A stretch of DNA of 64,000 nt from Sphingobacterium sp. N143 (GTDB lineage Bacteria > Bacteroidota > Bacteroidia > Sphingobacteriales > Sphingobacteriaceae): positions 271,913-335,912 of the forward strand of contig NZ_JACAIS010000002.1 in NCBI RefSeq assembly GCF_030325625.1, in the 5' to 3' direction. Made by a program: the position numbers and the translations under genes. The notes beneath the pieces were generated by a model that saw only the letters and a program-made list of their open reading frames with translations, was not told where the DNA came from and did no database searches. Below are positions 1-64,000 of this stretch, piece after piece (positions within the stretch are counted from its first letter, which is position 1; each line of letters opens with the position of its first letter).

Positions 1-1028
1 CAGGTGTAGCCGAAATGGAGCAACCCATCTTTGGTCTGGATAACCGCGGGATACGAGTATTGACTAATAGGTGAATCTTCCAGAATCAAGGCCGCCGACC
101 AGTTTTTTCCGTCCTTAGAAAATGAGACATGAAGCGGTGTGCGGGCTCCTTTGGCCAGGTTGCCCTCAGGCAGCACATGGTTGTACACCAAGACATGTGT
201 ACCATCCTGTAGCGTCAGTGCATCGGTACCGGAATTATTATTGGGTAAGGCTGTCTTTTCAAGTGGCGTCCAATGTTCACCCCAATCGGTAGACCAGGCC
301 GTTGCGATCGCCCGGTTACGGGTACGGGCCAGTAGTTGCAACTTGCCATTGCCATGATCCAGGATACTAGGCTGTATGGCATCCAAATCATCGGCACCAC
401 GGGCGACAGGCCCAGTTTTACGCCAGGTTTTCCCGAAATCGGTGCTGACTTCAAAATGAATATTCCACCCCTTTCCTTCGGTACTGGAAGGCGCGATCAG
501 ATGACCATTTTGCAGCAGAACAGGTTTATTCTTCACCGGGCCAATAAAACCTGTGGGCAAAGCTTCAGCTGCAGACCAGGTTTTTCCACCATCTTTGGAG
601 TGTTTGATCATTCCCCACCATTCAGATGGTTTGGGACCTATTTTGTAAAATAACAATAAATCGCCACCTGGAATCTGGTAGAGCACCGGGTTCCAGGTAG
701 GTAGTCGCTTCCCATCTGGCTGAACACCATCAGCTACGGATTCTGGAGCAGTCCATTGTCCCTCTTCGTAGCGAGAAACATAAATCTCCACATCGGGGTT
801 CCGCTCTTTAGTGCCCCCAAAAAACGCGTAGACCAAGCCCCGGTCCGTCTCCGCCATGGTTGCCGAATGGCAAGACGGAAAAGGGGCCTTATCGTAGATA
901 AATTCATCTTTTTGAATGCCTTTTTGCCAGACCTTTAAGGTCGGATTCTGGCCATAAACGGCCCCAGCACATAAGAATAACACAAGTGTCAATAGCTTTA
1001 CAGTGGTTTTCATTTTTCTTTTTTTCAT
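1..1028 (-). CDS. BNR-repeat sialidase-like secreted protein (partial, 3' end outside window)
   Basis: The reading frame is open from the left edge to an ATG at 1028; a second in-frame ATG at 1013 gives an equally good signal peptide (MKTTVKLLTLVLFLCAGAVYGQ). The mature part has Asp-box-like turns (SKDGGKTW, STDFGKTWR, STDWGEHW, SKDGKNW) spaced like blades of a six-bladed beta-propeller, and the segment QPSILDHGNGKLQLLARTR is typical of the BNR_2 sialidase-like family. Members of this family occur in many pectin loci and are not always true sialidases; a hydrolase acting on a sugar acid is possible. It is the most promoter-distal gene seen in the locus. The family call is fairly sure; the substrate is unknown. 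The C-terminus is missing, so active-site completeness cannot be judged. Confidence 0.8.
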   Translation of the reverse strand, partial: MKKRKMKTTVKLLTLVLFLCAGAVYGQNPTLKVWQKGIQKDEFIYDKAPFPSCHSATMAETDRGLVYAFFGGTKERNPDVEIYVSRYEEGQWTAPESVADGVQPDGKRLPTWNPVLYQIPGGDLLLFYKIGPKPSEWWGMIKHSKDGGKTWSAAEALPTGFIGPVKNKPVLLQNGHLIAPSSTEGKGWNIHFEVSTDFGKTWRKTGPVARGADDLDAIQPSILDHGNGKLQLLARTRNRAIATAWSTDWGEHWTPLEKTALPNNNSGTDALTLQDGTHVLVYNHVLPEGNLAKGARTPLHVSFSKDGKNWSAALILEDSPISQYSYPAVIQTKDGLLHFGYT

Positions 1029-1122
1029 CTTATTGCCCCGCACGGCCGGTATATCGGCCAAGACAATGGGTTTATTGTTTAGATCAGCAGTAGTCAGGTT
1101 TGACCAGACGATTTTGATCCTT

Positions 1123-1779
1123 TTAGTTTGATTTATGTTCTTTTTCGGCTTTCACCTTGTTCACGTAATCTTTGAACAACTGTCGCCAATTTCTACCGTT
1201 GGCATTTAAGTAAGCTTCACATTTGTTTTTATAGATCTCAAATATCGCCGAGATCTGTTTCATGCTCTTGTAATCAATTGCCTTCTCACGTGCCTCTTCC
1301 AGATTCTTACGGATAAACTGTTCTTCCGTTATGCTGAGGTCCGGTACAATTGCATGATAGCCTTTCAATGTAAAATCCACTTTCCCAATGGTATATTGGT
1401 CCAAAATCTGTGCAACCTGCTTCTCATTCAGTTCTTTTCGTAGACCATGCATCAAATTGCCATGGATTGAATCCGGTTGAGCAGAATCAGCAATAATCGA
1501 GCGGTCCAGCTCACTGAGCCTCGTCCCGGTATATGGATTAATTCCCGCAGGAACTGTACTTGCAGGGTGGCTGTTATGCCAATCTTTTACCGCAACGAGA
1601 TGCTGAAAAATATAGTCCGTTACACGTTGTTGTTTTTGTAGATCTGTAAGCCCAAGCTGTGCGGTCCACTGCGTGGCTTTCTCCCGTTCCTGGTTGGTTG
1701 TTTGCGCCAAAATACTGTTTTGCGGCAATAAATTACCTATAAATAAGCAGCTGAATACACAAATTAAAGTCTTTTTCAT
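1123..1779 (-). CDS. DUF3826 family secreted protein
   Basis: The product is 218 residues: a signal peptide (about 1-25, ending near ILAQ) followed by a mostly helical, charged domain. It shares with the protein at 25228-25851 a common layout: a helix with a Q-K/A-Q-R/E-A/V-x-x-x-I core near the N-terminus, a YTIGKVDFTLKGYHAIVPDLS-type stretch in the middle (equivalent to YNVYPNTVKAYQDMIPRLT), a conserved E-A-R-E/D-x-A helix, and a C-terminal Y-L-x-x-x-G segment. This matches the DUF3826 family, which I know from Bacteroidota pectin loci and which has no established function. Only four bases separate it from the GH78 gene upstream, so the two are surely co-transcribed. A role as periplasmic or surface accessory to pectin breakdown is inference. 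Confidence 0.8.
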   Translation of the reverse strand: MKKTLICVFSCLFIGNLLPQNSILAQTTNQEREKATQWTAQLGLTDLQKQQRVTDYIFQHLVAVKDWHNSHPASTVPAGINPYTGTRLSELDRSIIADSAQPDSIHGNLMHGLRKELNEKQVAQILDQYTIGKVDFTLKGYHAIVPDLSITEEQFIRKNLEEAREKAIDYKSMKQISAIFEIYKNKCEAYLNANGRNWRQLFKDYVNKVKAEKEHKSN

Positions 1780-1783
1780 GGTC

Positions 1784-4573
1784 TTATAAATTGATTGTAA
1801 ACTGATAGGTTCCTGATCCGATCAACACTTTACTGCCCGAGGCCGCTTTTTCGAACTGTTGTATATCCTGATGTTGGTCCACAGGAATGCCATGCTCACG
1901 AATAGCCTTCAGATCTCCGGTCGGAAAATAAAGTTCAGCCGTGGTATTGGCCGGAATCGAAACACGCCATTTCAATACCGAGTTCGACTTGGTCCAGCTT
2001 GATTCGATCGGACCAAAACTACTGCCATAGCTGGCCTGTATATGGTTTGGTCCGGCCAAAAATTGGGGCTGCATCCGGATCTGTTGAAAAGCATTTCCTT
2101 CCGATTTAATACCTGCCAGATCCTCATATAGCCAAACCAGTAAATCGCCCAGCATCATCACATGATTTTGAGAGTTCATTTTGGGGTGTGCGGTATTTCC
2201 GTTCCACAGCTCCCATATGGTTGTAGCCCCATTTTCAACCATATATCCCCAGGAGGGATAGGTCTTGTTCGTTGCAATTTTATAGGCGAGGTCAGCTCTA
2301 CCCATCGCCGTCAGACTACGCATGATCCATTGGGTCCCAATAACCCCCGTGCTGAGATGCCCCTTATTTTTCTTCTCGATGATGCTCAGTATATGCTCCT
2401 TTAACCTCTCTTGATGCTGTTCTTCGACCAAGCCGAACTGCAAAGCCAACAGATTATCTGTCAATGTATTGCTACCATAGTATCCTTCTGCTTGATAGAA
2501 GGCCGCATTGAAGTTTTTCCGCAAGCCCACAGCGCGACTCAAAAAATCCGACTGCTCTGCAGGCTTGCCAAGCAGGGCGCTAAAACGGGCCATAACCTGC
2601 AACAGCTGATAATAATATGCCGAAGAAATTAAGGCACTTGGGTATTTTTTATCTGCAATTTTTCCCCTTCCGGCTTCAATACTGGCCGGAGGGAAACACC
2701 AGTCGCCATAGCTATCCTTCGTGATAATCCCCGCGGTATTGCTGTACCGCGACTGCATATAATCCATCCATTTTTTCATGTAAGGATAATGCCTTTGAAG
2801 GATCATGGTATCCCCGGTTTGCTGATAAAGCATATCAGCAACAAAAAGGTAGGTTCCGGGCCAGCTGATGTTGTCGCTGTAGTATTTCCAAAAAGCTGGT
2901 GCTACATCGGGTATTGCGCCATCTTCTTTTTGTGAAAGGCGAATATCATCGAGCCATTTACGGTAAAAGTTTGCGTTATCGAAGAGGAAATTTTCTCCAT
3001 AAGCACTCACAGGACGGTCGCCGAGCCAAGGTTGGCGCTCGTTACGCTGGGGACAGTCTACGGGTATTCCCTTATAATTTGAAGCGATACCCCACCAGGC
3101 ATTCTGATGGATCTGGTTCAACAGGGGGTTGGAAGAGGCAAAAGAGCCAACATTCGCCATATCATCATAGACTAACCGGCCGATGAAATTCTCCTTTTTG
3201 GGTTCTCCTGGATAACCGCTGACCTCAACATAGCGGAAGCCATGATAGGTAAAGTGCGGTTCCCATTCCTCCATTGATTCCCCCCTTAAGATATACTGAT
3301 CTGTCGCCTTTGCGTCGCGCAGGTTGGTTGTAAACAAATCACCAGTCGCAGTCAATGATTCGGCAAAGCGAAGGTTTAGAGCAGTCCCCCGCTGACCATG
3401 GACGCGAAGTTTTACCCAACCCGAAAAATTCTGTCCGAAGTCGATGATATAGCTCCCCCCGGGCCGTTTACGAATGGAGACAGGGCTAATATCCCGCATC
3501 ACTTTCATCATGCTTCCTAGCTGTGCTTCATAGTTCCCACCGGGTTCCTGTACATAATTGGCCTTTAACCAACTGTGATCGTCAAAACCGCTGTTCGTCC
3601 ATTGCCCCAGCTCCTGACGGGCATCGTAGCATTCGCCATCGTATTCGTTATTTGCCGTGATAGGCCCAGTAGTGGTCCCTTTCCAGGAATCATCCGTCTT
3701 AATGGTTTCTGTACTTCCATCCGCATAGGTGACCTCAATCTGCATCAGCATTTTGGGGAATCCAAAGGTCTTGATTTTATAAGGTTTTGTCTGCCGCATA
3801 GCATAAAAACGGCCATTGCCCAACATGACGCCAATGGCATGTTGTTGCCCCTCTGAAAGGGCCTGCGTGACATCCAGTACATTGTACTTTATATTTTTGC
3901 TATAGTCTGTCGGAATCGGAGCCAGGACCTGGTCCCCCATCTTTTTGCCATTGATGTATAATTCGTACAAACCCAAGCCCATGATATAGGCTGTAGCTGT
4001 TTTCACCTTTTTTGCGGTCTTAAATTCCTTTCTGAAATAACGTGCTGCCAGTCGCCCTTGCTGTTCATCATCGGTGGGGAAATAACGATCAAAACCGATC
4101 CAGCGTCCGACCCAATCCTTGTAGTGCAATAAGCCCATTGTCCAGCGTGCAGGTTCAGACCAGCCGGTCTCGCCTTTATTCGTATAGACTCTTACTTTCC
4201 AGAAAACCTGGTCCCGGCTCTGCAAGAGCTTTCCTGCATACAGTCTATTGATGGAGTTGTGTGACAGCTGCTTGCCGGAATCCCACAGGTCACCGATATT
4301 TTGCTGGAGCTTTTCTGGAGAAGAGGCCACCAGAATGTGATAAGCCTCTTGAACAGTGGCACGCTCGTCCGCTTGAATTTTCCAGCTCAGCCGGGGCTTT
4401 GCCACATCTATCCCCTGTGGGTTTTGTAACTGCTCGGTGCACAAATCATACACAATGGGTTTAGCCTGTACAACAGAGCTCCAGATCGTGCCCAGTAGCA
4501 CGATCAAAAATTGAACAGCCTGTCGTTTTCGCTGTCCATATTTATCCATCCTGTTGATCTCCATTGCTTTCAT
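1784..4573 (-). CDS. GH78 alpha-L-rhamnosidase
   Basis: This 929-residue secreted protein removes terminal alpha-L-rhamnose, a major sugar of rhamnogalacturonans. After a signal segment (the start at 4573 gives MKAMEINRMDKYG; the third Met at 4549 gives a more usual signal peptide ending QAK) come a fibronectin-like N-terminal domain, carbohydrate-binding-like beta-domains, the (alpha/alpha)6 catalytic barrel (about 430-800) and a C-terminal beta-sandwich. The GH78 signature DCPQRNERQPWLGD lies at 506-519, with Glu512 as the probable general acid, and the second acidic residue is in TTIWELWNG (Glu788). The length is normal for bacterial GH78. It lies 125 bases downstream of the GH2 gene and just before the DUF3826 gene. 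Family assignment is secure; linkage specificity is not readable. Confidence 0.93.
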   Translation of the reverse strand: MKAMEINRMDKYGQRKRQAVQFLIVLLGTIWSSVVQAKPIVYDLCTEQLQNPQGIDVAKPRLSWKIQADERATVQEAYHILVASSPEKLQQNIGDLWDSGKQLSHNSINRLYAGKLLQSRDQVFWKVRVYTNKGETGWSEPARWTMGLLHYKDWVGRWIGFDRYFPTDDEQQGRLAARYFRKEFKTAKKVKTATAYIMGLGLYELYINGKKMGDQVLAPIPTDYSKNIKYNVLDVTQALSEGQQHAIGVMLGNGRFYAMRQTKPYKIKTFGFPKMLMQIEVTYADGSTETIKTDDSWKGTTTGPITANNEYDGECYDARQELGQWTNSGFDDHSWLKANYVQEPGGNYEAQLGSMMKVMRDISPVSIRKRPGGSYIIDFGQNFSGWVKLRVHGQRGTALNLRFAESLTATGDLFTTNLRDAKATDQYILRGESMEEWEPHFTYHGFRYVEVSGYPGEPKKENFIGRLVYDDMANVGSFASSNPLLNQIHQNAWWGIASNYKGIPVDCPQRNERQPWLGDRPVSAYGENFLFDNANFYRKWLDDIRLSQKEDGAIPDVAPAFWKYYSDNISWPGTYLFVADMLYQQTGDTMILQRHYPYMKKWMDYMQSRYSNTAGIITKDSYGDWCFPPASIEAGRGKIADKKYPSALISSAYYYQLLQVMARFSALLGKPAEQSDFLSRAVGLRKNFNAAFYQAEGYYGSNTLTDNLLALQFGLVEEQHQERLKEHILSIIEKKNKGHLSTGVIGTQWIMRSLTAMGRADLAYKIATNKTYPSWGYMVENGATTIWELWNGNTAHPKMNSQNHVMMLGDLLVWLYEDLAGIKSEGNAFQQIRMQPQFLAGPNHIQASYGSSFGPIESSWTKSNSVLKWRVSIPANTTAELYFPTGDLKAIREHGIPVDQHQDIQQFEKAASGSKVLIGSGTYQFTINL

Positions 4574-4698
4574 GAATGCATCCCCTTAATCATTAGCGCA
4601 CAGTGGCACCAGGTTTTTATTTTTTGCGCGGATTTCATACCGCCTATTTTTTTTCTTTTTACGATGGAATATCCATCTTATCATTTTCCGATATCCTG

Positions 4699-7473
4699 CT
4701 ATTTAAAATCAAAATATAACACCATATGCAGGGCCCGTATTGGTTCCTTTTCGAAATCATAGTACACATGTTTCATCCCCATAGGCCCCGTTGTTTCCGG
4801 TTTTTGAGTTTTGGAACCAATAGCGGAGATGCCGTTCATAAAGGAGATATCTCCTTTTGGAAAGATCACATCCATGTTTTTCCACTCCGTATCCTGTTGT
4901 TCTTTCGGTGTATACAACCGTAGAAACACATCCTCCCGGTCTGTAAAGACGGTGAAACTTTGTTCTTTTCCGATAAATTTTGTCCAGTACATATTTGCGT
5001 GATAGCCCTTGAACTCAGGGTATTCAAACGGAGGTTCGCCCGTCGCTGTATTGTTATAATCTTTTTTCCAAACACCAAACTGATTTCCTTTCATCCGGTT
5101 TTTCCATACCCGGTAAGGTCCCATCCCCATATATTCCACGCCTTTAATATCCGTTTCAGGAAAGTCAAAATTGACACCCACGAAACGTGTGAAGTAACTT
5201 TCAGGAAAATACTGCACATGCATCTTGAGCTGTCCGGAAGGCAGAATTTCCCAGCGCAGGGTATTGTAGCTTTCTTTTTTGTCAAAAGTTGACTGGATGA
5301 CCACCTTGTCATCTTCATGGCTCAGGGTAAAGTTCTTGTAGTTATTGACGGCTTCCTGTAAAACTGGCCCGTTCCGAAAAGGGATGATGCCCTTCGCATT
5401 CTGTACCTGCTCCAACAGCCCTGTTTTCTTATTGATTTGATAACTGATTCCATTGGCACTTATCAAATAAGAACCTGCCTGTTCCGTCACCTTGATCTTT
5501 TGCGATCCCGGGGCTGTCATCATGGACTTTGCTACAGTCTCGGGCAGAACAACCGGGAAACTCCAGGTAAAGATTTCCAGTCCTTTGGGATCCTTGGCCG
5601 TCACATATAACACATCAAATTGTTCCCAGCCCTGTGGAAGCTCCATCTTTAATACACCTTTAGCACCAGGTGCAATATGGGGTGCTGAAATAGCTCCTGT
5701 TGTGCTTGCGTTAACTTGCCGGCCGGCACTCAATTTCTTGAATTCATAGCTGAATGTACATTGATCTACATTGGTAAAGGAATACCTGTTTTCCAATTGG
5801 AATGTTCCATCAAAATGCTTGGTGATTTCTCTTTTTTCAACGAAAATCGGACTCCAGACTTCTTTTATGGTATAGAAGCTGCCCTCCTTCTCATGGTAGG
5901 GGCCTACGATACCATCCGGACCATGGTTGCCATCGGTATCAATGGACTTATTTTTATCGGTACGCACAATGCCCTGATCCTGAAAATCCCATAAGAAACC
6001 ACCCGCAGAAAGGGGATTCGCTAACATGGCTTTCCAGTAATCTTCCAGACCAGCACCATGCCCACCATCGTACATACCATGTAGAAATTCGGTTGGCATC
6101 ACGATATGATGTCCATGATCGTAAGTCCCGATACCATAATTGTATTCGCGGTAATGGGTAGTTTCGAAGCCGCCGTAAACCGCCCATGGATAAATCAGCG
6201 GTCTTTTTTGTATATCCTGTTCCCGGAAAATGTGATCCAGTTCGGGATTGTGCCCGCCCTCGTTACCGTTGGCCCAGAAAATCACAGAAGGATTATTTTC
6301 AGAGACCAGCATCATCTCTTTCAGCAATTTTGACCCGGTTGGGGTATCGTAATGCCCATGCCAGCCGGCCAGCTCATTCATCACATACAGGCCGAGCGAA
6401 TCACAGACGACAAGAAAATGGTTATCCGGCGGATAATGTGCCATACGCACGGCATTCATATTCATTTCTTTGATCAGTTTAACATCGGCAATACTGATAT
6501 CCTTACTCGTTGTACGGCCAGATTCGGGATGAAATGAATGCCGGTTGACACCTTTGAATTTTATTTTGACGCCATTGATATATACCCCATCCCGCTCTTT
6601 GACTTCTACCGTTCGAAAACCGAACTTTTGCTTCAACTTATGCTGTACTTGTCCCTTTCTTAGCAGGGTAAATTCGGCCTGATATACATGTGGAAATTCA
6701 GCGGACCATAGCTGCGGATTTTCAAAGCGGCCATTGATCAGACCTTCTTTATTAGTTAAGCTTGTTTTCAATTCAGGACCAAATTTATTCCCCTGGGCAT
6801 CAAAAAGCTGTACTGCTACCGCATCCGCCCGGCCCATTGTTTTGAGCTTGGCCCGAAATGTGCCATCTGCCCTAGCATCCAATGATACCCGTTCCAGATG
6901 ATCTTGTGGCAGCGCTTCAAGATATACCGGTCGAAATATTCCGCCGAAAATCCAGAAATCACCTTCGCGTTCAGCAGCATTGACGGATTTATTGGCCGAA
7001 TGCTTAGCAACCTGAACCTCCAATAGATTGTCTGCTCCACGCTTGATCAGCTTACTGATATCATATTTAAAGACATAAAATGATCCCTGATGAATTTCTC
7101 CGGCGAGTTTGCCATTAATTTTCACTTCGGCATCGGTCATGACTCCTTCAAAAACCAGGTTGATCTGCTTATCCTTCCAGGTCTCCGGCACCTTAAAAGT
7201 ATGACGGTACAGGCCGACTTCTTTGCCTTTATTCACCTCTTTATTAAAACCGTAGTTATATTTTCCAAAGCCTTGGAGTTCCCAGTTGGAAGGTACCGGT
7301 ATTTTGCTCCAGGTACCGGATTTCATGCCCTCGCTCACCTTAAAATCCCATAAAATACCGTCATCCTTTCCCCTGCCCGAAAGATACTGCGTTTCAGTCT
7401 GCTGCGCAGAAAGCTGAGCTCCGGTCAGTGCTAAAAAAAAGAAGGATAAGACTGTTTTTATGTTTATTTTCAT
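4699..7473 (-). CDS. GH2 beta-galactosidase/beta-glycosidase
   Basis: The 924-residue protein has a signal peptide (about 1-24, LSAQQ), a GH2 sugar-binding jelly roll (about 40-190), an Ig-like domain (about 195-290), a TIM barrel (about 300-560) and C-terminal beta-rich domains like the small chain of LacZ-type enzymes. The acid/base is Glu405 in ANGNEGG and the nucleophile Glu462 in MPTEFLHG, so the catalytic pair is intact. GH2 covers beta-galactosidases, beta-glucuronidases and related exo-enzymes; in a pectin locus removal of beta-galactose or a beta-linked uronic acid from side chains is likely. It lies 15 bases after the SASA esterase gene in the same transcription unit. A second, unrelated-architecture GH2 is at 26020-29520. 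Confidence 0.9.
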   Translation of the reverse strand: MKINIKTVLSFFFLALTGAQLSAQQTETQYLSGRGKDDGILWDFKVSEGMKSGTWSKIPVPSNWELQGFGKYNYGFNKEVNKGKEVGLYRHTFKVPETWKDKQINLVFEGVMTDAEVKINGKLAGEIHQGSFYVFKYDISKLIKRGADNLLEVQVAKHSANKSVNAAEREGDFWIFGGIFRPVYLEALPQDHLERVSLDARADGTFRAKLKTMGRADAVAVQLFDAQGNKFGPELKTSLTNKEGLINGRFENPQLWSAEFPHVYQAEFTLLRKGQVQHKLKQKFGFRTVEVKERDGVYINGVKIKFKGVNRHSFHPESGRTTSKDISIADVKLIKEMNMNAVRMAHYPPDNHFLVVCDSLGLYVMNELAGWHGHYDTPTGSKLLKEMMLVSENNPSVIFWANGNEGGHNPELDHIFREQDIQKRPLIYPWAVYGGFETTHYREYNYGIGTYDHGHHIVMPTEFLHGMYDGGHGAGLEDYWKAMLANPLSAGGFLWDFQDQGIVRTDKNKSIDTDGNHGPDGIVGPYHEKEGSFYTIKEVWSPIFVEKREITKHFDGTFQLENRYSFTNVDQCTFSYEFKKLSAGRQVNASTTGAISAPHIAPGAKGVLKMELPQGWEQFDVLYVTAKDPKGLEIFTWSFPVVLPETVAKSMMTAPGSQKIKVTEQAGSYLISANGISYQINKKTGLLEQVQNAKGIIPFRNGPVLQEAVNNYKNFTLSHEDDKVVIQSTFDKKESYNTLRWEILPSGQLKMHVQYFPESYFTRFVGVNFDFPETDIKGVEYMGMGPYRVWKNRMKGNQFGVWKKDYNNTATGEPPFEYPEFKGYHANMYWTKFIGKEQSFTVFTDREDVFLRLYTPKEQQDTEWKNMDVIFPKGDISFMNGISAIGSKTQKPETTGPMGMKHVYYDFEKEPIRALHMVLYFDFK

Positions 7474-7488
7474 GATAAGGGTATTGGT

Positions 7489-8922
7489 TTACAATTTAAT
7501 GGATTTTAAAGGACTAACTGTCCTGAACGGTGCTGCCGGAAGTCCTGCAGCATTCACTAAGTTGGGTTGGGCGGCCTCATCCCAGGCAAATCGCACCTGA
7601 CGGACTTTTGGATGGCCCATGGTAGACAGGATAATCCTGTTATGCTCAATCCTCGCGGATACGGGATGGAAAATATCGTCATCGCCAGCTATTTCAAAGA
7701 GACGCGGAGGTTTTCCATCTGCACTCTTCAGCCCTTCCGCATGGTTGAATTTCAAAATGATCTGGCTGTCTTTAAAGGTAACGGACTTAAATTCCGGGCC
7801 ATCCGCAATGACGTTTTTCTTGTAGACATACTTCAATGCTTTCAGCGCATATCTTCTTCCGACCTCCCATTTATAATTTGGATGCAGGTCATTGACATGG
7901 TCGACCAGATCGGTCGTGACAATGCGGGCAGTATGTGGCAATTGCAGCACAAGATCCTGTGCTTCCCGAAATTCAGGCAAAACAGTTGTCGCCATGCGGA
8001 CCTGTCCTTTTTCATCCAGCGAATAGTTAAAGGGCGCAATCTGGGTAAAGTAAAATGGCATATCGGGCTTATGCCACAGTTGTCGCCAGTTCTCGATCAG
8101 CGCCTTCATTTTGTAGGTGTAACTCAGATTTTCCTGGAGAAACACGTTGCTTTCCCCCTGATACCAGATAAAACCGCGAATGGCATAGGGTGCCAACGGT
8201 TCAATCATCAGCGGATAGAACTTGCCAGGATCACCGGTCTTGGGGATATTTTTTAAATATGCGGAACTATTCCAATATTCCTCGGCAAACCAGGGTTCGA
8301 TACGGCTTCCGCTTACCGCCGCCGTAATGATACCGACAGGAACTTTCAGCTCTTCCTGTAATTTTTTTCCAAAGAAATAGGCTGGTGCCGAAAACTGGGA
8401 CAAGGCCGAATCTTGGGCCAAAGCCCAGCCTTCATATTTCCCGTCGGGCTTTGCCAGAAATTTTCTTCGGACCAAAAAGATGCGCAAATTAGGGTTATGG
8501 GCCTCCTTTAACTCCTGCTTCGGATGGTAATTCCCTTTCAGCGGGACCTTTTCCTTTGCGATCTTCCGCATCTGATATTCCATATTGGACTGACCTGAAC
8601 ACAACCATACTTCGCCGACAAGAACATCGTGCAGTATGATGCTATTTTCCCCTGAAATGTGGAGGGTTTGTCCGATGCTGTTGGCTTTCATTGGCCGCAA
8701 CAGCACCTTCCATTTTCCGCTCGCATCAGCTTGTGTTTGTACCTGCTGATTTTGGAAACTTACCGTAATGGTTTCAGCTGGGGCAGCAGTACCAAAAATA
8801 GGGACTGGCTGCTCCCGTTGCAGCACCATGTGATGCGCAAAGATATTGGGTAGTACGACCGCAGCCCGCAATTGCAATCCCGATAGGATCAGCAGTATGT
8901 AAACAATCAGCCCCTTCATCAT
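7489..8922 (-). CDS. SASA-type (sialate O-acetylesterase-like) SGNH carbohydrate esterase
   Basis: The 477-residue secreted protein carries the SGNH esterase blocks of the SASA family: CSGQSNME with the probable nucleophile Ser112, a WYQGESN block in the middle, and NDLHPNYK near residue 330 supplying the catalytic Asp/His. The signal peptide is residues 1-20. Despite the historical name, these enzymes in pectin loci usually deacetylate plant glycans; removal of acetyl groups from galacturonan, rhamnogalacturonan or methylated side-chain sugars is the likely role. It lacks the inserted GH2-like jelly roll found in longer SASA proteins; notably that kind of domain turns up inside the GH95 protein at 29520-32318. 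The gene starts one base after the upstream stop codon, implying translational coupling. Confidence 0.85.
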   Translation of the reverse strand: MMKGLIVYILLILSGLQLRAAVVLPNIFAHHMVLQREQPVPIFGTAAPAETITVSFQNQQVQTQADASGKWKVLLRPMKANSIGQTLHISGENSIILHDVLVGEVWLCSGQSNMEYQMRKIAKEKVPLKGNYHPKQELKEAHNPNLRIFLVRRKFLAKPDGKYEGWALAQDSALSQFSAPAYFFGKKLQEELKVPVGIITAAVSGSRIEPWFAEEYWNSSAYLKNIPKTGDPGKFYPLMIEPLAPYAIRGFIWYQGESNVFLQENLSYTYKMKALIENWRQLWHKPDMPFYFTQIAPFNYSLDEKGQVRMATTVLPEFREAQDLVLQLPHTARIVTTDLVDHVNDLHPNYKWEVGRRYALKALKYVYKKNVIADGPEFKSVTFKDSQIILKFNHAEGLKSADGKPPRLFEIAGDDDIFHPVSARIEHNRIILSTMGHPKVRQVRFAWDEAAQPNLVNAAGLPAAPFRTVSPLKSIKL

Positions 8923-8923
8923 A

Positions 8924-10765
8924 CTATAAAGTTTCTGCTGTCAATGCCGAAATTCGATAAACGGCTTCGGCGACAGCCTGGCCTGGATTGGGCACATCAA
9001 AATCCTGATCTGTAGGGGTGTCCGCATTTGGAAAACGCCGCACCGCCCCGGTCCGGAAAGACACTTTACTGATCTGGGCGACCGGCTGGAAAAAGAGTTT
9101 TGTCCCCTTATCCACACCGTTTACCAAAACCTGAAAGGAACGTGTAGCCACATCAACCAGACAGGTGATCTGATAGCGCTTGCCAGCCTCATATTTTTGT
9201 AGAGAGGCATTCCGATAACCGGCCTTATTCTTCAGCAGGCCATCTTTATCAAACATGATCCGCGCCGCCGCGCTCCCTTTATCATCCAGCAGCTCAATTT
9301 CCAGCGACCCATGTGTATCTTGTTGTGGTGTCACTGTAAACACTATTTTCGCCTTTTTGGCCGCCGCGATTACCCGATCTGCCTTGGCATAATCATAAGG
9401 ATCCTTATCCCGCAGTACCAGGCCCCGGTCTTCTATCTTTGCACTTGCCCATAGTGGGCTGTATATATTCCAGGATTTATAAGCCCGTTCTGGTTCTTTG
9501 GAAAAGTCATCATGTACTGCTCCAGCCACTGTCGCGGTGATAGGCACCGGTACCTGTGCCACCCAGATGTCCTCTTTATTCATACTATAGGTAAGCCACA
9601 TATTTTTATCGGGTGTCTGGCCATTCCCTTCCTGGATCCCACGGACATATTGGGGTCCATAGGACTTGTAATTCCCTCCATAACGCATGGTGGTGATCTC
9701 GCCATTAATCAATAATAAATCGGTATAACGGAGTCCATCCTCACTGGTGGACACCGCCAGCGGCCATCGGAATTCGGAAGGGTTGTAAACGGTTGCAAAA
9801 CGTCCGTCTGCTGTTCTTTGTCCCCAGATTTTTGCATTGCTATTGACAAATCCGGGTGCCCGTAGGGGTGAATATGCCCAGGTCTTCCCATTGTCTTTGC
9901 TGATGGAGGTAAGTGCATGCTTCCACAGCCCTACCACCCTTCCATCATTTAAATGGTAGTAAGCAAAGGCTTTCACAGGTCGTTTGAATGGAATCAAGGG
10001 ATCATCGCGGTCGGCCTCTTCCACCCATTGCTGCATCATCAAAGGGGTATGCAGTAATTCTTCACAGGCAGCGACAAAAGCTTTGTCCTTACTCTTGGAA
10101 AAAAATGGATATTTAGCCTCTTTTTCATGGAAAGATGAATTAAAACGGATGAAATAAATCGGGCCGAAGGAACCATCTTGCCTAATTTCCCGGACCACAC
10201 GTCCGAGCCCATTACCATCGTTGGGGTCATCTTTCGCATCCAGCGCAACACCATAATAACCTATGGTCAGGAGCTTCCCATTTTTGGCGGTATAGAAACC
10301 CATCCGCTGATGCATAATCGCATACAGATTTTTACCTGCACGATCGGACCTACCCGGTTTCGTAAAACCTTCAGGCACGAGATAAGGTGGAAAAAGCTCG
10401 GTCGGTTCAGACCAGGCATACCCATCTTTGGAGGTCAGCAAGAGCGTCTTGCCTTCCGCCACGTGCTCACCTACTGGATTGCTTAAAAACTGAAGGTAAT
10501 AGGTCTTGTTCCAGTAAGCCAAAAATGGCTGGTGGTTGTAGGTGAAATTATGCCCGCCTGCTTGTGCCGGGAATTCCCGGTTTGCCCGGAATACCTGAAT
10601 ATTGTGCGTTCCTACGGCCGGGGTTAACTGTCCATGGTGATAATCTACATTGGACAAGGTTTTGCCCACATACTTTACCGTATCCTGGGCCCATGCCTTT
10701 CCGGCTATTCCAGCAAGGAATAGGCTGAAGAGGATTGCTTTCTTACTATTTCTTTTTGCTTTCAT
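8924..10765 (-). CDS. Secreted beta-propeller protein with C-terminal concanavalin-like domain, function unknown
   Basis: The product has 613 residues, with a signal peptide (1-26, GKAWAQ). Residues about 30-410 contain repeated blade-like units with Asp-box-related turns (TSKDGYAWSEP, SISKDNGKTWAYS, STSEDGLRYTD), so a BNR-type propeller is likely. Residues about 420-600 look like a laminin-G/concanavalin-like sandwich (DDFSKEPERAYKSWNIYSP onward, with SLEIELLDDKG and FQVLVNGVDKGT). Similar propellers in other loci include glycosidases and lyases acting on rhamnose-linked uronic acids, but I cannot place this one in a numbered family. The start at 10765 overlaps the end of the upstream GH43-like gene by 20 bases. 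It is probably an exo-acting enzyme or binding protein for a pectin side chain; the activity is unassigned. Confidence 0.75.
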   Translation of the reverse strand: MKAKRNSKKAILFSLFLAGIAGKAWAQDTVKYVGKTLSNVDYHHGQLTPAVGTHNIQVFRANREFPAQAGGHNFTYNHQPFLAYWNKTYYLQFLSNPVGEHVAEGKTLLLTSKDGYAWSEPTELFPPYLVPEGFTKPGRSDRAGKNLYAIMHQRMGFYTAKNGKLLTIGYYGVALDAKDDPNDGNGLGRVVREIRQDGSFGPIYFIRFNSSFHEKEAKYPFFSKSKDKAFVAACEELLHTPLMMQQWVEEADRDDPLIPFKRPVKAFAYYHLNDGRVVGLWKHALTSISKDNGKTWAYSPLRAPGFVNSNAKIWGQRTADGRFATVYNPSEFRWPLAVSTSEDGLRYTDLLLINGEITTMRYGGNYKSYGPQYVRGIQEGNGQTPDKNMWLTYSMNKEDIWVAQVPVPITATVAGAVHDDFSKEPERAYKSWNIYSPLWASAKIEDRGLVLRDKDPYDYAKADRVIAAAKKAKIVFTVTPQQDTHGSLEIELLDDKGSAAARIMFDKDGLLKNKAGYRNASLQKYEAGKRYQITCLVDVATRSFQVLVNGVDKGTKLFFQPVAQISKVSFRTGAVRRFPNADTPTDQDFDVPNPGQAVAEAVYRISALTAETL

Positions 10766-11678
10766 GTCGGCGTAAATTCTTGATCACTTTTTTTGATGCT
10801 TTGACGATCGTACCATGCTTATGCCCAACAGGCACAGCGATCTGATCATTGATTGTTGTAAAGGTTTTGAAATCTTTGGTTGCCACGGCTTCATAGCGCT
10901 TGCTGCCATAAGAATCAAAATAGATCAACCATTGGTCTTTGATTTTCACAACGCTTGGCCCTTCGGTTAAGTAAGCCGAAAAAGGTGCGGAGATCTGCTC
11001 AAAGGGCCCCAATGGATTGCTAGCAAATGCAACACGCAGATCCCTATTTGGCCGTGTGTTATCCTTCAAGACCAATACATAATCTTGCTCCGCTTTTTTG
11101 ACAATGACGGCGTCGATGATACTAAACCCCGGGTCACTGAATAATTTCGTTTCGGTAAACGTGTTGAAATCTTTTGTCGTGGTATAGTACATGCGATGAT
11201 TGTTGTCTTCGGCTTCCTTACCTTTGGCAAAACGATAAGGTATTGTTGAGGCCCAGATAATGATAAATCTATTCTCCACATCATCATAAAACAATTCTGG
11301 AGCCCATACATTGACCGTGGAAGATTCATGCTGCATGACGGGGATGATCTTTTGGTCTTCCCAATGAATCAAGTCCTTGGAATGGGCATATCCAATCCCT
11401 TCATTTCCTTTCCAGCCAATGGTCCATACCAGATGGTAGGTCCCCTGTTTATCCCGTATGATGGAGGGATCCCGCATGATTTTCTGTGTCCCCAGTTCAG
11501 GTTTCAGATAGATTCCTGAGATAGATTGCCAATGATAGCCGTCTTCACTATAGAGATAACGAAGTCCTTCGTTAGCCGGCTCATGAAAGGAGGTAAACAG
11601 ATAGCTATCTTTCTGACAGGAAACAAGCCATGTTACTGTCATCAACAAGAGACCCCATGCTTTTATTTTTCTCATCAT
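10746..11678 (-). CDS. GH43-like five-bladed propeller glycosidase, lipoprotein
   Basis: I chose the ATG at 11678 because it overlaps the upstream stop as ATGA and gives a clean lipoprotein signal (MMRKIKAWGLLLMTVTWLVSC, lipobox LVSC); a longer frame reaches 11702 but has no signal-like start. The mature protein shows the three acidic positions expected of GH43: the base Asp70 in MRDPS, the pKa-modulating Asp189 in SIIDAVI and the acid Glu239 in LTEGPS. At about 310 residues it is a single-domain form. GH43 members release arabinofuranose, xylose, galactose or galactofuranose. As an outer-membrane or periplasmic lipoprotein it would trim side chains. The substrate is not readable from sequence. 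The end overlaps the next gene by 20 bases. Confidence 0.82.
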   Translation of the reverse strand: MMRKIKAWGLLLMTVTWLVSCQKDSYLFTSFHEPANEGLRYLYSEDGYHWQSISGIYLKPELGTQKIMRDPSIIRDKQGTYHLVWTIGWKGNEGIGYAHSKDLIHWEDQKIIPVMQHESSTVNVWAPELFYDDVENRFIIIWASTIPYRFAKGKEAEDNNHRMYYTTTKDFNTFTETKLFSDPGFSIIDAVIVKKAEQDYVLVLKDNTRPNRDLRVAFASNPLGPFEQISAPFSAYLTEGPSVVKIKDQWLIYFDSYGSKRYEAVATKDFKTFTTINDQIAVPVGHKHGTIVKASKKVIKNLRRHESKKK

Positions 11679-13135
11679 ACCGAATCCAGAATCAATACCC
11701 AATCGTTACCTTCCTGCTGTCCACCTTCCGGTGTAAAGTGCTGCACCCCTTTGTTTGTGAACTCGCCGATAGCCTTTGTTTCACCATTTCGCGGGTTAAA
11801 CCAGGAAGCTTTCACTTTGTCCCCTTTAATTTTTCCCATGTTGACCTGCATGGGTTGACCTGTATAATTATAGATAAAAGCATACCTATCGGTCCGTGTT
11901 GCCAGGAGACGATTGTATTTTTCGCCATTGACCGCAAGCAAGGACTGGTCTGGTACCCGGTCAAAATAATTGTCCCGGGAGAGCATCAGTTCTTTTAAAT
12001 ATTTCATCTGTGCAGCCCCTGGCGCATGAATGGCCGAAGACCAGATTTCATCCGATCCGTAGGCTGAGGTCGTATCTTTTTTGGAATGCATCTGCATGAC
12101 CGAATTCTGGCCATAGGTATAGCCAAAAGCACCTGCGAAGACGGACCAGTAGCCATATCTTCTTACGTCAGCATCAGTCCAGCGTGGTTCTTTAATATCA
12201 TGCAATCCCTGTGGGATGCCTTCATACGAAGGTTCCCCATCAATGGTTGGCTTGGTTGGTTTGAGATCCCAATCGGCCGCCATGAACTTCCAATTGTCCT
12301 CACCATAATGTTTTTGTTCATTTTTGGAGGTATCCTGATCGTATCGTCTATGTCCGGATTGAACCATATTAAAATCCAGCCAAGATTGCTTGTGAAACCA
12401 ATCCGACGAGGCTGTTCTTCCTCTGGGATGAAAGGTCATGAGATGATGCTGATCAATGGACTTGATGGTTTGGGCGATCTTCTCCCAGACTTCCATTTGA
12501 TCAGAGCCCTTGATATCGCCTCCGTTTAACCAGATGATATTGGGGCGATCTTTCCATCGTTCGGCGAGGAATTTCGCGTACTTTTCAGCTTGCTCAACCG
12601 ACACTTTCCCGTCTTTGACCGGCGATCCCCAGACAGGCACCAAGGCCATATATATTCCTTTTTCGGCAGCTTTGTCAATGATATAATCGATATGATCCCA
12701 ATAATCATATTCGGCGGTATTGTCCGAGTTGCTACCGGCGGTGACCAATGGTCTTGAGACATCGTTATTCGTCACCGATGAATCGCCATAGGCATTCACG
12801 GATGGAACCGTGTGCAATACCATAGCCTGAACCACATTAAATCCTTTTTGTTTTCTATCCTCCAGGTATTGTGCTGCTTCCTCCCGATTCATCTTATTGA
12901 ACAGCAACCAGCCCGTATCACCCAACCAGAAGAAAGGCTTACCATCTTCGGTTGCAACATAGCGCTGGTTTTCAGAGATCTTCAACAACGGCAGCTCTTT
13001 ACGCTCTTTTTCGGAAGCACAGGAAAAAACCGTTCCGATAATAGCGCATGATAAAAGGCTCCTATAGACGGCTTTCCAGTTCCGCATTCCTGTTGGTTGT
13101 GTGTATAAATAGGGATATTTCTTGTGCATCGACAT
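11675..13135 (-). CDS. GH140-like apiosidase (DUF4038-type barrel), lipoprotein
   Basis: The protein of 486 residues has a DUF4038-type TIM barrel: FFWLGDTGWLLF near residue 68, YDYWDHIDYIIDKAAEKGIYMALVPVWG, then IIWLNGGDIKG with the probable acid Asp207 and TIDGEPSYEG with the probable nucleophile Glu301. This is the layout of GH140, the family of the apiosidase that removes apiose-linked side chains from rhamnogalacturonan II. The start at 13135 leaves a long hydrophilic lead; the Met at 13087 (MRNWKAVYRSLLSCAIIG) gives a lipoprotein signal with Cys39 in VFSC. It lies eight bases after the beta-helix/barrel gene. Its presence is the main clue that the locus handles an apiose-bearing pectin. 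Family call is good; the precise substrate is inferred. Confidence 0.85.
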   Translation of the reverse strand: MSMHKKYPYLYTQPTGMRNWKAVYRSLLSCAIIGTVFSCASEKERKELPLLKISENQRYVATEDGKPFFWLGDTGWLLFNKMNREEAAQYLEDRKQKGFNVVQAMVLHTVPSVNAYGDSSVTNNDVSRPLVTAGSNSDNTAEYDYWDHIDYIIDKAAEKGIYMALVPVWGSPVKDGKVSVEQAEKYAKFLAERWKDRPNIIWLNGGDIKGSDQMEVWEKIAQTIKSIDQHHLMTFHPRGRTASSDWFHKQSWLDFNMVQSGHRRYDQDTSKNEQKHYGEDNWKFMAADWDLKPTKPTIDGEPSYEGIPQGLHDIKEPRWTDADVRRYGYWSVFAGAFGYTYGQNSVMQMHSKKDTTSAYGSDEIWSSAIHAPGAAQMKYLKELMLSRDNYFDRVPDQSLLAVNGEKYNRLLATRTDRYAFIYNYTGQPMQVNMGKIKGDKVKASWFNPRNGETKAIGEFTNKGVQHFTPEGGQQEGNDWVLILDSV

Positions 13136-13143
13136 GATAGATA

Positions 13144-16100
13144 TTAGTGTTTAGCGATCCAGATAATTTCTGGACTGTTCATATAATTGTTGAGGTGAAG
13201 TTCTTTTCTTGCATTTATTTTTTCGGTCTTCACGATGTTGCCATTTTTTGGATCAATATGCTGGACAAGGAAACGGCCCTTAAGAGCGTTCATATCCAGA
13301 TCCAAGGCTGCTGAGGACGCATTATAAACAATCATTCCCTGATCAGACTTTAAGGTCCAATGGCCATTGAGCACTTCAGCCTGCATCCCTGCCGCTGCCC
13401 TGTAAAAATCAGGAGTTGCAATTTTGGGTAAATTAGCCATGGATCCTCCAGCCATAAAAGCGGCCCAGGCCATTTCCGGATAGTTATCTCCGTTGTATAA
13501 AACGGCTTTCTCCGGATATTTTTTGCGGTATTCAGTGACTGCCTTATACACTGCTTCCAGTGAAGTTTTCTTCGGTTTTAACAATCTTGCATGTTGGCGG
13601 GGAGCAAGGTTCTGCCCTCCTTTGGGTGCATAAGTCGATCCATCTGCCTGATAGTGCCAATAGCGGATATCGATGACCTGAATTTCTTTGGACCGCTCTG
13701 GATCGGCGAGTATTGCATCCTGCACATCTTTGGTCGTGCTCAAAGCAATAATCGGCTGTTTCCCGGTTTCGGTCTTCCATTCTTTAATCACGTCAATCCA
13801 GAATTGTACGAACGCCAAAGGGCCTGTGTATTCCGCACTGATCAACTGAATGACCCCGGAATTGTCTTTGAAATTGTCCAGGCACTGCCGGATATAAGCC
13901 CGATGTAAAGCCCGACGGACGGGATGATGAATATCATAAAACTGCTCCGCCATAAAAATGCGCTTATCGCCCGCATAAGGAACAGGCTCCGGAAAACCGA
14001 CATTATTGATATTGTTGGCTGTGCGCCAAGGAAAATCTGCGTAATGGGCCCCAGCCTCAATAATATTATGTTGAAAATAATTCTGGTGAATCAATACAAG
14101 ACCTTTTTGATCCGCCAAATCCGCATATTGCTTTAGGCGGCCCCAGTAAAACGGGTTATATTTTGTGAGATCATATTTAGACAGGCCATCGTAAGCAAGA
14201 CCAGTACCACTTCTGGCGAAGGGCAGTTCATAGAAAGGCGGCCAAACCTCCCCATTGATGCGACGGATACGCTCGTGGTCGTCTCTGCGCCGATCGTACC
14301 ACAATCCGTAGTTATGGTCGATCGCCAATATATTGTTTTGACGCATGCTATCGGTCATAGCATCCAGGTCATCGGTCAACCCATTGCCAATTTCTCCAGG
14401 GACATACCGGGTGATATGCGGCTTGGCTTTCACTGCACCGTATGGTCTTGCGGAACCGTTCCACCAGTTTACCTCCGATCTATTTCCCACCAAAACAACA
14501 TCGCCCCTGACCAGCCAACCGTTCCGTATTTTCATATCCGGCTGCTTCGGCTGCGGAATATTTTCGTTGTAACCAATCTGGTCTATTGTTTTGGCCTTGC
14601 CTGCAAGGATATTGAGCGGTGCCCTATGCTCGGCCTGTTGAATAAAATCAATTAATTGTAAAGCCGGCTGAGCAGCCTGTTTCGTTAAATCCATCGCGAC
14701 TTCCACAGGCGGGCTACTGGAAGCCTCCGTCAGTACAGGTAACAATATCGCGCGGTCATTTGCGGCCTTCCCAATGCGGTCCGCCAATTGTGCATAATAC
14801 AAACTTCGAGGCTTGATATATTCATTGGACTGCTCCCAATACCCGTCACCCTGGAATTGTGCCCATATACCAAAAGCCCAATTTTGTGCCGTTGGTGGTT
14901 GGTAACACTCCACGAGGCCTGCTGTCGATTGCCAAAAAACACTGTTGGCCGCCGACCAGCCAGCACCTTGTCCATCCTGACCCCGGTTTTTATAACTTAA
15001 TGCCTGTGCATCAATATCGGCAATATCGAATAAAACGCCTGAGGCCCAGCTATCAATCGCCCCGCTGAAACTAAAAGGTTCCACGGCCTGGCACTGCACA
15101 AAAGCATTTGGACCTGCGGCAAGGTAACCAACAGCAAAATCATGATAGCCCTGTTTTGAATAAAGGCGTTGAAATAAAGTTTGCTGACCTTTGGTCAAGA
15201 AGGTATAACGTCTCTGGCCCCCAATCTCTGATACCGGATCCAAGGAGATACAATCTTCTACCGTTAACTTCTTTGTACTTTCCAATGCATATACTGCTGA
15301 TCCTGCAAAATGCCTGAACTGTACACGGCGCACCCAGGTATTCTCAGCATCTGCAATGGTAATGGCCATCCAGCGATGGTCTTCGTCTTTCAGGTTATGC
15401 TGATTATAAGTGGATTGAAGCGTTATATTTTCGACACCTACCTGTGCAATGCGCCCGTCCCAAACGTATTTTGCCACGGTTGCCTGACCATACTGTTGAT
15501 CCAAGGCGGTTGTAATTGGTGCATCGATTTCGATTCGGTTACCACGGACTGCCACGACTGTTCTATCCCAGCTGATATCCCGTTGTCCAGGTTTCCAACC
15601 CAAGGAGGTAAGTCCACCCCCGAAATGAGCAGTTCCCAAGGTATTTATCCACGATTGCGTGGCCGGCCGCGTAATAATGAGCGGATCACCAACACGATAG
15701 CCTGAAGCATTTTCTACCTCAAATTCCCGGGCATTTACCGGAACATAAGCTGAAATGATTTTACTTTTTTCTTTCAGCCGCATGTCGTTTTTGCCAGCTA
15801 TACGAATGAGTGTTTCGCGTGTGGTACCTGTTCCGATGAGCGTTGTTCCACCTACTGTAAAACCACTCCCCCGCAAGATCACACCGGAGGTATGTAGCAC
15901 AAGCGATCCAGACACTTGATAAGTCCCTTTTTCTAACAATACCACGCCCCTCAACCCATCTTTGCCTAAAGGCAAACGCGAAACATAATCCAGCGCCGCT
16001 TGTATGCGGCGGGTGGCATCGCCCGATTTGACCGGTACAACAACTTCAATCCGGCCATCCGGAATGGCACTATTGCCACCCATATAGCCGGCATAGGAAA

Positions 16101-16245
16101 AATCCGGAAGCTGATTTCCCAGCGAATCTTTTTTATAGACCAGCTGTGTACCGTCCCAGGTCAGGGGGCTCACCGTCTTTTCTTGCGCTTGGACAGCACA
16201 AAAGAACAAGCAAATACCTATAAAGAAAATACCCTTTATTTTCAT
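13144..16245 (-). CDS. Secreted beta-helix plus TIM-barrel-like fusion (DUF6298-like), probable pectin enzyme
   Basis: This 1033-residue protein has a signal peptide (1-20, CAVQAQ). Residues about 65-460 form a right-handed beta-helix of the pectate-lyase/GH28 superfamily type (GDATRRIQAALDYVSRLP, then GVVLLEKGTYQVSG and GVILRGSG). Residues about 570-950 look like a GH-A-type barrel: ILAIDHNYGLWYDRRRDDHER, GLVLIHQNYFQHN, VIQLISAEYTGP with Glu805, and VLYNGDNYPEMAWAAF with Asp920 and Glu924. The end (about 960-1033) is a small beta-domain typical of glycosidases. I associate this layout with DUF6298 proteins found beside GH140 in rhamnogalacturonan II loci, and here it is likewise directly upstream of the GH140 gene. 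Which half is catalytic is unknown. Confidence 0.72.
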   Translation of the reverse strand: MKIKGIFFIGICLFFCAVQAQEKTVSPLTWDGTQLVYKKDSLGNQLPDFSYAGYMGGNSAIPDGRIEVVVPVKSGDATRRIQAALDYVSRLPLGKDGLRGVVLLEKGTYQVSGSLVLHTSGVILRGSGFTVGGTTLIGTGTTRETLIRIAGKNDMRLKEKSKIISAYVPVNAREFEVENASGYRVGDPLIITRPATQSWINTLGTAHFGGGLTSLGWKPGQRDISWDRTVVAVRGNRIEIDAPITTALDQQYGQATVAKYVWDGRIAQVGVENITLQSTYNQHNLKDEDHRWMAITIADAENTWVRRVQFRHFAGSAVYALESTKKLTVEDCISLDPVSEIGGQRRYTFLTKGQQTLFQRLYSKQGYHDFAVGYLAAGPNAFVQCQAVEPFSFSGAIDSWASGVLFDIADIDAQALSYKNRGQDGQGAGWSAANSVFWQSTAGLVECYQPPTAQNWAFGIWAQFQGDGYWEQSNEYIKPRSLYYAQLADRIGKAANDRAILLPVLTEASSSPPVEVAMDLTKQAAQPALQLIDFIQQAEHRAPLNILAGKAKTIDQIGYNENIPQPKQPDMKIRNGWLVRGDVVLVGNRSEVNWWNGSARPYGAVKAKPHITRYVPGEIGNGLTDDLDAMTDSMRQNNILAIDHNYGLWYDRRRDDHERIRRINGEVWPPFYELPFARSGTGLAYDGLSKYDLTKYNPFYWGRLKQYADLADQKGLVLIHQNYFQHNIIEAGAHYADFPWRTANNINNVGFPEPVPYAGDKRIFMAEQFYDIHHPVRRALHRAYIRQCLDNFKDNSGVIQLISAEYTGPLAFVQFWIDVIKEWKTETGKQPIIALSTTKDVQDAILADPERSKEIQVIDIRYWHYQADGSTYAPKGGQNLAPRQHARLLKPKKTSLEAVYKAVTEYRKKYPEKAVLYNGDNYPEMAWAAFMAGGSMANLPKIATPDFYRAAAGMQAEVLNGHWTLKSDQGMIVYNASSAALDLDMNALKGRFLVQHIDPKNGNIVKTEKINARKELHLNNYMNSPEIIWIAKH

Positions 16246-16361
16246 CTGTATGTGATCTTTCTTTCAAATGGTCAAATGGAACATCCAGTCCATTTTGTTT
16301 ATATATTTATGTACTTTTTTCCCTCATTCCCATGCCAATCATGGGGACATTATTTCGGATA

Positions 16362-17993
16362 TTATTTTTTTTGTGGCACCACAGTCTCCAGACTGACTAC
16401 GCTATTGAGATAATTTTCGATATTGGCATAGCCATTCTTGGCAATTTTTCGCGAATCACCTGGATCATTTGGATTCAATCCCATGCTTTTTTCCACATTG
16501 TCCGGAATACCGTCATTGTCCGAATCTTTGTAAGGAGTACCTTCATAGGATGGATATCCACCAACCTGAGCAATATCGGAGATAATACCCTGCTTGTAAG
16601 AGTCTTCGGGCAAACGGCGTTTGACATAAGGCGATACAAATCCATGCTGTGGTTTATCTTGATTGTAATAGACTTTATTTGTTGAAACCTGTTTAATAAT
16701 CCGGGTATCTACAGCGTCCTGTTTTGGCAAAAATGCACCCACATTTTTAAGCACATATTGATAAGCATCTTGTGCGGAAAGGGTTGTCACTGACGCCATA
16801 GGGAAAGCTTTATCTACGCGGATTTCCTTTTCGCGGTCACCTACATTGGGTAAATCCTCGATCTGGATCCCACCCGCCCAGTTATCTGCAGTAACTTTTG
16901 GAAATCCTTCCACCACATTACCATGGGCATATACTTTTCCATATTGGTCTTTAAAAGCTTTATCCCGTCCGGATTCTGGTTTTAAGATCCGATAGGCAAT
17001 GGGCTTATCTTTTGGTGTGATCGGCCCTGGTTTATAATAATTATTTATAAAATTAAACAAAGACCTGTTATCACCGCCATCAGCACTTCTGTTCCACCAG
17101 TTCCAGATCACGTTGTTGACAAATCCAAAGTCGCCATACATACCGATGGAAGGGTTGCGGCTGATATTTGAAGCCCAAAGATTCCGCATGAAGGTGCTGT
17201 TCAAGCCACCAATTGTACTGCCGAAAGCATGGTTATAAGCATCCAGGCATTCAGAAAATATGGAATTCTGAATGGTGATATTGACCGTTGGCAGTTTGAG
17301 GTTTTTCCCTTCCCGATCATAGACATGGCGATAAATGGACATGTTCTCATCCAGCCCCCAACTTGCTGAGACGTGATCAATCATGATGTTACCCACCGGA
17401 TTACCTCCGATGGCATCGTCCCTGCGAAGCACATCAGTTTCACCTCTACGCATGCGCAGAAATCTTAAAATGACGTCATGGGTATCAATTAAAAAGGATT
17501 CTCCAGCCACACAAACGCCGTCTCCAGGCGCTGTCTGACCAGCGATGGTAATATAGGGTGCTTTCACGACAATCGGTTTCTCAAGTCGAATTATACCAGC
17601 AACATTAAAAACGACGATACGTGCGCCGCCAGCCTCACAGGCCTCCCGCAGTGTCCCAGGGCCGCTATCGGCCAAACTGCTCACAACATAGACCTTACCG
17701 CCCCGGCCACCCGCTGTAAATGCACCGCCACCCTCTGCTCCTGGAAAAGCCTTTAACTCTGCCTGGGGTAGATCACTAGGTTTGGCCGCCCAAGGAATAT
17801 AAGGTTTGCCTTCAGCCTTCATTACTGCCTGTGCCTTTTCCCAGACTTTTTCTAAACGTAGGTCCTCTGCCTTATCGCGGTCCGCAGCTTCCTTTTCTAA
17901 TGATTCTGGAATAACAGGGTACTGTGCCAGTGCAGCTATTGGACTGATTAAGCCCAGAAAAAGAACAATATTTGGATTGAATAGCGATTTCAT
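16362..17993 (-). CDS. PL1-type pectate lyase (copy 1)
   Basis: A 543-residue secreted pectate lyase (signal peptide 1-23, ALAQ). The beta-helix domain starts at FPGAEGGGAFTAGGRGGKVYVVSSL and includes GPGTLREAC, IIRLEKPIVVKAPYITIAGQ, GDGVCVAGE and IMIDHVSASWGLDENMS, the Ca-binding/active cleft block of PL1 enzymes. Near the C-terminus DSDNDGIPDNVEKSMGL is a thrombospondin type 3-like Ca-binding loop. It would cleave polygalacturonate by beta-elimination, in the periplasm or at the cell surface. The paralog at 18113-19744 has the same number of codons and the same layout, so the pair arose by duplication; the loops after IYRHVYD and around residues 370-440 differ most. The 119 bases between them contain a long hairpin. 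Confidence 0.92.
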   Translation of the reverse strand: MKSLFNPNIVLFLGLISPIAALAQYPVIPESLEKEAADRDKAEDLRLEKVWEKAQAVMKAEGKPYIPWAAKPSDLPQAELKAFPGAEGGGAFTAGGRGGKVYVVSSLADSGPGTLREACEAGGARIVVFNVAGIIRLEKPIVVKAPYITIAGQTAPGDGVCVAGESFLIDTHDVILRFLRMRRGETDVLRRDDAIGGNPVGNIMIDHVSASWGLDENMSIYRHVYDREGKNLKLPTVNITIQNSIFSECLDAYNHAFGSTIGGLNSTFMRNLWASNISRNPSIGMYGDFGFVNNVIWNWWNRSADGGDNRSLFNFINNYYKPGPITPKDKPIAYRILKPESGRDKAFKDQYGKVYAHGNVVEGFPKVTADNWAGGIQIEDLPNVGDREKEIRVDKAFPMASVTTLSAQDAYQYVLKNVGAFLPKQDAVDTRIIKQVSTNKVYYNQDKPQHGFVSPYVKRRLPEDSYKQGIISDIAQVGGYPSYEGTPYKDSDNDGIPDNVEKSMGLNPNDPGDSRKIAKNGYANIENYLNSVVSLETVVPQKK

Positions 17994-18048
17994 ATGTCAA
18001 TGATTATTTCGTGAGCTCATAAGCTCGGGGTTCATTTTTTAACGATTT

Positions 18049-18109
18049 ATATGAAATACCTGGATTACTTTACGCAGTGACTGTCATGTTAATCCAAGGT
18101 ATTTCATAT
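18049..18109 (-). repeat. Long imperfect hairpin between the two PL1 genes
   Basis: Arms at 18049-18067 (ATATGAAATACCTGGATTA) and 18090-18109 pair over 19 bases with one bulged base; the loop is 22 bases. On the minus strand it lies in the transcript between the two pectate lyase genes. There is no run of T after it on either strand, so it fits an mRNA-stabilising or processing hairpin better than an intrinsic terminator. Confidence 0.7.
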
Positions 18110-18112
18110 GCA

Positions 18113-19744
18113 TTATTTTGACGCCAATTGATTCAGGTAAATCTCGATATTAGCATAGCCTGAGGCAGTAATCTTTGCGGAATCGCTCGGATCGTTTGGA
18201 TTTAACCCCATCTGTTTTTCAACATCATCAGGGATACCGTCATTATCGGAATCCTTGTAAGGTTTACCCTTGTAAACAGGATATCCGCCCACTTGGGAAA
18301 TATCGGTGATGATCCCAATTTTATAAGAATCTTTAGATAACCTTCTATGTTCGAAATCTTTTTCAGGCAACTTCACATTGCTCAATAGCTTGACAGGCTT
18401 ACCATTTTTGACATCGGCAATCACCCGTGTATCTACTGGATCCCTTTTCGGCAATGTCGCCCCGGCATGTTCAAGCACAAAGCCATAGGTTTCCTGCGCA
18501 GTCATCACCGGGAAATTCGCATGCGGAAAAGGTTCTTTCACACTCATCGCGGCAAAGTAAGGTTGTGCTTCATTGAAAGTCATTGCATCCCCCTTTTTGT
18601 TCTCTAATTGTATCCCACCATCCCAGTTATTCGCAGTGACCTTCGTGTTGCCCTCCACAATATTTCCTTTTACATGAGCACGGCCAAAAACTACATAAGG
18701 CAATTTGCTTCTTCCCGACTCCGGTTTTAAAATGCGGTAGCTGACTGGCTGATCCAAAGGCGTTGCAGGTCCAGGTTTAAAATAATTGTTCACAATATTA
18801 TAAGTAGCCTGATAATCACCGCCATCAATCGAACGGTGCACCCAGTTGTAAACCACGTTGTTAAAGAAATTAAACAATCCATTCCAGCCAATGGAAGGGT
18901 TTCGTGCGGCATTATTTGCCCAAAGATTGCGCATAAATGTACAGTTCTCTCCGCCCAAAGTACTTCCAAAAGCATGGTTCCAAGTGTCTAAAGCTTCAGA
19001 GAAAATAGAATTTTGGATGGTTATGTTCACTGTCCCTCGTTTTTCCTCTGCTTTTCCCGTACTGTCATTATACATATGACGGTACATGGACATATTTTCA
19101 TCCAGTCCCCAGCTTGCGGAAACATGGTCGATCATAATATTTCCCACCGGGTTTCCACCAATGGCATCATCTCTCCGACCGACATAGGTTTCACCACGTC
19201 TAAAACGCATATGCCGAATCAAAACATCGTGTGTATTCAACCATACCGATTCGCCAGCCACACATATACCATCGCCAGGAGCTGATTGGCCTTCAATACT
19301 GATGTAAGGAGCACGAATAATCAAAGGCGTTTTTAATCTAATAATACCGGAGACATTGAACACGATAATACGGGGACCACCCTTTTCACAAGCTTCCCGC
19401 AAGGTACCCGGACCGTTATCTTCCAAACTGGTCACAACGTAAACCTTACCACCACGCCCGCCGAACGTAAACTTGCCACCGCCTTCCGCTTCTGGGAAGG
19501 CTGGGATAGTCGCTTGCGGTAAATCGGTCGGCCGACCGGCCCAAGGAATATAAGGCTTGCCCTGTTTGGCATATTCTTCTATGACAGGTAGAGCCTTTTG
19601 CCAAGCTTCATCCGATTGTTTGGTCGCTTTGCGCATTAGCTCATCTGTATTCTTCTTGACATCTTCTGGAATTTTGGGATACTGACAAAATGCGATTGAT
19701 GTAATAAGACTCAACAATGCTGTCAGCGTTATTTTTTGTAACAT
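18113..19744 (-). CDS. PL1-type pectate lyase (copy 2)
   Basis: This 543-residue paralog of the protein at 16362-17993 has a signal peptide (1-20, IAFCQ), a helical lead with IPWAGRPTDLPQA, and the same beta-helix blocks: FPEAEGGGKFTFGGRGGKVYVV, GPGTLREAC, GDGICVAGE, GRRDDAIGGNPVGNIMIDHVSASWG. The Ca-binding DSDNDGIPDDVEKQMGL loop near the C-terminus is also kept. It is the first enzyme gene after susD and is separated from it by a terminator-like hairpin, so its expression may be lower than that of susCD. Two lyases in tandem suggest different preferences for chain length or methyl-esterification; that is inference. Family assignment is secure. Confidence 0.92.
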   Translation of the reverse strand: MLQKITLTALLSLITSIAFCQYPKIPEDVKKNTDELMRKATKQSDEAWQKALPVIEEYAKQGKPYIPWAGRPTDLPQATIPAFPEAEGGGKFTFGGRGGKVYVVTSLEDNGPGTLREACEKGGPRIIVFNVSGIIRLKTPLIIRAPYISIEGQSAPGDGICVAGESVWLNTHDVLIRHMRFRRGETYVGRRDDAIGGNPVGNIMIDHVSASWGLDENMSMYRHMYNDSTGKAEEKRGTVNITIQNSIFSEALDTWNHAFGSTLGGENCTFMRNLWANNAARNPSIGWNGLFNFFNNVVYNWVHRSIDGGDYQATYNIVNNYFKPGPATPLDQPVSYRILKPESGRSKLPYVVFGRAHVKGNIVEGNTKVTANNWDGGIQLENKKGDAMTFNEAQPYFAAMSVKEPFPHANFPVMTAQETYGFVLEHAGATLPKRDPVDTRVIADVKNGKPVKLLSNVKLPEKDFEHRRLSKDSYKIGIITDISQVGGYPVYKGKPYKDSDNDGIPDDVEKQMGLNPNDPSDSAKITASGYANIEIYLNQLASK

Positions 19745-19832
19745 GTTTATCTAGTTAGTAGGATTTATAATTTCTAATTCGAATATATGTCAATTATACA
19801 TTTATTTAAAGCAATGTATGTCACAATTAACA

Positions 19833-19860
19833 TACAAAGGGCCTTTTAGGCCCATTTGTA
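19833..19860 (-). terminator. Hairpin after susD, probable partial terminator
   Basis: Directly after the susD stop on the minus strand the RNA would read TACAAAT-GGGCC-TAAAA-GGCCC-TTTGTA: an 11-base stem with one bulge and a 5-base loop, GC-rich at its core and followed by TTTGTATG rather than a long T run. A leaky terminator or processing site here would let susCD be expressed above the downstream enzymes. Confidence 0.6.
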
Positions 19861-19862
19861 TC

Positions 19863-21893
19863 TTATTTTAAAGGGTCAAAAGTTCCGGCTCCATTCATGC
19901 TATCCCAACCTATGGTTTGTTGCAAATACGGAGATGTACTCAATACGGACTGGTTAAATCCAAAGAAGTAATATTCTGGGTACCATTTAAATTTCCATGT
20001 AGGTGTGGCATTTGTACGGTCTAGGTCATCCCGCTCGGTCACCACAAAGTAGTTATCATACAGATAGTCCAAGTATTGCTCTTGATTTTCAATTCCGGCA
20101 GGAAATGTTGCCGGTTCCCTTTCCACAATTGGAGCCGTTGCTCCATCCTTTAATAAGGGATCACTTTTGCCAACGTATTCTTCTCCATTCACTTTCAGCG
20201 TGATCAATAAACCTGTACGCCGGGTACCGTTTAGTGGTTTAACACCAATCCGCTGGGCTGTTGCCGAATTTTCTTCAAACAATTTCCAACGTCTCAAATC
20301 AAAGAAGCGTTTCCCTTCATAGGCAAACTCGATCTTTCTTTCATTGATAATGGCACCAAATAATTTATCTCTATCGCCCATTACCCCACTGAGTCCATAG
20401 GAACCATCTTTATTCTCAATTCCGGCCCGTGCACGAATTTTCATAATACCTTCCAGCCCTTCCTGAAGTTTATCTGCTCCAATAGCAGATTCTGCAAGAT
20501 TCAGCACAACTTCGGCAAAACGCATTTCAATAAAGTCAGTCCCACTTTGTTGGAAACCTGAAGCAACACCATAGGTATTTGATGCATTTGGATCAGAACC
20601 TTTCTTTAGATATATGCCACTGCTATTGGCACCTTTAGTCTCAGTTGTTGTGTAACTTGCTGTAGCTTCCTTCTTCCAATAGTAGGTCCATTGACGATAA
20701 CCGGTAGCCCCATTGTAAGGGAATAAAGCGCCATTATACACAAATGTTTTGGCAAAACGTGGATCTCTATTTTTATAAAATTTATTCGGACTATAGGCAT
20801 AGGTCGAAGTCGGATCGTCTATACTCTTCCCGTCGAGCATTGGAAATGCGTCCAAGATCTGTTTGGTCGGTGAAATGGAACCACCCCCGAAAATATCCCT
20901 TGGGCGAATAGCTTGTTCCCAGCCGTTATTTTTAGCCATATTAGACCCATTGGTCACATTATTAAAACCATAGACCAGTACTGCTTCTGGATTGTTCACC
21001 TCCTTCATCCAGATATCACCCCAGGCTTTTCCATTTGCTGTGCCACCGACCTCAAATAATCCGGAGCCATTTTGCTCCAGCAACTGTTTTGCTTCCAAAT
21101 TCGCATTATAGGCTGCAAGCCAACGCTCACGGGAATCATTCGGATTAAACTGTGGACTTGCATAGGTAAGCAGCACACGTCCTTTTAACGCCGCAGCGGC
21201 ACCACTGGTAATCCTGCCCCAATTGGAATCATCCCACTTCCCTGGCAGTAAACTTTTGGCAAGATCCAGATCTTTTACGATCTGATCAATACATTCCGAA
21301 GTTTTACTTCTTGGAATTGAATTCGCTTCGTTCTCAGCCATCGTCGGATTTTGTGGTTCAAGCACTAAAGGAACCCCGCCATACATACGGACTAGGTCAA
21401 AATATTGAAAGGCACGCCAGAAGTACATTTGTCCTTTCAATTTATTCCGCGTTTCTTCGGCTATACCATATTTATCAATCTCACTCAAAAAGAGGTTAAT
21501 CTCCCGCATTCTTGTCCAAACATTATTGGCGATGCTCGCGCTCATACGCTGTCCAAAATACTTGTTCGCATGGTTATTCACATAGGAAATTGCTGCCCAT
21601 TCTTTATTGTAATCCGTTTCACCGGCCAGCTCATCTGTTGTCTGTGTAAACGTTGTGTTATACCCCCCATTTTCAGAGGCATTTTGTGTCACAACAAATG
21701 ACTGCGCATTCGCTGCCGGCAAAAACATACCATACACATAATCCACATAAGACTGCGCCAGTACAGGGTCTTTGAATACTTCTTCATTTACAGCAGTTAA
21801 ATCCCTTTTTTCTTCCAAAAAGTCATCTTTGCAAGATTGCCCTGTTAACAACAGGCTCAACAGTATAATATTTAAAATCGTTATCTTTTTCAT
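19863..21893 (-). CDS. SusD/RagB-family outer-membrane glycan-binding lipoprotein
   Basis: The ATG at 21893 (MKKITILNIILLSLLLTGQSCKDD) gives a lipoprotein with lipidated Cys21; the longer frame to 21911 begins with TTG and is unlikely. The mature protein has the SusD pattern: a DFLEEKRDLTAVNEEVFKDP start, TPR-like helices (TRNKLKGQMYFWRAFQYFDLVRMYGGVPLV, the RAFxYFxLVRxYGxVPLV block), GAAAALKGRVLLTYASPQ, and the C-terminal ERKIEFAYEGKRFFDLRRW block. About 676 residues is at the long end for the family. Together with the SusC next to it, it forms the surface complex that binds and imports oligosaccharides, here probably galacturonan-derived. Confidence 0.95.
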   Translation of the reverse strand: MKKITILNIILLSLLLTGQSCKDDFLEEKRDLTAVNEEVFKDPVLAQSYVDYVYGMFLPAANAQSFVVTQNASENGGYNTTFTQTTDELAGETDYNKEWAAISYVNNHANKYFGQRMSASIANNVWTRMREINLFLSEIDKYGIAEETRNKLKGQMYFWRAFQYFDLVRMYGGVPLVLEPQNPTMAENEANSIPRSKTSECIDQIVKDLDLAKSLLPGKWDDSNWGRITSGAAAALKGRVLLTYASPQFNPNDSRERWLAAYNANLEAKQLLEQNGSGLFEVGGTANGKAWGDIWMKEVNNPEAVLVYGFNNVTNGSNMAKNNGWEQAIRPRDIFGGGSISPTKQILDAFPMLDGKSIDDPTSTYAYSPNKFYKNRDPRFAKTFVYNGALFPYNGATGYRQWTYYWKKEATASYTTTETKGANSSGIYLKKGSDPNASNTYGVASGFQQSGTDFIEMRFAEVVLNLAESAIGADKLQEGLEGIMKIRARAGIENKDGSYGLSGVMGDRDKLFGAIINERKIEFAYEGKRFFDLRRWKLFEENSATAQRIGVKPLNGTRRTGLLITLKVNGEEYVGKSDPLLKDGATAPIVEREPATFPAGIENQEQYLDYLYDNYFVVTERDDLDRTNATPTWKFKWYPEYYFFGFNQSVLSTSPYLQQTIGWDSMNGAGTFDPLK

Positions 21894-21954
21894 CCTTTTA
21901 TTTTTTATCAATGGTATCCGATCAGGTTTATTTATCCTACTTGATCTGATGGTC

Positions 21955-24900
21955 CTATAATGTCAAATTAATACCAAAAGAATATGTTCTCAAACTTGGA
22001 TAAGCATTCCACGCTGACCCATTGCCATCTTTATAACTATATGGATTATATAAACTCATTGGGTTCATTGCACTGACATAGGCCCGGGCATTGGAGATCT
22101 TCAAGTATTGGATAAATCTGTCCGGCAGTTTGTACCCAATATTAAAACTGGTCATGCGCATGCGAAAGGCTGAAACAGTCCAAAAGTTAGATCTAACATT
22201 ATAGATGTCCGACCAGTTGGGATTGGGCATGGTTCCTGTTGGATTAAGCTCAGGGTCATAGATATCTCCCCAAATAACAGGTAGATTGGTATAAGTTCTG
22301 GAGATATCATTATTCAGTTTGTCACGATCATTAATATCAGCATATCCACCAAATGAACCGGCAATTACAGCCTCTGCGGTGATGCCTTTGTAGCCCAGTT
22401 TAAAGGTCATACCAAATCCATAATGATTGTCGCTCTTCTTCGCCAATTGAATTTGATCATTCTCATTGATGATACCATCTGGTGCGCCAAATGTACCATC
22501 TCCCTGTAGTGCACCTCGTACATCTTGATAGTATAGCATACCGGGTCTAAGGTCCTCCGCCTTGGTACCAAAAACTTCTGTAATGTTGTATTTACCGACA
22601 TAGTTATCGATATCCTGCTGGGATTTAAACATACCGAGATAGTCATATCCCCACACCCCATTGTCGGAAGAAGCTCCAGGCTGGGCATTCCAAGGATATA
22701 AGACATCAGTATCGTTAAAATTCATCTGGATGACCTTATTATCACCCCAGGAGAAACGCGAACTTACTCCGTAACTAAAATCATTGATTTTATCCTGCCA
22801 ACCCAAACCTAATTCAATACCTGTAGTATTTACCTTACCAAAGTTTTCTCCGGCCACCGATCCACCAACTGTTATGGCAATATTGCCAGTCCGCTCAATG
22901 ATAATACCAGAACCTTTGGTATAATAACCTTCTATTGTAGCGGACAAACGATTATTTAAAAAACGTGCGTCTATACCAAGGTTATTTTTATATTCGTCAC
23001 TCCAGGATGTCGCGCGGTTAGCTGTCTTTTCCATCCTCATGCCCGTGGTGGAATTACCATTTCCGCCAAAAACAGCTCCCTTTCCAACTTGGAAAGTGTA
23101 ACGCTGACGCCATGCCCATGGAGTGAAATCATCGCGGCCCATTTTACCATGTGAAAAGCGAAGCTTTAAATAGTCCACTCCTTTCACTTTAAAGAAATCT
23201 TCTTCACTGATTACCCAGCCTGCCGAAATATTATAGAATTTACCCCAGTAGTTTTCAGGAGCGAACTTGGTCGAGGCATCCGAGCGGAACAAAACTTCCG
23301 CAAGATATTTTTCACCATAACGGTAATTTAACCGCCCAAGATAACTTAAGGTTCCAGATTCATGCGCAGCCGTACGGGCATCAATCTCACCAAAGGCTGT
23401 GCTGAATTGCCCATTGGTTTGCTCAATAGGATCTTCTTTCCAAACATCCTCCTGAGAACTTTTGGCCTCGGCTTTTTCTACAGAGAATAATCCGGAGAAA
23501 TTATGATTTTTCCATTGCTTATCGTAAAGAGCCGTAAAGTTCAGCTGATAATTATTGCCATTGGAGTTGGAGAAATAAACGCGGTTACCATTCTTAAAGA
23601 CCGATGGTTCTGGATTGGTGGCGCCATCGTAAATATGTTGATTTTCGCCCAAGCGGGCAAATTCGTAAGTCTTATATTTGGTTCCCACCTGTGTTCCACG
23701 ACCATTCATCAAGTTTTTATTATAAGACATCCGCAAGGTCAAGCCCTTTAGCCAAGGAGCCTGATACTCCCCATTTAAGTTGACGGTAAACTGCCTGTTG
23801 TCACTTGTGGCCAAATTGCCCAGTCGTTGCAGTTCGAAATAATGATACGCGGAAAGATCTTCTGAACGTCCTGGTAAACGAACAGGTAAGCCATCTACAA
23901 ATGCGGGAATATAGGGCGAAGCCAACAACAGGTTCTTATAATCGTTTTCCTCATTTTCACCACCGATCTTATTAAAGGTTTTTTGCATATCTGCAGTATT
24001 CCCCGATACCTGTAAACCTACTTTAAAATTACTCGCCACCTTGATATCACTTCCCGCTCTAAAATTCCAGCGATCATAATTCAATGTACCTAAATTTCCA
24101 TCCTGTTTATTATAAGCAATATTAGCGAAATAGGTAGCCACCTCTGTACCCCCTGAAACGTTCAGCGAATGACGGGTCAGATAACTTGACTTCCATGCAT
24201 CCTCCAACCAATCGTATGAATGGTTTTTAAAATGGTCCAGTTCATCCTGGGAAAATATCCGATTGGCATAACTGGCATCGTCGGGTTTTACATTAGCTCC
24301 ATTCGGGCCGTTCATAATGTTATAATACATACCATACTGGTATGCATTCATCATTTTTGTACGGTATGCTTCATCATTAATTGCATAAGAACCATTATAG
24401 CTGATCTTGGGCGTGCCCACTTTTCCTTTTTTGGTTGTTACCAAAACCACACCATTTGCACCTTTCACACCATATACTGCAGCAGCACCATCTTTCAAAA
24501 TAGAAATGCTTTCGATTTCCGATGGGTCTAAATTATTAAATAAGGTTACATCAGGCTGGTTTTGGCCATTCACCTGAATCACACCATCAATAACATACAA
24601 GGGATCGGATGAGCCAACATCCTTGCCGTAATTCAACGGTTGTCTGACGGTTAAATTCGCTTTAGAACCTGGTCTTGCCAGTCCCCCACTGACACCAACG
24701 CCTAATAATCTACCAGCTAAGGCTGCCCCGATGTTTGTTGTCGGCAGTTCTTCAATTTCCTCCGCTTTAATATCCACTACAGCGCCTGTCAGGTGGGCCT
24801 TTTTCTGGGTGGTATACCCAACCGCAACCACTTCATCCAGCTCGCGGTTTTCGGCTTCCATCCGTATATTCAATACGCTCTGATTTCCTGCCGGAACCTC

Positions 24901-25209
24901 AAGTCTTTTATAACCGACGTAATTCACGACCAAAATCTCATTTCCAACAGGTAGATTTAATCGAAAGGTACCATCTTTATCCGTTGAAGTTGCCGTACTT
25001 GTCCCTTTAATGGAAATAGTCACTCCGGCCAAGGGTTTTCCATTTTGATCAACTACCTTTCCCGTTACATTCTTGAAAAAAAGTAGATTGAGTTCACTTG
25101 AGTTAGCACCATAGCTGAAGGAGGGAATTGTTCCTCCCGCTATGATTCCAAAGGCCAGCAGCTTAGCCAACCTTATCGAAGATTTCTTTGGGAATATAAA
25201 GTGATTCAT
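21955..25209 (-). CDS. SusC/RagA-family TonB-dependent outer-membrane transporter
   Basis: At 1084 residues this is a full-length SusC-like transporter. The signal region is followed by a carboxypeptidase-D-like domain (about 48-118: VTGKVVDQNGKPLAGVTISIKGT to NYVGYKRLEV), the TonB-box region (ELDEVVAVGYTTQ), the plug (about 140-260, DPLYVIDGV, SISILKDGAAAVYGVKGANGVVLVTTKKG) and a 22-strand barrel ending in an aromatic strand (YSFGINLTL). There is no FecR-type STN domain, so it is not itself an ECF-sigma signalling receptor. It lies 18 bases after a DUF3826 gene and about 60 bases before susD. It imports oligosaccharides across the outer membrane using TonB energy. Confidence 0.96.
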   Translation of the reverse strand: MNHFIFPKKSSIRLAKLLAFGIIAGGTIPSFSYGANSSELNLLFFKNVTGKVVDQNGKPLAGVTISIKGTSTATSTDKDGTFRLNLPVGNEILVVNYVGYKRLEVPAGNQSVLNIRMEAENRELDEVVAVGYTTQKKAHLTGAVVDIKAEEIEELPTTNIGAALAGRLLGVGVSGGLARPGSKANLTVRQPLNYGKDVGSSDPLYVIDGVIQVNGQNQPDVTLFNNLDPSEIESISILKDGAAAVYGVKGANGVVLVTTKKGKVGTPKISYNGSYAINDEAYRTKMMNAYQYGMYYNIMNGPNGANVKPDDASYANRIFSQDELDHFKNHSYDWLEDAWKSSYLTRHSLNVSGGTEVATYFANIAYNKQDGNLGTLNYDRWNFRAGSDIKVASNFKVGLQVSGNTADMQKTFNKIGGENEENDYKNLLLASPYIPAFVDGLPVRLPGRSEDLSAYHYFELQRLGNLATSDNRQFTVNLNGEYQAPWLKGLTLRMSYNKNLMNGRGTQVGTKYKTYEFARLGENQHIYDGATNPEPSVFKNGNRVYFSNSNGNNYQLNFTALYDKQWKNHNFSGLFSVEKAEAKSSQEDVWKEDPIEQTNGQFSTAFGEIDARTAAHESGTLSYLGRLNYRYGEKYLAEVLFRSDASTKFAPENYWGKFYNISAGWVISEEDFFKVKGVDYLKLRFSHGKMGRDDFTPWAWRQRYTFQVGKGAVFGGNGNSTTGMRMEKTANRATSWSDEYKNNLGIDARFLNNRLSATIEGYYTKGSGIIIERTGNIAITVGGSVAGENFGKVNTTGIELGLGWQDKINDFSYGVSSRFSWGDNKVIQMNFNDTDVLYPWNAQPGASSDNGVWGYDYLGMFKSQQDIDNYVGKYNITEVFGTKAEDLRPGMLYYQDVRGALQGDGTFGAPDGIINENDQIQLAKKSDNHYGFGMTFKLGYKGITAEAVIAGSFGGYADINDRDKLNNDISRTYTNLPVIWGDIYDPELNPTGTMPNPNWSDIYNVRSNFWTVSAFRMRMTSFNIGYKLPDRFIQYLKISNARAYVSAMNPMSLYNPYSYKDGNGSAWNAYPSLRTYSFGINLTL

Positions 25210-25227
25210 AATTTGGGTATATTATAT

Positions 25228-25851
25228 TTATTGGTTTGTTTTTTTGAGTCGTTCGGCCCACTTGTCTCCTTCTTCTTTTAGGTTATAACCGTGGGAGGCT
25301 AAGTAATTATTGATCTTTCCTTTGTATTTGCCGAACCAGGCATGTTTTTTCTCCGAAGATTCAGCCTGCATAGCAAGATCACGTGCTTCATATAACAAAC
25401 TATCAATTGTATGTACTTCTTCTTTTGTGAGCCGAGGTATCATATCCTGATAAGCCTTCACCGTATTGGGGTATACATTATAGGTCATACCATTCTTAAT
25501 GCCTTCCACTTGTTGGTCTGATAAAACCTCTTTTAGATTTTTTATAAAATATTGGTTTAAATTCGTAGTCTCACGGAGTGTTTCCTGTATAATCTGCTCC
25601 TTTAAACTTTTATCCGTATTATCCTTGATTTTTAGATCCCTTAGCATGTAACATGCGTTTAAAAGAAAATACTGATCACGGATCATATGAACAGCGCGTT
25701 CCTGTTTCGCTTGATCCTGTAGCCCTAATTTTGCCACAATTTTTACCGATCGGTCGGTAATAGTTTTCCAATAGGTATCATCAACTTGACTAAATGTCAT
25801 TGATACACTTAAAAATAAAAATGTAAATAATGTAAATCGTTTCATAGGCAT
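25228..25851 (-). CDS. DUF3826 family secreted protein, first gene of the susCD segment
   Basis: This 207-residue protein has a signal peptide (MPMKRFTLFTFLFLSVSMTFSQ; a second Met at 25845 serves equally) and a helical domain matching the DUF3826 protein at 1123-1779: QERAVHMIRDQYF, then YNVYPNTVKAYQDMIPRLT, then an EARDLAMQAE helix and a C-terminal NYLASHGY. It lies 18 bases before susC and follows a 168-base gap, so it opens the susCD segment. That place next to the transporter suggests an accessory role at the cell envelope in glycan capture or assembly, but nothing in the sequence shows a catalytic site. The family is of unknown function as far as I know. Confidence 0.8.
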   Translation of the reverse strand: MPMKRFTLFTFLFLSVSMTFSQVDDTYWKTITDRSVKIVAKLGLQDQAKQERAVHMIRDQYFLLNACYMLRDLKIKDNTDKSLKEQIIQETLRETTNLNQYFIKNLKEVLSDQQVEGIKNGMTYNVYPNTVKAYQDMIPRLTKEEVHTIDSLLYEARDLAMQAESSEKKHAWFGKYKGKINNYLASHGYNLKEEGDKWAERLKKTNQ

Positions 25852-25887
25852 GAAATGGTTTATCCCTTTTGATGGTTATTAAACATA

Positions 25888-25909
25888 AAATAAAGTTTTC
25901 ACTTTATTT
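25888..25909. repeat. Perfect 9-base inverted repeat in the gap upstream of the DUF3826-susCD segment
   Basis: AAATAAAGT at 25888-25896 and ACTTTATTT at 25901-25909 form a perfect inverted repeat with a 4-base loop, 37 bases before the DUF3826 start. It is AT-only apart from one G/C pair, so it could be an operator-like site or a weak 5' UTR hairpin. The surrounding 168-base gap (25852-26019) shows no exact TAnnTTTG promoter on the minus strand. Confidence 0.45.
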
Positions 25910-26019
25910 CTATTGCACAAAACTTTTAAATAATTGTCAAACTGACATGAAAAAGTTTTGCGTGTTCAATATAACTGAAAATTTTATGGACAACCGTCAT
26001 GCACTATCCTGACACGGTA

Positions 26020-29000
26020 TTATTTAACTTCTAAATTATCCAACATAACTCCCTTTGCATCAACAGCATAAAACTTAACATAATAAGTTCCGGCGTTGAT
26101 CATCGTTTTGGTATCAGCTAAAATATAGTTCCATTTCCCAGAGCGGGTAGGGGTCAACTGTACAGGGGTTTTGGGAATCAAAATTTGCTTATTCTTATCC
26201 AGTACTTCATAATATCCTTGGTGTACAATTTGAAATGGATTATGATATTTTATTGTAAGTGAATAAACATCTGCTGCACCAACTTGAAATTCCCAGGCAG
26301 TAAAGCCCGTACTGCTATCAAATGCCAGCCGTTTTTGTCCAGCAAAATCAACCTCGATCATATGGTCTTTCCATTTACTTAAAATGGCCTTGTAATTTTT
26401 AACCTCTTTCAGATCGTAAACGGGCAACAACCCACTTTGTTGCTGAAATGCCAGTACTGCTCCTTTGCTTTTAGACTTCACAATAAGCGCCTCATTTTTT
26501 TTCAATACTTTACGAAATACGCTAAGATAATTGCCATCACTCAGTTGGACACGCTCTTTCGTAGCTTCAAAGCCTTCCGGAATATCTTTTCCCAATAAAT
26601 ATACATTCGTTGGCTTTATAAAGCTCAATGTATAGGCCTTTCCAGCGGTCATCTCAAAATAATCTGAGCCAAACAACGAAGGTGGCAAGGAGAAAAATGT
26701 CGTTTTGCTCACTGCATTGGCAGGGAGCACGCTCCCCACATCTAGCCAGCTATGTAGCTTCACATCCAGGTTCTTTACATCCAGATTATAGTGGATCTGA
26801 TCGACTGATGCTGCTGAAGGTTTCTTTTTCGACGCAATAGCTATCGCTTGTATTACTGCTTGACCGGCATAAACACGGGGGAAATGAATCGCAATCTTGC
26901 CATTATCAACTTTAACAGGATAACTTTTTTTAAATGCCTGCTGGAATCCCGCTTGTTTATAAAGATCCAGCTGATGCTCGACAATGCGATTGTTGATGGC
27001 CACATCAAAGATTCGGTCACCTTCAGCTGGAATAAATTTACCATACCAAGGCTCTGCAAAGTAGAGCTCAACTAGATATTCCCCATTTGGAACATCAAAT
27101 TGATAAGCAAGTTCCCCCAATCCATACCGAAAAGTTTGAAAGAGCGGCCACGCTTGTGTTCCTTTAATAGGATCAAAAATCATACGTTGGCTGGCAAAGG
27201 TGGAATTCATCCCCTCAAAATTATCCGCCCAGGACCTGCTCCCCCATCCCGCTCTTGTGGTATAAGGCTGATCTGCTTTCCAATATCCCCCAAATTCATC
27301 CGTATAGTGGTCACCACCACAGTTGATACGATGCAAATAGTGATATCCGAGGCTTGGTTTTATCAGATCTGACGGTTGATACAGCCTGTTAAAGTGTGGA
27401 CTTTCTGGAAGATTTTGCAACACAACGGTGTCACGGGCCACGACCTTACCGCCTCTACGTCCTTCGACAAACAACACATTGTATTTGACCTCTACCTGAT
27501 CAAATTCGAAATGTCTGCCAAATCCAGGATGTTGCTTTTTCCCCAGCGATATAGACCCGATATCATTAAACAGCTCCACCTCCTCACAGTTTGAAAAGAT
27601 CCTGATATTACTTTTAGTTCCAGGTTGCAACCAACGATTGGGCCATGAATGCATCGCAATATAGGCTACAGGATACTCTTTTTTCCCGTAATGGGACAAG
27701 TACATATAAAAGGCATCTGTAGGCTCTCCCCAAGGTGTAAGTAACCCTTTATAGTTAACCGGACCAATCCGGTCGATCTCCCTATTGCCTTCTCCACCCT
27801 GCACACGACCTGGATTATCGTGGGAATTCCAAAGCCACAGGTAATGGCCAATGGTACTGTCCTTCACGGAATCTGCCAGCCGCAGCTTCGTTTGGAGAAT
27901 ATCCGCAAATCGTTCTTCATTGTAATTGTTCTCATTTGGAAGGTAAGGTGGTTCAGCATGTAAACCCAAGCTCCGCCATGCACCGTATTCCCCTACCAAC
28001 AATTGCTTTTTCAGATCTTCTCCATAGGTATTTTGATCTCCACCATAGGTTCCGGTCCAATTTTGGGGAACATCCCAGTCGGTTCCACTACCCCCATTGC
28101 AGGTGGTCACTAAACGTTGAACCGATGCTGTCGGATCTAAGTCACGGATCAATTCGGTACATTCCCGGGCGAAATCCTCGGGCAAAGTACTTTCATTCTC
28201 TAGTCCCCATAGAATTACCGAAGGGCTATTTCTCCGTTCACGTACCCATTCTGTTAGTAATTGCTTGAAATTTTCACGAAAGGCCGGCGTATCAAACCAG
28301 ATATGGGCAGCGAGCTGTGTCCATAATAGAATACCATTTTTATCCCAATACTGTTGATAGCGTAAATTATGAGGTTGATGTGCATCCCTAAACGAATTAA
28401 ACCCAAGCTGCTTTATTTGTCGAACACGTGCATCGATTTCTTCTTTTTCGAATGCATGAGATTGCCCCAATTTATGTTCATATTCTGCAATCCCATTTAT
28501 AAACAAGGGTTTTCCATTGATTAAAAGGCGTGGATCTCCGGATGGTTTTAGTCCTTTTGACCAACGTACGGCGCGAATACCATAAGCTGTTTCTACCTCA
28601 TCAACAAGCTGCTTACCGATTTTGATTTGGGTTTTGATGCGATAAAGGTAAGGAGAGTCTACGGACCACAATGTTGGCCGCACTAATAATAAATCATTCA
28701 ATGTGATTTTTTTGACTGAACGGCCTTGAATTTGGCCAGGTTGTGAAGATGTCACTATTGTACGGCCCTTTGCATCAAACACACGGGTAATGATATCAAC
28801 ATCTTTATGTTCCTGGCTTTTGTTGCTTACTTCAACAGTTTGATGAATGATTGCCTGTTTGCTGTCTGCGGTCTCATCATTCCAATAATGCTGACCAAAA
28901 GGTGTAATAGAGACTTCATTTTTGATCAATAAACTGACTGGTCGAAAGATACCCATTGGTTGTGATCCCTCAGAAAATCCCCTTTCCGTGGAGCAGCCGC

Positions 29001-29520
29001 CATCTACCCAGGGCAAGTCAGTAATATGGGCTGGATGGTCTGCTCGAACAGCCAGCAGATTGGAACTGCCATCCAATTTTATCGCATCTGTCACGTCCAA
29101 TGTAAAGGTTGTTCTACCACCAGCGTGATACCCCACTTGTTTTCCATTTAACCAGACTGTGGCATAAGAACCTACACCTTCAAAAAACAAAAAAAATCTA
29201 TTTTTTCCCTTGGCTTGCTTGAGTGTAAAACTTTTTCGGTACCAGGAATAGCCATGCAGATTGCCATGCAGCAGCCTGCGGTATCCCTCATAGCCGTCCC
29301 AGTTGTGTGGAACGCTCACTTTTCGCCATTCCTTACTCGTCTGAAAAGATGTTGTTTGAAATCCTGCATACCGAATTGAATCTTTTTCATCCATGATAGT
29401 CACCCAATCGTTGTCTAACGCAATCGTTTTACGGACCTGTTGGCCATAAGCGTAGGTACAAAAGCATAAAAAAAAGGAACAGAAGATTAACTTCCTGAAC
29501 AATAGCAACTGGGTCATCAT
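26020..29520 (-). CDS. GH2 glycosidase with C-terminal malectin-like domain
   Basis: The 1166-residue secreted enzyme has a signal peptide (about 1-26, YAYGQ), a sugar-binding jelly roll (about 60-200), an Ig-like domain (205-315), a TIM barrel (320-600), and then a malectin/Cbm57-like domain (about 730-890: RINCGGDHYTDEFGGYWKADQPY, YLVELYFAEPWYGKF, GDRIFDVAINNR) before a further beta-rich end. Catalytic residues are the acid/base Glu443 in WGLENES and the nucleophile Glu511 in LLVGEYGAW. The malectin-bearing form is common in plant-glycan loci. Activity may be beta-galactosidase, beta-glucuronidase or beta-galacturonidase. The start codon shares one base with the stop of the GH95 gene (TAATG). 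Confidence 0.9.
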   Translation of the reverse strand: MMTQLLLFRKLIFCSFFLCFCTYAYGQQVRKTIALDNDWVTIMDEKDSIRYAGFQTTSFQTSKEWRKVSVPHNWDGYEGYRRLLHGNLHGYSWYRKSFTLKQAKGKNRFFLFFEGVGSYATVWLNGKQVGYHAGGRTTFTLDVTDAIKLDGSSNLLAVRADHPAHITDLPWVDGGCSTERGFSEGSQPMGIFRPVSLLIKNEVSITPFGQHYWNDETADSKQAIIHQTVEVSNKSQEHKDVDIITRVFDAKGRTIVTSSQPGQIQGRSVKKITLNDLLLVRPTLWSVDSPYLYRIKTQIKIGKQLVDEVETAYGIRAVRWSKGLKPSGDPRLLINGKPLFINGIAEYEHKLGQSHAFEKEEIDARVRQIKQLGFNSFRDAHQPHNLRYQQYWDKNGILLWTQLAAHIWFDTPAFRENFKQLLTEWVRERRNSPSVILWGLENESTLPEDFARECTELIRDLDPTASVQRLVTTCNGGSGTDWDVPQNWTGTYGGDQNTYGEDLKKQLLVGEYGAWRSLGLHAEPPYLPNENNYNEERFADILQTKLRLADSVKDSTIGHYLWLWNSHDNPGRVQGGEGNREIDRIGPVNYKGLLTPWGEPTDAFYMYLSHYGKKEYPVAYIAMHSWPNRWLQPGTKSNIRIFSNCEEVELFNDIGSISLGKKQHPGFGRHFEFDQVEVKYNVLFVEGRRGGKVVARDTVVLQNLPESPHFNRLYQPSDLIKPSLGYHYLHRINCGGDHYTDEFGGYWKADQPYTTRAGWGSRSWADNFEGMNSTFASQRMIFDPIKGTQAWPLFQTFRYGLGELAYQFDVPNGEYLVELYFAEPWYGKFIPAEGDRIFDVAINNRIVEHQLDLYKQAGFQQAFKKSYPVKVDNGKIAIHFPRVYAGQAVIQAIAIASKKKPSAASVDQIHYNLDVKNLDVKLHSWLDVGSVLPANAVSKTTFFSLPPSLFGSDYFEMTAGKAYTLSFIKPTNVYLLGKDIPEGFEATKERVQLSDGNYLSVFRKVLKKNEALIVKSKSKGAVLAFQQQSGLLPVYDLKEVKNYKAILSKWKDHMIEVDFAGQKRLAFDSSTGFTAWEFQVGAADVYSLTIKYHNPFQIVHQGYYEVLDKNKQILIPKTPVQLTPTRSGKWNYILADTKTMINAGTYYVKFYAVDAKGVMLDNLEVK

Positions 29521-32318
29521 TATTTTTTCAATTTCAAATCTTTGTCAAAGGCATAAGATCCACCTTTCTGTGTTTTAATTTTTATCGACTGGCTACCATA
29601 CCGTAAAGAAAGTTCCTTTCCCGCGAGCGATTCAACGGTTAGCCCCAGCAGTTTATGGTCCCTCCATTCCATACTGATCTGAAAACCTCCTCTAGCTTTG
29701 AGTCCTTTTACTTTTCCGGTTCTAATTTCTGATGGCAGGGCAGGTAATATTTCGATCATATCGGTATGGCTCTGCAGCAGCAGCTCCGTAATGCCCGAAG
29801 CGCCACCAAAATTTCCATCGATCTGGAAAGGCGGGTGGGCATCAAAAAGATTCGGATAAGATCCGCCATCTTTACCTGCTGGCCGTAAGAGCATTTTCAC
29901 CATATGATAAGCATGTTGTGCATCCTTGAGCCGTGCCCAAAAATTTATTTTCCAGGCCAGGCTCCAACCGGTCCCTTCATCACCGCGCATTTCTAATGAG
30001 CGCTTTGCTGCTGCAACAAATTGCGGAGTATGCACGGTATTGATTTCGTCGCCCGGAAATAATCCCCATAGGTGCGACACATGACGATGTTTGTTTTCTG
30101 GATCATCCATATCCGTCAACCATTCCTGAAGCTGTCCATATTGTCCAATTTGGTTGGGTGCTATTTCACGACGCATCTGTCGGATGGAATCACGCAATAA
30201 GGGGTCCTGGTTAAGTATCTTGGAGCTTTTATCAAAGATGTCAAAAAGCGAGCGAATGATTTGGTGATCCATCGTTGGACCTTTTACCAATCCCCCATTT
30301 TCAGGAGAGTTTGAGGGTGTACTGATCCACCATCCCGTCTTCTTATCTTTCACCAAAAAATCTTTAAAAAACAAGGTCGATTCTTTAATCATCGGATAAT
30401 ATTCCTTCAAAAAATGTAGATCCTGTGTATACTGATAATGTTCCCACAGATGGCGGATGAGCCATGCTCCACCCGTTGGCCAAATTCCATGATTGGAATT
30501 GTTGATGGGGGCAGTTCCCCGCCATATATCCGTATTGTGATGCAGCACCCAACCCCGCGCGGCATAGTATTCTTTGGCGGTTTCGCTACCTGCAATACGA
30601 AGATCTTGCATCATTCGAAATAAGGGCTGCTGCAGTTCGGAAAGATTGAGCGCTTCAGTGGGCCAATAGTTCATTTCCAAATTGATATTGGTTGTATATT
30701 TACTCCCCCAGGAAGGTTCCAAATGAGGATTCCAGATTCCTTGAAGGTTCATTGGCTGGCTGCCAGGCCTGGAAGCTGCGATTTGTAAATAGCGTGCATA
30801 TTGTACATACAAGGCCACAAGCCCTGGATCATCATCTGTCATGGCCTTTTGCAATCTCCTGTCTGTGGGAATTGTATCGAGGTCAATATCTGCCCCCAAC
30901 TGAATCATGAAACGATCATACAAAGCCTGATAATCTTGTTGATGCATCTGGTATAATCCTTCAAAATCCATGTTACGCAGCGTATTGAATTTTTCCAATG
31001 CCACTTGTCCATAGCCTTTGTCCAGTTCCTGATATGATTTAAAATTTGTTGCTGCAGTCAAATAGATTTGAGCCTCATCCGCCTGCTTCACGACGAGCTC
31101 ATTTCCTTGAACAGCCAGGTCCCCCCCTTTCAGGGCCACATGTGCATAGGCAGTCCCTTGCATGGCCCCGTTTTTCACCCGTACTTCCAGGCACAATGAA
31201 CCATCAGCAGCCGGATATAGATTAAAATTCTGATGCTTAGTCTTTAAAGACATCCGAAAAGAAATTTTCCTTTTTTGATCAGCCTGCAACTTCACGCCAA
31301 TAAAATTGTGGGGATAGCTTGCAAAATACGTTCTCGTATACTCTACCCCATCCATTGCGTAACCAACACGCACTTCTCCTTTATCCAAATCAAGTACCCG
31401 GCTATAACGTTGCACTTCCCCTTGATCAAATTTTAAGTTTAGTGTACCAAAAGGTTGGTAAGATGCTTGGTACGCACCTATTTTAGGGCTATGTTGATCT
31501 TGGATTGTATACTTCCATTTCCCGTGGAGTGACACCAATTTTCCTTTACCACTCTTCAGGCCTATGGTTTGGCGGGGATCTTTGTATCCAGCGATTCCGC
31601 CCTTCCCTTCCAGATTTATGACCTGAATGGCAATATTATTTCTTCCCTCCCGTAGCAAGTTTTTGGGGATCGCATAGAAACGCCGCGTCTCGTCACCAGT
31701 GGATGCTCCCACAAGTATTCCGTTAATATAGGTATAGTCATTCGTTCGGATTTTATTTAAATCCAGCGACCAACTATCTGCCAGATCGCTTTTGGAGAGA
31801 TTAAAATCATGGCGAAACCAGACTGCTCCATCCAGGCCTTCGAGTCCTAGATTTTCCCAGCCTTCATAATGAGGCACCTGCAGCATGGGCCATCGACTGT
31901 CATCAACATCCAAGGAAAATGGCCCCTGTTGCTGTGCCCTGCTTTTCCCAACTTTCTCCAACCAGGCTGTAGCGTCTTCAGACTCACTTTTTAATCCCAT
32001 GAATTCCTTCATTGCCAAAGCTTCGGCTTCTTTTTGTTGTCCTTTGTCCAATAGGTCCCGGATAGGCTGAAGATACTGTGACGCTCTTTTTTTATTATAG
32101 TTACGGGGACCATCGGTCCATAATGTTTCTTCATTAAACTGTATCTCCTCATTCAGGGCATCACCGTATACCATGGCCCCCATTCGGCCATTGCCAATAG
32201 GTAACGCTTCTTCCCATTGCTTTGCAGGATGATCAAACCACACCCGATATTGCGCCAATAACCGGTCCGTAGGCCATAAACAAAAAAACGACAAGAAGCT
32301 GTATAACAATACACGCAT
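29520..32318 (-). CDS. GH95 alpha-L-fucosidase/alpha-L-galactosidase with inserted jelly-roll domain
   Basis: The 932-residue protein shows the GH95 N-terminal block (WEEALPIGNGRMGAMVYGD, NEETLWTDGP) and the (alpha/alpha)6 catalytic site: Asn544 and Asn546 in TTNINLEMNYWP, Glu673 in NSPENGG and Asp834 in FQIDGNFGG, all at family positions. Unusually, residues about 140-270 are an inserted sugar-binding jelly roll (AVWFRHDFNLSK, DYTYINGILVGAST, LLREGRNNIAIQVINLEGKGG) that resembles the insert seen in long SASA esterases. GH95 enzymes remove alpha-L-fucose or alpha-L-galactose; L-galactose occurs in rhamnogalacturonan II side chain A, which fits this locus. It overlaps both neighbours by a single base (TAATG junctions), implying coupled translation. 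Confidence 0.9.
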   Translation of the reverse strand: MRVLLYSFLSFFCLWPTDRLLAQYRVWFDHPAKQWEEALPIGNGRMGAMVYGDALNEEIQFNEETLWTDGPRNYNKKRASQYLQPIRDLLDKGQQKEAEALAMKEFMGLKSESEDATAWLEKVGKSRAQQQGPFSLDVDDSRWPMLQVPHYEGWENLGLEGLDGAVWFRHDFNLSKSDLADSWSLDLNKIRTNDYTYINGILVGASTGDETRRFYAIPKNLLREGRNNIAIQVINLEGKGGIAGYKDPRQTIGLKSGKGKLVSLHGKWKYTIQDQHSPKIGAYQASYQPFGTLNLKFDQGEVQRYSRVLDLDKGEVRVGYAMDGVEYTRTYFASYPHNFIGVKLQADQKRKISFRMSLKTKHQNFNLYPAADGSLCLEVRVKNGAMQGTAYAHVALKGGDLAVQGNELVVKQADEAQIYLTAATNFKSYQELDKGYGQVALEKFNTLRNMDFEGLYQMHQQDYQALYDRFMIQLGADIDLDTIPTDRRLQKAMTDDDPGLVALYVQYARYLQIAASRPGSQPMNLQGIWNPHLEPSWGSKYTTNINLEMNYWPTEALNLSELQQPLFRMMQDLRIAGSETAKEYYAARGWVLHHNTDIWRGTAPINNSNHGIWPTGGAWLIRHLWEHYQYTQDLHFLKEYYPMIKESTLFFKDFLVKDKKTGWWISTPSNSPENGGLVKGPTMDHQIIRSLFDIFDKSSKILNQDPLLRDSIRQMRREIAPNQIGQYGQLQEWLTDMDDPENKHRHVSHLWGLFPGDEINTVHTPQFVAAAKRSLEMRGDEGTGWSLAWKINFWARLKDAQHAYHMVKMLLRPAGKDGGSYPNLFDAHPPFQIDGNFGGASGITELLLQSHTDMIEILPALPSEIRTGKVKGLKARGGFQISMEWRDHKLLGLTVESLAGKELSLRYGSQSIKIKTQKGGSYAFDKDLKLKK

Positions 32319-33904
32319 TATTTATCTGTCAAAGGGTTTATATTAGAAATTATTTGACCACCATGTTGTGCTCCCGCCATAATCCTTTTTACTCTTGAGA
32401 GATTATTCCCGTGGACAAATATTTTTTTATTGGCAGGGCCAATAAGATTCAAAAATAGCCCGGTCCCGGACGGGGGGAAACAGTTCTGCACATTCACGGA
32501 TTGACAGTCCTGCAATTCGATCAGTGCTTTGTCTGCTATGGGCACCATCGTATTCAGATTCCTTACATTTAGCTCTTTCCCCTGGTTAACGGTCAACAGT
32601 GCCCCTTGCTTAATCGTGGTATTCACATTGCTCAATGTCAATCCATGTACATTAAGGACAGAGAAACCGGTATTTCCCTGCATATTGATATCAGAAAAAA
32701 CCACGTTTTCAATTGGCATCTCATCCAACCCCCGCAGGTATCCGATCCGATTTGTCGTACCCGACATATTGCTGATGAAGATATTCTTAAATTGAGGGGT
32801 ACGCTCACTAATGGGCTCAACCTCAGTTTTGGCATACTGCATGTCCATAACAATGGCCTGATCTCGGATGTCACGCATTACAATATTCGATACCTGAATA
32901 TTCTCCACGACCCCACCACGACCCCGAGCCGTTTTTAAACGTATTCCACGGTCCGTTCCGTCAAAAATACAATTGGAAATAACAATATTTTTTACTCCAC
33001 CAGACATCTCACTTCCGATCACAACCCCACCATGCCCACGGAGCATCGTACAATTTGTAATGGTATAATTCTCAGCCGGAATATTAATTTTCCTTCCGGA
33101 GCGGTCTTTTCCCGATTTTATCGTAATGCAGTCATCGCCCACACTAATATGGCAATTGGCAATGCGTACATTAGAACAGGATTCTGGATTAATCCCATCT
33201 GTGTTGGGAGAAGGCGGATTATCAATCGTAACACCATCCACCGTCACATTGTCGCAATATTGCGGGTTGATCGTCCAAAATGGGGAGTTTTGAATTTTAA
33301 TATCCTTGATCTGTATATTCTTACAGTTCAAAAACTGAATAAAGGGAGGCCGTAAAAAACCTCTTTCAATCCAACCAGGAAGGTCCGGTGCCAACACATC
33401 TTTGTTCAGCCGTTTAAACTCTTTTTGCCACTTACTATCTTCCACTTGTTTTTTGACTTCAACTTCCGAATATCCCCACCATTTCTTCCCATGTCCATCT
33501 ATGATACCACGGCCTTGAATGCTGATATTTTCTAAGTCTTTACCATAGAAAAGTGGGGAAAAATTAGTGACCGCAGTACCTTCCCAACGGGACTCCACCA
33601 TCGGGAGGTAGTCATCAAAGTTATCACTGAAATGCAATTCAGCACCAGCATCAATAAAAATCGTAATATTGCTTTTTAAATGTATCGGTCCTGTGATATA
33701 TTTTCCTGCAGGAAAATAAACGGTGCCACCGCCCTTAGCCGAAGCTGCCGCTATTGCATTCTTGATAGCGAATGAATTGTTTCCCGTACTATCTTTCGTA
33801 GCCCCAAATTCCATCACATTCAACCACATCTGGGCTTTCGCACCCAATAGTGTTAAGCATAAGAATACAGTTATTATTCCGCGGTGATAAATATTCCTGA
33901 TCAT
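32318..33904 (-). CDS. GH28 polygalacturonase
   Basis: The 528-residue protein (signal peptide 1-25, GAKAQ) is a beta-helix GH28 enzyme with all four family motifs in order: NTDG at 234-237, GDDC at 256-259, GHGG at 290-293 and RLK at 322-324. It hydrolyses alpha-1,4-galacturonan, or exo-cleaves galacturonic acid from oligosaccharides; bacterial secreted forms of this length with a wide N-terminal loop (WEGTAVTNFSPLFYG) are often exo-acting. It is placed between the MGH1-like barrel and the GH95 gene, with 1-base gap and 1-base overlap. It complements the two lyases by acting hydrolytically in the periplasm. Confidence 0.94.
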   Translation of the reverse strand: MIRNIYHRGIITVFLCLTLLGAKAQMWLNVMEFGATKDSTGNNSFAIKNAIAAASAKGGGTVYFPAGKYITGPIHLKSNITIFIDAGAELHFSDNFDDYLPMVESRWEGTAVTNFSPLFYGKDLENISIQGRGIIDGHGKKWWGYSEVEVKKQVEDSKWQKEFKRLNKDVLAPDLPGWIERGFLRPPFIQFLNCKNIQIKDIKIQNSPFWTINPQYCDNVTVDGVTIDNPPSPNTDGINPESCSNVRIANCHISVGDDCITIKSGKDRSGRKINIPAENYTITNCTMLRGHGGVVIGSEMSGGVKNIVISNCIFDGTDRGIRLKTARGRGGVVENIQVSNIVMRDIRDQAIVMDMQYAKTEVEPISERTPQFKNIFISNMSGTTNRIGYLRGLDEMPIENVVFSDINMQGNTGFSVLNVHGLTLSNVNTTIKQGALLTVNQGKELNVRNLNTMVPIADKALIELQDCQSVNVQNCFPPSGTGLFLNLIGPANKKIFVHGNNLSRVKRIMAGAQHGGQIISNINPLTDK

Positions 33905-33905
33905 A

Positions 33906-35459
33906 TTAATTTAAGTTAATCTTACAATTTTTCAAGTTCTTGTGCTGTAAGGCCATTTTGCCATCTACATACACGGTTAATCCCTTCCCTTTCTGGTATT
34001 TTTTGCCCGTAACATCCCAATATATTGCAATGGTTTTTTGATGATAGTTTAATTGCGTCAGCGAAAAATAATCCCAGGTTCCTTTGGGAATCAAGGGCTT
34101 AATTTCCAAAACATTACCGACCTGAGGTTTTATACCAATCAGATCCTGGATAATAACATCTGCAAATGTAGAGTGGTTATAAAACTTACTTCTTGGGTTA
34201 TCGCCCTTCAACCATTCTCCGTTTTTTTCATCTTGATATTCACCGATATAAGGCTTACCGTTCATCACATGAGATTTGGCATATTTGTGAATTTGTTCAT
34301 ATAAATCCTCGGTATTTATTGCGTTATTTTTCTTGTAATCACTTAAATAATTGGCCATCCCTCGGATCGTCTGTGAACTCGTAAAAGGCCAGATAGCCCC
34401 ATCCCATTCGCAGCTATGCCCTGTTCCCCTAGTCCGGAAAGTTGGCTCTCGACGCTCTGCGGTCGTAGTTCCCCATGGAGCATTAAATCCGGCCGTGTCG
34501 GGTAATTGTAACCAAGCCTTTCCATACATCGTTTTATCTGGGGGTAAATGGAAATACCAAGGTATATAACCGATTGCCTCACGTGTAGGATGCAATGGTC
34601 CTTTTTCCAGCTTTGTTTTAAAAAACTGGTCCTCCTTGTCCCAGAGGGAATCCAGCACCATTATACGTAAGGATTTGGCATAAGCTTTATATTTTTTCTC
34701 TAAGTCTGCATTCGACGCAAGTTTGGCAATAGTGGCAATAGCTACCGCATTTCCATACATATAACTATTGATGGATGGGCGCATATTCTGTACCCTTCGC
34801 CCACCAGAGACAGATTCTTCCATCCCATCCTGCACATCATACTGCCAGAAAAGACCATTTTTACTTTTCCGTTCTGCTTCCCACTTTTCAAAATCTTTAT
34901 CAAGATCCAATAACCGGTCTTTAATGTACTGATCATCCGGACTAACTTTGTAATAGGCCAATAAGGCATCCGGCAACCATGAGCTGAACTGATGGAATCG
35001 CCGTTTTGATTGTCCTTTATCTGCGTGATAAAGCCAAAAATCAATGTATTCCTTTAAAAATGCGTTGTCCTTCAACCACCGACCTTCATACAGATGATGG
35101 CCAAGTGCACAACTGATGGAATTGTATTTTCCTGCATGTTTCACAGGTTCAATAAATTCCGTCACCAAAGTACCTTCGGGACTTGACTTGATATGTTTGC
35201 GATATGACCACCATCTAAAATAATAGGTCTGCTCGATCTCTTCATCTGGGCAGTCCAATAGCGGAATATTCTTTGCCATCCAATCATAACTATCTTTATT
35301 GGGGATCTTATTGATCACGGCTTCGTTATCATTGGCATTAAATTGCTCGACATAAACCTGAAGTTTTTTCGACAGATTTTCCTGCGCGCCTACCTGAGCA
35401 AGTGAGCAGAAAAGAGCAGCAAAAACAGCTATTTTAATTTTCATTTTCTTGTTTATCAT
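33906..35459 (-). CDS. (alpha/alpha)6-barrel glycoside hydrolase, MGH1-like
   Basis: Three ATGs are possible: 35483, 35459 and 35444; the last two give a good signal peptide (KIKIAVFAALFCSLAQVGAQ), and I list the middle one. The roughly 515-residue mature protein is helical with the signature of clan GH-G/GH63-like barrels: FRWWSYRKHI near the start, GHHLYEGRWLKD, DVQDGMEESVSGGRR, RPSINSYMYGNAVAI, HSCEWDGAIWPFTSSQT and a final beta-strand domain. The EWDG-x-IWPF block is typical of the MGH1-like glycoside hydrolase domain. A link to rhamnogalacturonan-related GH families with this fold is likely but I cannot assign a number or substrate. It lies one base before the GH28 gene. Confidence 0.75.
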   Translation of the reverse strand: MINKKMKIKIAVFAALFCSLAQVGAQENLSKKLQVYVEQFNANDNEAVINKIPNKDSYDWMAKNIPLLDCPDEEIEQTYYFRWWSYRKHIKSSPEGTLVTEFIEPVKHAGKYNSISCALGHHLYEGRWLKDNAFLKEYIDFWLYHADKGQSKRRFHQFSSWLPDALLAYYKVSPDDQYIKDRLLDLDKDFEKWEAERKSKNGLFWQYDVQDGMEESVSGGRRVQNMRPSINSYMYGNAVAIATIAKLASNADLEKKYKAYAKSLRIMVLDSLWDKEDQFFKTKLEKGPLHPTREAIGYIPWYFHLPPDKTMYGKAWLQLPDTAGFNAPWGTTTAERREPTFRTRGTGHSCEWDGAIWPFTSSQTIRGMANYLSDYKKNNAINTEDLYEQIHKYAKSHVMNGKPYIGEYQDEKNGEWLKGDNPRSKFYNHSTFADVIIQDLIGIKPQVGNVLEIKPLIPKGTWDYFSLTQLNYHQKTIAIYWDVTGKKYQKGKGLTVYVDGKMALQHKNLKNCKINLN

Positions 35460-35551
35460 CAAAAAGTTGACAGTAGATTTCATTGAGTTTCCCGTAAAAT
35501 ACCCACTTCATTTTAGTTATTTATCCTGTACTATCCTGAGCAGGAACCCTA

Positions 35552-38263
35552 CTACAATTTTGTTCCATTAAAATAGCCGAATAAGTCATCCAGGTCATCA
35601 CCCTGGTTGTCTACATCTGCATTATAAGGATTTGGTAGTTCTCCAGCTTCCACAACTCCCAGCAGCAAAGCCTCACCCTTGGGGATTTTTAGTTCGTTCT
35701 GGCCCGCAGGGAAAGAGTAGGTGTGGATATCCAGCATAGGCATATATTGAATACGAAGAGCATTCCGAACTTTCGCTTCTGCCTGCCCAAAATCATTGGC
35801 ACTGGCATCAATCTCCAGCACCGGCTTAGGTGCAAAAACCTTATCGGTACTATTAAAATAGCCTACTAATATTTTTACTGGCTTTTTATTCTCAAAACGA
35901 ATTTGCGTTCCTTGTAATTTCTGTTTTTCTGCATCGACCAAGATCGCATGAAGCCCTTCCAGTTCATTCGCCAGATGTGTCACCACCAACTCTTGATCTG
36001 CATACAGCTTAGCGCCTTTTTTCAATGGAATAAGGTGTTGATTATCCAAGAAGGTAATGGTTCCGGGTTTTAACTTTCCTTTTTCTTTCGAAGCACTGCC
36101 GTGATGAGCAGATAAAGAGTCTATCGCATGTTTAAAATTATTCAATTCAGTTTCAAACACCGGTAACATCTCTTTCCAATGGATAAAAGTGGCATCAACT
36201 CCGCGCATCGGGATTTTCCGCTGTTTGGTCTGCATACTATTGGCATACAAATAGGCCGAGTTGGTCATCGCTGTCAACTTTCGGTATGCAGCCACACTTT
36301 GTTCCAAATCGGGCAAGGCTTTCTGCAAAGCATGAACATCATGTGTATATTTATATTGCAGGAGCTGGATTGCAGCCTTTACTTTGTAGCTATAATGCTT
36401 GGCCAATAATTGATGGATTCGGATATCATCGAGCAAGCGGTCAAATTCAGCACTATTTCTGGTTGGTTTGCTCATTGTTCTGATCATGTCAACAGCCTTA
36501 TCTCCATGTTGTACAATTTCTTCTGCCACCTGCATGGGGGTCTCCCCCAGATGTGGCTCGGCACGGTATTCTTTTTCTGCATAATCAACAATCATCTCTC
36601 CTTCAGGAGCTTCTGATTCATAGAGCAGGGTAAACAGGCCATAGCGGTATGGATTGATCAACTGGGTCATCAGCATACCAAGTGAAGACGTCTGTCTATT
36701 CCCGTCCGTGATGCCAAAGCGGCGTAAGATTTTGGGCGATATTTCCCCGATTTCCTCGATGGCCGCCAATAGCTGCCGGGCTTCGGTTTCAGGAATACCG
36801 TAATAATGAGCAAGTTCAGCTGACCAGTAAGATTTTTCCTGCGATAAGTCCCTATCCCCCTGCCAAGCGTATCGCGCCCAGGCTTTGTACCACATCCAGT
36901 CCCGGTCCACTTGTAAGAGTCTATTGGCGACTTTATCTGCCGAATATGGCCAATCCCAGTAAGAAGCTTGTGGATATATATGAATACCGTTTGAATGATG
37001 GATATCGTGCATGGCTCGGACTGATTTTTGAATAAAATCTGGAGAACCATACCGGAAAGGTTCCAAATTAGCCAAAATGTGAACATTTTGGATATGTACT
37101 GTACCATTAGCACTCAATGAACGGTGCAATTCAGCCCATTTCCCCCGTGGAGTATAAGTCGTTAGTGCCTCACCATTATATTTAGCCATCGTATACAAGT
37201 TTTTATAAATGGGCAAGGCCGCCTTCATCACTGCTGGAGCGTCCGTATCGTGGGCTCGTAGAATAATTGGTGGTTCCGCCGCTATTCCTGAAGCTTGTAA
37301 ACCACCTTTCACCCCCGGAATAATCGTCTTTGTAAACCAGTCAATATCATCTTGCCCCACGCCTTCCATTGCTTCCCCTAAGGTGATCAACAGACCCACA
37401 TTCGGGTACTTTGCCACAAAAGCCGCAATGCTTTTTCGGGTATAATCTGAGATCAAGGGGGTAATAACCCGGTTTCTCTCTTGTGTCTTTAAACCATGAT
37501 GGTCCGCAAAAGGCTTGGGTAAAATAATATTATAAAACATCTGGATAATCCAGATTCCTCTTTTATTAGCTTCCTTCGTCAAAAAGGTATAAATCTCTTC
37601 ATTCTTCTTAAATGTCGCTTCATCTACCTCAAGCGCATAGGGATAGTCCTTTAATTTTACTAAAGAAGAAAAAGGATGACCATTCCATAGATATAATGCA
37701 TTGTACCTATTATCAACCATCATATCCAAATATCTCAACCATAACTCCTTATCATAAAACCAGGGAAATGACTCAGGCGTATAGGGGTATTCATAAATAT
37801 CGTGACCAGGCAGATAGCTGGTTTTCTGAAGGCCAATACTCGTGCCCCGCATCACCATTTTTGGACCATCAGCAATAAAGAAAGATTGCTTACTGTGCCA
37901 AACTGTATTGGTCAGCAGTTCCAAGCAACCGTATAAAACACCTGATTCGTCCGCCCCGATGAGCCTGATCGTCTCCTCTCCGGGCTCTCGATAGAAGACA
38001 AAATGTTCTTTTGAGGTCAATTTACGCTTAATGGAATCTGATAACGACGGTTTTTGTCCCATTGTACTGATCGCAATTTTCAGGTTATCAAGTCGGCCAG
38101 ATGCAGGAAGTTCTTTTTTCAGAAAGTCTATTGCATATTGGAATCTTTCCCGATTAGAAATCCCGTCCATCGAATATAAGATGTTCGGTAATCTATTCTT
38201 TGCGTTAAGTGCAGAAACAAGAGAAAACACACAAAACAAAATACATAGCAGCCTGCTGTACAT
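35552..38263 (-). CDS. Large secreted putative glycosidase, GH67/GH115-like N-terminal domain; possible alpha-galacturonidase
   Basis: The 903-residue product (signal peptide 1-21) is the first gene after the locus promoter. Residues about 30-135 look like the alpha/beta N-terminal domain of GH67, GH115 and GH20 enzymes (IRLIGADESGVLYGCLELL at 99-117). Then follows a TIM-barrel-like region: ELWLRYLDMMVDNRYNALYLWNGHPF, a GIWIIQMFYNI strand, LLITLGEAMEGVG with Glu297 and Glu300 as acid candidates, and IILRAHDTDAP. A helical domain (about 470-720) and beta-rich end follow. Enzymes of this general build include alpha-glucuronidases, and I recall alpha-galacturonidase as a name used for related proteins, so release of galacturonic acid is a fair guess. 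The family is not certain. Confidence 0.7.
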   Translation of the reverse strand: MYSRLLCILFCVFSLVSALNAKNRLPNILYSMDGISNRERFQYAIDFLKKELPASGRLDNLKIAISTMGQKPSLSDSIKRKLTSKEHFVFYREPGEETIRLIGADESGVLYGCLELLTNTVWHSKQSFFIADGPKMVMRGTSIGLQKTSYLPGHDIYEYPYTPESFPWFYDKELWLRYLDMMVDNRYNALYLWNGHPFSSLVKLKDYPYALEVDEATFKKNEEIYTFLTKEANKRGIWIIQMFYNIILPKPFADHHGLKTQERNRVITPLISDYTRKSIAAFVAKYPNVGLLITLGEAMEGVGQDDIDWFTKTIIPGVKGGLQASGIAAEPPIILRAHDTDAPAVMKAALPIYKNLYTMAKYNGEALTTYTPRGKWAELHRSLSANGTVHIQNVHILANLEPFRYGSPDFIQKSVRAMHDIHHSNGIHIYPQASYWDWPYSADKVANRLLQVDRDWMWYKAWARYAWQGDRDLSQEKSYWSAELAHYYGIPETEARQLLAAIEEIGEISPKILRRFGITDGNRQTSSLGMLMTQLINPYRYGLFTLLYESEAPEGEMIVDYAEKEYRAEPHLGETPMQVAEEIVQHGDKAVDMIRTMSKPTRNSAEFDRLLDDIRIHQLLAKHYSYKVKAAIQLLQYKYTHDVHALQKALPDLEQSVAAYRKLTAMTNSAYLYANSMQTKQRKIPMRGVDATFIHWKEMLPVFETELNNFKHAIDSLSAHHGSASKEKGKLKPGTITFLDNQHLIPLKKGAKLYADQELVVTHLANELEGLHAILVDAEKQKLQGTQIRFENKKPVKILVGYFNSTDKVFAPKPVLEIDASANDFGQAEAKVRNALRIQYMPMLDIHTYSFPAGQNELKIPKGEALLLGVVEAGELPNPYNADVDNQGDDLDDLFGYFNGTKL

Positions 38264-38313
38264 AATCGGTTAGTTATAATTTATATTAAATGTCAATTTT
38301 ACATATAATATTT

Positions 38314-38347
38314 CAAACCTAAGGAAAAGTATCTCGTTTTTTACAAA
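38314..38347 (-). promoter_or_regulatory. Bacteroidota-type promoter of the pectin locus
   Basis: Read on the minus strand, TTTG (38347-38344) is followed after 22 bases by TAGGTTTG (38321-38314), an exact match to the TAnnTTTG -7 element; the spacing is slightly longer than the usual 19-21. It would start transcription about 40 bases before the 903-residue hydrolase gene. Confidence 0.6.
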
Positions 38348-38429
38348 CGGCTTCATCCACAAAAAGAAATTTGTCTGCTATTAACTAGATTATTTTACTA
38401 CTTTTAATAGATAATCAATCAACGATTCC

Positions 38430-39050
38430 TTGAAAAAATATCTTTTATTCTTAGACACGGAAACCTCTGGTTTACCAAAAAAATGGAACAAAAAATTTAC
38501 AGATGGCGACAACTGGCCCCATGTTCTCCAAGTTGCCTGGATCATTTTTGACGCGGCACAACAGGAAATCAAGCGGACCAATAAATACATTTATGAGCCA
38601 TTGATCCCCATTAGCCCAGCATCAGAACAAATACATGGATTGACACCTCCCTTTTTGATGAAGTATGGTGAAAAGAAAAAAGATGTATTGCGTAAGCTGA
38701 GTCATGATATCAAAAAATACCAACCGCAGCTTGTCGGTCATTTTCTTTCATTTGACTTACAGGTATTGTCGGCAGAGTTCTATCGGTCCCACTTACCTAT
38801 CCCCTTTAGTCAATTAGATTATTTTTGTACCTTATTACATAGCAAAAGGTATGTAAAGAATCCAAATATGGTACACCTTCCTCTTTCGCTATTGCATGAG
38901 TCACTTTTTACAACTTTGCCTGACAACATGCATAACGCTGAAATGGATGCTGAAATCACAGCCAAATGTTATTTTGAAATGATTCACAGACAAGAATTAT
39001 CTGATCAGGACATCAAAAACCAACAATCAGAATTCGATCACATTTTCTAG
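38430..39050 (+). CDS. DEDDh-type 3'-5' exonuclease (DnaQ-like)
   Basis: This 206-residue cytoplasmic protein has the RNase T/DnaQ exonuclease motifs: LFLDTETSG near the N-terminus (ExoI, Asp/Glu), GHFLSFDLQVL in the middle (ExoII, Asp) and HNAEMDAE near residue 170 (ExoIII, the H-x4-D form). The start is a TTG at 38430 because no ATG lies close upstream of the DTE motif and earlier codons would be lost otherwise. It sits nine bases before the DUF294 gene, so the two form an operon. It is not the polymerase III epsilon subunit by context (no DNA polymerase genes nearby) and may act on RNA ends, oligonucleotides or in a signalling pair with its neighbour. Confidence 0.85.
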   Translation: MKKYLLFLDTETSGLPKKWNKKFTDGDNWPHVLQVAWIIFDAAQQEIKRTNKYIYEPLIPISPASEQIHGLTPPFLMKYGEKKKDVLRKLSHDIKKYQPQLVGHFLSFDLQVLSAEFYRSHLPIPFSQLDYFCTLLHSKRYVKNPNMVHLPLSLLHESLFTTLPDNMHNAEMDAEITAKCYFEMIHRQELSDQDIKNQQSEFDHIF

Positions 39051-39059
39051 TGTTATCTT

Positions 39060-40973
39060 ATGAAAAATCAAGATTCCATCTTAACCCTGCTGAAAGGGAC
39101 CCAGCCGTTTCAGCTCTTGCCCGAGGCTTTGCAATTGAGCATCGTGGAGATGTTATATGAACATCGTTTCACCAAAGATACATTGGTCTATCGCCAGAAC
39201 ATTACCGATATGGAAGGCGTCGACTTGATTCAACAAGGAGAATATGAAACATTTTTCCTAGATGCCTCAGACAACAAAAGATTAATAGAGGTACATCATA
39301 ATCCTTATTGTTTTGGTGGGATCTCCGTTTTATTGAATCGGACAAAAGCTCTTAAATCAGTAATCGCCAAAAAAGGTACGATCATCTATCGCTTACCCCG
39401 GAAAAATTTTATTGAGCTCTGCAATGCCAATGAAGACTTCTTTCAATTTTTCACGAATTCTTTTGGAAAAAGGATGTTGGACGAGGAATTTTCGCATTTT
39501 GTAAAATCTCCCGCTTCTTTTGAAGAAAGCTACTTTGCCGCGGACCAGCTCTATTCACGCAAGATTGAGCACATTGTCTATAAAGATATTGTCGCCTGTG
39601 AAGCAAACACACCTATTTTTGAAGCCGCAAGAATAATGGCTGCCCAGAAAGTGAGCTGTATATTTATTAAAGATGAAGAAACCATTATTGGCTATGCAAC
39701 TGATATGACGTTAAGGGATCATGTGATCGCTCAGCAGATTGAAGCATCCCGACCCATTGTTGAAGTGATGGACAATCCCATTGTTAGTATCTCGAATCAA
39801 GCCTACCTGTATGAGGCGGTGCTAAAAATGTTTCATACAAAATCCAAATACCTCCTTGTCGAAAAAGAAGGTGAGTACGTTGGCTTTTTAAGTCGAAATA
39901 GATTATTGAGTGAGCAGGGACAATCCCCATTGGTTTTTATTCAATCTGTAAAACTTGCCGAAACATTTGAAGAGTTACGGGTTAAATGGAACAATGTGCC
40001 AGAAATCATCCATCAATTGCTTGGAAGAGGAGTCAATGCCGAAATTGCCAACCAGGTCATCACTACCGTAGCGGACAGTATCGCATTAAAGGTGATTGAA
40101 AAGGTAATTCAAAAAATGGGCCAACCACCTGCCAAATTTGTATTTATGGTAACTGGAAGTGAAGGTCGGAAGGAGCAGACATTAATGACTGATCAAGATA
40201 ATGCCATTATCTATGAAGATAAAGCCAATGAACAGCGGGAACTGGTACGGGACTATTTCCTCCGTTTTGCCGCCCAGGTTTCCGATCATTTAAATACAAT
40301 AGGTTTTAGCTATTGTACCGGTGGATATATGGCCAGCAATCCCGAATGGACGCACTCACTTTCGCATTGGAAAAACAATTACAAAAAATGGATCGAGGAA
40401 AGCATCCCGGAAAATGCCATTAAGTTTTCCACCTTCTTTGATTGCAGACGATTATATGGCGATCAGGACATCATTCATCAATTAAAAGATTTCCTGAATA
40501 TTGAACTACAAAAACCAAATGAGCGCTTTTTTGCCTTCATCGCTAAAAATGCACTTCAATATGAACCGCCATTGACATTTTTTAAAACCATCAAAACACA
40601 AACAATTGGTTCGACAGAAGTATTCAACATCAAAAAGGCGATGACACCGATTGTGGATCTGGTACGGGTCTATGCACTCAAAAATAGAATCTATGAAGAA
40701 AATACCGGTGGCCGTTTAAAAGCTTTATTGGAGCTTGGAGTATTCAGTCAAGCTCAATATGACGAGCTCCATCAGTCATATTACTACCTGATGTCCATTC
40801 GATTGAAAAATCAGACCAATCAGATCCGGATCGAAAAGTTGAATCCCGACAACTACATTTCAATTGATCATCTCACGAATATTGAAAAAGCTACATTAAA
40901 AGAAATATTTAAGACCATTGGTAATTTTCAACTGGGAATAAAATTAAAATTCACCAATAATATTTTCGGGTAA
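39060..40973 (+). CDS. cNMP-binding/CBS/DUF294 nucleotidyltransferase-like signalling protein
   Basis: The 637-residue soluble protein has four parts: a cyclic-nucleotide-binding-like domain (about 10-140), two CBS motifs (about 165-290: ANTPIFEAARIMAAQKVSCIFIKDEETIIGYAT and a second copy ending VGFLSRNRLL), a DUF294 nucleotidyltransferase-like domain (about 310-450) and a helical DUF294 C-terminal domain. The nucleotidyltransferase motif looks intact: Gly366-Ser367, Arg370 and the acidic pair Asp378/Asp380 in TDQDNAIIY, as in GlnD/GlnE-type enzymes. It probably senses an adenyl nucleotide through CBS and modifies a partner protein. An exonuclease gene precedes it, a pairing I recall from Proteobacteria near acetate-activation genes. 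The target is unknown. Confidence 0.87.
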   Translation: MKNQDSILTLLKGTQPFQLLPEALQLSIVEMLYEHRFTKDTLVYRQNITDMEGVDLIQQGEYETFFLDASDNKRLIEVHHNPYCFGGISVLLNRTKALKSVIAKKGTIIYRLPRKNFIELCNANEDFFQFFTNSFGKRMLDEEFSHFVKSPASFEESYFAADQLYSRKIEHIVYKDIVACEANTPIFEAARIMAAQKVSCIFIKDEETIIGYATDMTLRDHVIAQQIEASRPIVEVMDNPIVSISNQAYLYEAVLKMFHTKSKYLLVEKEGEYVGFLSRNRLLSEQGQSPLVFIQSVKLAETFEELRVKWNNVPEIIHQLLGRGVNAEIANQVITTVADSIALKVIEKVIQKMGQPPAKFVFMVTGSEGRKEQTLMTDQDNAIIYEDKANEQRELVRDYFLRFAAQVSDHLNTIGFSYCTGGYMASNPEWTHSLSHWKNNYKKWIEESIPENAIKFSTFFDCRRLYGDQDIIHQLKDFLNIELQKPNERFFAFIAKNALQYEPPLTFFKTIKTQTIGSTEVFNIKKAMTPIVDLVRVYALKNRIYEENTGGRLKALLELGVFSQAQYDELHQSYYYLMSIRLKNQTNQIRIEKLNPDNYISIDHLTNIEKATLKEIFKTIGNFQLGIKLKFTNNIFG

Positions 40974-41006
40974 ACAAAAAAATGCCGGGGAAGTGCTGTC
41001 AAAAAG

Positions 41007-41045
41007 TAAATTCCGGTTCGTTGCCATGCAGTGAACCGGAATTTA
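41007..41045. terminator. Inverted repeat between convergent genes, probable two-way terminator
   Basis: TAAATTCCGGTTC at 41007-41019 and GAACCGGAATTTA at 41033-41045 are perfectly complementary (13 bases, 13-base loop). It lies between the ends of the DUF294 gene and the convergent dehydrogenase gene. A-rich sequence precedes it and only short T runs follow, so termination efficiency is uncertain. Confidence 0.65.
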
Positions 41046-41067
41046 TAACGTCATGTAAATAGATAGA

Positions 41068-42093
41068 TCAATCTGATCCGAATCGAACCAAGATCCGGAA
41101 CACTGATCCAGGGTCCGCACGCCACTGTTCCAATGCCGCTTGTGCCTCTTCAGGTGTCACCACAGCAGTGATAAGCTCCTCAATCGGGCAGGCCCCGGTT
41201 TTCAGATAGGCCATGACAGCCTTAAAATCGGCTGGAGTCGCATTTCGAGAGCCTCTGATATCCAGTTCTTTTTTCACAAAATATTGTGTATCAAAAGGAA
41301 TCTTTTCCTTTGCGTAACCTATATAAACGACCCTTCCTGTAAAAGCGGCAGCTGCTATGGATGCCGTATATGTTTCAGGACGACCTACAGCTTCAATAAC
41401 AACGTCGGCACCACGACGGTTTGTGAGTGTCTCTATACGTTCCTCCAAATTCTCCGTTATGGAATTGATCGTATACTTGGCTCCAAGCTTTTTTGCCAAT
41501 TGCAATTTTTCGTCACTTACGTCAACAGCTATAACCGAAGCTCCCCGTCTGGCTGCTCGAATAATAGCCCCAAGCCCGATCATACCACAACCAAAAACCA
41601 TAACCTGGTCACTATCTGTTACTGCGGCACGGTTTACCGCATGGAAGCCCACACTCATGGGTTCCACTAGTGCAAAATCACGCACGTTAATGGCCTGATC
41701 AGCGATCACTTTCTCCCAAGGTACCACAATATAAGTCGCCATAGCACCATTGCGCTGTACACCCAATGTCTGATTGAACTCGCAGGCATAGGGCCGACCA
41801 TTATCACAAGCTGCACATTGCCCACAGCTTGTATAGGGGTTGACAGTCACCTGCATACCAGGGCTATAGTTGTCGGGAACACCGGAGGCAACTTCTTCAA
41901 TCACAGCGCCGATTTCATGTCCAGGAATGACAGGCATTTGTGCCAACGGATTTAATCCCTTGAACGTATTTAGATCCGATCCGCAGAAACCAACATAATG
42001 AACCCGCAACAGCACCTGACCTGGGGTCAGCACTGGTGTGGGTAGATCAATAACAGCAACACGACCCTGATCAACAATTTGGATTGCTTTCAT
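41068..42093 (-). CDS. Zinc-dependent medium-chain dehydrogenase (sugar/polyol type)
   Basis: The 341-residue enzyme has a GroES-like domain with catalytic-zinc ligands (VGFCGSD near residue 35, PGHEIGAV near 58 with the GHE motif) and structural-zinc cysteines in TSCGQCAACDNGRPYAC, followed by a Rossmann NAD(P) domain (VFGCGMIGLGAI, and VIAVDVSDEKLQLAKKLGA with an Asp ending beta2, favouring NAD). It resembles sorbitol, threonine and aldonate dehydrogenases. It is the last gene of the arabinose operon, 16 bases after galM. The AraBAD route does not need it, so it may handle another pentose or hexose derivative from pectin, such as L-galactonate or L-arabinitol; this is inference. Confidence 0.85.
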   Translation of the reverse strand: MKAIQIVDQGRVAVIDLPTPVLTPGQVLLRVHYVGFCGSDLNTFKGLNPLAQMPVIPGHEIGAVIEEVASGVPDNYSPGMQVTVNPYTSCGQCAACDNGRPYACEFNQTLGVQRNGAMATYIVVPWEKVIADQAINVRDFALVEPMSVGFHAVNRAAVTDSDQVMVFGCGMIGLGAIIRAARRGASVIAVDVSDEKLQLAKKLGAKYTINSITENLEERIETLTNRRGADVVIEAVGRPETYTASIAAAAFTGRVVYIGYAKEKIPFDTQYFVKKELDIRGSRNATPADFKAVMAYLKTGACPIEELITAVVTPEEAQAALEQWRADPGSVFRILVRFGSD

Positions 42094-42109
42094 CTATTAT
42101 TTTAATTAA

Positions 42110-43261
42110 CTATCTTACCAAAAAGCGATATTCCGTTTTTGAACTATAAGTGTCCCCTGGCTTCAATACAGTTGATGCAAAGCCTGGGTGATTTGGTGCG
42201 TCCGGGAAATGCTGGGTCTCCAAGCAAAATGCGGAGCGGAATGGATACGCTTTTCCATCCTTTCCCTTTGGATCAGTATCTTTCATAAAGTTACCGCTGT
42301 AAAACTGCAATCCAGGCTCAGTGGTATAGATCTTCATCTCAATCCCCGTTTTGGGTGCATACACTGCCGCAACTTCCTGAAAACCTGCTTTCTTATCCAG
42401 CTCAAAATTGTGGTCATAGCCTTTTCCGATTTTCAGCTGTGCATTTTCATCATTGATGTGGGCACCGATTGCCTGTGCTTTCGTAAAATCAAAGGCTGTC
42501 CCCTCCACCGGTAGGCTCTTTCCCGTTGGTATCAATGTGGCATCGACCTCAGTAATTCCTTTGGCTGCAATCTGGAGTTCATGATCCAGGATAGATGGAT
42601 CTCCGGCACCATTCAAGTTAAAATAAGCATGATTGGTCAAATTCAAAACCGTTTCTTTGTCTGTCGTTGCCCTGTAGTCAATGATTAACCCTCCGTTATC
42701 ATGCAGGGTATAGGTAACTTCCATGTTCACGGTGCCCGGGTATCCCGCTTCCCCATCCGGTGAAGTATACGCCAGCGTGATGGATGTCGCGGTATTATTA
42801 ACCACCTTCCAGACCTTATTGTATACCCCATTTGTCCCGCCATGCAGCGAATTATCACCATCGTTTTTCTCTAGCGAAAACGTTTCACCATTCAATTTAA
42901 AGGAAGCCTTTCCAATTCGATTACCATACCTGCCCACGATGGCACCATAATAATTATTGTAATTCTTCTTATATTCTTCAGCCGAGTCGTAGCCCAATAT
43001 CACATCTCTACTTTTCCCCTCTTTATCAGGAACCTCCAAACTAACCAAACGGGCGCCATAATTTGTTAATGAAACTGTTAATTTCGCATTCTTTAATTGG
43101 AAAAGCCGGACTTCCTGTCCATCAATCTGACTATCAAACCCTAGATTGACTGTCGTGTCAGCCGTAGGATTCGATTGCTTATTTTGAGTCGGGTTGGACT
43201 GACATCCGTAAGCCAAGGAAGCACACACACACCATGCGGCAATTATTTTCTTATTCATCAT
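42110..43261 (-). CDS. galM: Aldose 1-epimerase (mutarotase), lipoprotein form
   Basis: The frame extends to a TTG at 43282 but the ATG at 43261 (MMNKKIIAAWCVCASLAYGC) gives a lipoprotein signal with lipobox AYGC. About 383 residues follow the GalM fold: RLVSLEVPDKEGKSRDVILGYDS, NNYYGAIVGRYGNRIG, LTNHAYFNLNG with the conserved His, GYDHNFEL with the Asp, and FCLETQHFPDAPNHPGF with the catalytic Glu. It interconverts alpha and beta anomers of sugars such as arabinose or galactose, here likely in the periplasm because of the signal. It lies between the symporter and dehydrogenase genes in the ara operon. The same layout is common in Bacteroidota arabinose operons. Confidence 0.92.
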   Translation of the reverse strand: MMNKKIIAAWCVCASLAYGCQSNPTQNKQSNPTADTTVNLGFDSQIDGQEVRLFQLKNAKLTVSLTNYGARLVSLEVPDKEGKSRDVILGYDSAEEYKKNYNNYYGAIVGRYGNRIGKASFKLNGETFSLEKNDGDNSLHGGTNGVYNKVWKVVNNTATSITLAYTSPDGEAGYPGTVNMEVTYTLHDNGGLIIDYRATTDKETVLNLTNHAYFNLNGAGDPSILDHELQIAAKGITEVDATLIPTGKSLPVEGTAFDFTKAQAIGAHINDENAQLKIGKGYDHNFELDKKAGFQEVAAVYAPKTGIEMKIYTTEPGLQFYSGNFMKDTDPKGKDGKAYPFRSAFCLETQHFPDAPNHPGFASTVLKPGDTYSSKTEYRFLVR

Positions 43262-43293
43262 GTTTGATTTATCATTCAACAATATACATCATA

Positions 43294-44994
43294 CTACCAA
43301 AAACGGACATAAATCGCAGTTACCAATAATAAAGTAACCACAATCAGCGCCAAGACAGAAGGTTCCACTTTAAACATCGAACGTTCCAGCATAAAAGCTT
43401 TGGGGTTAACCTTAGGCCCCAAGAGGCTCACGCCAATCATAACCAGCATCGTAAATACGAAGGCTAAGCCCATACAGATCTGAAAGGGAATTTCATAGAC
43501 CCCTGCTTTATTGGGGTAAGCCGTGTATAACCAAGTTTCAGGTCCAAGTATCTTCGCTGCAAATTCATTAAAAAATATGGATAATGCAAACCCTGTAATC
43601 AAGCCTGTGATAGCCGCAGCTCCATTGGTCCGTTTCCAAAACATGCCCAATAGAAACATCGCAAATACCCCAGGGCTAATAAATCCGGTATATTTCTGGA
43701 TGAAAGTAAATCCTCCAGCACCCCCTATCCCCAGTGAATCATTCCATGTAAACAGCACTGAAAGCAATATAGAGATAATGATCGTGATCTTTCCTACCCA
43801 TACCATTTTTGTTTCGCTGGCATTCTTATCGAGATATTTTTTAAAGATATCCAGTGTAAAGATTGTAGCGATACTGTTTGCTTTTCCTGCCAATCCCGCA
43901 ACAATGGCTGCGGTAAGGGCTGCCAAGGCAAGTCCTTTCATACCATTTGGTAAATATCCTAGTATTGCTGAATAGGCGTTATCCGCATGAAACACTCCAC
44001 CTGGGGCCATCTCCTGCTGTAAAGCACCATTTTTATACAATACATAGGCAGCAATACCCGGAAGCATAACAATAATCGGCATAAGCAGTTTAAGGAAACC
44101 AGCAAAAAGAATTCCTGTTCTGGCCGTCTTCAGATCAGCCCCCAAAGCGCGTTGTGTAATGTATTGATTACAGCCCCAATAGTTCAGGTTGACGATCCAG
44201 ATTCCGGCGAGGTACATCCCTATTCCCGGCAACATCAGATATTTGTTGATATCCTCCTGACTGGCTCCGGGTCCTGGTTTTTCCACGAAGAGATTAAAGT
44301 GACTTGGCGAATCTTCCATCAATTTATTAAATCCGGCCAATACATCACTACCAAGTCCAAAATGCTCACTGACCAGAGTTAATGCCACGTAGGTTGTCGC
44401 AATCCCCCCGATGATCAGCACAACAACCTGGATAACATCCGTAAATCCAATCACACGCATTCCTCCCAAAGTAATGATCACTGCAAATACCGCCAAAGCA
44501 ATCGTAATCATATGAAAACTATCACCCCCACCGGCCATACTTGATATGGCAATTGCTCCCAGATAGAGAATGGACGTTAAGTTGACAAAAACGTATAGAA
44601 ACAGCCAAAAAATAGCCATAATAAGGCTTGTTGTTTCGTTGTAACGATTGTTCAAAAATTGCGGCATCGTGAAAATCTTATTTTTTAGATAGACCGGTAT
44701 AAACCATACCGCCACGATGATAAGTGCTACGGCCGCAATTAGTTCATAAGCAGCTACTGCAATACCGACTTCAAATCCATTCCCACTCATCCCAATAAAC
44801 TGTTCAGCCGAAATATTCGAGGCAATCAACGAAGATCCAATAGCCCACCAGGTCAGGGAGCCCTCAGCCAAAAAATAGTCCTTGCTACTGCTCAAGCTAT
44901 TGGTCTTCTTACGGTAAATCCAATAACCGTAGCCAGCCACCATTAAGAAGTAGATTACAAAAATGATGTAATCTACCGTTGCAAATTTTTCCAT
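43294..44994 (-). CDS. Sodium/sugar symporter of the SSS family
   Basis: The 566-residue inner-membrane protein has about 14 hydrophobic segments and SSS-family blocks: the N-terminal DYIIFVIYFLMVAGYGYWIYRKK, WWAIGSSLIASNISAEQFIGMSG, GGMRVIGFTDVIQ in the middle and GLAGKANSIATIFTLDIFKKYL, the symporter signature. It is SglT-like. Placed directly after araA and before galM, it most likely carries L-arabinose into the cell with sodium. It lies 68 bases after araA, with only a small 7-base hairpin in the gap (45015-45033). Family call is secure; arabinose specificity rests on operon context. Confidence 0.9.
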   Translation of the reverse strand: MEKFATVDYIIFVIYFLMVAGYGYWIYRKKTNSLSSSKDYFLAEGSLTWWAIGSSLIASNISAEQFIGMSGNGFEVGIAVAAYELIAAVALIIVAVWFIPVYLKNKIFTMPQFLNNRYNETTSLIMAIFWLFLYVFVNLTSILYLGAIAISSMAGGGDSFHMITIALAVFAVIITLGGMRVIGFTDVIQVVVLIIGGIATTYVALTLVSEHFGLGSDVLAGFNKLMEDSPSHFNLFVEKPGPGASQEDINKYLMLPGIGMYLAGIWIVNLNYWGCNQYITQRALGADLKTARTGILFAGFLKLLMPIIVMLPGIAAYVLYKNGALQQEMAPGGVFHADNAYSAILGYLPNGMKGLALAALTAAIVAGLAGKANSIATIFTLDIFKKYLDKNASETKMVWVGKITIIISILLSVLFTWNDSLGIGGAGGFTFIQKYTGFISPGVFAMFLLGMFWKRTNGAAAITGLITGFALSIFFNEFAAKILGPETWLYTAYPNKAGVYEIPFQICMGLAFVFTMLVMIGVSLLGPKVNPKAFMLERSMFKVEPSVLALIVVTLLLVTAIYVRFW

Positions 44995-45062
44995 ATTTTC
45001 CCAGATTGGTTATTTATAGATAGGCCATCTATACAGGATTCCAGCACAGATGTCCAGGCCTA

Positions 45063-46565
45063 TTATTTATTCAACAAATAATAGAGTTCATTCCACTTCA
45101 GTTGCTCTTCAAGCTTTGCCACCGTCGTCTGTTCATCAATCAACACATATTCTAAACCGGCGATACGTGCAAAATCTTCCAGATATTCAGGTGTTAGGCT
45201 AAGACTATAGGCCGTATGGTGCGCTCCCCCCGCAACGATCCAGGCACTGCAGCCGGTTTTCATATCCGGAAGCGGTTTCCATAACACGCGCGCAACTGGA
45301 AGCTTTGGTAATTCTTCTTCCACAGTGACTCCCTGAACTTTATTGACGATCAGACGAAAGCGCGTTCCCATATCGACCAAGGAAGCATTTAGGGCATCTC
45401 CACTTTGACCATTAAACACCAGACGGGCAGGGTCCGCCTTACCGCCAATTCCCAGTGGGTGCACCTCAATACGAGCCCTTCCAACTGCTAGCGCAGGATC
45501 AACTTCCAGCATATGTGATCCTAATACCATGGCATTTTGGGGATCAAAATGATAGGTATAATCTTCCATAAATGCCGTCGTTCCTTCCATTCCGGCTCCC
45601 ATAACCTTACAAGCGCGTACTAAAGCCGGCGTCTTCCAATCGCCTTCACCGGCAAAACCATAACCTTCAGCCATTAAGCGCTGTACAGCCAGGCCCGGAA
45701 GCTGAACCATACCGTGCAGATCCTCAAAGGTATCTGTGAAGCCCTTAAAGTTGCCTTGTTTCAAAAACTTGCGCAATCCGATTTCTATTTTTGCAGCTTC
45801 AATCAAGTTGTCATGAAATTTTCCACCAACTTTCACATCCTCCGCCAGTTCATAGTTTGCCTCATATTCAGCTAACAATGCACTGATTTCCTGTGCAGAA
45901 CTTTCATTGATAATCTGAACCAGATCACCGATAGCATAGGTATTTACTGAAAAACCAAATTGTGATTCCGCTTCTACTTTATCGCCGTCAGTGACAGCAA
46001 CATACCGCATGTTGTCCCCAAATCTTGCAAATTTGGCTCCCTGCCAATCATGCCAGCCCGCAGCTGCACGTGCCCATACATTAATACGTTCCAGTACCTC
46101 TTCATCCTGCCAATGTCCGGTCACCACTTTGCGGCCTATTTTTAGCCGGCTGACCATATGTCCAAATTCACGGTCGCCATGTGCACTTTGATTGAGATTC
46201 ATAAAATCCATGTCTATACTGCTCCAAGGTATATCCTGATTGTACTGGGTATGCAGGTGCAATAATGGTTTTTGTAAAGCCTTCAATCCTCTGATCCACA
46301 TCTTGGCCGGTGAAAATGTATGCATCCATGTAATTATGCCAATACAATTCTTTTCATGGTTCGCCGCGGTTAATGTGGCAAAGATCTCATCTGTATTTTT
46401 GACGATCGGTTTGTACTTAACCGTTACAGGAATCAAGTGATGTCTATTCAGATGATTTGCGATTTCTTCAGCATGTACCGCGACTTGTCGCAAAGTCTCT
46501 TCTCCATATAGGTCCTGGCTTCCGACCACAAACCAGATTTCAAGTTCTTTTAAATTAATATTCAT
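45063..46565 (-). CDS. araA: L-arabinose isomerase
   Basis: This 500-residue cytoplasmic enzyme converts L-arabinose to L-ribulose. It has the family opening EIWFVVGSQDLYGEETL, the CIGIITWMHTFSPAKMWIRGL block, FGHMVSRLKIGRKVVTGHW, GDKVEAESQFGFSVN, and GYGFAGEGDWKTPALVRACK with the conserved metal-site Glu, followed by MEDYTYHFDP and a C-terminal AGGAHHTAYS with the metal-binding His. Length is the usual one for AraA. It lies between araD (45 bases upstream) and the symporter gene in the minus-strand ara operon, controlled most probably by AraR at the operator 49134-49163. Confidence 0.97.
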   Translation of the reverse strand: MNINLKELEIWFVVGSQDLYGEETLRQVAVHAEEIANHLNRHHLIPVTVKYKPIVKNTDEIFATLTAANHEKNCIGIITWMHTFSPAKMWIRGLKALQKPLLHLHTQYNQDIPWSSIDMDFMNLNQSAHGDREFGHMVSRLKIGRKVVTGHWQDEEVLERINVWARAAAGWHDWQGAKFARFGDNMRYVAVTDGDKVEAESQFGFSVNTYAIGDLVQIINESSAQEISALLAEYEANYELAEDVKVGGKFHDNLIEAAKIEIGLRKFLKQGNFKGFTDTFEDLHGMVQLPGLAVQRLMAEGYGFAGEGDWKTPALVRACKVMGAGMEGTTAFMEDYTYHFDPQNAMVLGSHMLEVDPALAVGRARIEVHPLGIGGKADPARLVFNGQSGDALNASLVDMGTRFRLIVNKVQGVTVEEELPKLPVARVLWKPLPDMKTGCSAWIVAGGAHHTAYSLSLTPEYLEDFARIAGLEYVLIDEQTTVAKLEEQLKWNELYYLLNK

Positions 46566-46610
46566 TTTTAACTATTATAGTGTTAGATAAGGATTTTTCA
46601 ACTCAATGGG

Positions 46611-47303
46611 TTACTGTCCGTAATAAGCATTTGATCCATGTTTACGTTCGTAATGTTTTTTCACCAGGGCGGGTTTTAGCCGAGGAGCATCGGGGTTGAT
46701 CTGTTCAGTTAACCAGGCCATTTTTGCTACCTGCTCCAATACAGCGCTATTGTAGACAGATTTCATTCCATCTTTCCCCCAGGCAAAAGGAGCATGATTT
46801 CCCACGAGGATCATTTCAACCTGTTTATAATCCAGCTTGTTTTCACTGAAATGATTCATGATCTGGAAACCTGTTTCGTGCTCATAGTTTCCTGCGATCA
46901 TCGCATCACTCATGGGTGCTGCACAAGGGATATCTGTCGTTAAATGATCGGCATGTGTGGTCCCGAAAATGGGAATGTCCCGTTGACTTTGGGCCCAAGC
47001 GGTGGCATATGTGGAATGCGTATGGGTAATACCTCCTATCTCTTCCCAGTGCTTATACAATACCGCATGAGTCTTGGTATCGGATGAAGGACGAAGATCG
47101 CCTTCCACCACATTACCGTCAAAATCTACAATAACCATATGGTTTGGCGTCAGTTCCGCATAAGGAACGCCACTCGGTTTAATGGCAAAGACTTGTTGGC
47201 TACGATCTACGACGCTTACATTGCCAAAAGTAAAAAGCACAAGTCCTAGCTGAGGAAGTTGCATATTACAGTGGTAGGCTTCCTCTTTGATTGAATGATA
47301 CAT
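46611..47303 (-). CDS. araD: L-ribulose-5-phosphate 4-epimerase
   Basis: The 230-residue enzyme turns L-ribulose 5-phosphate into D-xylulose 5-phosphate, which enters the pentose phosphate pathway. Class II aldolase/epimerase motifs are clear: FTFGNVSVVD, FAIKPSGVPYAEL, LRPSSDTKTHAVLYKHW, the zinc-binding HTHSTYATAWAQ, and a later VGNHAPFAWGKDG with the third zinc His. The start at 47303 lies 20 bases after the araB stop. Length is standard for AraD. All residues I would expect for zinc and phosphate binding appear present. Confidence 0.97.
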   Translation of the reverse strand: MYHSIKEEAYHCNMQLPQLGLVLFTFGNVSVVDRSQQVFAIKPSGVPYAELTPNHMVIVDFDGNVVEGDLRPSSDTKTHAVLYKHWEEIGGITHTHSTYATAWAQSQRDIPIFGTTHADHLTTDIPCAAPMSDAMIAGNYEHETGFQIMNHFSENKLDYKQVEMILVGNHAPFAWGKDGMKSVYNSAVLEQVAKMAWLTEQINPDAPRLKPALVKKHYERKHGSNAYYGQ

Positions 47304-47323
47304 AGTGTTCGAAACTTTAAAGA

Positions 47324-49012
47324 TTAAACATGGACAGTTAACGTATCCTGATGTGCAACAAAATCACCCAGCGCTTTGTAACGTTCATAACGCTCGGCAT
47401 AGATCGGCACCCATTTCTCTTCAGGTTCATAAGTACGTTCAAATCCCTGTCCCATCGCTTGCATTGCGTCCTCCACCTGAGCATATAATCCTGCTGCAGT
47501 TGCTGCGAACATAGCTGCCCCTATCGCGCAGGTTTGTTCACTTTTATGGATACGGATGGGCATATTCATAACATTGGCCATCATTTGCATGATAAAAGGT
47601 GATTTTTTCGCTACTCCCCCCAGACCGATCAGCCCCTTTACTGGAATTCCCTGGTCCACAAAACGATCCACAATCGCCTTCGCTCCAAAACAGGTGGCCT
47701 CAACGATCGCCCTGAAGAGACGTGGCGCATCGGTTCCCAGGTGTAACCCTGTTAATGCCCCTTTCAATGACTGATCAGCATCAGGAGTCCTACGGCCATT
47801 GAACCAATCTACAGCTAATTCAGCTATCGGAGTCACCGGTAAATCGGCAGCCTTTTCACTTAAACTGATCAATAGTTTCTCTTCCAATTGCTCCGTGATC
47901 TGCTCACGCAGCTCATCAGAAACCCCATCTATCTGCGGTATCAGCTGTTTTGTTGGCCATAATAAGACCTGTTTGAACCACGCGTAAGCATCTCCAAATG
48001 CCGATTGTCCAGCTTCCATCCCGATCATTCCCGGGATGATCGAGCCATCGACCTGACCACAAATCCCTTTCACCAGTATATGCTGCACCTCTTCTTTGGG
48101 GGCAACCAACATATCACAGGTAGATGTTCCCATGACTTTACTTAGATAATAGGGTTCGATCTGACCACCTACAGCACCCATATGACAATCAAAAGCACCA
48201 ATACCGACAACAACTGCTGTAGAAAGTCCCAAACGCTGGGCCCATTCTGTGCAGAGGAGGCCTGCAGGTTGGTCTGAAGTATAAGTATCTGAAAATAATT
48301 GGTCTACAACACCATCTAATAAGGGGTCAATCCCCGTAAAGAATGTATTGGGCGGCAACCCTCCAAATTCTGGGGCCCAAAGCGATTTATGTCCCGCAGA
48401 ACAAACACCGCGCTTAATCGCCGTGGCACGCTCTCCTCCAGTTAATAAAAATGGAATATAATCACAGTGCTCCACCCAGCTATGAGTTGCCTGCCGCACC
48501 CGTTCATCCGTTCTAAAAATATGCAGCAATTTGGCCCAGAACCATTCCGAAGAATAGACTCCACCCACATATTTCAAATAGTCCACAGCACTGTTCTGAT
48601 TGTAGCGATTGATTTCTTCAGCTTCCCGGACCGCGGTATGATCCTTCCACAAGACAAACATGGCATTCGGGTTGTCTCTAAATTCATCCAGTAAAGCCAG
48701 GGGAGTGCCTTTTTCATTCACAGCTATTGGTGTCGAGCCCGTCGTATCCACCGAAATGGCACGAACAGCCCCTCCAATTCCCTTTATTCCGGATTTCTGT
48801 AGACATTCTTTTATCGTAGCTTCCAAGCCTTCGATGTAATCCAATGGATGTTGTCTGAATTGACTAATGGTTGCGTCACAATAATCTCCCTTTTTCCAAC
48901 GCGGATAATAAAATACGGCAGACGAAATTTCATCCCCGTTACTCGCATCTACCAGTACAGAACGGACAGAATCACTTCCATAATCCACCCCGATGACATA
49001 AGATCTATTCAT
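47324..49012 (-). CDS. araB: Ribulokinase
   Basis: The 562-residue FGGY-family kinase phosphorylates L-ribulose. It opens with the nucleotide-fold strand YVIGVDYGSDSVRSVLVDA, contains ISVDTTGSTP, the ribulokinase-type VLWKDHTA and SSEWFWAKLLHI, and the C-terminal FGGY signature region IPVKGLIGLGGVAKKSPFIMQMMANVM with CAIGAAMFAA. It is the first gene of the minus-strand ara operon; its ATG at 49012 faces the divergent araR across 333 bases. Length matches bacterial AraB. Confidence 0.96.
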   Translation of the reverse strand: MNRSYVIGVDYGSDSVRSVLVDASNGDEISSAVFYYPRWKKGDYCDATISQFRQHPLDYIEGLEATIKECLQKSGIKGIGGAVRAISVDTTGSTPIAVNEKGTPLALLDEFRDNPNAMFVLWKDHTAVREAEEINRYNQNSAVDYLKYVGGVYSSEWFWAKLLHIFRTDERVRQATHSWVEHCDYIPFLLTGGERATAIKRGVCSAGHKSLWAPEFGGLPPNTFFTGIDPLLDGVVDQLFSDTYTSDQPAGLLCTEWAQRLGLSTAVVVGIGAFDCHMGAVGGQIEPYYLSKVMGTSTCDMLVAPKEEVQHILVKGICGQVDGSIIPGMIGMEAGQSAFGDAYAWFKQVLLWPTKQLIPQIDGVSDELREQITEQLEEKLLISLSEKAADLPVTPIAELAVDWFNGRRTPDADQSLKGALTGLHLGTDAPRLFRAIVEATCFGAKAIVDRFVDQGIPVKGLIGLGGVAKKSPFIMQMMANVMNMPIRIHKSEQTCAIGAAMFAATAAGLYAQVEDAMQAMGQGFERTYEPEEKWVPIYAERYERYKALGDFVAHQDTLTVHV

Positions 49013-49133
49013 GTTAACTGAATTTGGTTTATAACATTCAATTTATAATCGTTTATCACACACTATTTTTCCAACATTCCTTTTAAAACAGGGACTCAAA
49101 AAAATAATTAGTGTCAAATAAACATTTAATTCC

Positions 49134-49163
49134 TTAAATATGAAAGAAAATTTTCATATTTAA
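49134..49163. promoter_or_regulatory. Palindromic operator candidate for AraR between araB and araR
   Basis: TTAAATATGAAA at 49134-49145 and TTTCATATTTAA at 49152-49163 form a perfect 12-base inverted repeat with a 6-base spacer. It lies about 120 bases before araB and 180 before araR. Dimeric Nudix-winged-helix regulators bind palindromes of this sort. The rest of the 333-base gap (49013-49345) is AT-rich and shows no exact TAnnTTTG promoter on either strand. Confidence 0.65.
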
Positions 49164-49345
49164 AAAATTGAATTAACTTCATCCTTTCAAAATAATGGAG
49201 AATTCGAGCGATATACACCTGTTGTTTTAAAACATTTTTGCTACACAACAACCAGTATTACACTTATTTTTAGCTACTTACTTTTTAGAGTTTTATGACG
49301 AGAGATGGAATGATGTCAAAAAAAAGAGATAAAAACATTAGATAA

Positions 49346-50050
49346 ATGGAATATTACAAAAAAGATTCAGGTATCTTATTAGCCATCGACTGTATCATCT
49401 TTGGATTTAACGGAGAGTCGTTGGAAATTTTATTAATTAAACGTGATTTCGAACCCGAAAGAAACAAATGGAGTTTAATGGGTGGATTTGTTCAGTCTGA
49501 TGAGAGCCCCGAAGAAGCTGCCAGTCGCATATTAAAAAAATTAACGGGCCTTGAAAATGTCTATATGGAACAATGCAGTGTATTTGGAGAGCCCAAACGT
49601 GAGCCTAACGATCGTGTGGTGAGTCTCTGTTACTTTGCTTTGATAGACACCCAACAATATCAACACATTTTAAGCGATGACTACGAAGCGAAATGGTTTC
49701 CATTACAGCAACATCCCGCATTGATCTTTGATCATGATCAGATGATTGCCTCAGCACAGCATCGCCTCCGGATGAAAGCCGCGCTTTATCCTATCTTATT
49801 TGAATTATTACCGGAGAAATTTACCATCCCACAAATTGCGGCCCTATATGAAGGTGTTTACAATATAGAGCTTGACAAACGTAACTTTAGCCGAAAGCTG
49901 CTCTCCTCAGGTTTGATCATCAAGCTACAGGAAAAAGACAAAGAAAATTCCAAGAAGGGAGCATACTATTTTAAACTGAATACCGCAATCTACAAGGAAA
50001 AAATCATGTCTTTCCTCCGCTACCTGCCAAGCTGGTCACCCGAAATATAG
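49346..50050 (+). CDS. araR: Nudix-domain transcriptional regulator of arabinose use, AraR type
   Basis: The 234-residue protein has an N-terminal Nudix fold (about 8-140) and a C-terminal winged helix-turn-helix (about 155-225: FTIPQIAALYEGVYN, KRNFSRKLLSSGLIIKL). The Nudix box at 47-69 is degenerate: the G-x5-E and Arg61 remain, but the Glu after Arg is Ile62 and the EE pair is replaced by Lys65-Leu66, so catalysis is unlikely and the domain probably senses arabinose or a related metabolite. This is the AraR type described for Bacteroides, a branch of the NrtR family. It is divergent from araB and most likely represses the operon without arabinose. Confidence 0.9.
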   Translation: MEYYKKDSGILLAIDCIIFGFNGESLEILLIKRDFEPERNKWSLMGGFVQSDESPEEAASRILKKLTGLENVYMEQCSVFGEPKREPNDRVVSLCYFALIDTQQYQHILSDDYEAKWFPLQQHPALIFDHDQMIASAQHRLRMKAALYPILFELLPEKFTIPQIAALYEGVYNIELDKRNFSRKLLSSGLIIKLQEKDKENSKKGAYYFKLNTAIYKEKIMSFLRYLPSWSPEI

Positions 50051-50145
50051 GTAGAAGTGTGCATGATAATGTGATGTTCAGGAATATATTTCATTTTCAA
50101 TTTTCGTTTTTTTAATAATTCCTTATATTTATCACTAGCATATGT

Positions 50146-50153
50146 TAGCTTTG
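50146..50153 (+). promoter_or_regulatory. TAnnTTTG -7 promoter element
   Basis: TAGCTTTG matches the Bacteroidota -7 consensus exactly and lies 46 bases before the ATG at 50200. No TTTG is found 19-21 bases upstream, so only half of the promoter is supported. The gap 50051-50199 shows nothing else. Confidence 0.45.
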
Positions 50154-50199
50154 CAGCTGGTATAAACTGATTAAAAAATATTCTTATAAAATAGACAAC

Positions 50200-50829
50200 A
50201 TGAGCAGATTGAGATTCGCATTGGTATTCTTTACGATTTTATTTATTTCATCACACTCGTTATTACGGGCCCAGACACCTGCTGCGCAGGCTAACAGTGC
50301 CTTCAAATACAGTCCAGATGGTTTAAGAAAAGGAAGTCTGGCAAATCAATTTGACCACTTAAATTACATCTCAAAAAACAATTACGACTTTAAGATGATC
50401 CGCAAGACTAATTTGGACATCGTTAGGAGGAATGTTATTGATACCGTGTCCAAATTACATAAAGAGATCAATACACTCAGGTCCTCTTCTAGCAACTATG
50501 CTTCCAATACCAAAACCCTGCAGGATTCAGTTCAGGTGCTAAAAGATCAATTAGCACAGGAAAAAGAAAAGACGGATAGTTTTTCATTTTTAGGGATCAA
50601 TACCAGCAAAGGTTTATACAGCACGGTGGTTTGGACCATTATTGGTGTTCTGGCAGTTGCAGCATTTGCCTTTTTAGTTTCCTATAGAAAAGCCAAGGTA
50701 GATACGGTAGAGTTCCAAAAAACAGCCGAACAATCCCAGGAAGAACTGGCGACATTCCGTAAAAAGGCAATGGAAAAAGAACAATTGTTAAAACGCCAAT
50801 TGCAGGATGAGTTGAATAAAAAAATCTAA
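50200..50829 (+). CDS. Membrane-anchored coiled-coil protein of unknown function
   Basis: I do not recognise this 209-residue protein. It has a cleavable signal peptide (1-24, LLRAQ), a periplasmic region of about 110 residues with a predicted coiled coil (about 78-122: IDTVSKLHKEINTLRSS to VQVLKDQLAQEKEKTD), one membrane segment (about 138-162, STVVWTIIGVLAVAAFAFLV) and a cytoplasmic charged helix (about 165-209, ending QLLKRQLQDELNKKI). The topology suggests a bridge across the inner membrane. Similar proteins in this phylum are sometimes labelled as tRNA methyltransferases in databases, which nothing here supports. It stands alone, upstream of atpD with a hairpin after it. Confidence 0.8.
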   Translation: MSRLRFALVFFTILFISSHSLLRAQTPAAQANSAFKYSPDGLRKGSLANQFDHLNYISKNNYDFKMIRKTNLDIVRRNVIDTVSKLHKEINTLRSSSSNYASNTKTLQDSVQVLKDQLAQEKEKTDSFSFLGINTSKGLYSTVVWTIIGVLAVAAFAFLVSYRKAKVDTVEFQKTAEQSQEELATFRKKAMEKEQLLKRQLQDELNKKI

Positions 50830-50856
50830 CACAAGCTTGATCCGCTGTTAAAAAAT

Positions 50857-50904
50857 CATCGACCTGTAACGTACCTTCCACCATATCGGCACTACAGGTC
50901 GATG
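50857..50904 (+). terminator. Inverted repeat after the coiled-coil membrane protein gene, possible terminator
   Basis: CATCGACCTGTA at 50857-50868 and TACAGGTCGATG at 50893-50904 are perfectly complementary with a 24-base loop, 28 bases after the stop codon. A-rich sequence precedes it and GTTATTT follows, so it is a moderate terminator candidate. The remaining bases to 51085 in this 356-base gap show nothing else. Confidence 0.5.
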
Positions 50905-51085
50905 TTATTTAGCCACTATTGACCGTTTGGATGAATGTGCTCAAATGGATCGTGTTTAAAATCCTATTCAGCCTCAATAAATACGAAAAACTATATTTGT
51001 AGGTATAAGAATCGAAACTAACAGAATTACAAGAGATAACATTTTGACCTACATTAATAAAAATGTAATTTAATTGCAAATTCTA

Positions 51086-51117
51086 TTTGTTTTTAAAAAC
51101 GAATAACCTTATTTTTG
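51086..51117 (+). promoter_or_regulatory. Bacteroidota consensus promoter for atpDC
   Basis: TTTG at 51086-51089, a 20-base spacer, and TATTTTTG at 51110-51117 match the -33/-7 consensus (TTTG-N19-21-TAnnTTTG) exactly. Transcription would begin about 60 bases before the atpD ATG at 51186. This is the best promoter match in the window. Confidence 0.8.
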
Positions 51118-51167
51118 CTGACCAAAAAAGAGGCCTTTTGTGTCTCCTTTATAAAATTGATTAATAA

Positions 51168-52688
<1,521 letters not shown>

Positions 52689-52703
52689 TTTAGATATTGG
52701 ACC

Positions 52704-52788
52704 ATAGATATGAGATAATAGACTTTCGATTATCTCATATCTATTTGAAAACCTAAAGTTCTCAAATCTCATATCTCAAATCTTATAT
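52704..52788. repeat. Hairpin and tandem repeat with a recurring ATCTCATATCT unit between atpD and atpC
   Basis: ATAGATATGAGATAAT at 52704-52719 pairs perfectly with ATTATCTCATATCTAT at 52729-52744 (16 bases, 9-base loop). It is followed by a 14-base tandem repeat with one mismatch, CTCAAATCTCATAT (52761-52774) and CTCAAATCTTATAT (52775-52788). The same TCTCATATCT word recurs in the stem and the repeat. The 109-base gap between atpD and atpC is thus built mostly from this simple motif. Confidence 0.75.
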
Positions 52789-52797
52789 CTAAGAATA

Positions 52798-53046
52798 ATG
52801 AAATTAACAATTATCACTCCCGACAAATTAGTATACGAAGGCGAGGTAACATCGGTTACTGTTCCTGGCTCTGCGGGCTCTTTCCAGATCCTGAAAGACC
52901 ATGCTGCCATTGTTTCTACTTTGGAAGATGGAAAAGTAATTATTCAACAAGGTAAAGGTGGACAAGAAGTGTTCATTAAAGGTGGTGTTGTGGAAGCAAA
53001 AGACAATGTCATTACCGTGCTTGCTGAAGGAATTATCGGAGATTAA
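52798..53046 (+). CDS. atpC: F0F1 ATP synthase subunit epsilon, short form
   Basis: This 82-residue protein contains only the N-terminal beta-sandwich of epsilon: MKLTIITPDKLVYEGEVTSVTVPGSAGSFQILKDHAAIVSTLEDGKVII and ending at VITVLAEGIIGD. The usual bacterial subunit is about 130-140 residues with a C-terminal helical hairpin that can brake ATP hydrolysis; that part is absent here. The stop codon is followed within 30 bases by a strong terminator, so there is no sign of a frameshifted remainder. Short epsilon subunits are, to my knowledge, usual in this phylum. It connects gamma to the c-ring in the central stalk. Confidence 0.95.
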   Translation: MKLTIITPDKLVYEGEVTSVTVPGSAGSFQILKDHAAIVSTLEDGKVIIQQGKGGQEVFIKGGVVEAKDNVITVLAEGIIGD

Positions 53047-53070
53047 ATCAAATCGATTTTATAAAATTTA

Positions 53071-53108
53071 AAAGGCTTCCGATAGAAATATCGGAAGCCT
53101 TTTTTTTA
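53071..53108 (+). terminator. Strong intrinsic terminator after atpC
   Basis: AAAGGCTTCCGATA at 53071-53084, loop GAAA, then TATCGGAAGCCTTT from 53089 with a run of T to 53107: a 14-base stem with a stable tetraloop and T tract. It ends the atpDC transcript. Confidence 0.92.
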
Positions 53109-53444
53109 AAGTTTTTTTGACATTTTCTTCATTTTAGGAAGAAATTTGGCCATTGTAACAAAAAATAATTTTTTGAATAGGTAGACCAATTTTAAATATG
53201 GTATACGACTAACAAAATATAAAACTGATAAAATCACATTATTTAGACTTAAAATTTTTTATAATTTATATTTTTAAAATTTTATTCTAAATATAAAATT
53301 CGTACTTTACCTATTGCCAATTATTGTAATTCCTACTACCTTGAGGAAATGAAAATCGGAACTCTTTGCGAACGCTTGAGACCGTGTGATTTACCACCAA
53401 GAGCCAGAACTAAGGGAAAATATTAACAGGGTAAATTTTGGGTT
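53109..53444 (+). promoter_or_regulatory. AT-rich ilv leader region with a possible 25-codon leader ORF
   Basis: From 53109 to about 53310 the sequence is very AT-rich and I see no gene. A weak promoter candidate is TTG at 53314-53316, 20 bases, then TACCTTG at 53337-53343, one T short of consensus. An ATG at 53349 opens a 25-codon frame ending TAA at 53426, 18 bases before ilvE; it includes one Ile and three Leu. ATTTACC (53389-53395) can pair with GGTAAAT (53430-53436) just before the ilvE start. Together these would fit attenuation or start-site masking, but each element is weak. Confidence 0.35.
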
Positions 53445-54335
53445 ATGAAATATTACGACAAGAACACATTGATCTATTTAGACGGAGCTTTTGTAAAAGC
53501 TTCTGAGACGGCATTGGATCCCTTCGCCCAATCGCTTCATTATGGCTATGCTGTATTCGATGGTCTACGTGCGTACAACACCCACAATGGCCCCCGTATC
53601 TTTAAGGCAGACAAGCATTTTGAACGATTAAAGAAATCCTGTGAAGCAGTTAATATACCTTATAGCTGGAGTAACCGCGAGCTTATTGATAAGTGCTATG
53701 AACTGTTGGCTGTCAATAATTTAAGAGAGGCCTATATCCGGCCTTTAGTTCTTACCGGTTCAAATATGCACCTTACTTCATCCACTGCGGCGAATATCAT
53801 GATTACCGCATGGGAATGGGGGCCTTATCTTGGTCAAAACCTTTTACGTGTATGCATCTCCGATATCAAAAGACCAAACCCAAAATCTTTTAAAACGGAC
53901 TCGAAGATATCAGGTCAATACGTAAACTCTATTCTAGCAACAACCGAAGCCATTAATAAAGGTTTCGACGAAGCGCTTATGCTTGATCATGAAGGTTTCG
54001 TTGCCCAGGCTTCCAGTGAAAATATTTTTATTGAGAAAGATTTCAAAATCTATACTCCTCCGGTGAAAAACATCTTTCCCGGCATTACACGGCAGACTGT
54101 TAAAAACATCTGTAAAAAACTGAATTTCGAAGTCATCGAAAAACAGTTGACCGTAGAAGATATCTATACCGCAGATAGTGCATTCCTATGTGGAACTGCG
54201 GCGGAAATTATCGGAATCAAACAAGTCGACGATGTTGTCTATCCCGAAGCCTGGGAACACAGCATAGGTGCGTCGATCCAAAGAAGATATAAAAATTTAG
54301 TACTAGAGAACGAAAATTATGAAGTCATCATCTAA
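53445..54335 (+). CDS. ilvE: Branched-chain amino acid aminotransferase
   Basis: The 296-residue PLP enzyme performs the last step of Leu, Ile and Val synthesis. It is a fold-type IV aminotransferase: [21 protein letters not shown] near the N-terminus, the Schiff-base Lys154 in [38 protein letters not shown] and the GITRQTV phosphate-binding loop. A GTAAxI-like block ([15 protein letters not shown]) lies near the C-terminus. It is the first gene of the ilv-leu operon; its stop codon lies 13 bases before the likely ilvD start. Length and motifs are standard. Confidence 0.95.
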
Positions 54336-54348
54336 CGGCGAAAATGCA

Positions 54349-56019
54349 ATGAACAAATACAGCCGTACATTTACACAAGACGAAACGCAACCTGCTGCCA
54401 AAGCAATGCTTTATGGTATTGGCCTGACAGATGCCGATATGGAAAAAGCTCAGGTCGGTATTGCCAGCATGGGATATGATGGTAATACGTGTAATATGCA
54501 CCTCAATGACTTGGCACAACTGGTCAAAAAAGGTGTTTGGAATAATGACTTGGTCGGTTTGACATTCGGCACTATTGGTGTCAGTGACGGTATGAGCAAC
54601 GGTACCGATGGTATGCGTTATTCATTAGTCAGCCGTGATGTCATCGCCGATAGCATTGAAACAATCTGTGGCGGACAGTATTATGATGGCCTGATCTCTA
54701 TTCCTGGATGTGATAAAAATATGCCTGGTGCCATTATGGCCATGGCCCGTTTGGATCGCCCTTCATTAATGGTGTACGGTGGGACCATCGCACCTGGCCA
54801 TTATAAAGGCGAAGAATTAAATATTGTATCTGCCTTTGAAGCGTTAGGTCAGCGCATCTGTGGAAACCTCTCCGATGAAGACTACGAAGGTATTATCAAA
54901 CATACCTGTCCAGGTGCCGGAGCCTGTGGAGGAATGTATACAGCAAATACAATGGCTTCAGCAATCGAAGCATTGGGCATGAGCTTACCCTATTCTTCTT
55001 CCAACCCGGCAATCTCGGATGAAAAGAAAAATGAATGTCTGGAAGCAGGTAAACATATCCGTACTCTCTTAGAAAAAGATATCAAGCCCTCGGACATTAT
55101 GACACGCAAGGCATTCGAAAATGCTTTACGTACGATCGTTATCCTAGGCGGCAGTACCAACGCAGTACTTCACTTCATTGCAATAGGTAAAGCTGTCGGT
55201 GTTGATATCACACAAGACGACTTCCAACGCATGAGTGATGAAACACCGGTATTGGCGGATTTTAAACCATCAGGCAAATACTTGATGCAGGATCTTCAAC
55301 AATATGGTGGAACTCCGGCCGTGATGAAATACCTATTGAATGAAGGTTTATTACATGGTGACTGTATGACTGTAACCGGAAAAACTGTTGCTGAAAACCT
55401 AGCGGATGTCAAGTCGATTATGGATTATGATCAACCGATTGTCAAACCATTGAGCGATCCGATCAAAGCAACAGGTCACTTACAGATCCTTTATGGAAAT
55501 TTAGCTGAAAAAGGTTCAGTGGCCAAGATTTCCGGTAAAGAAGGTGAAAAATTCACGGGTCCTGCACGTGTATTCGACGGTGAACATGACTTGGTGGCTG
55601 GTATTGCGTCGGGCAGAATCAAACCTGGTGATGTTGTCGTCATTAAGAATGAAGGACCAGTAGGTGCTCCTGGTATGCCTGAAATGCTTAAACCAACCTC
55701 CTTGATCATCGGTGCTGGTCTAGGAAAGTCGGTTGCCTTGATCACTGATGGCCGTTTCTCCGGTGGCACACATGGCTTCGTGGTAGGGCATATCACCCCA
55801 GAGTCGTACAAAGGCGGATTGATCGGCCTTGTCAATGACGACGATGTTATCGAAATCGATGCGGTTAATAATACCATCAACGTACAGCTTTCGGACGAAG
55901 AAATCGCTCAGCGCCGTGCGGCTTGGGTACAACCAGCATTGAAAGTAAGTAAAGGAGTCTTATACAAATATGCCAAAACTGTGGCTGATGCCTCAGAAGG
56001 CTGTGTAACAGATCTATAG
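54349..56019 (+). CDS. ilvD: Dihydroxy-acid dehydratase
   Basis: The frame reaches back to 54319, overlapping ilvE, but the ATG at 54349 ([12 protein letters not shown]) matches the usual IlvD start. The enzyme of about 556 residues dehydrates dihydroxy-acids to the branched-chain 2-keto acids. Iron-sulfur/Mg motifs are present: [16 protein letters not shown] and [16 protein letters not shown], then GGSTNAVLH and the C-terminal [22 protein letters not shown]. The cysteines needed for the cluster appear intact. It follows ilvE and precedes ilvB after a 96-base gap containing AGATCTAATATCTAAATACT, loosely like the repeat near atpC. Confidence 0.96.
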
Positions 56020-56115
56020 GAAATAAAAAAAAGAGACCGATAAGAAGAGAGGCCTCAGATCTAATATCTAAATACTAAAAAGACTGAATAATCAACAATA
56101 AAAACAATCAACGTA

Positions 56116-57858
56116 ATGAGTACACTGGAAATAACAGAAAATAAGGCTGCTACCAAGCAAAAAACTCCTACACAAATTTCGGGATCGAAAGCTGTTATGG
56201 AAGCCTTATTGAGCGAAGGAGTTGATACCGTATTTGGTTATCCTGGGGGGGCAATTATGCCGATCTATGATGCCCTTTATGATTATACGGATCGTCTGAA
56301 GCATATTTTGGTGCGCCATGAACAAGGTGGAATCCACGCGGCGCAAGGTTATGCAAGAACTTCAGGTCGTACTGGTGTCGTCTTCGCGACAAGTGGCCCT
56401 GGAGCAACAAACCTAGTTACTGGACTGGCTGATGCTATGATCGACAGTAACCCTATCGTCTGTGTCACAGGTCAGGTCTTTGCCTCACTATTGGGCACCG
56501 ATGCATTTCAGGAGACAGATGTCATCAATATCACAGCTCCGGTCACCAAGTGGAACTACCAAGTCACTGACGCCACCGAAATTCCAGCTGCACTCGCAAA
56601 AGCATTCTATATTGCCAGTACAGGCCGTCCAGGACCAGTATTGATTGATATTACAAAAAATGCGCAACTGCAATTATTTGATTACTTCGGGTACGAAAAA
56701 TGCAACCATGTACGCAGTTACAGACCTGCACCACAAGTTCGTAAAGAATACGTTGAACAAGCGGCTGAATTAATCAACAATGCAAAAAAACCATTTGTTC
56801 TTTTTGGGCAAGGTATCATTCTTGGAAAAGCAGAGGAAGAATTCAAAACTTTTATCGAGAAGGCCGGAATTCCATCCGCAGCAACAGTGATGGGGTTGAG
56901 TGCACTTCCAACAGATCATAAACTTCATGTCGGAATGCTTGGCATGCATGGCAACTATGCCCCGAATGTCATGACCAATGAATGTGATGTATTAATCGCC
57001 ATTGGTATGCGCTTTGATGACCGCGTAACAGGTCGCTTGGACAAATATGCCAAACAGGCAAAAGTGATCCACTTGGATATCGACCCAGCAGAAATCGACA
57101 AAAACGTACAGACAACCGTACCGGTATGGGGCGACTGTAAAGAATCACTTCCAATGCTGACTGAATTAGTCAACGCATCAGATCATTCCGCATGGTTGGA
57201 ACAATTCCGTGAACTTGAAAAAGAAGAGATCAAAGAGGTCATTCACAATGAACTCCATCCGCAAACGGATATCATGACCATGGGAGAAGTGATCAACGTG
57301 TTAAATGAATTGACAGGCGGTGATGCTATTATCACAACAGACGTCGGTCAGCATCAGATGGTGTCCTGCCGTTATGCTAAATTTAACAACAGTAAATCAA
57401 ATGTAACATCAGGTGGACTGGGAACAATGGGCTTTGGTCTTCCGGCAGCAATCGGTGCATGGTACGGCGCGCCAGAGAAAACTGTCGTTGCTATCATCGG
57501 TGACGGCGGAATTCAAATGACCATTCAGGAATTGGGAACCATCATGCAGTTTGGTGCGAAGGTGAAAATCATGATCTTGAACAACGAGTTCTTAGGTATG
57601 GTGCGTCAATGGCAACAACTGTTTCATGACAAACGCTATTCATTCGTGAATATCACCAGCCCAGACTTTGTCGCTGTAGCAAAAGGTTACTATATCGACG
57701 GTCAGAAAGTTTCTGATCGAAAAGATTTACGCAGTGCACTGCAGACGATGCTTGATCATGACGGGGCTTATCTATTGGAAGTTATGGTAGGAAAGGAAAA
57801 CAATGTATTCCCAATGGTTGCACAAGGAACATCTGTATCGGAGATCCGCTTAAAGTAG
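56116..57858 (+). CDS. ilvB: Acetolactate synthase large subunit
   Basis: This 580-residue thiamine-diphosphate enzyme condenses pyruvate with pyruvate or 2-ketobutyrate, the first committed step. After a short lead, the PYR domain has FGYPGGAIMPIYDAL and the catalytic Glu in RHEQGGIHAAQGYAR; the middle domain binds FAD; the PP domain has GDGGIQMTIQELGTIMQFGAKVKIMILNN, the ThDP/Mg motif. Length is typical. The small subunit gene follows after eight bases, so the two are co-produced. Confidence 0.96.
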   Translation: MSTLEITENKAATKQKTPTQISGSKAVMEALLSEGVDTVFGYPGGAIMPIYDALYDYTDRLKHILVRHEQGGIHAAQGYARTSGRTGVVFATSGPGATNLVTGLADAMIDSNPIVCVTGQVFASLLGTDAFQETDVINITAPVTKWNYQVTDATEIPAALAKAFYIASTGRPGPVLIDITKNAQLQLFDYFGYEKCNHVRSYRPAPQVRKEYVEQAAELINNAKKPFVLFGQGIILGKAEEEFKTFIEKAGIPSAATVMGLSALPTDHKLHVGMLGMHGNYAPNVMTNECDVLIAIGMRFDDRVTGRLDKYAKQAKVIHLDIDPAEIDKNVQTTVPVWGDCKESLPMLTELVNASDHSAWLEQFRELEKEEIKEVIHNELHPQTDIMTMGEVINVLNELTGGDAIITTDVGQHQMVSCRYAKFNNSKSNVTSGGLGTMGFGLPAAIGAWYGAPEKTVVAIIGDGGIQMTIQELGTIMQFGAKVKIMILNNEFLGMVRQWQQLFHDKRYSFVNITSPDFVAVAKGYYIDGQKVSDRKDLRSALQTMLDHDGAYLLEVMVGKENNVFPMVAQGTSVSEIRLK

Positions 57859-57866
57859 AATTTAAC

Positions 57867-58457
57867 ATGGAAAAACAAGAATATACCATCACCTTATATA
57901 CGGAGAATTCTATCGGTCTTATCGGTCGGATCTCAACAATTTTTTCAAGAAGAAAAATCAATATCGAAAGCTTGAATACCTCCCCTTCTGAAGTAGAAGG
58001 GATACACCGCTTCACCATAGTCATTACCGAAACGGAAGAGGTATTGCGTAAGCTATGCCGTCAGCTGGAAAAACAGATTGACATTCTTAAAGCCTACTAC
58101 AATACCAATGATGAAGTGATCTGGCAAGAACAGGCCTTATATAAAGTACCTGCTGATGTGGTCAATGAAAAAGTATATGTTGAACGTTTGTTGCGTCAAT
58201 ATGGTGCTAATGTAGTTGTGATCCGTAACGATTATATTGTATTCGAAACGGCCGGCCATCGTGAAGAAATCGATAAGCTGACCGATGAGTTGACGAAGTA
58301 TGGCTTGATCGAGTTCGTCCGTGGCGCCCGCATAGCGATCATTAAAGACAGTGCTGGCTTTCACTCTAAATTGATTCAGTTTGAAGCACAGGAGCCATCG
58401 GTAGAAATCGTTGAAAATGAATATCTCGACAAACGGGATGATGTCTTTACTATGTAA
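57867..58457 (+). CDS. ilvN: Acetolactate synthase small (regulatory) subunit
   Basis: The 196-residue protein has an N-terminal ACT domain (YTITLYTENSIGLIGRISTIFSRRKINIESLNTSPSE) that binds branched-chain amino acids for feedback control, and a C-terminal ALS_ss_C-type domain (ERLLRQYGANVVVIRNDYIVFETAGHREEIDKL). It is longer than the E. coli IlvH protein (about 163 residues), with an added tail. It follows ilvB by eight bases and its end overlaps the longest form of the next frame. Confidence 0.93.
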   Translation: MEKQEYTITLYTENSIGLIGRISTIFSRRKINIESLNTSPSEVEGIHRFTIVITETEEVLRKLCRQLEKQIDILKAYYNTNDEVIWQEQALYKVPADVVNEKVYVERLLRQYGANVVVIRNDYIVFETAGHREEIDKLTDELTKYGLIEFVRGARIAIIKDSAGFHSKLIQFEAQEPSVEIVENEYLDKRDDVFTM

Positions 58458-58461
58458 TCAG

Positions 58462-58923
58462 ATGCAAGAAACATTTAAATTTATCCTACAGGCACGTCAA
58501 AAGTTTATTGAACTGATCGACAGCCTCTCTATAGAGCAACTCAACAAAATCCCCGCTGGATTTAACAACAATATTATCTGGAATTTCGGACATATTGTAG
58601 TGAGTACGCAAACTTTAGTCTATGTCCGTACCGGTATCAAAGCAGACACTGCTTGGGTAAAATACAACGAAGATTATAAAAAAGACACCAAACCAACCCG
58701 CTTTGTCGAACAAGCAGAAGTGGATGAGTTGAAAGAAATCGCAATCCGTAGTATCGAGCAAATTGCCGTTGACTATGAGAACGGTGTTTTCGGAGCGATC
58801 ACCTCCTTTTCAACTTCAACCTATGGTTATCCCTTGAACACAATCGAGGAAGTGATCGCCCTAACATCAGGGCACGACAATGTTCATTTCGGTTACGCAA
58901 TGGCTCAACGTAGATGTTTGTAA
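58462..58923 (+). CDS. DinB-like putative metal-dependent protein
   Basis: The frame extends back to 58411 inside ilvN, but the ATG at 58462, four bases after the ilvN stop, gives a normal 153-residue DinB_2-type protein. It is a four-helix bundle with three spaced histidines that fit the DinB metal site: His44 in NFGHIVVS, and His138 and His142 in SGHDNVHFGYA near the C-terminus. DinB-like proteins include thiol-dependent transferases such as those using bacillithiol, and many of unknown role. Its place between ilvN and ilvC is not explained by a known step of branched-chain synthesis. Confidence 0.8.
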   Translation: MQETFKFILQARQKFIELIDSLSIEQLNKIPAGFNNNIIWNFGHIVVSTQTLVYVRTGIKADTAWVKYNEDYKKDTKPTRFVEQAEVDELKEIAIRSIEQIAVDYENGVFGAITSFSTSTYGYPLNTIEEVIALTSGHDNVHFGYAMAQRRCL

Positions 58924-58974
58924 ATCAAAATAGAAATTAAAAAATATATCATTACTCAATACTAAATCAAAACA

Positions 58975-60456
58975 ATGGCAAATTATTTCAACACCTTACC
59001 GCTTAGAGAGCAGTTAGAACAATTAAGTCACGCTGAATTCATGGACAACACGGAGTTCACGGATGGTGTAAACGCTTTAAAAGGTAAAAAAATCGTAATC
59101 GTAGGATGTGGTGCACAAGGCTTGAACCAAGGTTTAAACTTAAGAGATAGCGGCTTGGACGTATCTTATGCTTTACGTAAAGAAGCTATTGAACAGAAAA
59201 GAGATTCTTGGAAAAACGCTACGGACAACAACTTTAACGTAGGAACATACGAAGAATTAATCCCTACAGCAGATGTAGTCATTAACTTGACCCCAGATAA
59301 ACAACACACTTCCGTGATCAACGCTGTTATGCCGTTGATGAAAGAAGGAGCGACATTATCGTATTCACATGGTTTCAACATTGTTGAAGAAGGCATGCAG
59401 ATCCGTAAAGATATTACCGTTATCATGGTTGCTCCAAAATGTCCAGGTTCTGAAGTGCGTGCAGAATACCTTCGTGGTTTTGGCGTACCTACCTTGATCG
59501 CTGTTCACCCAGAGAATGACCCGCAAGGTAAAGGCTGGGCTGAGGCAAAAGCATACTGTGTAGGAACAGGTGGCCACAAAGCCGGTGTATTGAAATCCTC
59601 CTTCGTAGCCGAAGTAAAATCAGATTTAATGGGTGAGCAAACGATCCTTTGCGGATTGTTGCAAACCGGTTCGATCTTATCTTTTGACAAAATGGTTGAA
59701 AAAGGAATTGAGCCAGGTTACGCATCTAAATTGGTACAATACGGTGTAGAAGTGATCACTGAGGCCTTGAAACATGGTGGTGTGAGTGGCATGATGGACC
59801 GTTTAAGCAATCCTGCAAAAGTAAAAGCTTTTGAAATTTCTGAGGAATTGAAAGCGATCATGCGCCCATTGTTCCAAAAACACCAGGATGATATCATGTC
59901 AGGTCACTTTAGCAAGACGATGATGGAAGATTGGGCAAACGGTGATGCGAACTTATTGAAATGGAGAGCTGAAACGGGTGAAACAGCATTCGAGAAAACG
60001 CCAGCAGGTGATGTTAAAATCAATGAACAAGAGTATTTTGACAACTATACATTGATGGTTGCTTTCATCCGTGCAGGTGTTGAGTTGGCATTCGAAACCA
60101 TGGTTGAAGCTGGTATCAAACCTGAATCGGCATATTATGAGTCATTGCATGAAACACCACTGATCGCCAACACAATCGCACGTAAGAAATTGTTCGAAAT
60201 GAACCGTGTTATTTCTGATACAGCAGAATACGGGTGTTACCTGTTCGATCAAGCTTGTAAACCGTTATTGGCAGACTTCATGAAGACTGTTGATACCGAT
60301 CTAGTTGGTAAAAACTTCAATGAAGGTAAAGATGCTTCAGTTGATAACGCCCAATTAGTTATTATCAACGAGATTTTACGTGATCACCCAGTAGAAATCG
60401 TAGGCCGCAAATTGCGTAAAGCAATGACAGCCATGAAAGCGATCAAAACTGTTTAA
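58975..60456 (+). CDS. ilvC: Ketol-acid reductoisomerase, class II (long form)
   Basis: At 493 residues this is the long class II enzyme, with a duplicated C-terminal knotted domain, as in E. coli. It has the Rossmann motif [30 protein letters not shown], the NADPH-phosphate-binding region after beta2, [27 protein letters not shown], a metal-site [13 protein letters not shown] and SAEYG-type [13 protein letters not shown]. It converts acetolactate and acetohydroxybutyrate to dihydroxy-acids. It follows the DinB-like gene by 51 bases and is followed by a 179-base gap with a long hairpin. Confidence 0.97.
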
Positions 60457-60564
60457 AAGTTCATGCTAAATTATTTGTTCTTTACAGGCCGGATGGGATA
60501 TCTCGATGATTTCAATACCCTGCGTGCTCCAAAATCATGAATATTTCGTAATTTAGTATCTTAA

Positions 60565-60605
60565 AATCAAGGTGATATTGAGACATTTGCAATATCACCT
60601 TGATT
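60565..60605. repeat. Perfect 16-base inverted repeat between ilvC and leuC
   Basis: AATCAAGGTGATATTG at 60565-60580 pairs perfectly with CAATATCACCTTGATT at 60590-60605; the loop is nine bases. It lies 31 bases before the leuC ATG. No T run follows on the plus strand, so it is less likely a terminator than an mRNA-processing hairpin, an attenuator or a DNA-binding site. Confidence 0.8.
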
Positions 60606-60635
60606 CCTATAAAAATAACATAAGAGAGAATAAAA

Positions 60636-62033
60636 ATGTCAAAAACATTAGTAGAAAAGATTTGGGATGCTCACGTCGTCAAGCGTGAAGAAGGGTTTCC
60701 GGATATTTTATATATCGATACCCACTTGATTCACGAGGTTACTTCACCTCAGGCTTTTGATGGCTTGCGCAAAAGAGGAATCCCAGTTTTTCGTCCAAAG
60801 CAAACGGTAGCAACTGCCGACCACAACGTACCGACACTCAACCAACATTTACCAATCAAAGAAGAGCTATCTCGCTATCAGGTAGATATGCTGACTAAAA
60901 ATTGTGCTGAATTTGGCATTGAACTATATGGTTTGGGGCATCCATACCAAGGGATCGTACACGTTATTGGCCCCGAATTAGGCATTACGCTACCTGGCAA
61001 AACCATGGTCTGTGGCGATAGCCATACTTCGACTCATGGCGCTTTTGGTGCTATTGCTTTTGGTATCGGAACCTCTCAAGTAGAGCAGGTCTTCGCTACA
61101 CAATGCTTGTTGCAGTCGAAGCCAAAAACCATGAAAATCGAAGTGAACGGAACCTTGCAAAAGGGTGTGGGCGCCAAAGATATCATCCTTTATATTATCT
61201 CCAAAATTTCTGCCGCAGGTGGTACAGGATATTTTATCGAATATGCAGGTTCAGCCATCCGCTCGTTGAGCATGGAAGCCCGTATGACCATCTGTAACAT
61301 GAGTATCGAAATGGGTGCACGTGGTGGACTTATCGCACCGGATCAAATTACGTTTGATTATGTCGAAGGCCGTGAGTTCGCTCCTAAAGGTGAAGCATGG
61401 GACAAAGCCTTAACCTACTGGAAAACATTGTATTCTGACGAGGATGCCATCTTTGACAAAGTATTGACTTTTGATGCAGCCGACATCGCGCCAATGATTA
61501 CGTACGGTACCAACCCGGGCATGGGTATGGGGATCGCCGAACATATTCCAGCCACAAATGCTCAACCAGAATCAGAAAGACCATCCTACCAAAAAGCATT
61601 GGACTACATGGGCTTCAAAGATGATTCCGTTGTCTTAGGAAATCGTGTTGATTACGTTTTCATCGGAAGCTGTACCAACTCCCGCATCGAAGATTTACGT
61701 GAAGTAGCTTCATTTGTCAAAGGCAAACAAAAAGCACAGGACGTGGAAGTTTGGATTGTACCAGGCTCCAAACAGGTAGAAAAACAAGCCAAAGAAGAAG
61801 GCTTGGATAAAATATTTGAAGCAGCAGGATTTCAATTGCGTGAACCAGGCTGTTCAGCATGTTTAGGGATGAACGAAGATAAAATCCCCGCTGGCAAATA
61901 TTGTGTTTCCACTTCCAATAGGAACTTCGAGGGACGTCAGGGACCTAATGCCCGTACCATGCTGGTGTCTCCTTTGACAGCAGCAGCAGCAGCCGTAACG
62001 GGGAAAGTAACAGATGTAAGAGAGTTGATCTAA
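60636..62033 (+). CDS. leuC: 3-isopropylmalate dehydratase large subunit
   Basis: This 465-residue aconitase-superfamily protein isomerises 2-isopropylmalate with LeuD. The iron-sulfur cysteines are in [13 protein letters not shown] and in [14 protein letters not shown]; substrate-site motifs [22 protein letters not shown] and [29 protein letters not shown] are intact. Length is standard. The leuD gene follows after ten bases. The gene is separated from ilvC by a 179-base gap with a strong hairpin, so it may be expressed at a different level. Confidence 0.97.
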
Positions 62034-62043
62034 GCAGAAAAAA

Positions 62044-62634
62044 ATGAAAAAATTTGAAACTTTAACTTCACAGGTAGTACCGCTGCCTATTGAAAATATT
62101 GATACCGATCAGATTATACCAGCACGCTTCCTGAAGGCAACTACACGGGAAGGATTTGGAGATAACCTATTCCGTGACTGGCGTTTTGACAGCGATAATC
62201 AACCAAAAACTGATTTCGTGCTGAATAATCCGACCTATTCGGGGAAAATATTGGTGGCAGGTAAAAATTTTGGCTGTGGTTCGAGCCGCGAACATGCTGC
62301 CTGGGCCATTCAAGACTATGGTTTTGATGTGGTCATCAGCTCGTTCTTTGCGGATATCTTCAAAGGAAATGCCCTAAATAACGGTGTATTACCGATACAG
62401 GTTCCCGAAGAATTTTTGGAAAAAATATTTGAACTGGTGCACAAAAATCCAGGTACCGAAATTATCGTCGACCTCGAAAAACAAACTGTGATGTTAACTG
62501 AAACCGGCGATCAATTTGAATTTGAAATCAATCCATACAAAAAATCATGTTTGATCAATGGATATGATGACATCGATTTTATCTTGAATCAAAAGGATTT
62601 GATTGCATCATTCGAAGCAAACAGACAATGGTAG
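62044..62634 (+). CDS. leuD: 3-isopropylmalate dehydratase small subunit
   Basis: The 196-residue swivel-domain partner of LeuC has the family blocks [64 protein letters not shown]. Length is typical of bacterial LeuD. Its stop codon overlaps the start of the downstream ABC ATPase gene by seven bases, so the ATPase is translated from the same transcript. The leuA and leuB genes are not in the window and may lie further on. Confidence 0.97.
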
Positions 62635-64000
62635 ATCCTGTCGTCCATATTGCCAATTTAACTATTCAGTACGGTAAAGATACCGTACTGCAAGACTTAA
62701 ATTGGCAAATTTTTCCGGGCGAACAATGGATCTTGGGCGGTCCAAGTGGCACTGGAAAAACGACACTTGCAAAAGCTATTGCCGGGCAATTGAAATATGA
62801 AGGTAAAATCGCAGTCCACCTTGATCCCAATAGTCCCCTTCCAGCAAAAATTCACTACGTTTCCAACTGGTTCCAGTTTACCAATCTCGAAGGTGATCGC
62901 AACTTTTATTACCAGCAGCGATACAACAAATTCGCGAAAAACGATACATTAACGGTTTTTGCCGAACTAAAACATTTTGCGCAGGAACAACAGCTCTCAT
63001 TTGAAAACGTACGTTCTTACCTGACAATTTTTGGATTCGAAAATTTCAAAGACCAGCAATTGATCGAGCTTTCCAGTGGCGAGCACAAAAGGCTACAATT
63101 GATCAAAGCCTTATGGCTCCAGCCTCAATTGCTCATTATCGACCAGCCATATACAGGGTTAGATGCACAGTCGAGAAAAGATCTCAATCGGGTTTTTGAT
63201 CAGCTTGCAGATAAGGGCGTTTCATTGTTGCTGATCAGTAATGATGACGAACAACCCAGCTGCATCAACCGTTTTGCTGAGATTCAGGCGGGGAAAATCG
63301 TTTTTCGCCAAACGAGTGAAGAGATTTCCAAGGGTATCCCCCGAACAAAAAAAGCATTACCCTATTTTCTGCAACACCCCCCCAAGGTATCTGCTCATGT
63401 CATGGTAAAAATGAACAAGATCAATATCTCTTACGGTGATAAACAGATTTTAAAGAACATTGACTGGGAAGTAAAGGCAGGTGAAAAATGGTTGTTGCAA
63501 GGTCATAATGGTTCCGGAAAATCAACGCTGCTTAGTCTGATCAATGGTGACCATCCACAGGCTTATGCCAATGACATCCACCTTTTTGGGAAGAAAAGAG
63601 GATCCGGAGAAAGTATCTGGGACATCAAAGAACACTTAGGCATCATATCTCCCGAATTACACTGGTATTATGATATGAACGCTAACGTTGGACAGACCAT
63701 TGCTTCGGGATTCTTTGATTCCATGAGTCTTTACCAGCGGTTAGGATTTGAACAGCAGCAAAAGCTCGAGCAGATTCTTCACTTCTTTGATCTCAAAGAG
63801 GTTAAACACAAAACATTAGGCTCATTACCATTGGGTCAACAACGTTTGGTCTTATTGGCGCGTACAATCGTGAAACATCCGGAACTGCTGATTTTGGACG
63901 AACCCTGTCAGGGCTTGGACAAAGAACAAACTCAATATTTCAACGACGTCATCGATGACCTGAGTAAAAGCGGTCAGACCCTCATCTATGTGGGACATTT
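62628..64000 (+). CDS. modF: ModF-like tandem ABC ATPase (partial, 3' end outside window)
   Basis: The ATG at 62628 overlaps leuD; the frame stays open to the right edge (457 codons). It has two nucleotide-binding domains in one chain and no membrane segments. NBD1: Walker [11 protein letters not shown] at 37-46, signature LSSGE at 148-152, Walker B LLIIDQP, with Gln173 in place of the catalytic Glu. NBD2: Walker [10 protein letters not shown] at 292-300, atypical signature LPLGQQ at 400-405, Walker B ILDEP with Glu425. The block [21 protein letters not shown] closely resembles E. coli ModF, whose function is not clear but is linked to molybdate genes. The link with leuD is positional only. 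Confidence 0.85.

Follow-up and report, generated by a model that had tools for sequence, protein, structure and literature searches.

A pectin-degradation gene cluster of Sphingobacterium sp. N143, a soil-type member of the Bacteroidota, includes a DUF6298 gene. It encodes a protein in which a right-handed beta-helix, probably of pectin-lyase type, is joined to a GH140-like barrel, and this is a real fusion whose barrel probably carries an unusual active site. An original prediction had the helix gripping pectin and the barrel cutting it; the two roles are probably not divided in that way. We give about an even chance to the reading that the protein is an exported pectin degrader, belonging to a rhamnogalacturonan-II (RG-II)-type PUL, with two active-site-like domains: a uronate lyase helix and a non-canonical GH140-like barrel. 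The architecture of the protein, its fold kinship, its conservation and its synteny are established. On this reading the C-terminal barrel descends from GH140/GH-A stock; it retains Glu805, and invariant residues are densely packed on its catalytic face. We infer that the N-terminal helix would act as a uronate (galacturonan-type) lyase, that the barrel would have an activity and substrate of its own, and that the two would cooperate on a substituted, perhaps apiose-bearing, galacturonan.

The gene occupies 13144..16245 on the minus strand of the window, the whole 64,000-nucleotide stretch of DNA analysed. It is an intact reading frame of 1033 codons running from ATG to stop. The single 1033-residue chain had been correctly proposed, with no strand given; the plus-strand reading has stops throughout and was rejected. 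Read by eye, the first ~20 residues resemble a Sec-type signal peptide with no lipobox, so export of the Sphingobacterium sp. N143 protein is likely. Pfam family PF19815 (DUF6298) covers residues 468-954 (E 5e-256; 850 bits against a gathering score of 28.1, model positions 1-487), and the same Pfam scan makes no assignment in the N-terminal half. The literature searched contains no mention of DUF6298, and nothing relevant on BT1013.

As had been noted from the sequence, the gene stands beside an apiosidase gene: the next gene downstream encodes a GH140 enzyme (11675..13135, minus strand; PF13204 E 1e-119; 3kzs E 1e-146). Directly upstream is a pectate-lyase-type gene (16362..17993, minus strand), in tandem with a second (18113..19744, minus strand). 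Both match NCBIfam PelZ (NF041900) only partially, and neither has an enzymatic Pfam match, one of them showing a sub-threshold TSP3 repeat alone. The PUL also has SusC/SusD-like genes, recognised from sequence, and, by Pfam and NCBIfam, genes for GH43, a BT_1020-N-type propeller (GH143 type), a SASA esterase, GH2, GH78, a second GH2 of the BT0996 type, GH95, GH28, a GH138-type alpha-galacturonidase and an MGH1-like hydrolase. The same PUL encodes two free-standing DUF3826 proteins, at 25228-25851 and 1123-1779. The enzyme set resembles the RG-II machinery of B. thetaiotaomicron. The families present point to RG-II as the probable target of the PUL; the roles of the B. thetaiotaomicron enzymes, BT1002 being used among them, have been summarised (PMC7939467).

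PF19815 matches occur in 27 of 395 sampled Bacteroidota genomes, 21 of them above the cut-off, with the full-length form in 19. Scanning a single genome for each species with two patterns, YFQHNI[IL]E and KDVQD[AS]IL, brought up at least 571 bacterial loci encoding DUF6298, and the 80 best were retained; in those examined the gene nearly always lies behind a pectate-lyase-type gene. Among these best 80 of at least 571 loci the closest relatives are in Sphingobacterium. Full-length orthologues share 45-78% identity. All 99 aligned orthologues have the helix and barrel architecture, including two from planctomycete MAGs (L080 and L093). As the matches cover both halves even in the latter, helix and barrel travel together; the fusion is not due to chance and is a widespread two-domain protein.

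Of the 80 loci, 79 have a pectate-lyase-type gene upstream of DUF6298 and in the same orientation; the sole exception (L100) starts at a contig end. GH140 is found in 62 of the 80, each time less than 500 bp away and on the same strand. The pectate-lyase-type gene is therefore the more constant partner, and GH140 was rejected as an obligate one. On a Bacteroides finegoldii plasmid (L167, NZ_OY725888.1) the polysaccharide lyase-DUF6298 pair stands alone, the annotation showing neither SusC/SusD nor GH140 within 15 kb of it; a Rufibacter plasmid carries a longer cluster with GH140 and GH43.

An AlphaFold2 model built on a 55-sequence alignment (mean pLDDT 81, pTM 0.82), together with a model of the C-terminal half alone (mean pLDDT 79, pTM 0.81), shows a GH140/GH5-type (beta/alpha) barrel at residues 564-954 (13384..14556, minus strand; inside the Pfam DUF6298 region), followed by a poorly conserved, GH140-like beta-sandwich at residues 955-1033 (13147..13383, minus strand). 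A barrel in the style of the neighbouring GH140 had been proposed for this half, which is right at the level of the fold. The predicted structure of residues 565-1033 best matches GH140 entry 8t9w (Z 19.7, 335 residues, 3.7 A), then BT_1012 (5msy, Z 18.7) and GH5 mannanases (Z 16-17). The GH140 beta-apiosidases (BT_1012, PDB 3KZS/5MSY; 8T9W; PF13204 plus PF12904) thus have the same barrel and sandwich, with Z 18-20 over ~335 residues, and the same beta-4 position for a catalytic acid. They differ in other respects: structural identity is ~12%, PF13204 (Apiosidase) has no match in the DUF6298 protein at E up to 10, and hhalign of the barrel against GH140 aligns the C-terminal sandwich alone (E 0.0013, probability 18%). 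The DUF6298 barrel has Glu for Asp at beta-4, no conserved Glu at beta-7, long conserved beta-2 and beta-3 loops and the fused helix. By sequence, it finds no match in the PDB.

Closest to the barrel in sequence (hhalign probability 99%) is a set of uncharacterised GH-A-like proteins, each ~500 aa long; they likewise find no PDB match by sequence. Like the DUF6298 barrel they have an invariant Glu after beta-4, in an Asn-Glu pair, and no conserved beta-7 acid (11 aligned); unlike it they lack the helix and the H-xxx-E-xxx-H motif and match PF19815 weakly. This group (L022-L032, L162-L166) matches Pfam only weakly, by way of DUF6298, and some genomes hold several copies.

The original prediction placed a catalytic pair in the motifs SAEYTG (Glu805) and YNGDNYPE (Asp920, Glu924), both of which lie at the positions given. 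The beta-4 acid is supported and the beta-7 acids are not. In the model beta-4 is formed by residues 798-802, and Glu805 (codon 13831..13833, minus strand), just after it, is Glu in 99 of 99 aligned sequences. Because hhalign had aligned the C-terminal sandwich only, correspondence with GH140 was drawn from an ungapped motif match and strand order at beta-4 and from strand order alone at beta-7. Set over IIWLNGGDIKG of the GH140 neighbour, VIQLISAEYTG puts Glu805 on Asp207, which aligns with Asp187 of BT_1012, and in the profile comparison it coincides with the invariant Glu of the Asn-Glu pair in the GH-A-like relatives. The catalytic residues of BT_1012 are D187 and E284 (PMC4032388).

Residues 920-924 (13474..13488, minus strand) follow beta-7 (914-917), and the proposed acids there were rejected on conservation, the very check set out with the original prediction. 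Asp stands at position 920 in 70 of the 99 sequences, replaced in the other 29 by N, G, S, M, P, A, Q or R; at position 924, Glu is present in 12. None of the columns at 918-922 is conserved across the 99, and three orthologues are without any acid in 915-926 and keep the other invariants that were checked. Since 96 of the 99 carry some D or E within the beta-7 loop, the acid may have shifted. Orthologues of the GH140 neighbour keep D207 and E301 invariant (22 of 22), and this pairing of a conserved beta-4 Asp with a beta-7 Glu is not found in DUF6298. Of the features of clan GH-A, the barrel has the fold and the acid/base Glu after beta-4, as judged from the invariance of E805 and the alignment with GH-A-like proteins, and it lacks the conserved nucleophile acid after beta-7.

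The rest of the catalytic face is strongly conserved. Its loops, delimited by hand on the DSSP string, have 54 of 145 residues conserved at >=98%; for the opposite face the figure is 2 of 28 (Fisher p 0.0016). The invariant polar residues include R653, D656, H657, E673, H726, N727, E730, H734, R741, N744, N745, E753, E805, D840, D843 and D859; conservation of 723-730 and 839-846 in the 80 scanned loci was partly selected by the scan patterns, and 18 loci from an HMM search plus two plasmid copies, all independent of the patterns, agree on the conserved residues. The best-conserved loops, 647-690 and 741-746, have low pLDDT. A single predicted helix following beta-3 carries the invariant H726-xxx-E730-xxx-H734 (14044..14070, minus strand), whose spacing would turn all three side chains to the same side. 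They may form a metal or catalytic site, the metal being a guess. As these other catalytic-face loops are highly conserved and beta-7 is not, the barrel is probably functional and probably not a textbook GH-A retaining enzyme. Having no conserved beta-7 acid, it would work by a non-canonical mechanism (with E673, H726/E730/H734, D840 and D859 as candidates) or serve for tight substrate binding.

The N-terminal half had been predicted to hold a pectate-lyase-type helix at about residues 65-460. A right-handed beta-helix is indeed present in the model and its span is longer, ~65-515 (14701..16053, minus strand; VIA-align Z up to 23.9). Compared with the PDB by VIA-align, residues 65-515 match right-handed beta-helices at Z 19-24, including K1 capsule lyase and alginate epimerase/lyase (Z 24, in keeping with a polysaccharide-lyase fold), GH28 polygalacturonase and GH141 BT_1002 (PDB 5MQP, Z 19.4), which is one of the RG-II enzymes of B. 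thetaiotaomicron. The likeness to GH141 is one of fold with no sequence match, and a GH141 identity is not favoured, other beta-helix proteins scoring as high or higher. By sequence there is a weak PDB match to a putative pectin lyase (7chu, E 0.001). PL29, the hyaluronan/chondroitin lyase family of BT_3328 (NF058554), matches helix residues 230-313 locally (E 2.5e-12), over 84 residues only, scoring 45.9 bits where the cut-off is 1100. The helix fold is common to lyases, GH28 hydrolases, epimerases and phage tailspikes, and so does not fix the chemistry. A uronate (galacturonan-type) lyase is the most economical guess and the most likely one, with a hydrolase or an epimerase also possible. 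The motif K286-D-E-x-H290-x-W292 (15370..15390, minus strand), invariant in the orthologue alignment, would form together with R345/R346 a candidate active site.

The helix also exists apart from the barrel. A search with the helix alone finds barrel-free relatives at 34-38% identity in other Bacteroidota, either ~500-670 aa long or larger, the larger ones having CBM96, fn3 or discoidin-type domains. These relatives are secreted and bear sugar-binding domains, and a number of them end in a T9SS sorting tail. Their genes have as neighbours chondroitinase-B-type, PF05426-type and heparinase-type lyases and one GH88 hydrolase, and in several Pfam scans of the relatives in lyase clusters no other catalytic domain was found. 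Across 23 helix sequences of the wider family D48, W217, R228, E272, H290, W304, D407 and N455 are invariant, with E288 close to invariant and Arg or Lys at position 346; these residues are retained in the DUF6298 fusion. Because barrel-free forms of the helix are secreted and encoded in lyase gene clusters, the helix is at least as likely as the barrel to be the cutter, which goes against the assignment of gripping to the helix and cutting to the barrel.

Three other readings have to be weighed. The barrel could be a canonical retaining GH-A glycosidase using E805 with D920 or E924, the helix merely binding pectin. The GH140-like fold, E805, the conserved catalytic face, the prevalence of Asp at 920 and the near-constant presence of some acid in the loop all speak for it. 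We nevertheless regard it as improbable, given the 29 replacements of D920, the 12 sequences only with Glu at 924 and the three orthologues devoid of acid, set against GH140 neighbours that retain both residues, and given a helix that is as strongly conserved as the barrel and occurs without it. Hardly better placed, and improbable in its turn, is the idea of the helix as a non-catalytic scaffold, with the barrel as the sole, non-canonical enzyme. Beta-helix domains can be non-catalytic, and the conservation of the barrel's catalytic face agrees with this idea; the helix loops, however, are about as conserved as those of the barrel, and several Pfam scans of the barrel-free relatives in lyase clusters turned up no further catalytic domain.

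The barrel might instead be a pseudo-glycosidase, a GH140-like enzyme turned carbohydrate-binding domain, with catalysis left to the helix. Loss of the conserved beta-7 acid would fit this, as would a helix that appears to work apart from the barrel elsewhere. We consider it unlikely, though deserving of attention, because E805, R653, D656, H657, E673, H726, E730, H734, D840 and D859 are invariant in 99 sequences, and such polar invariance exceeds what binding alone usually demands. The preferred reading of two active-site-like domains has a bolder form, in which the protein is a bifunctional pectin enzyme founding two CAZy families: a helix lyase, and a barrel pairing Glu805 with a partner outside beta-7, possibly H726/E730/H734, to act on substituted (e.g. 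apiosylated) galacturonan. This we hold to be unlikely.

Should helix and barrel both be active, the DUF6298 protein would fill a gap in pectin breakdown. A GH-A-type barrel that has the beta-4 acid without a conserved beta-7 acid, found in two related groups, offers a testable case of a change of mechanism, and one that would fall within the best studied glycosidase fold.

Elsewhere in the Sphingobacterium sp. N143 genome, on contig C17 (L160:9288-12047), a member of the helix family with 34% identity is fused behind a GH88/105-type hydrolase domain. It adjoins a PF05426 (alginate-lyase-type) gene, making this a second uronan cluster in the genome.
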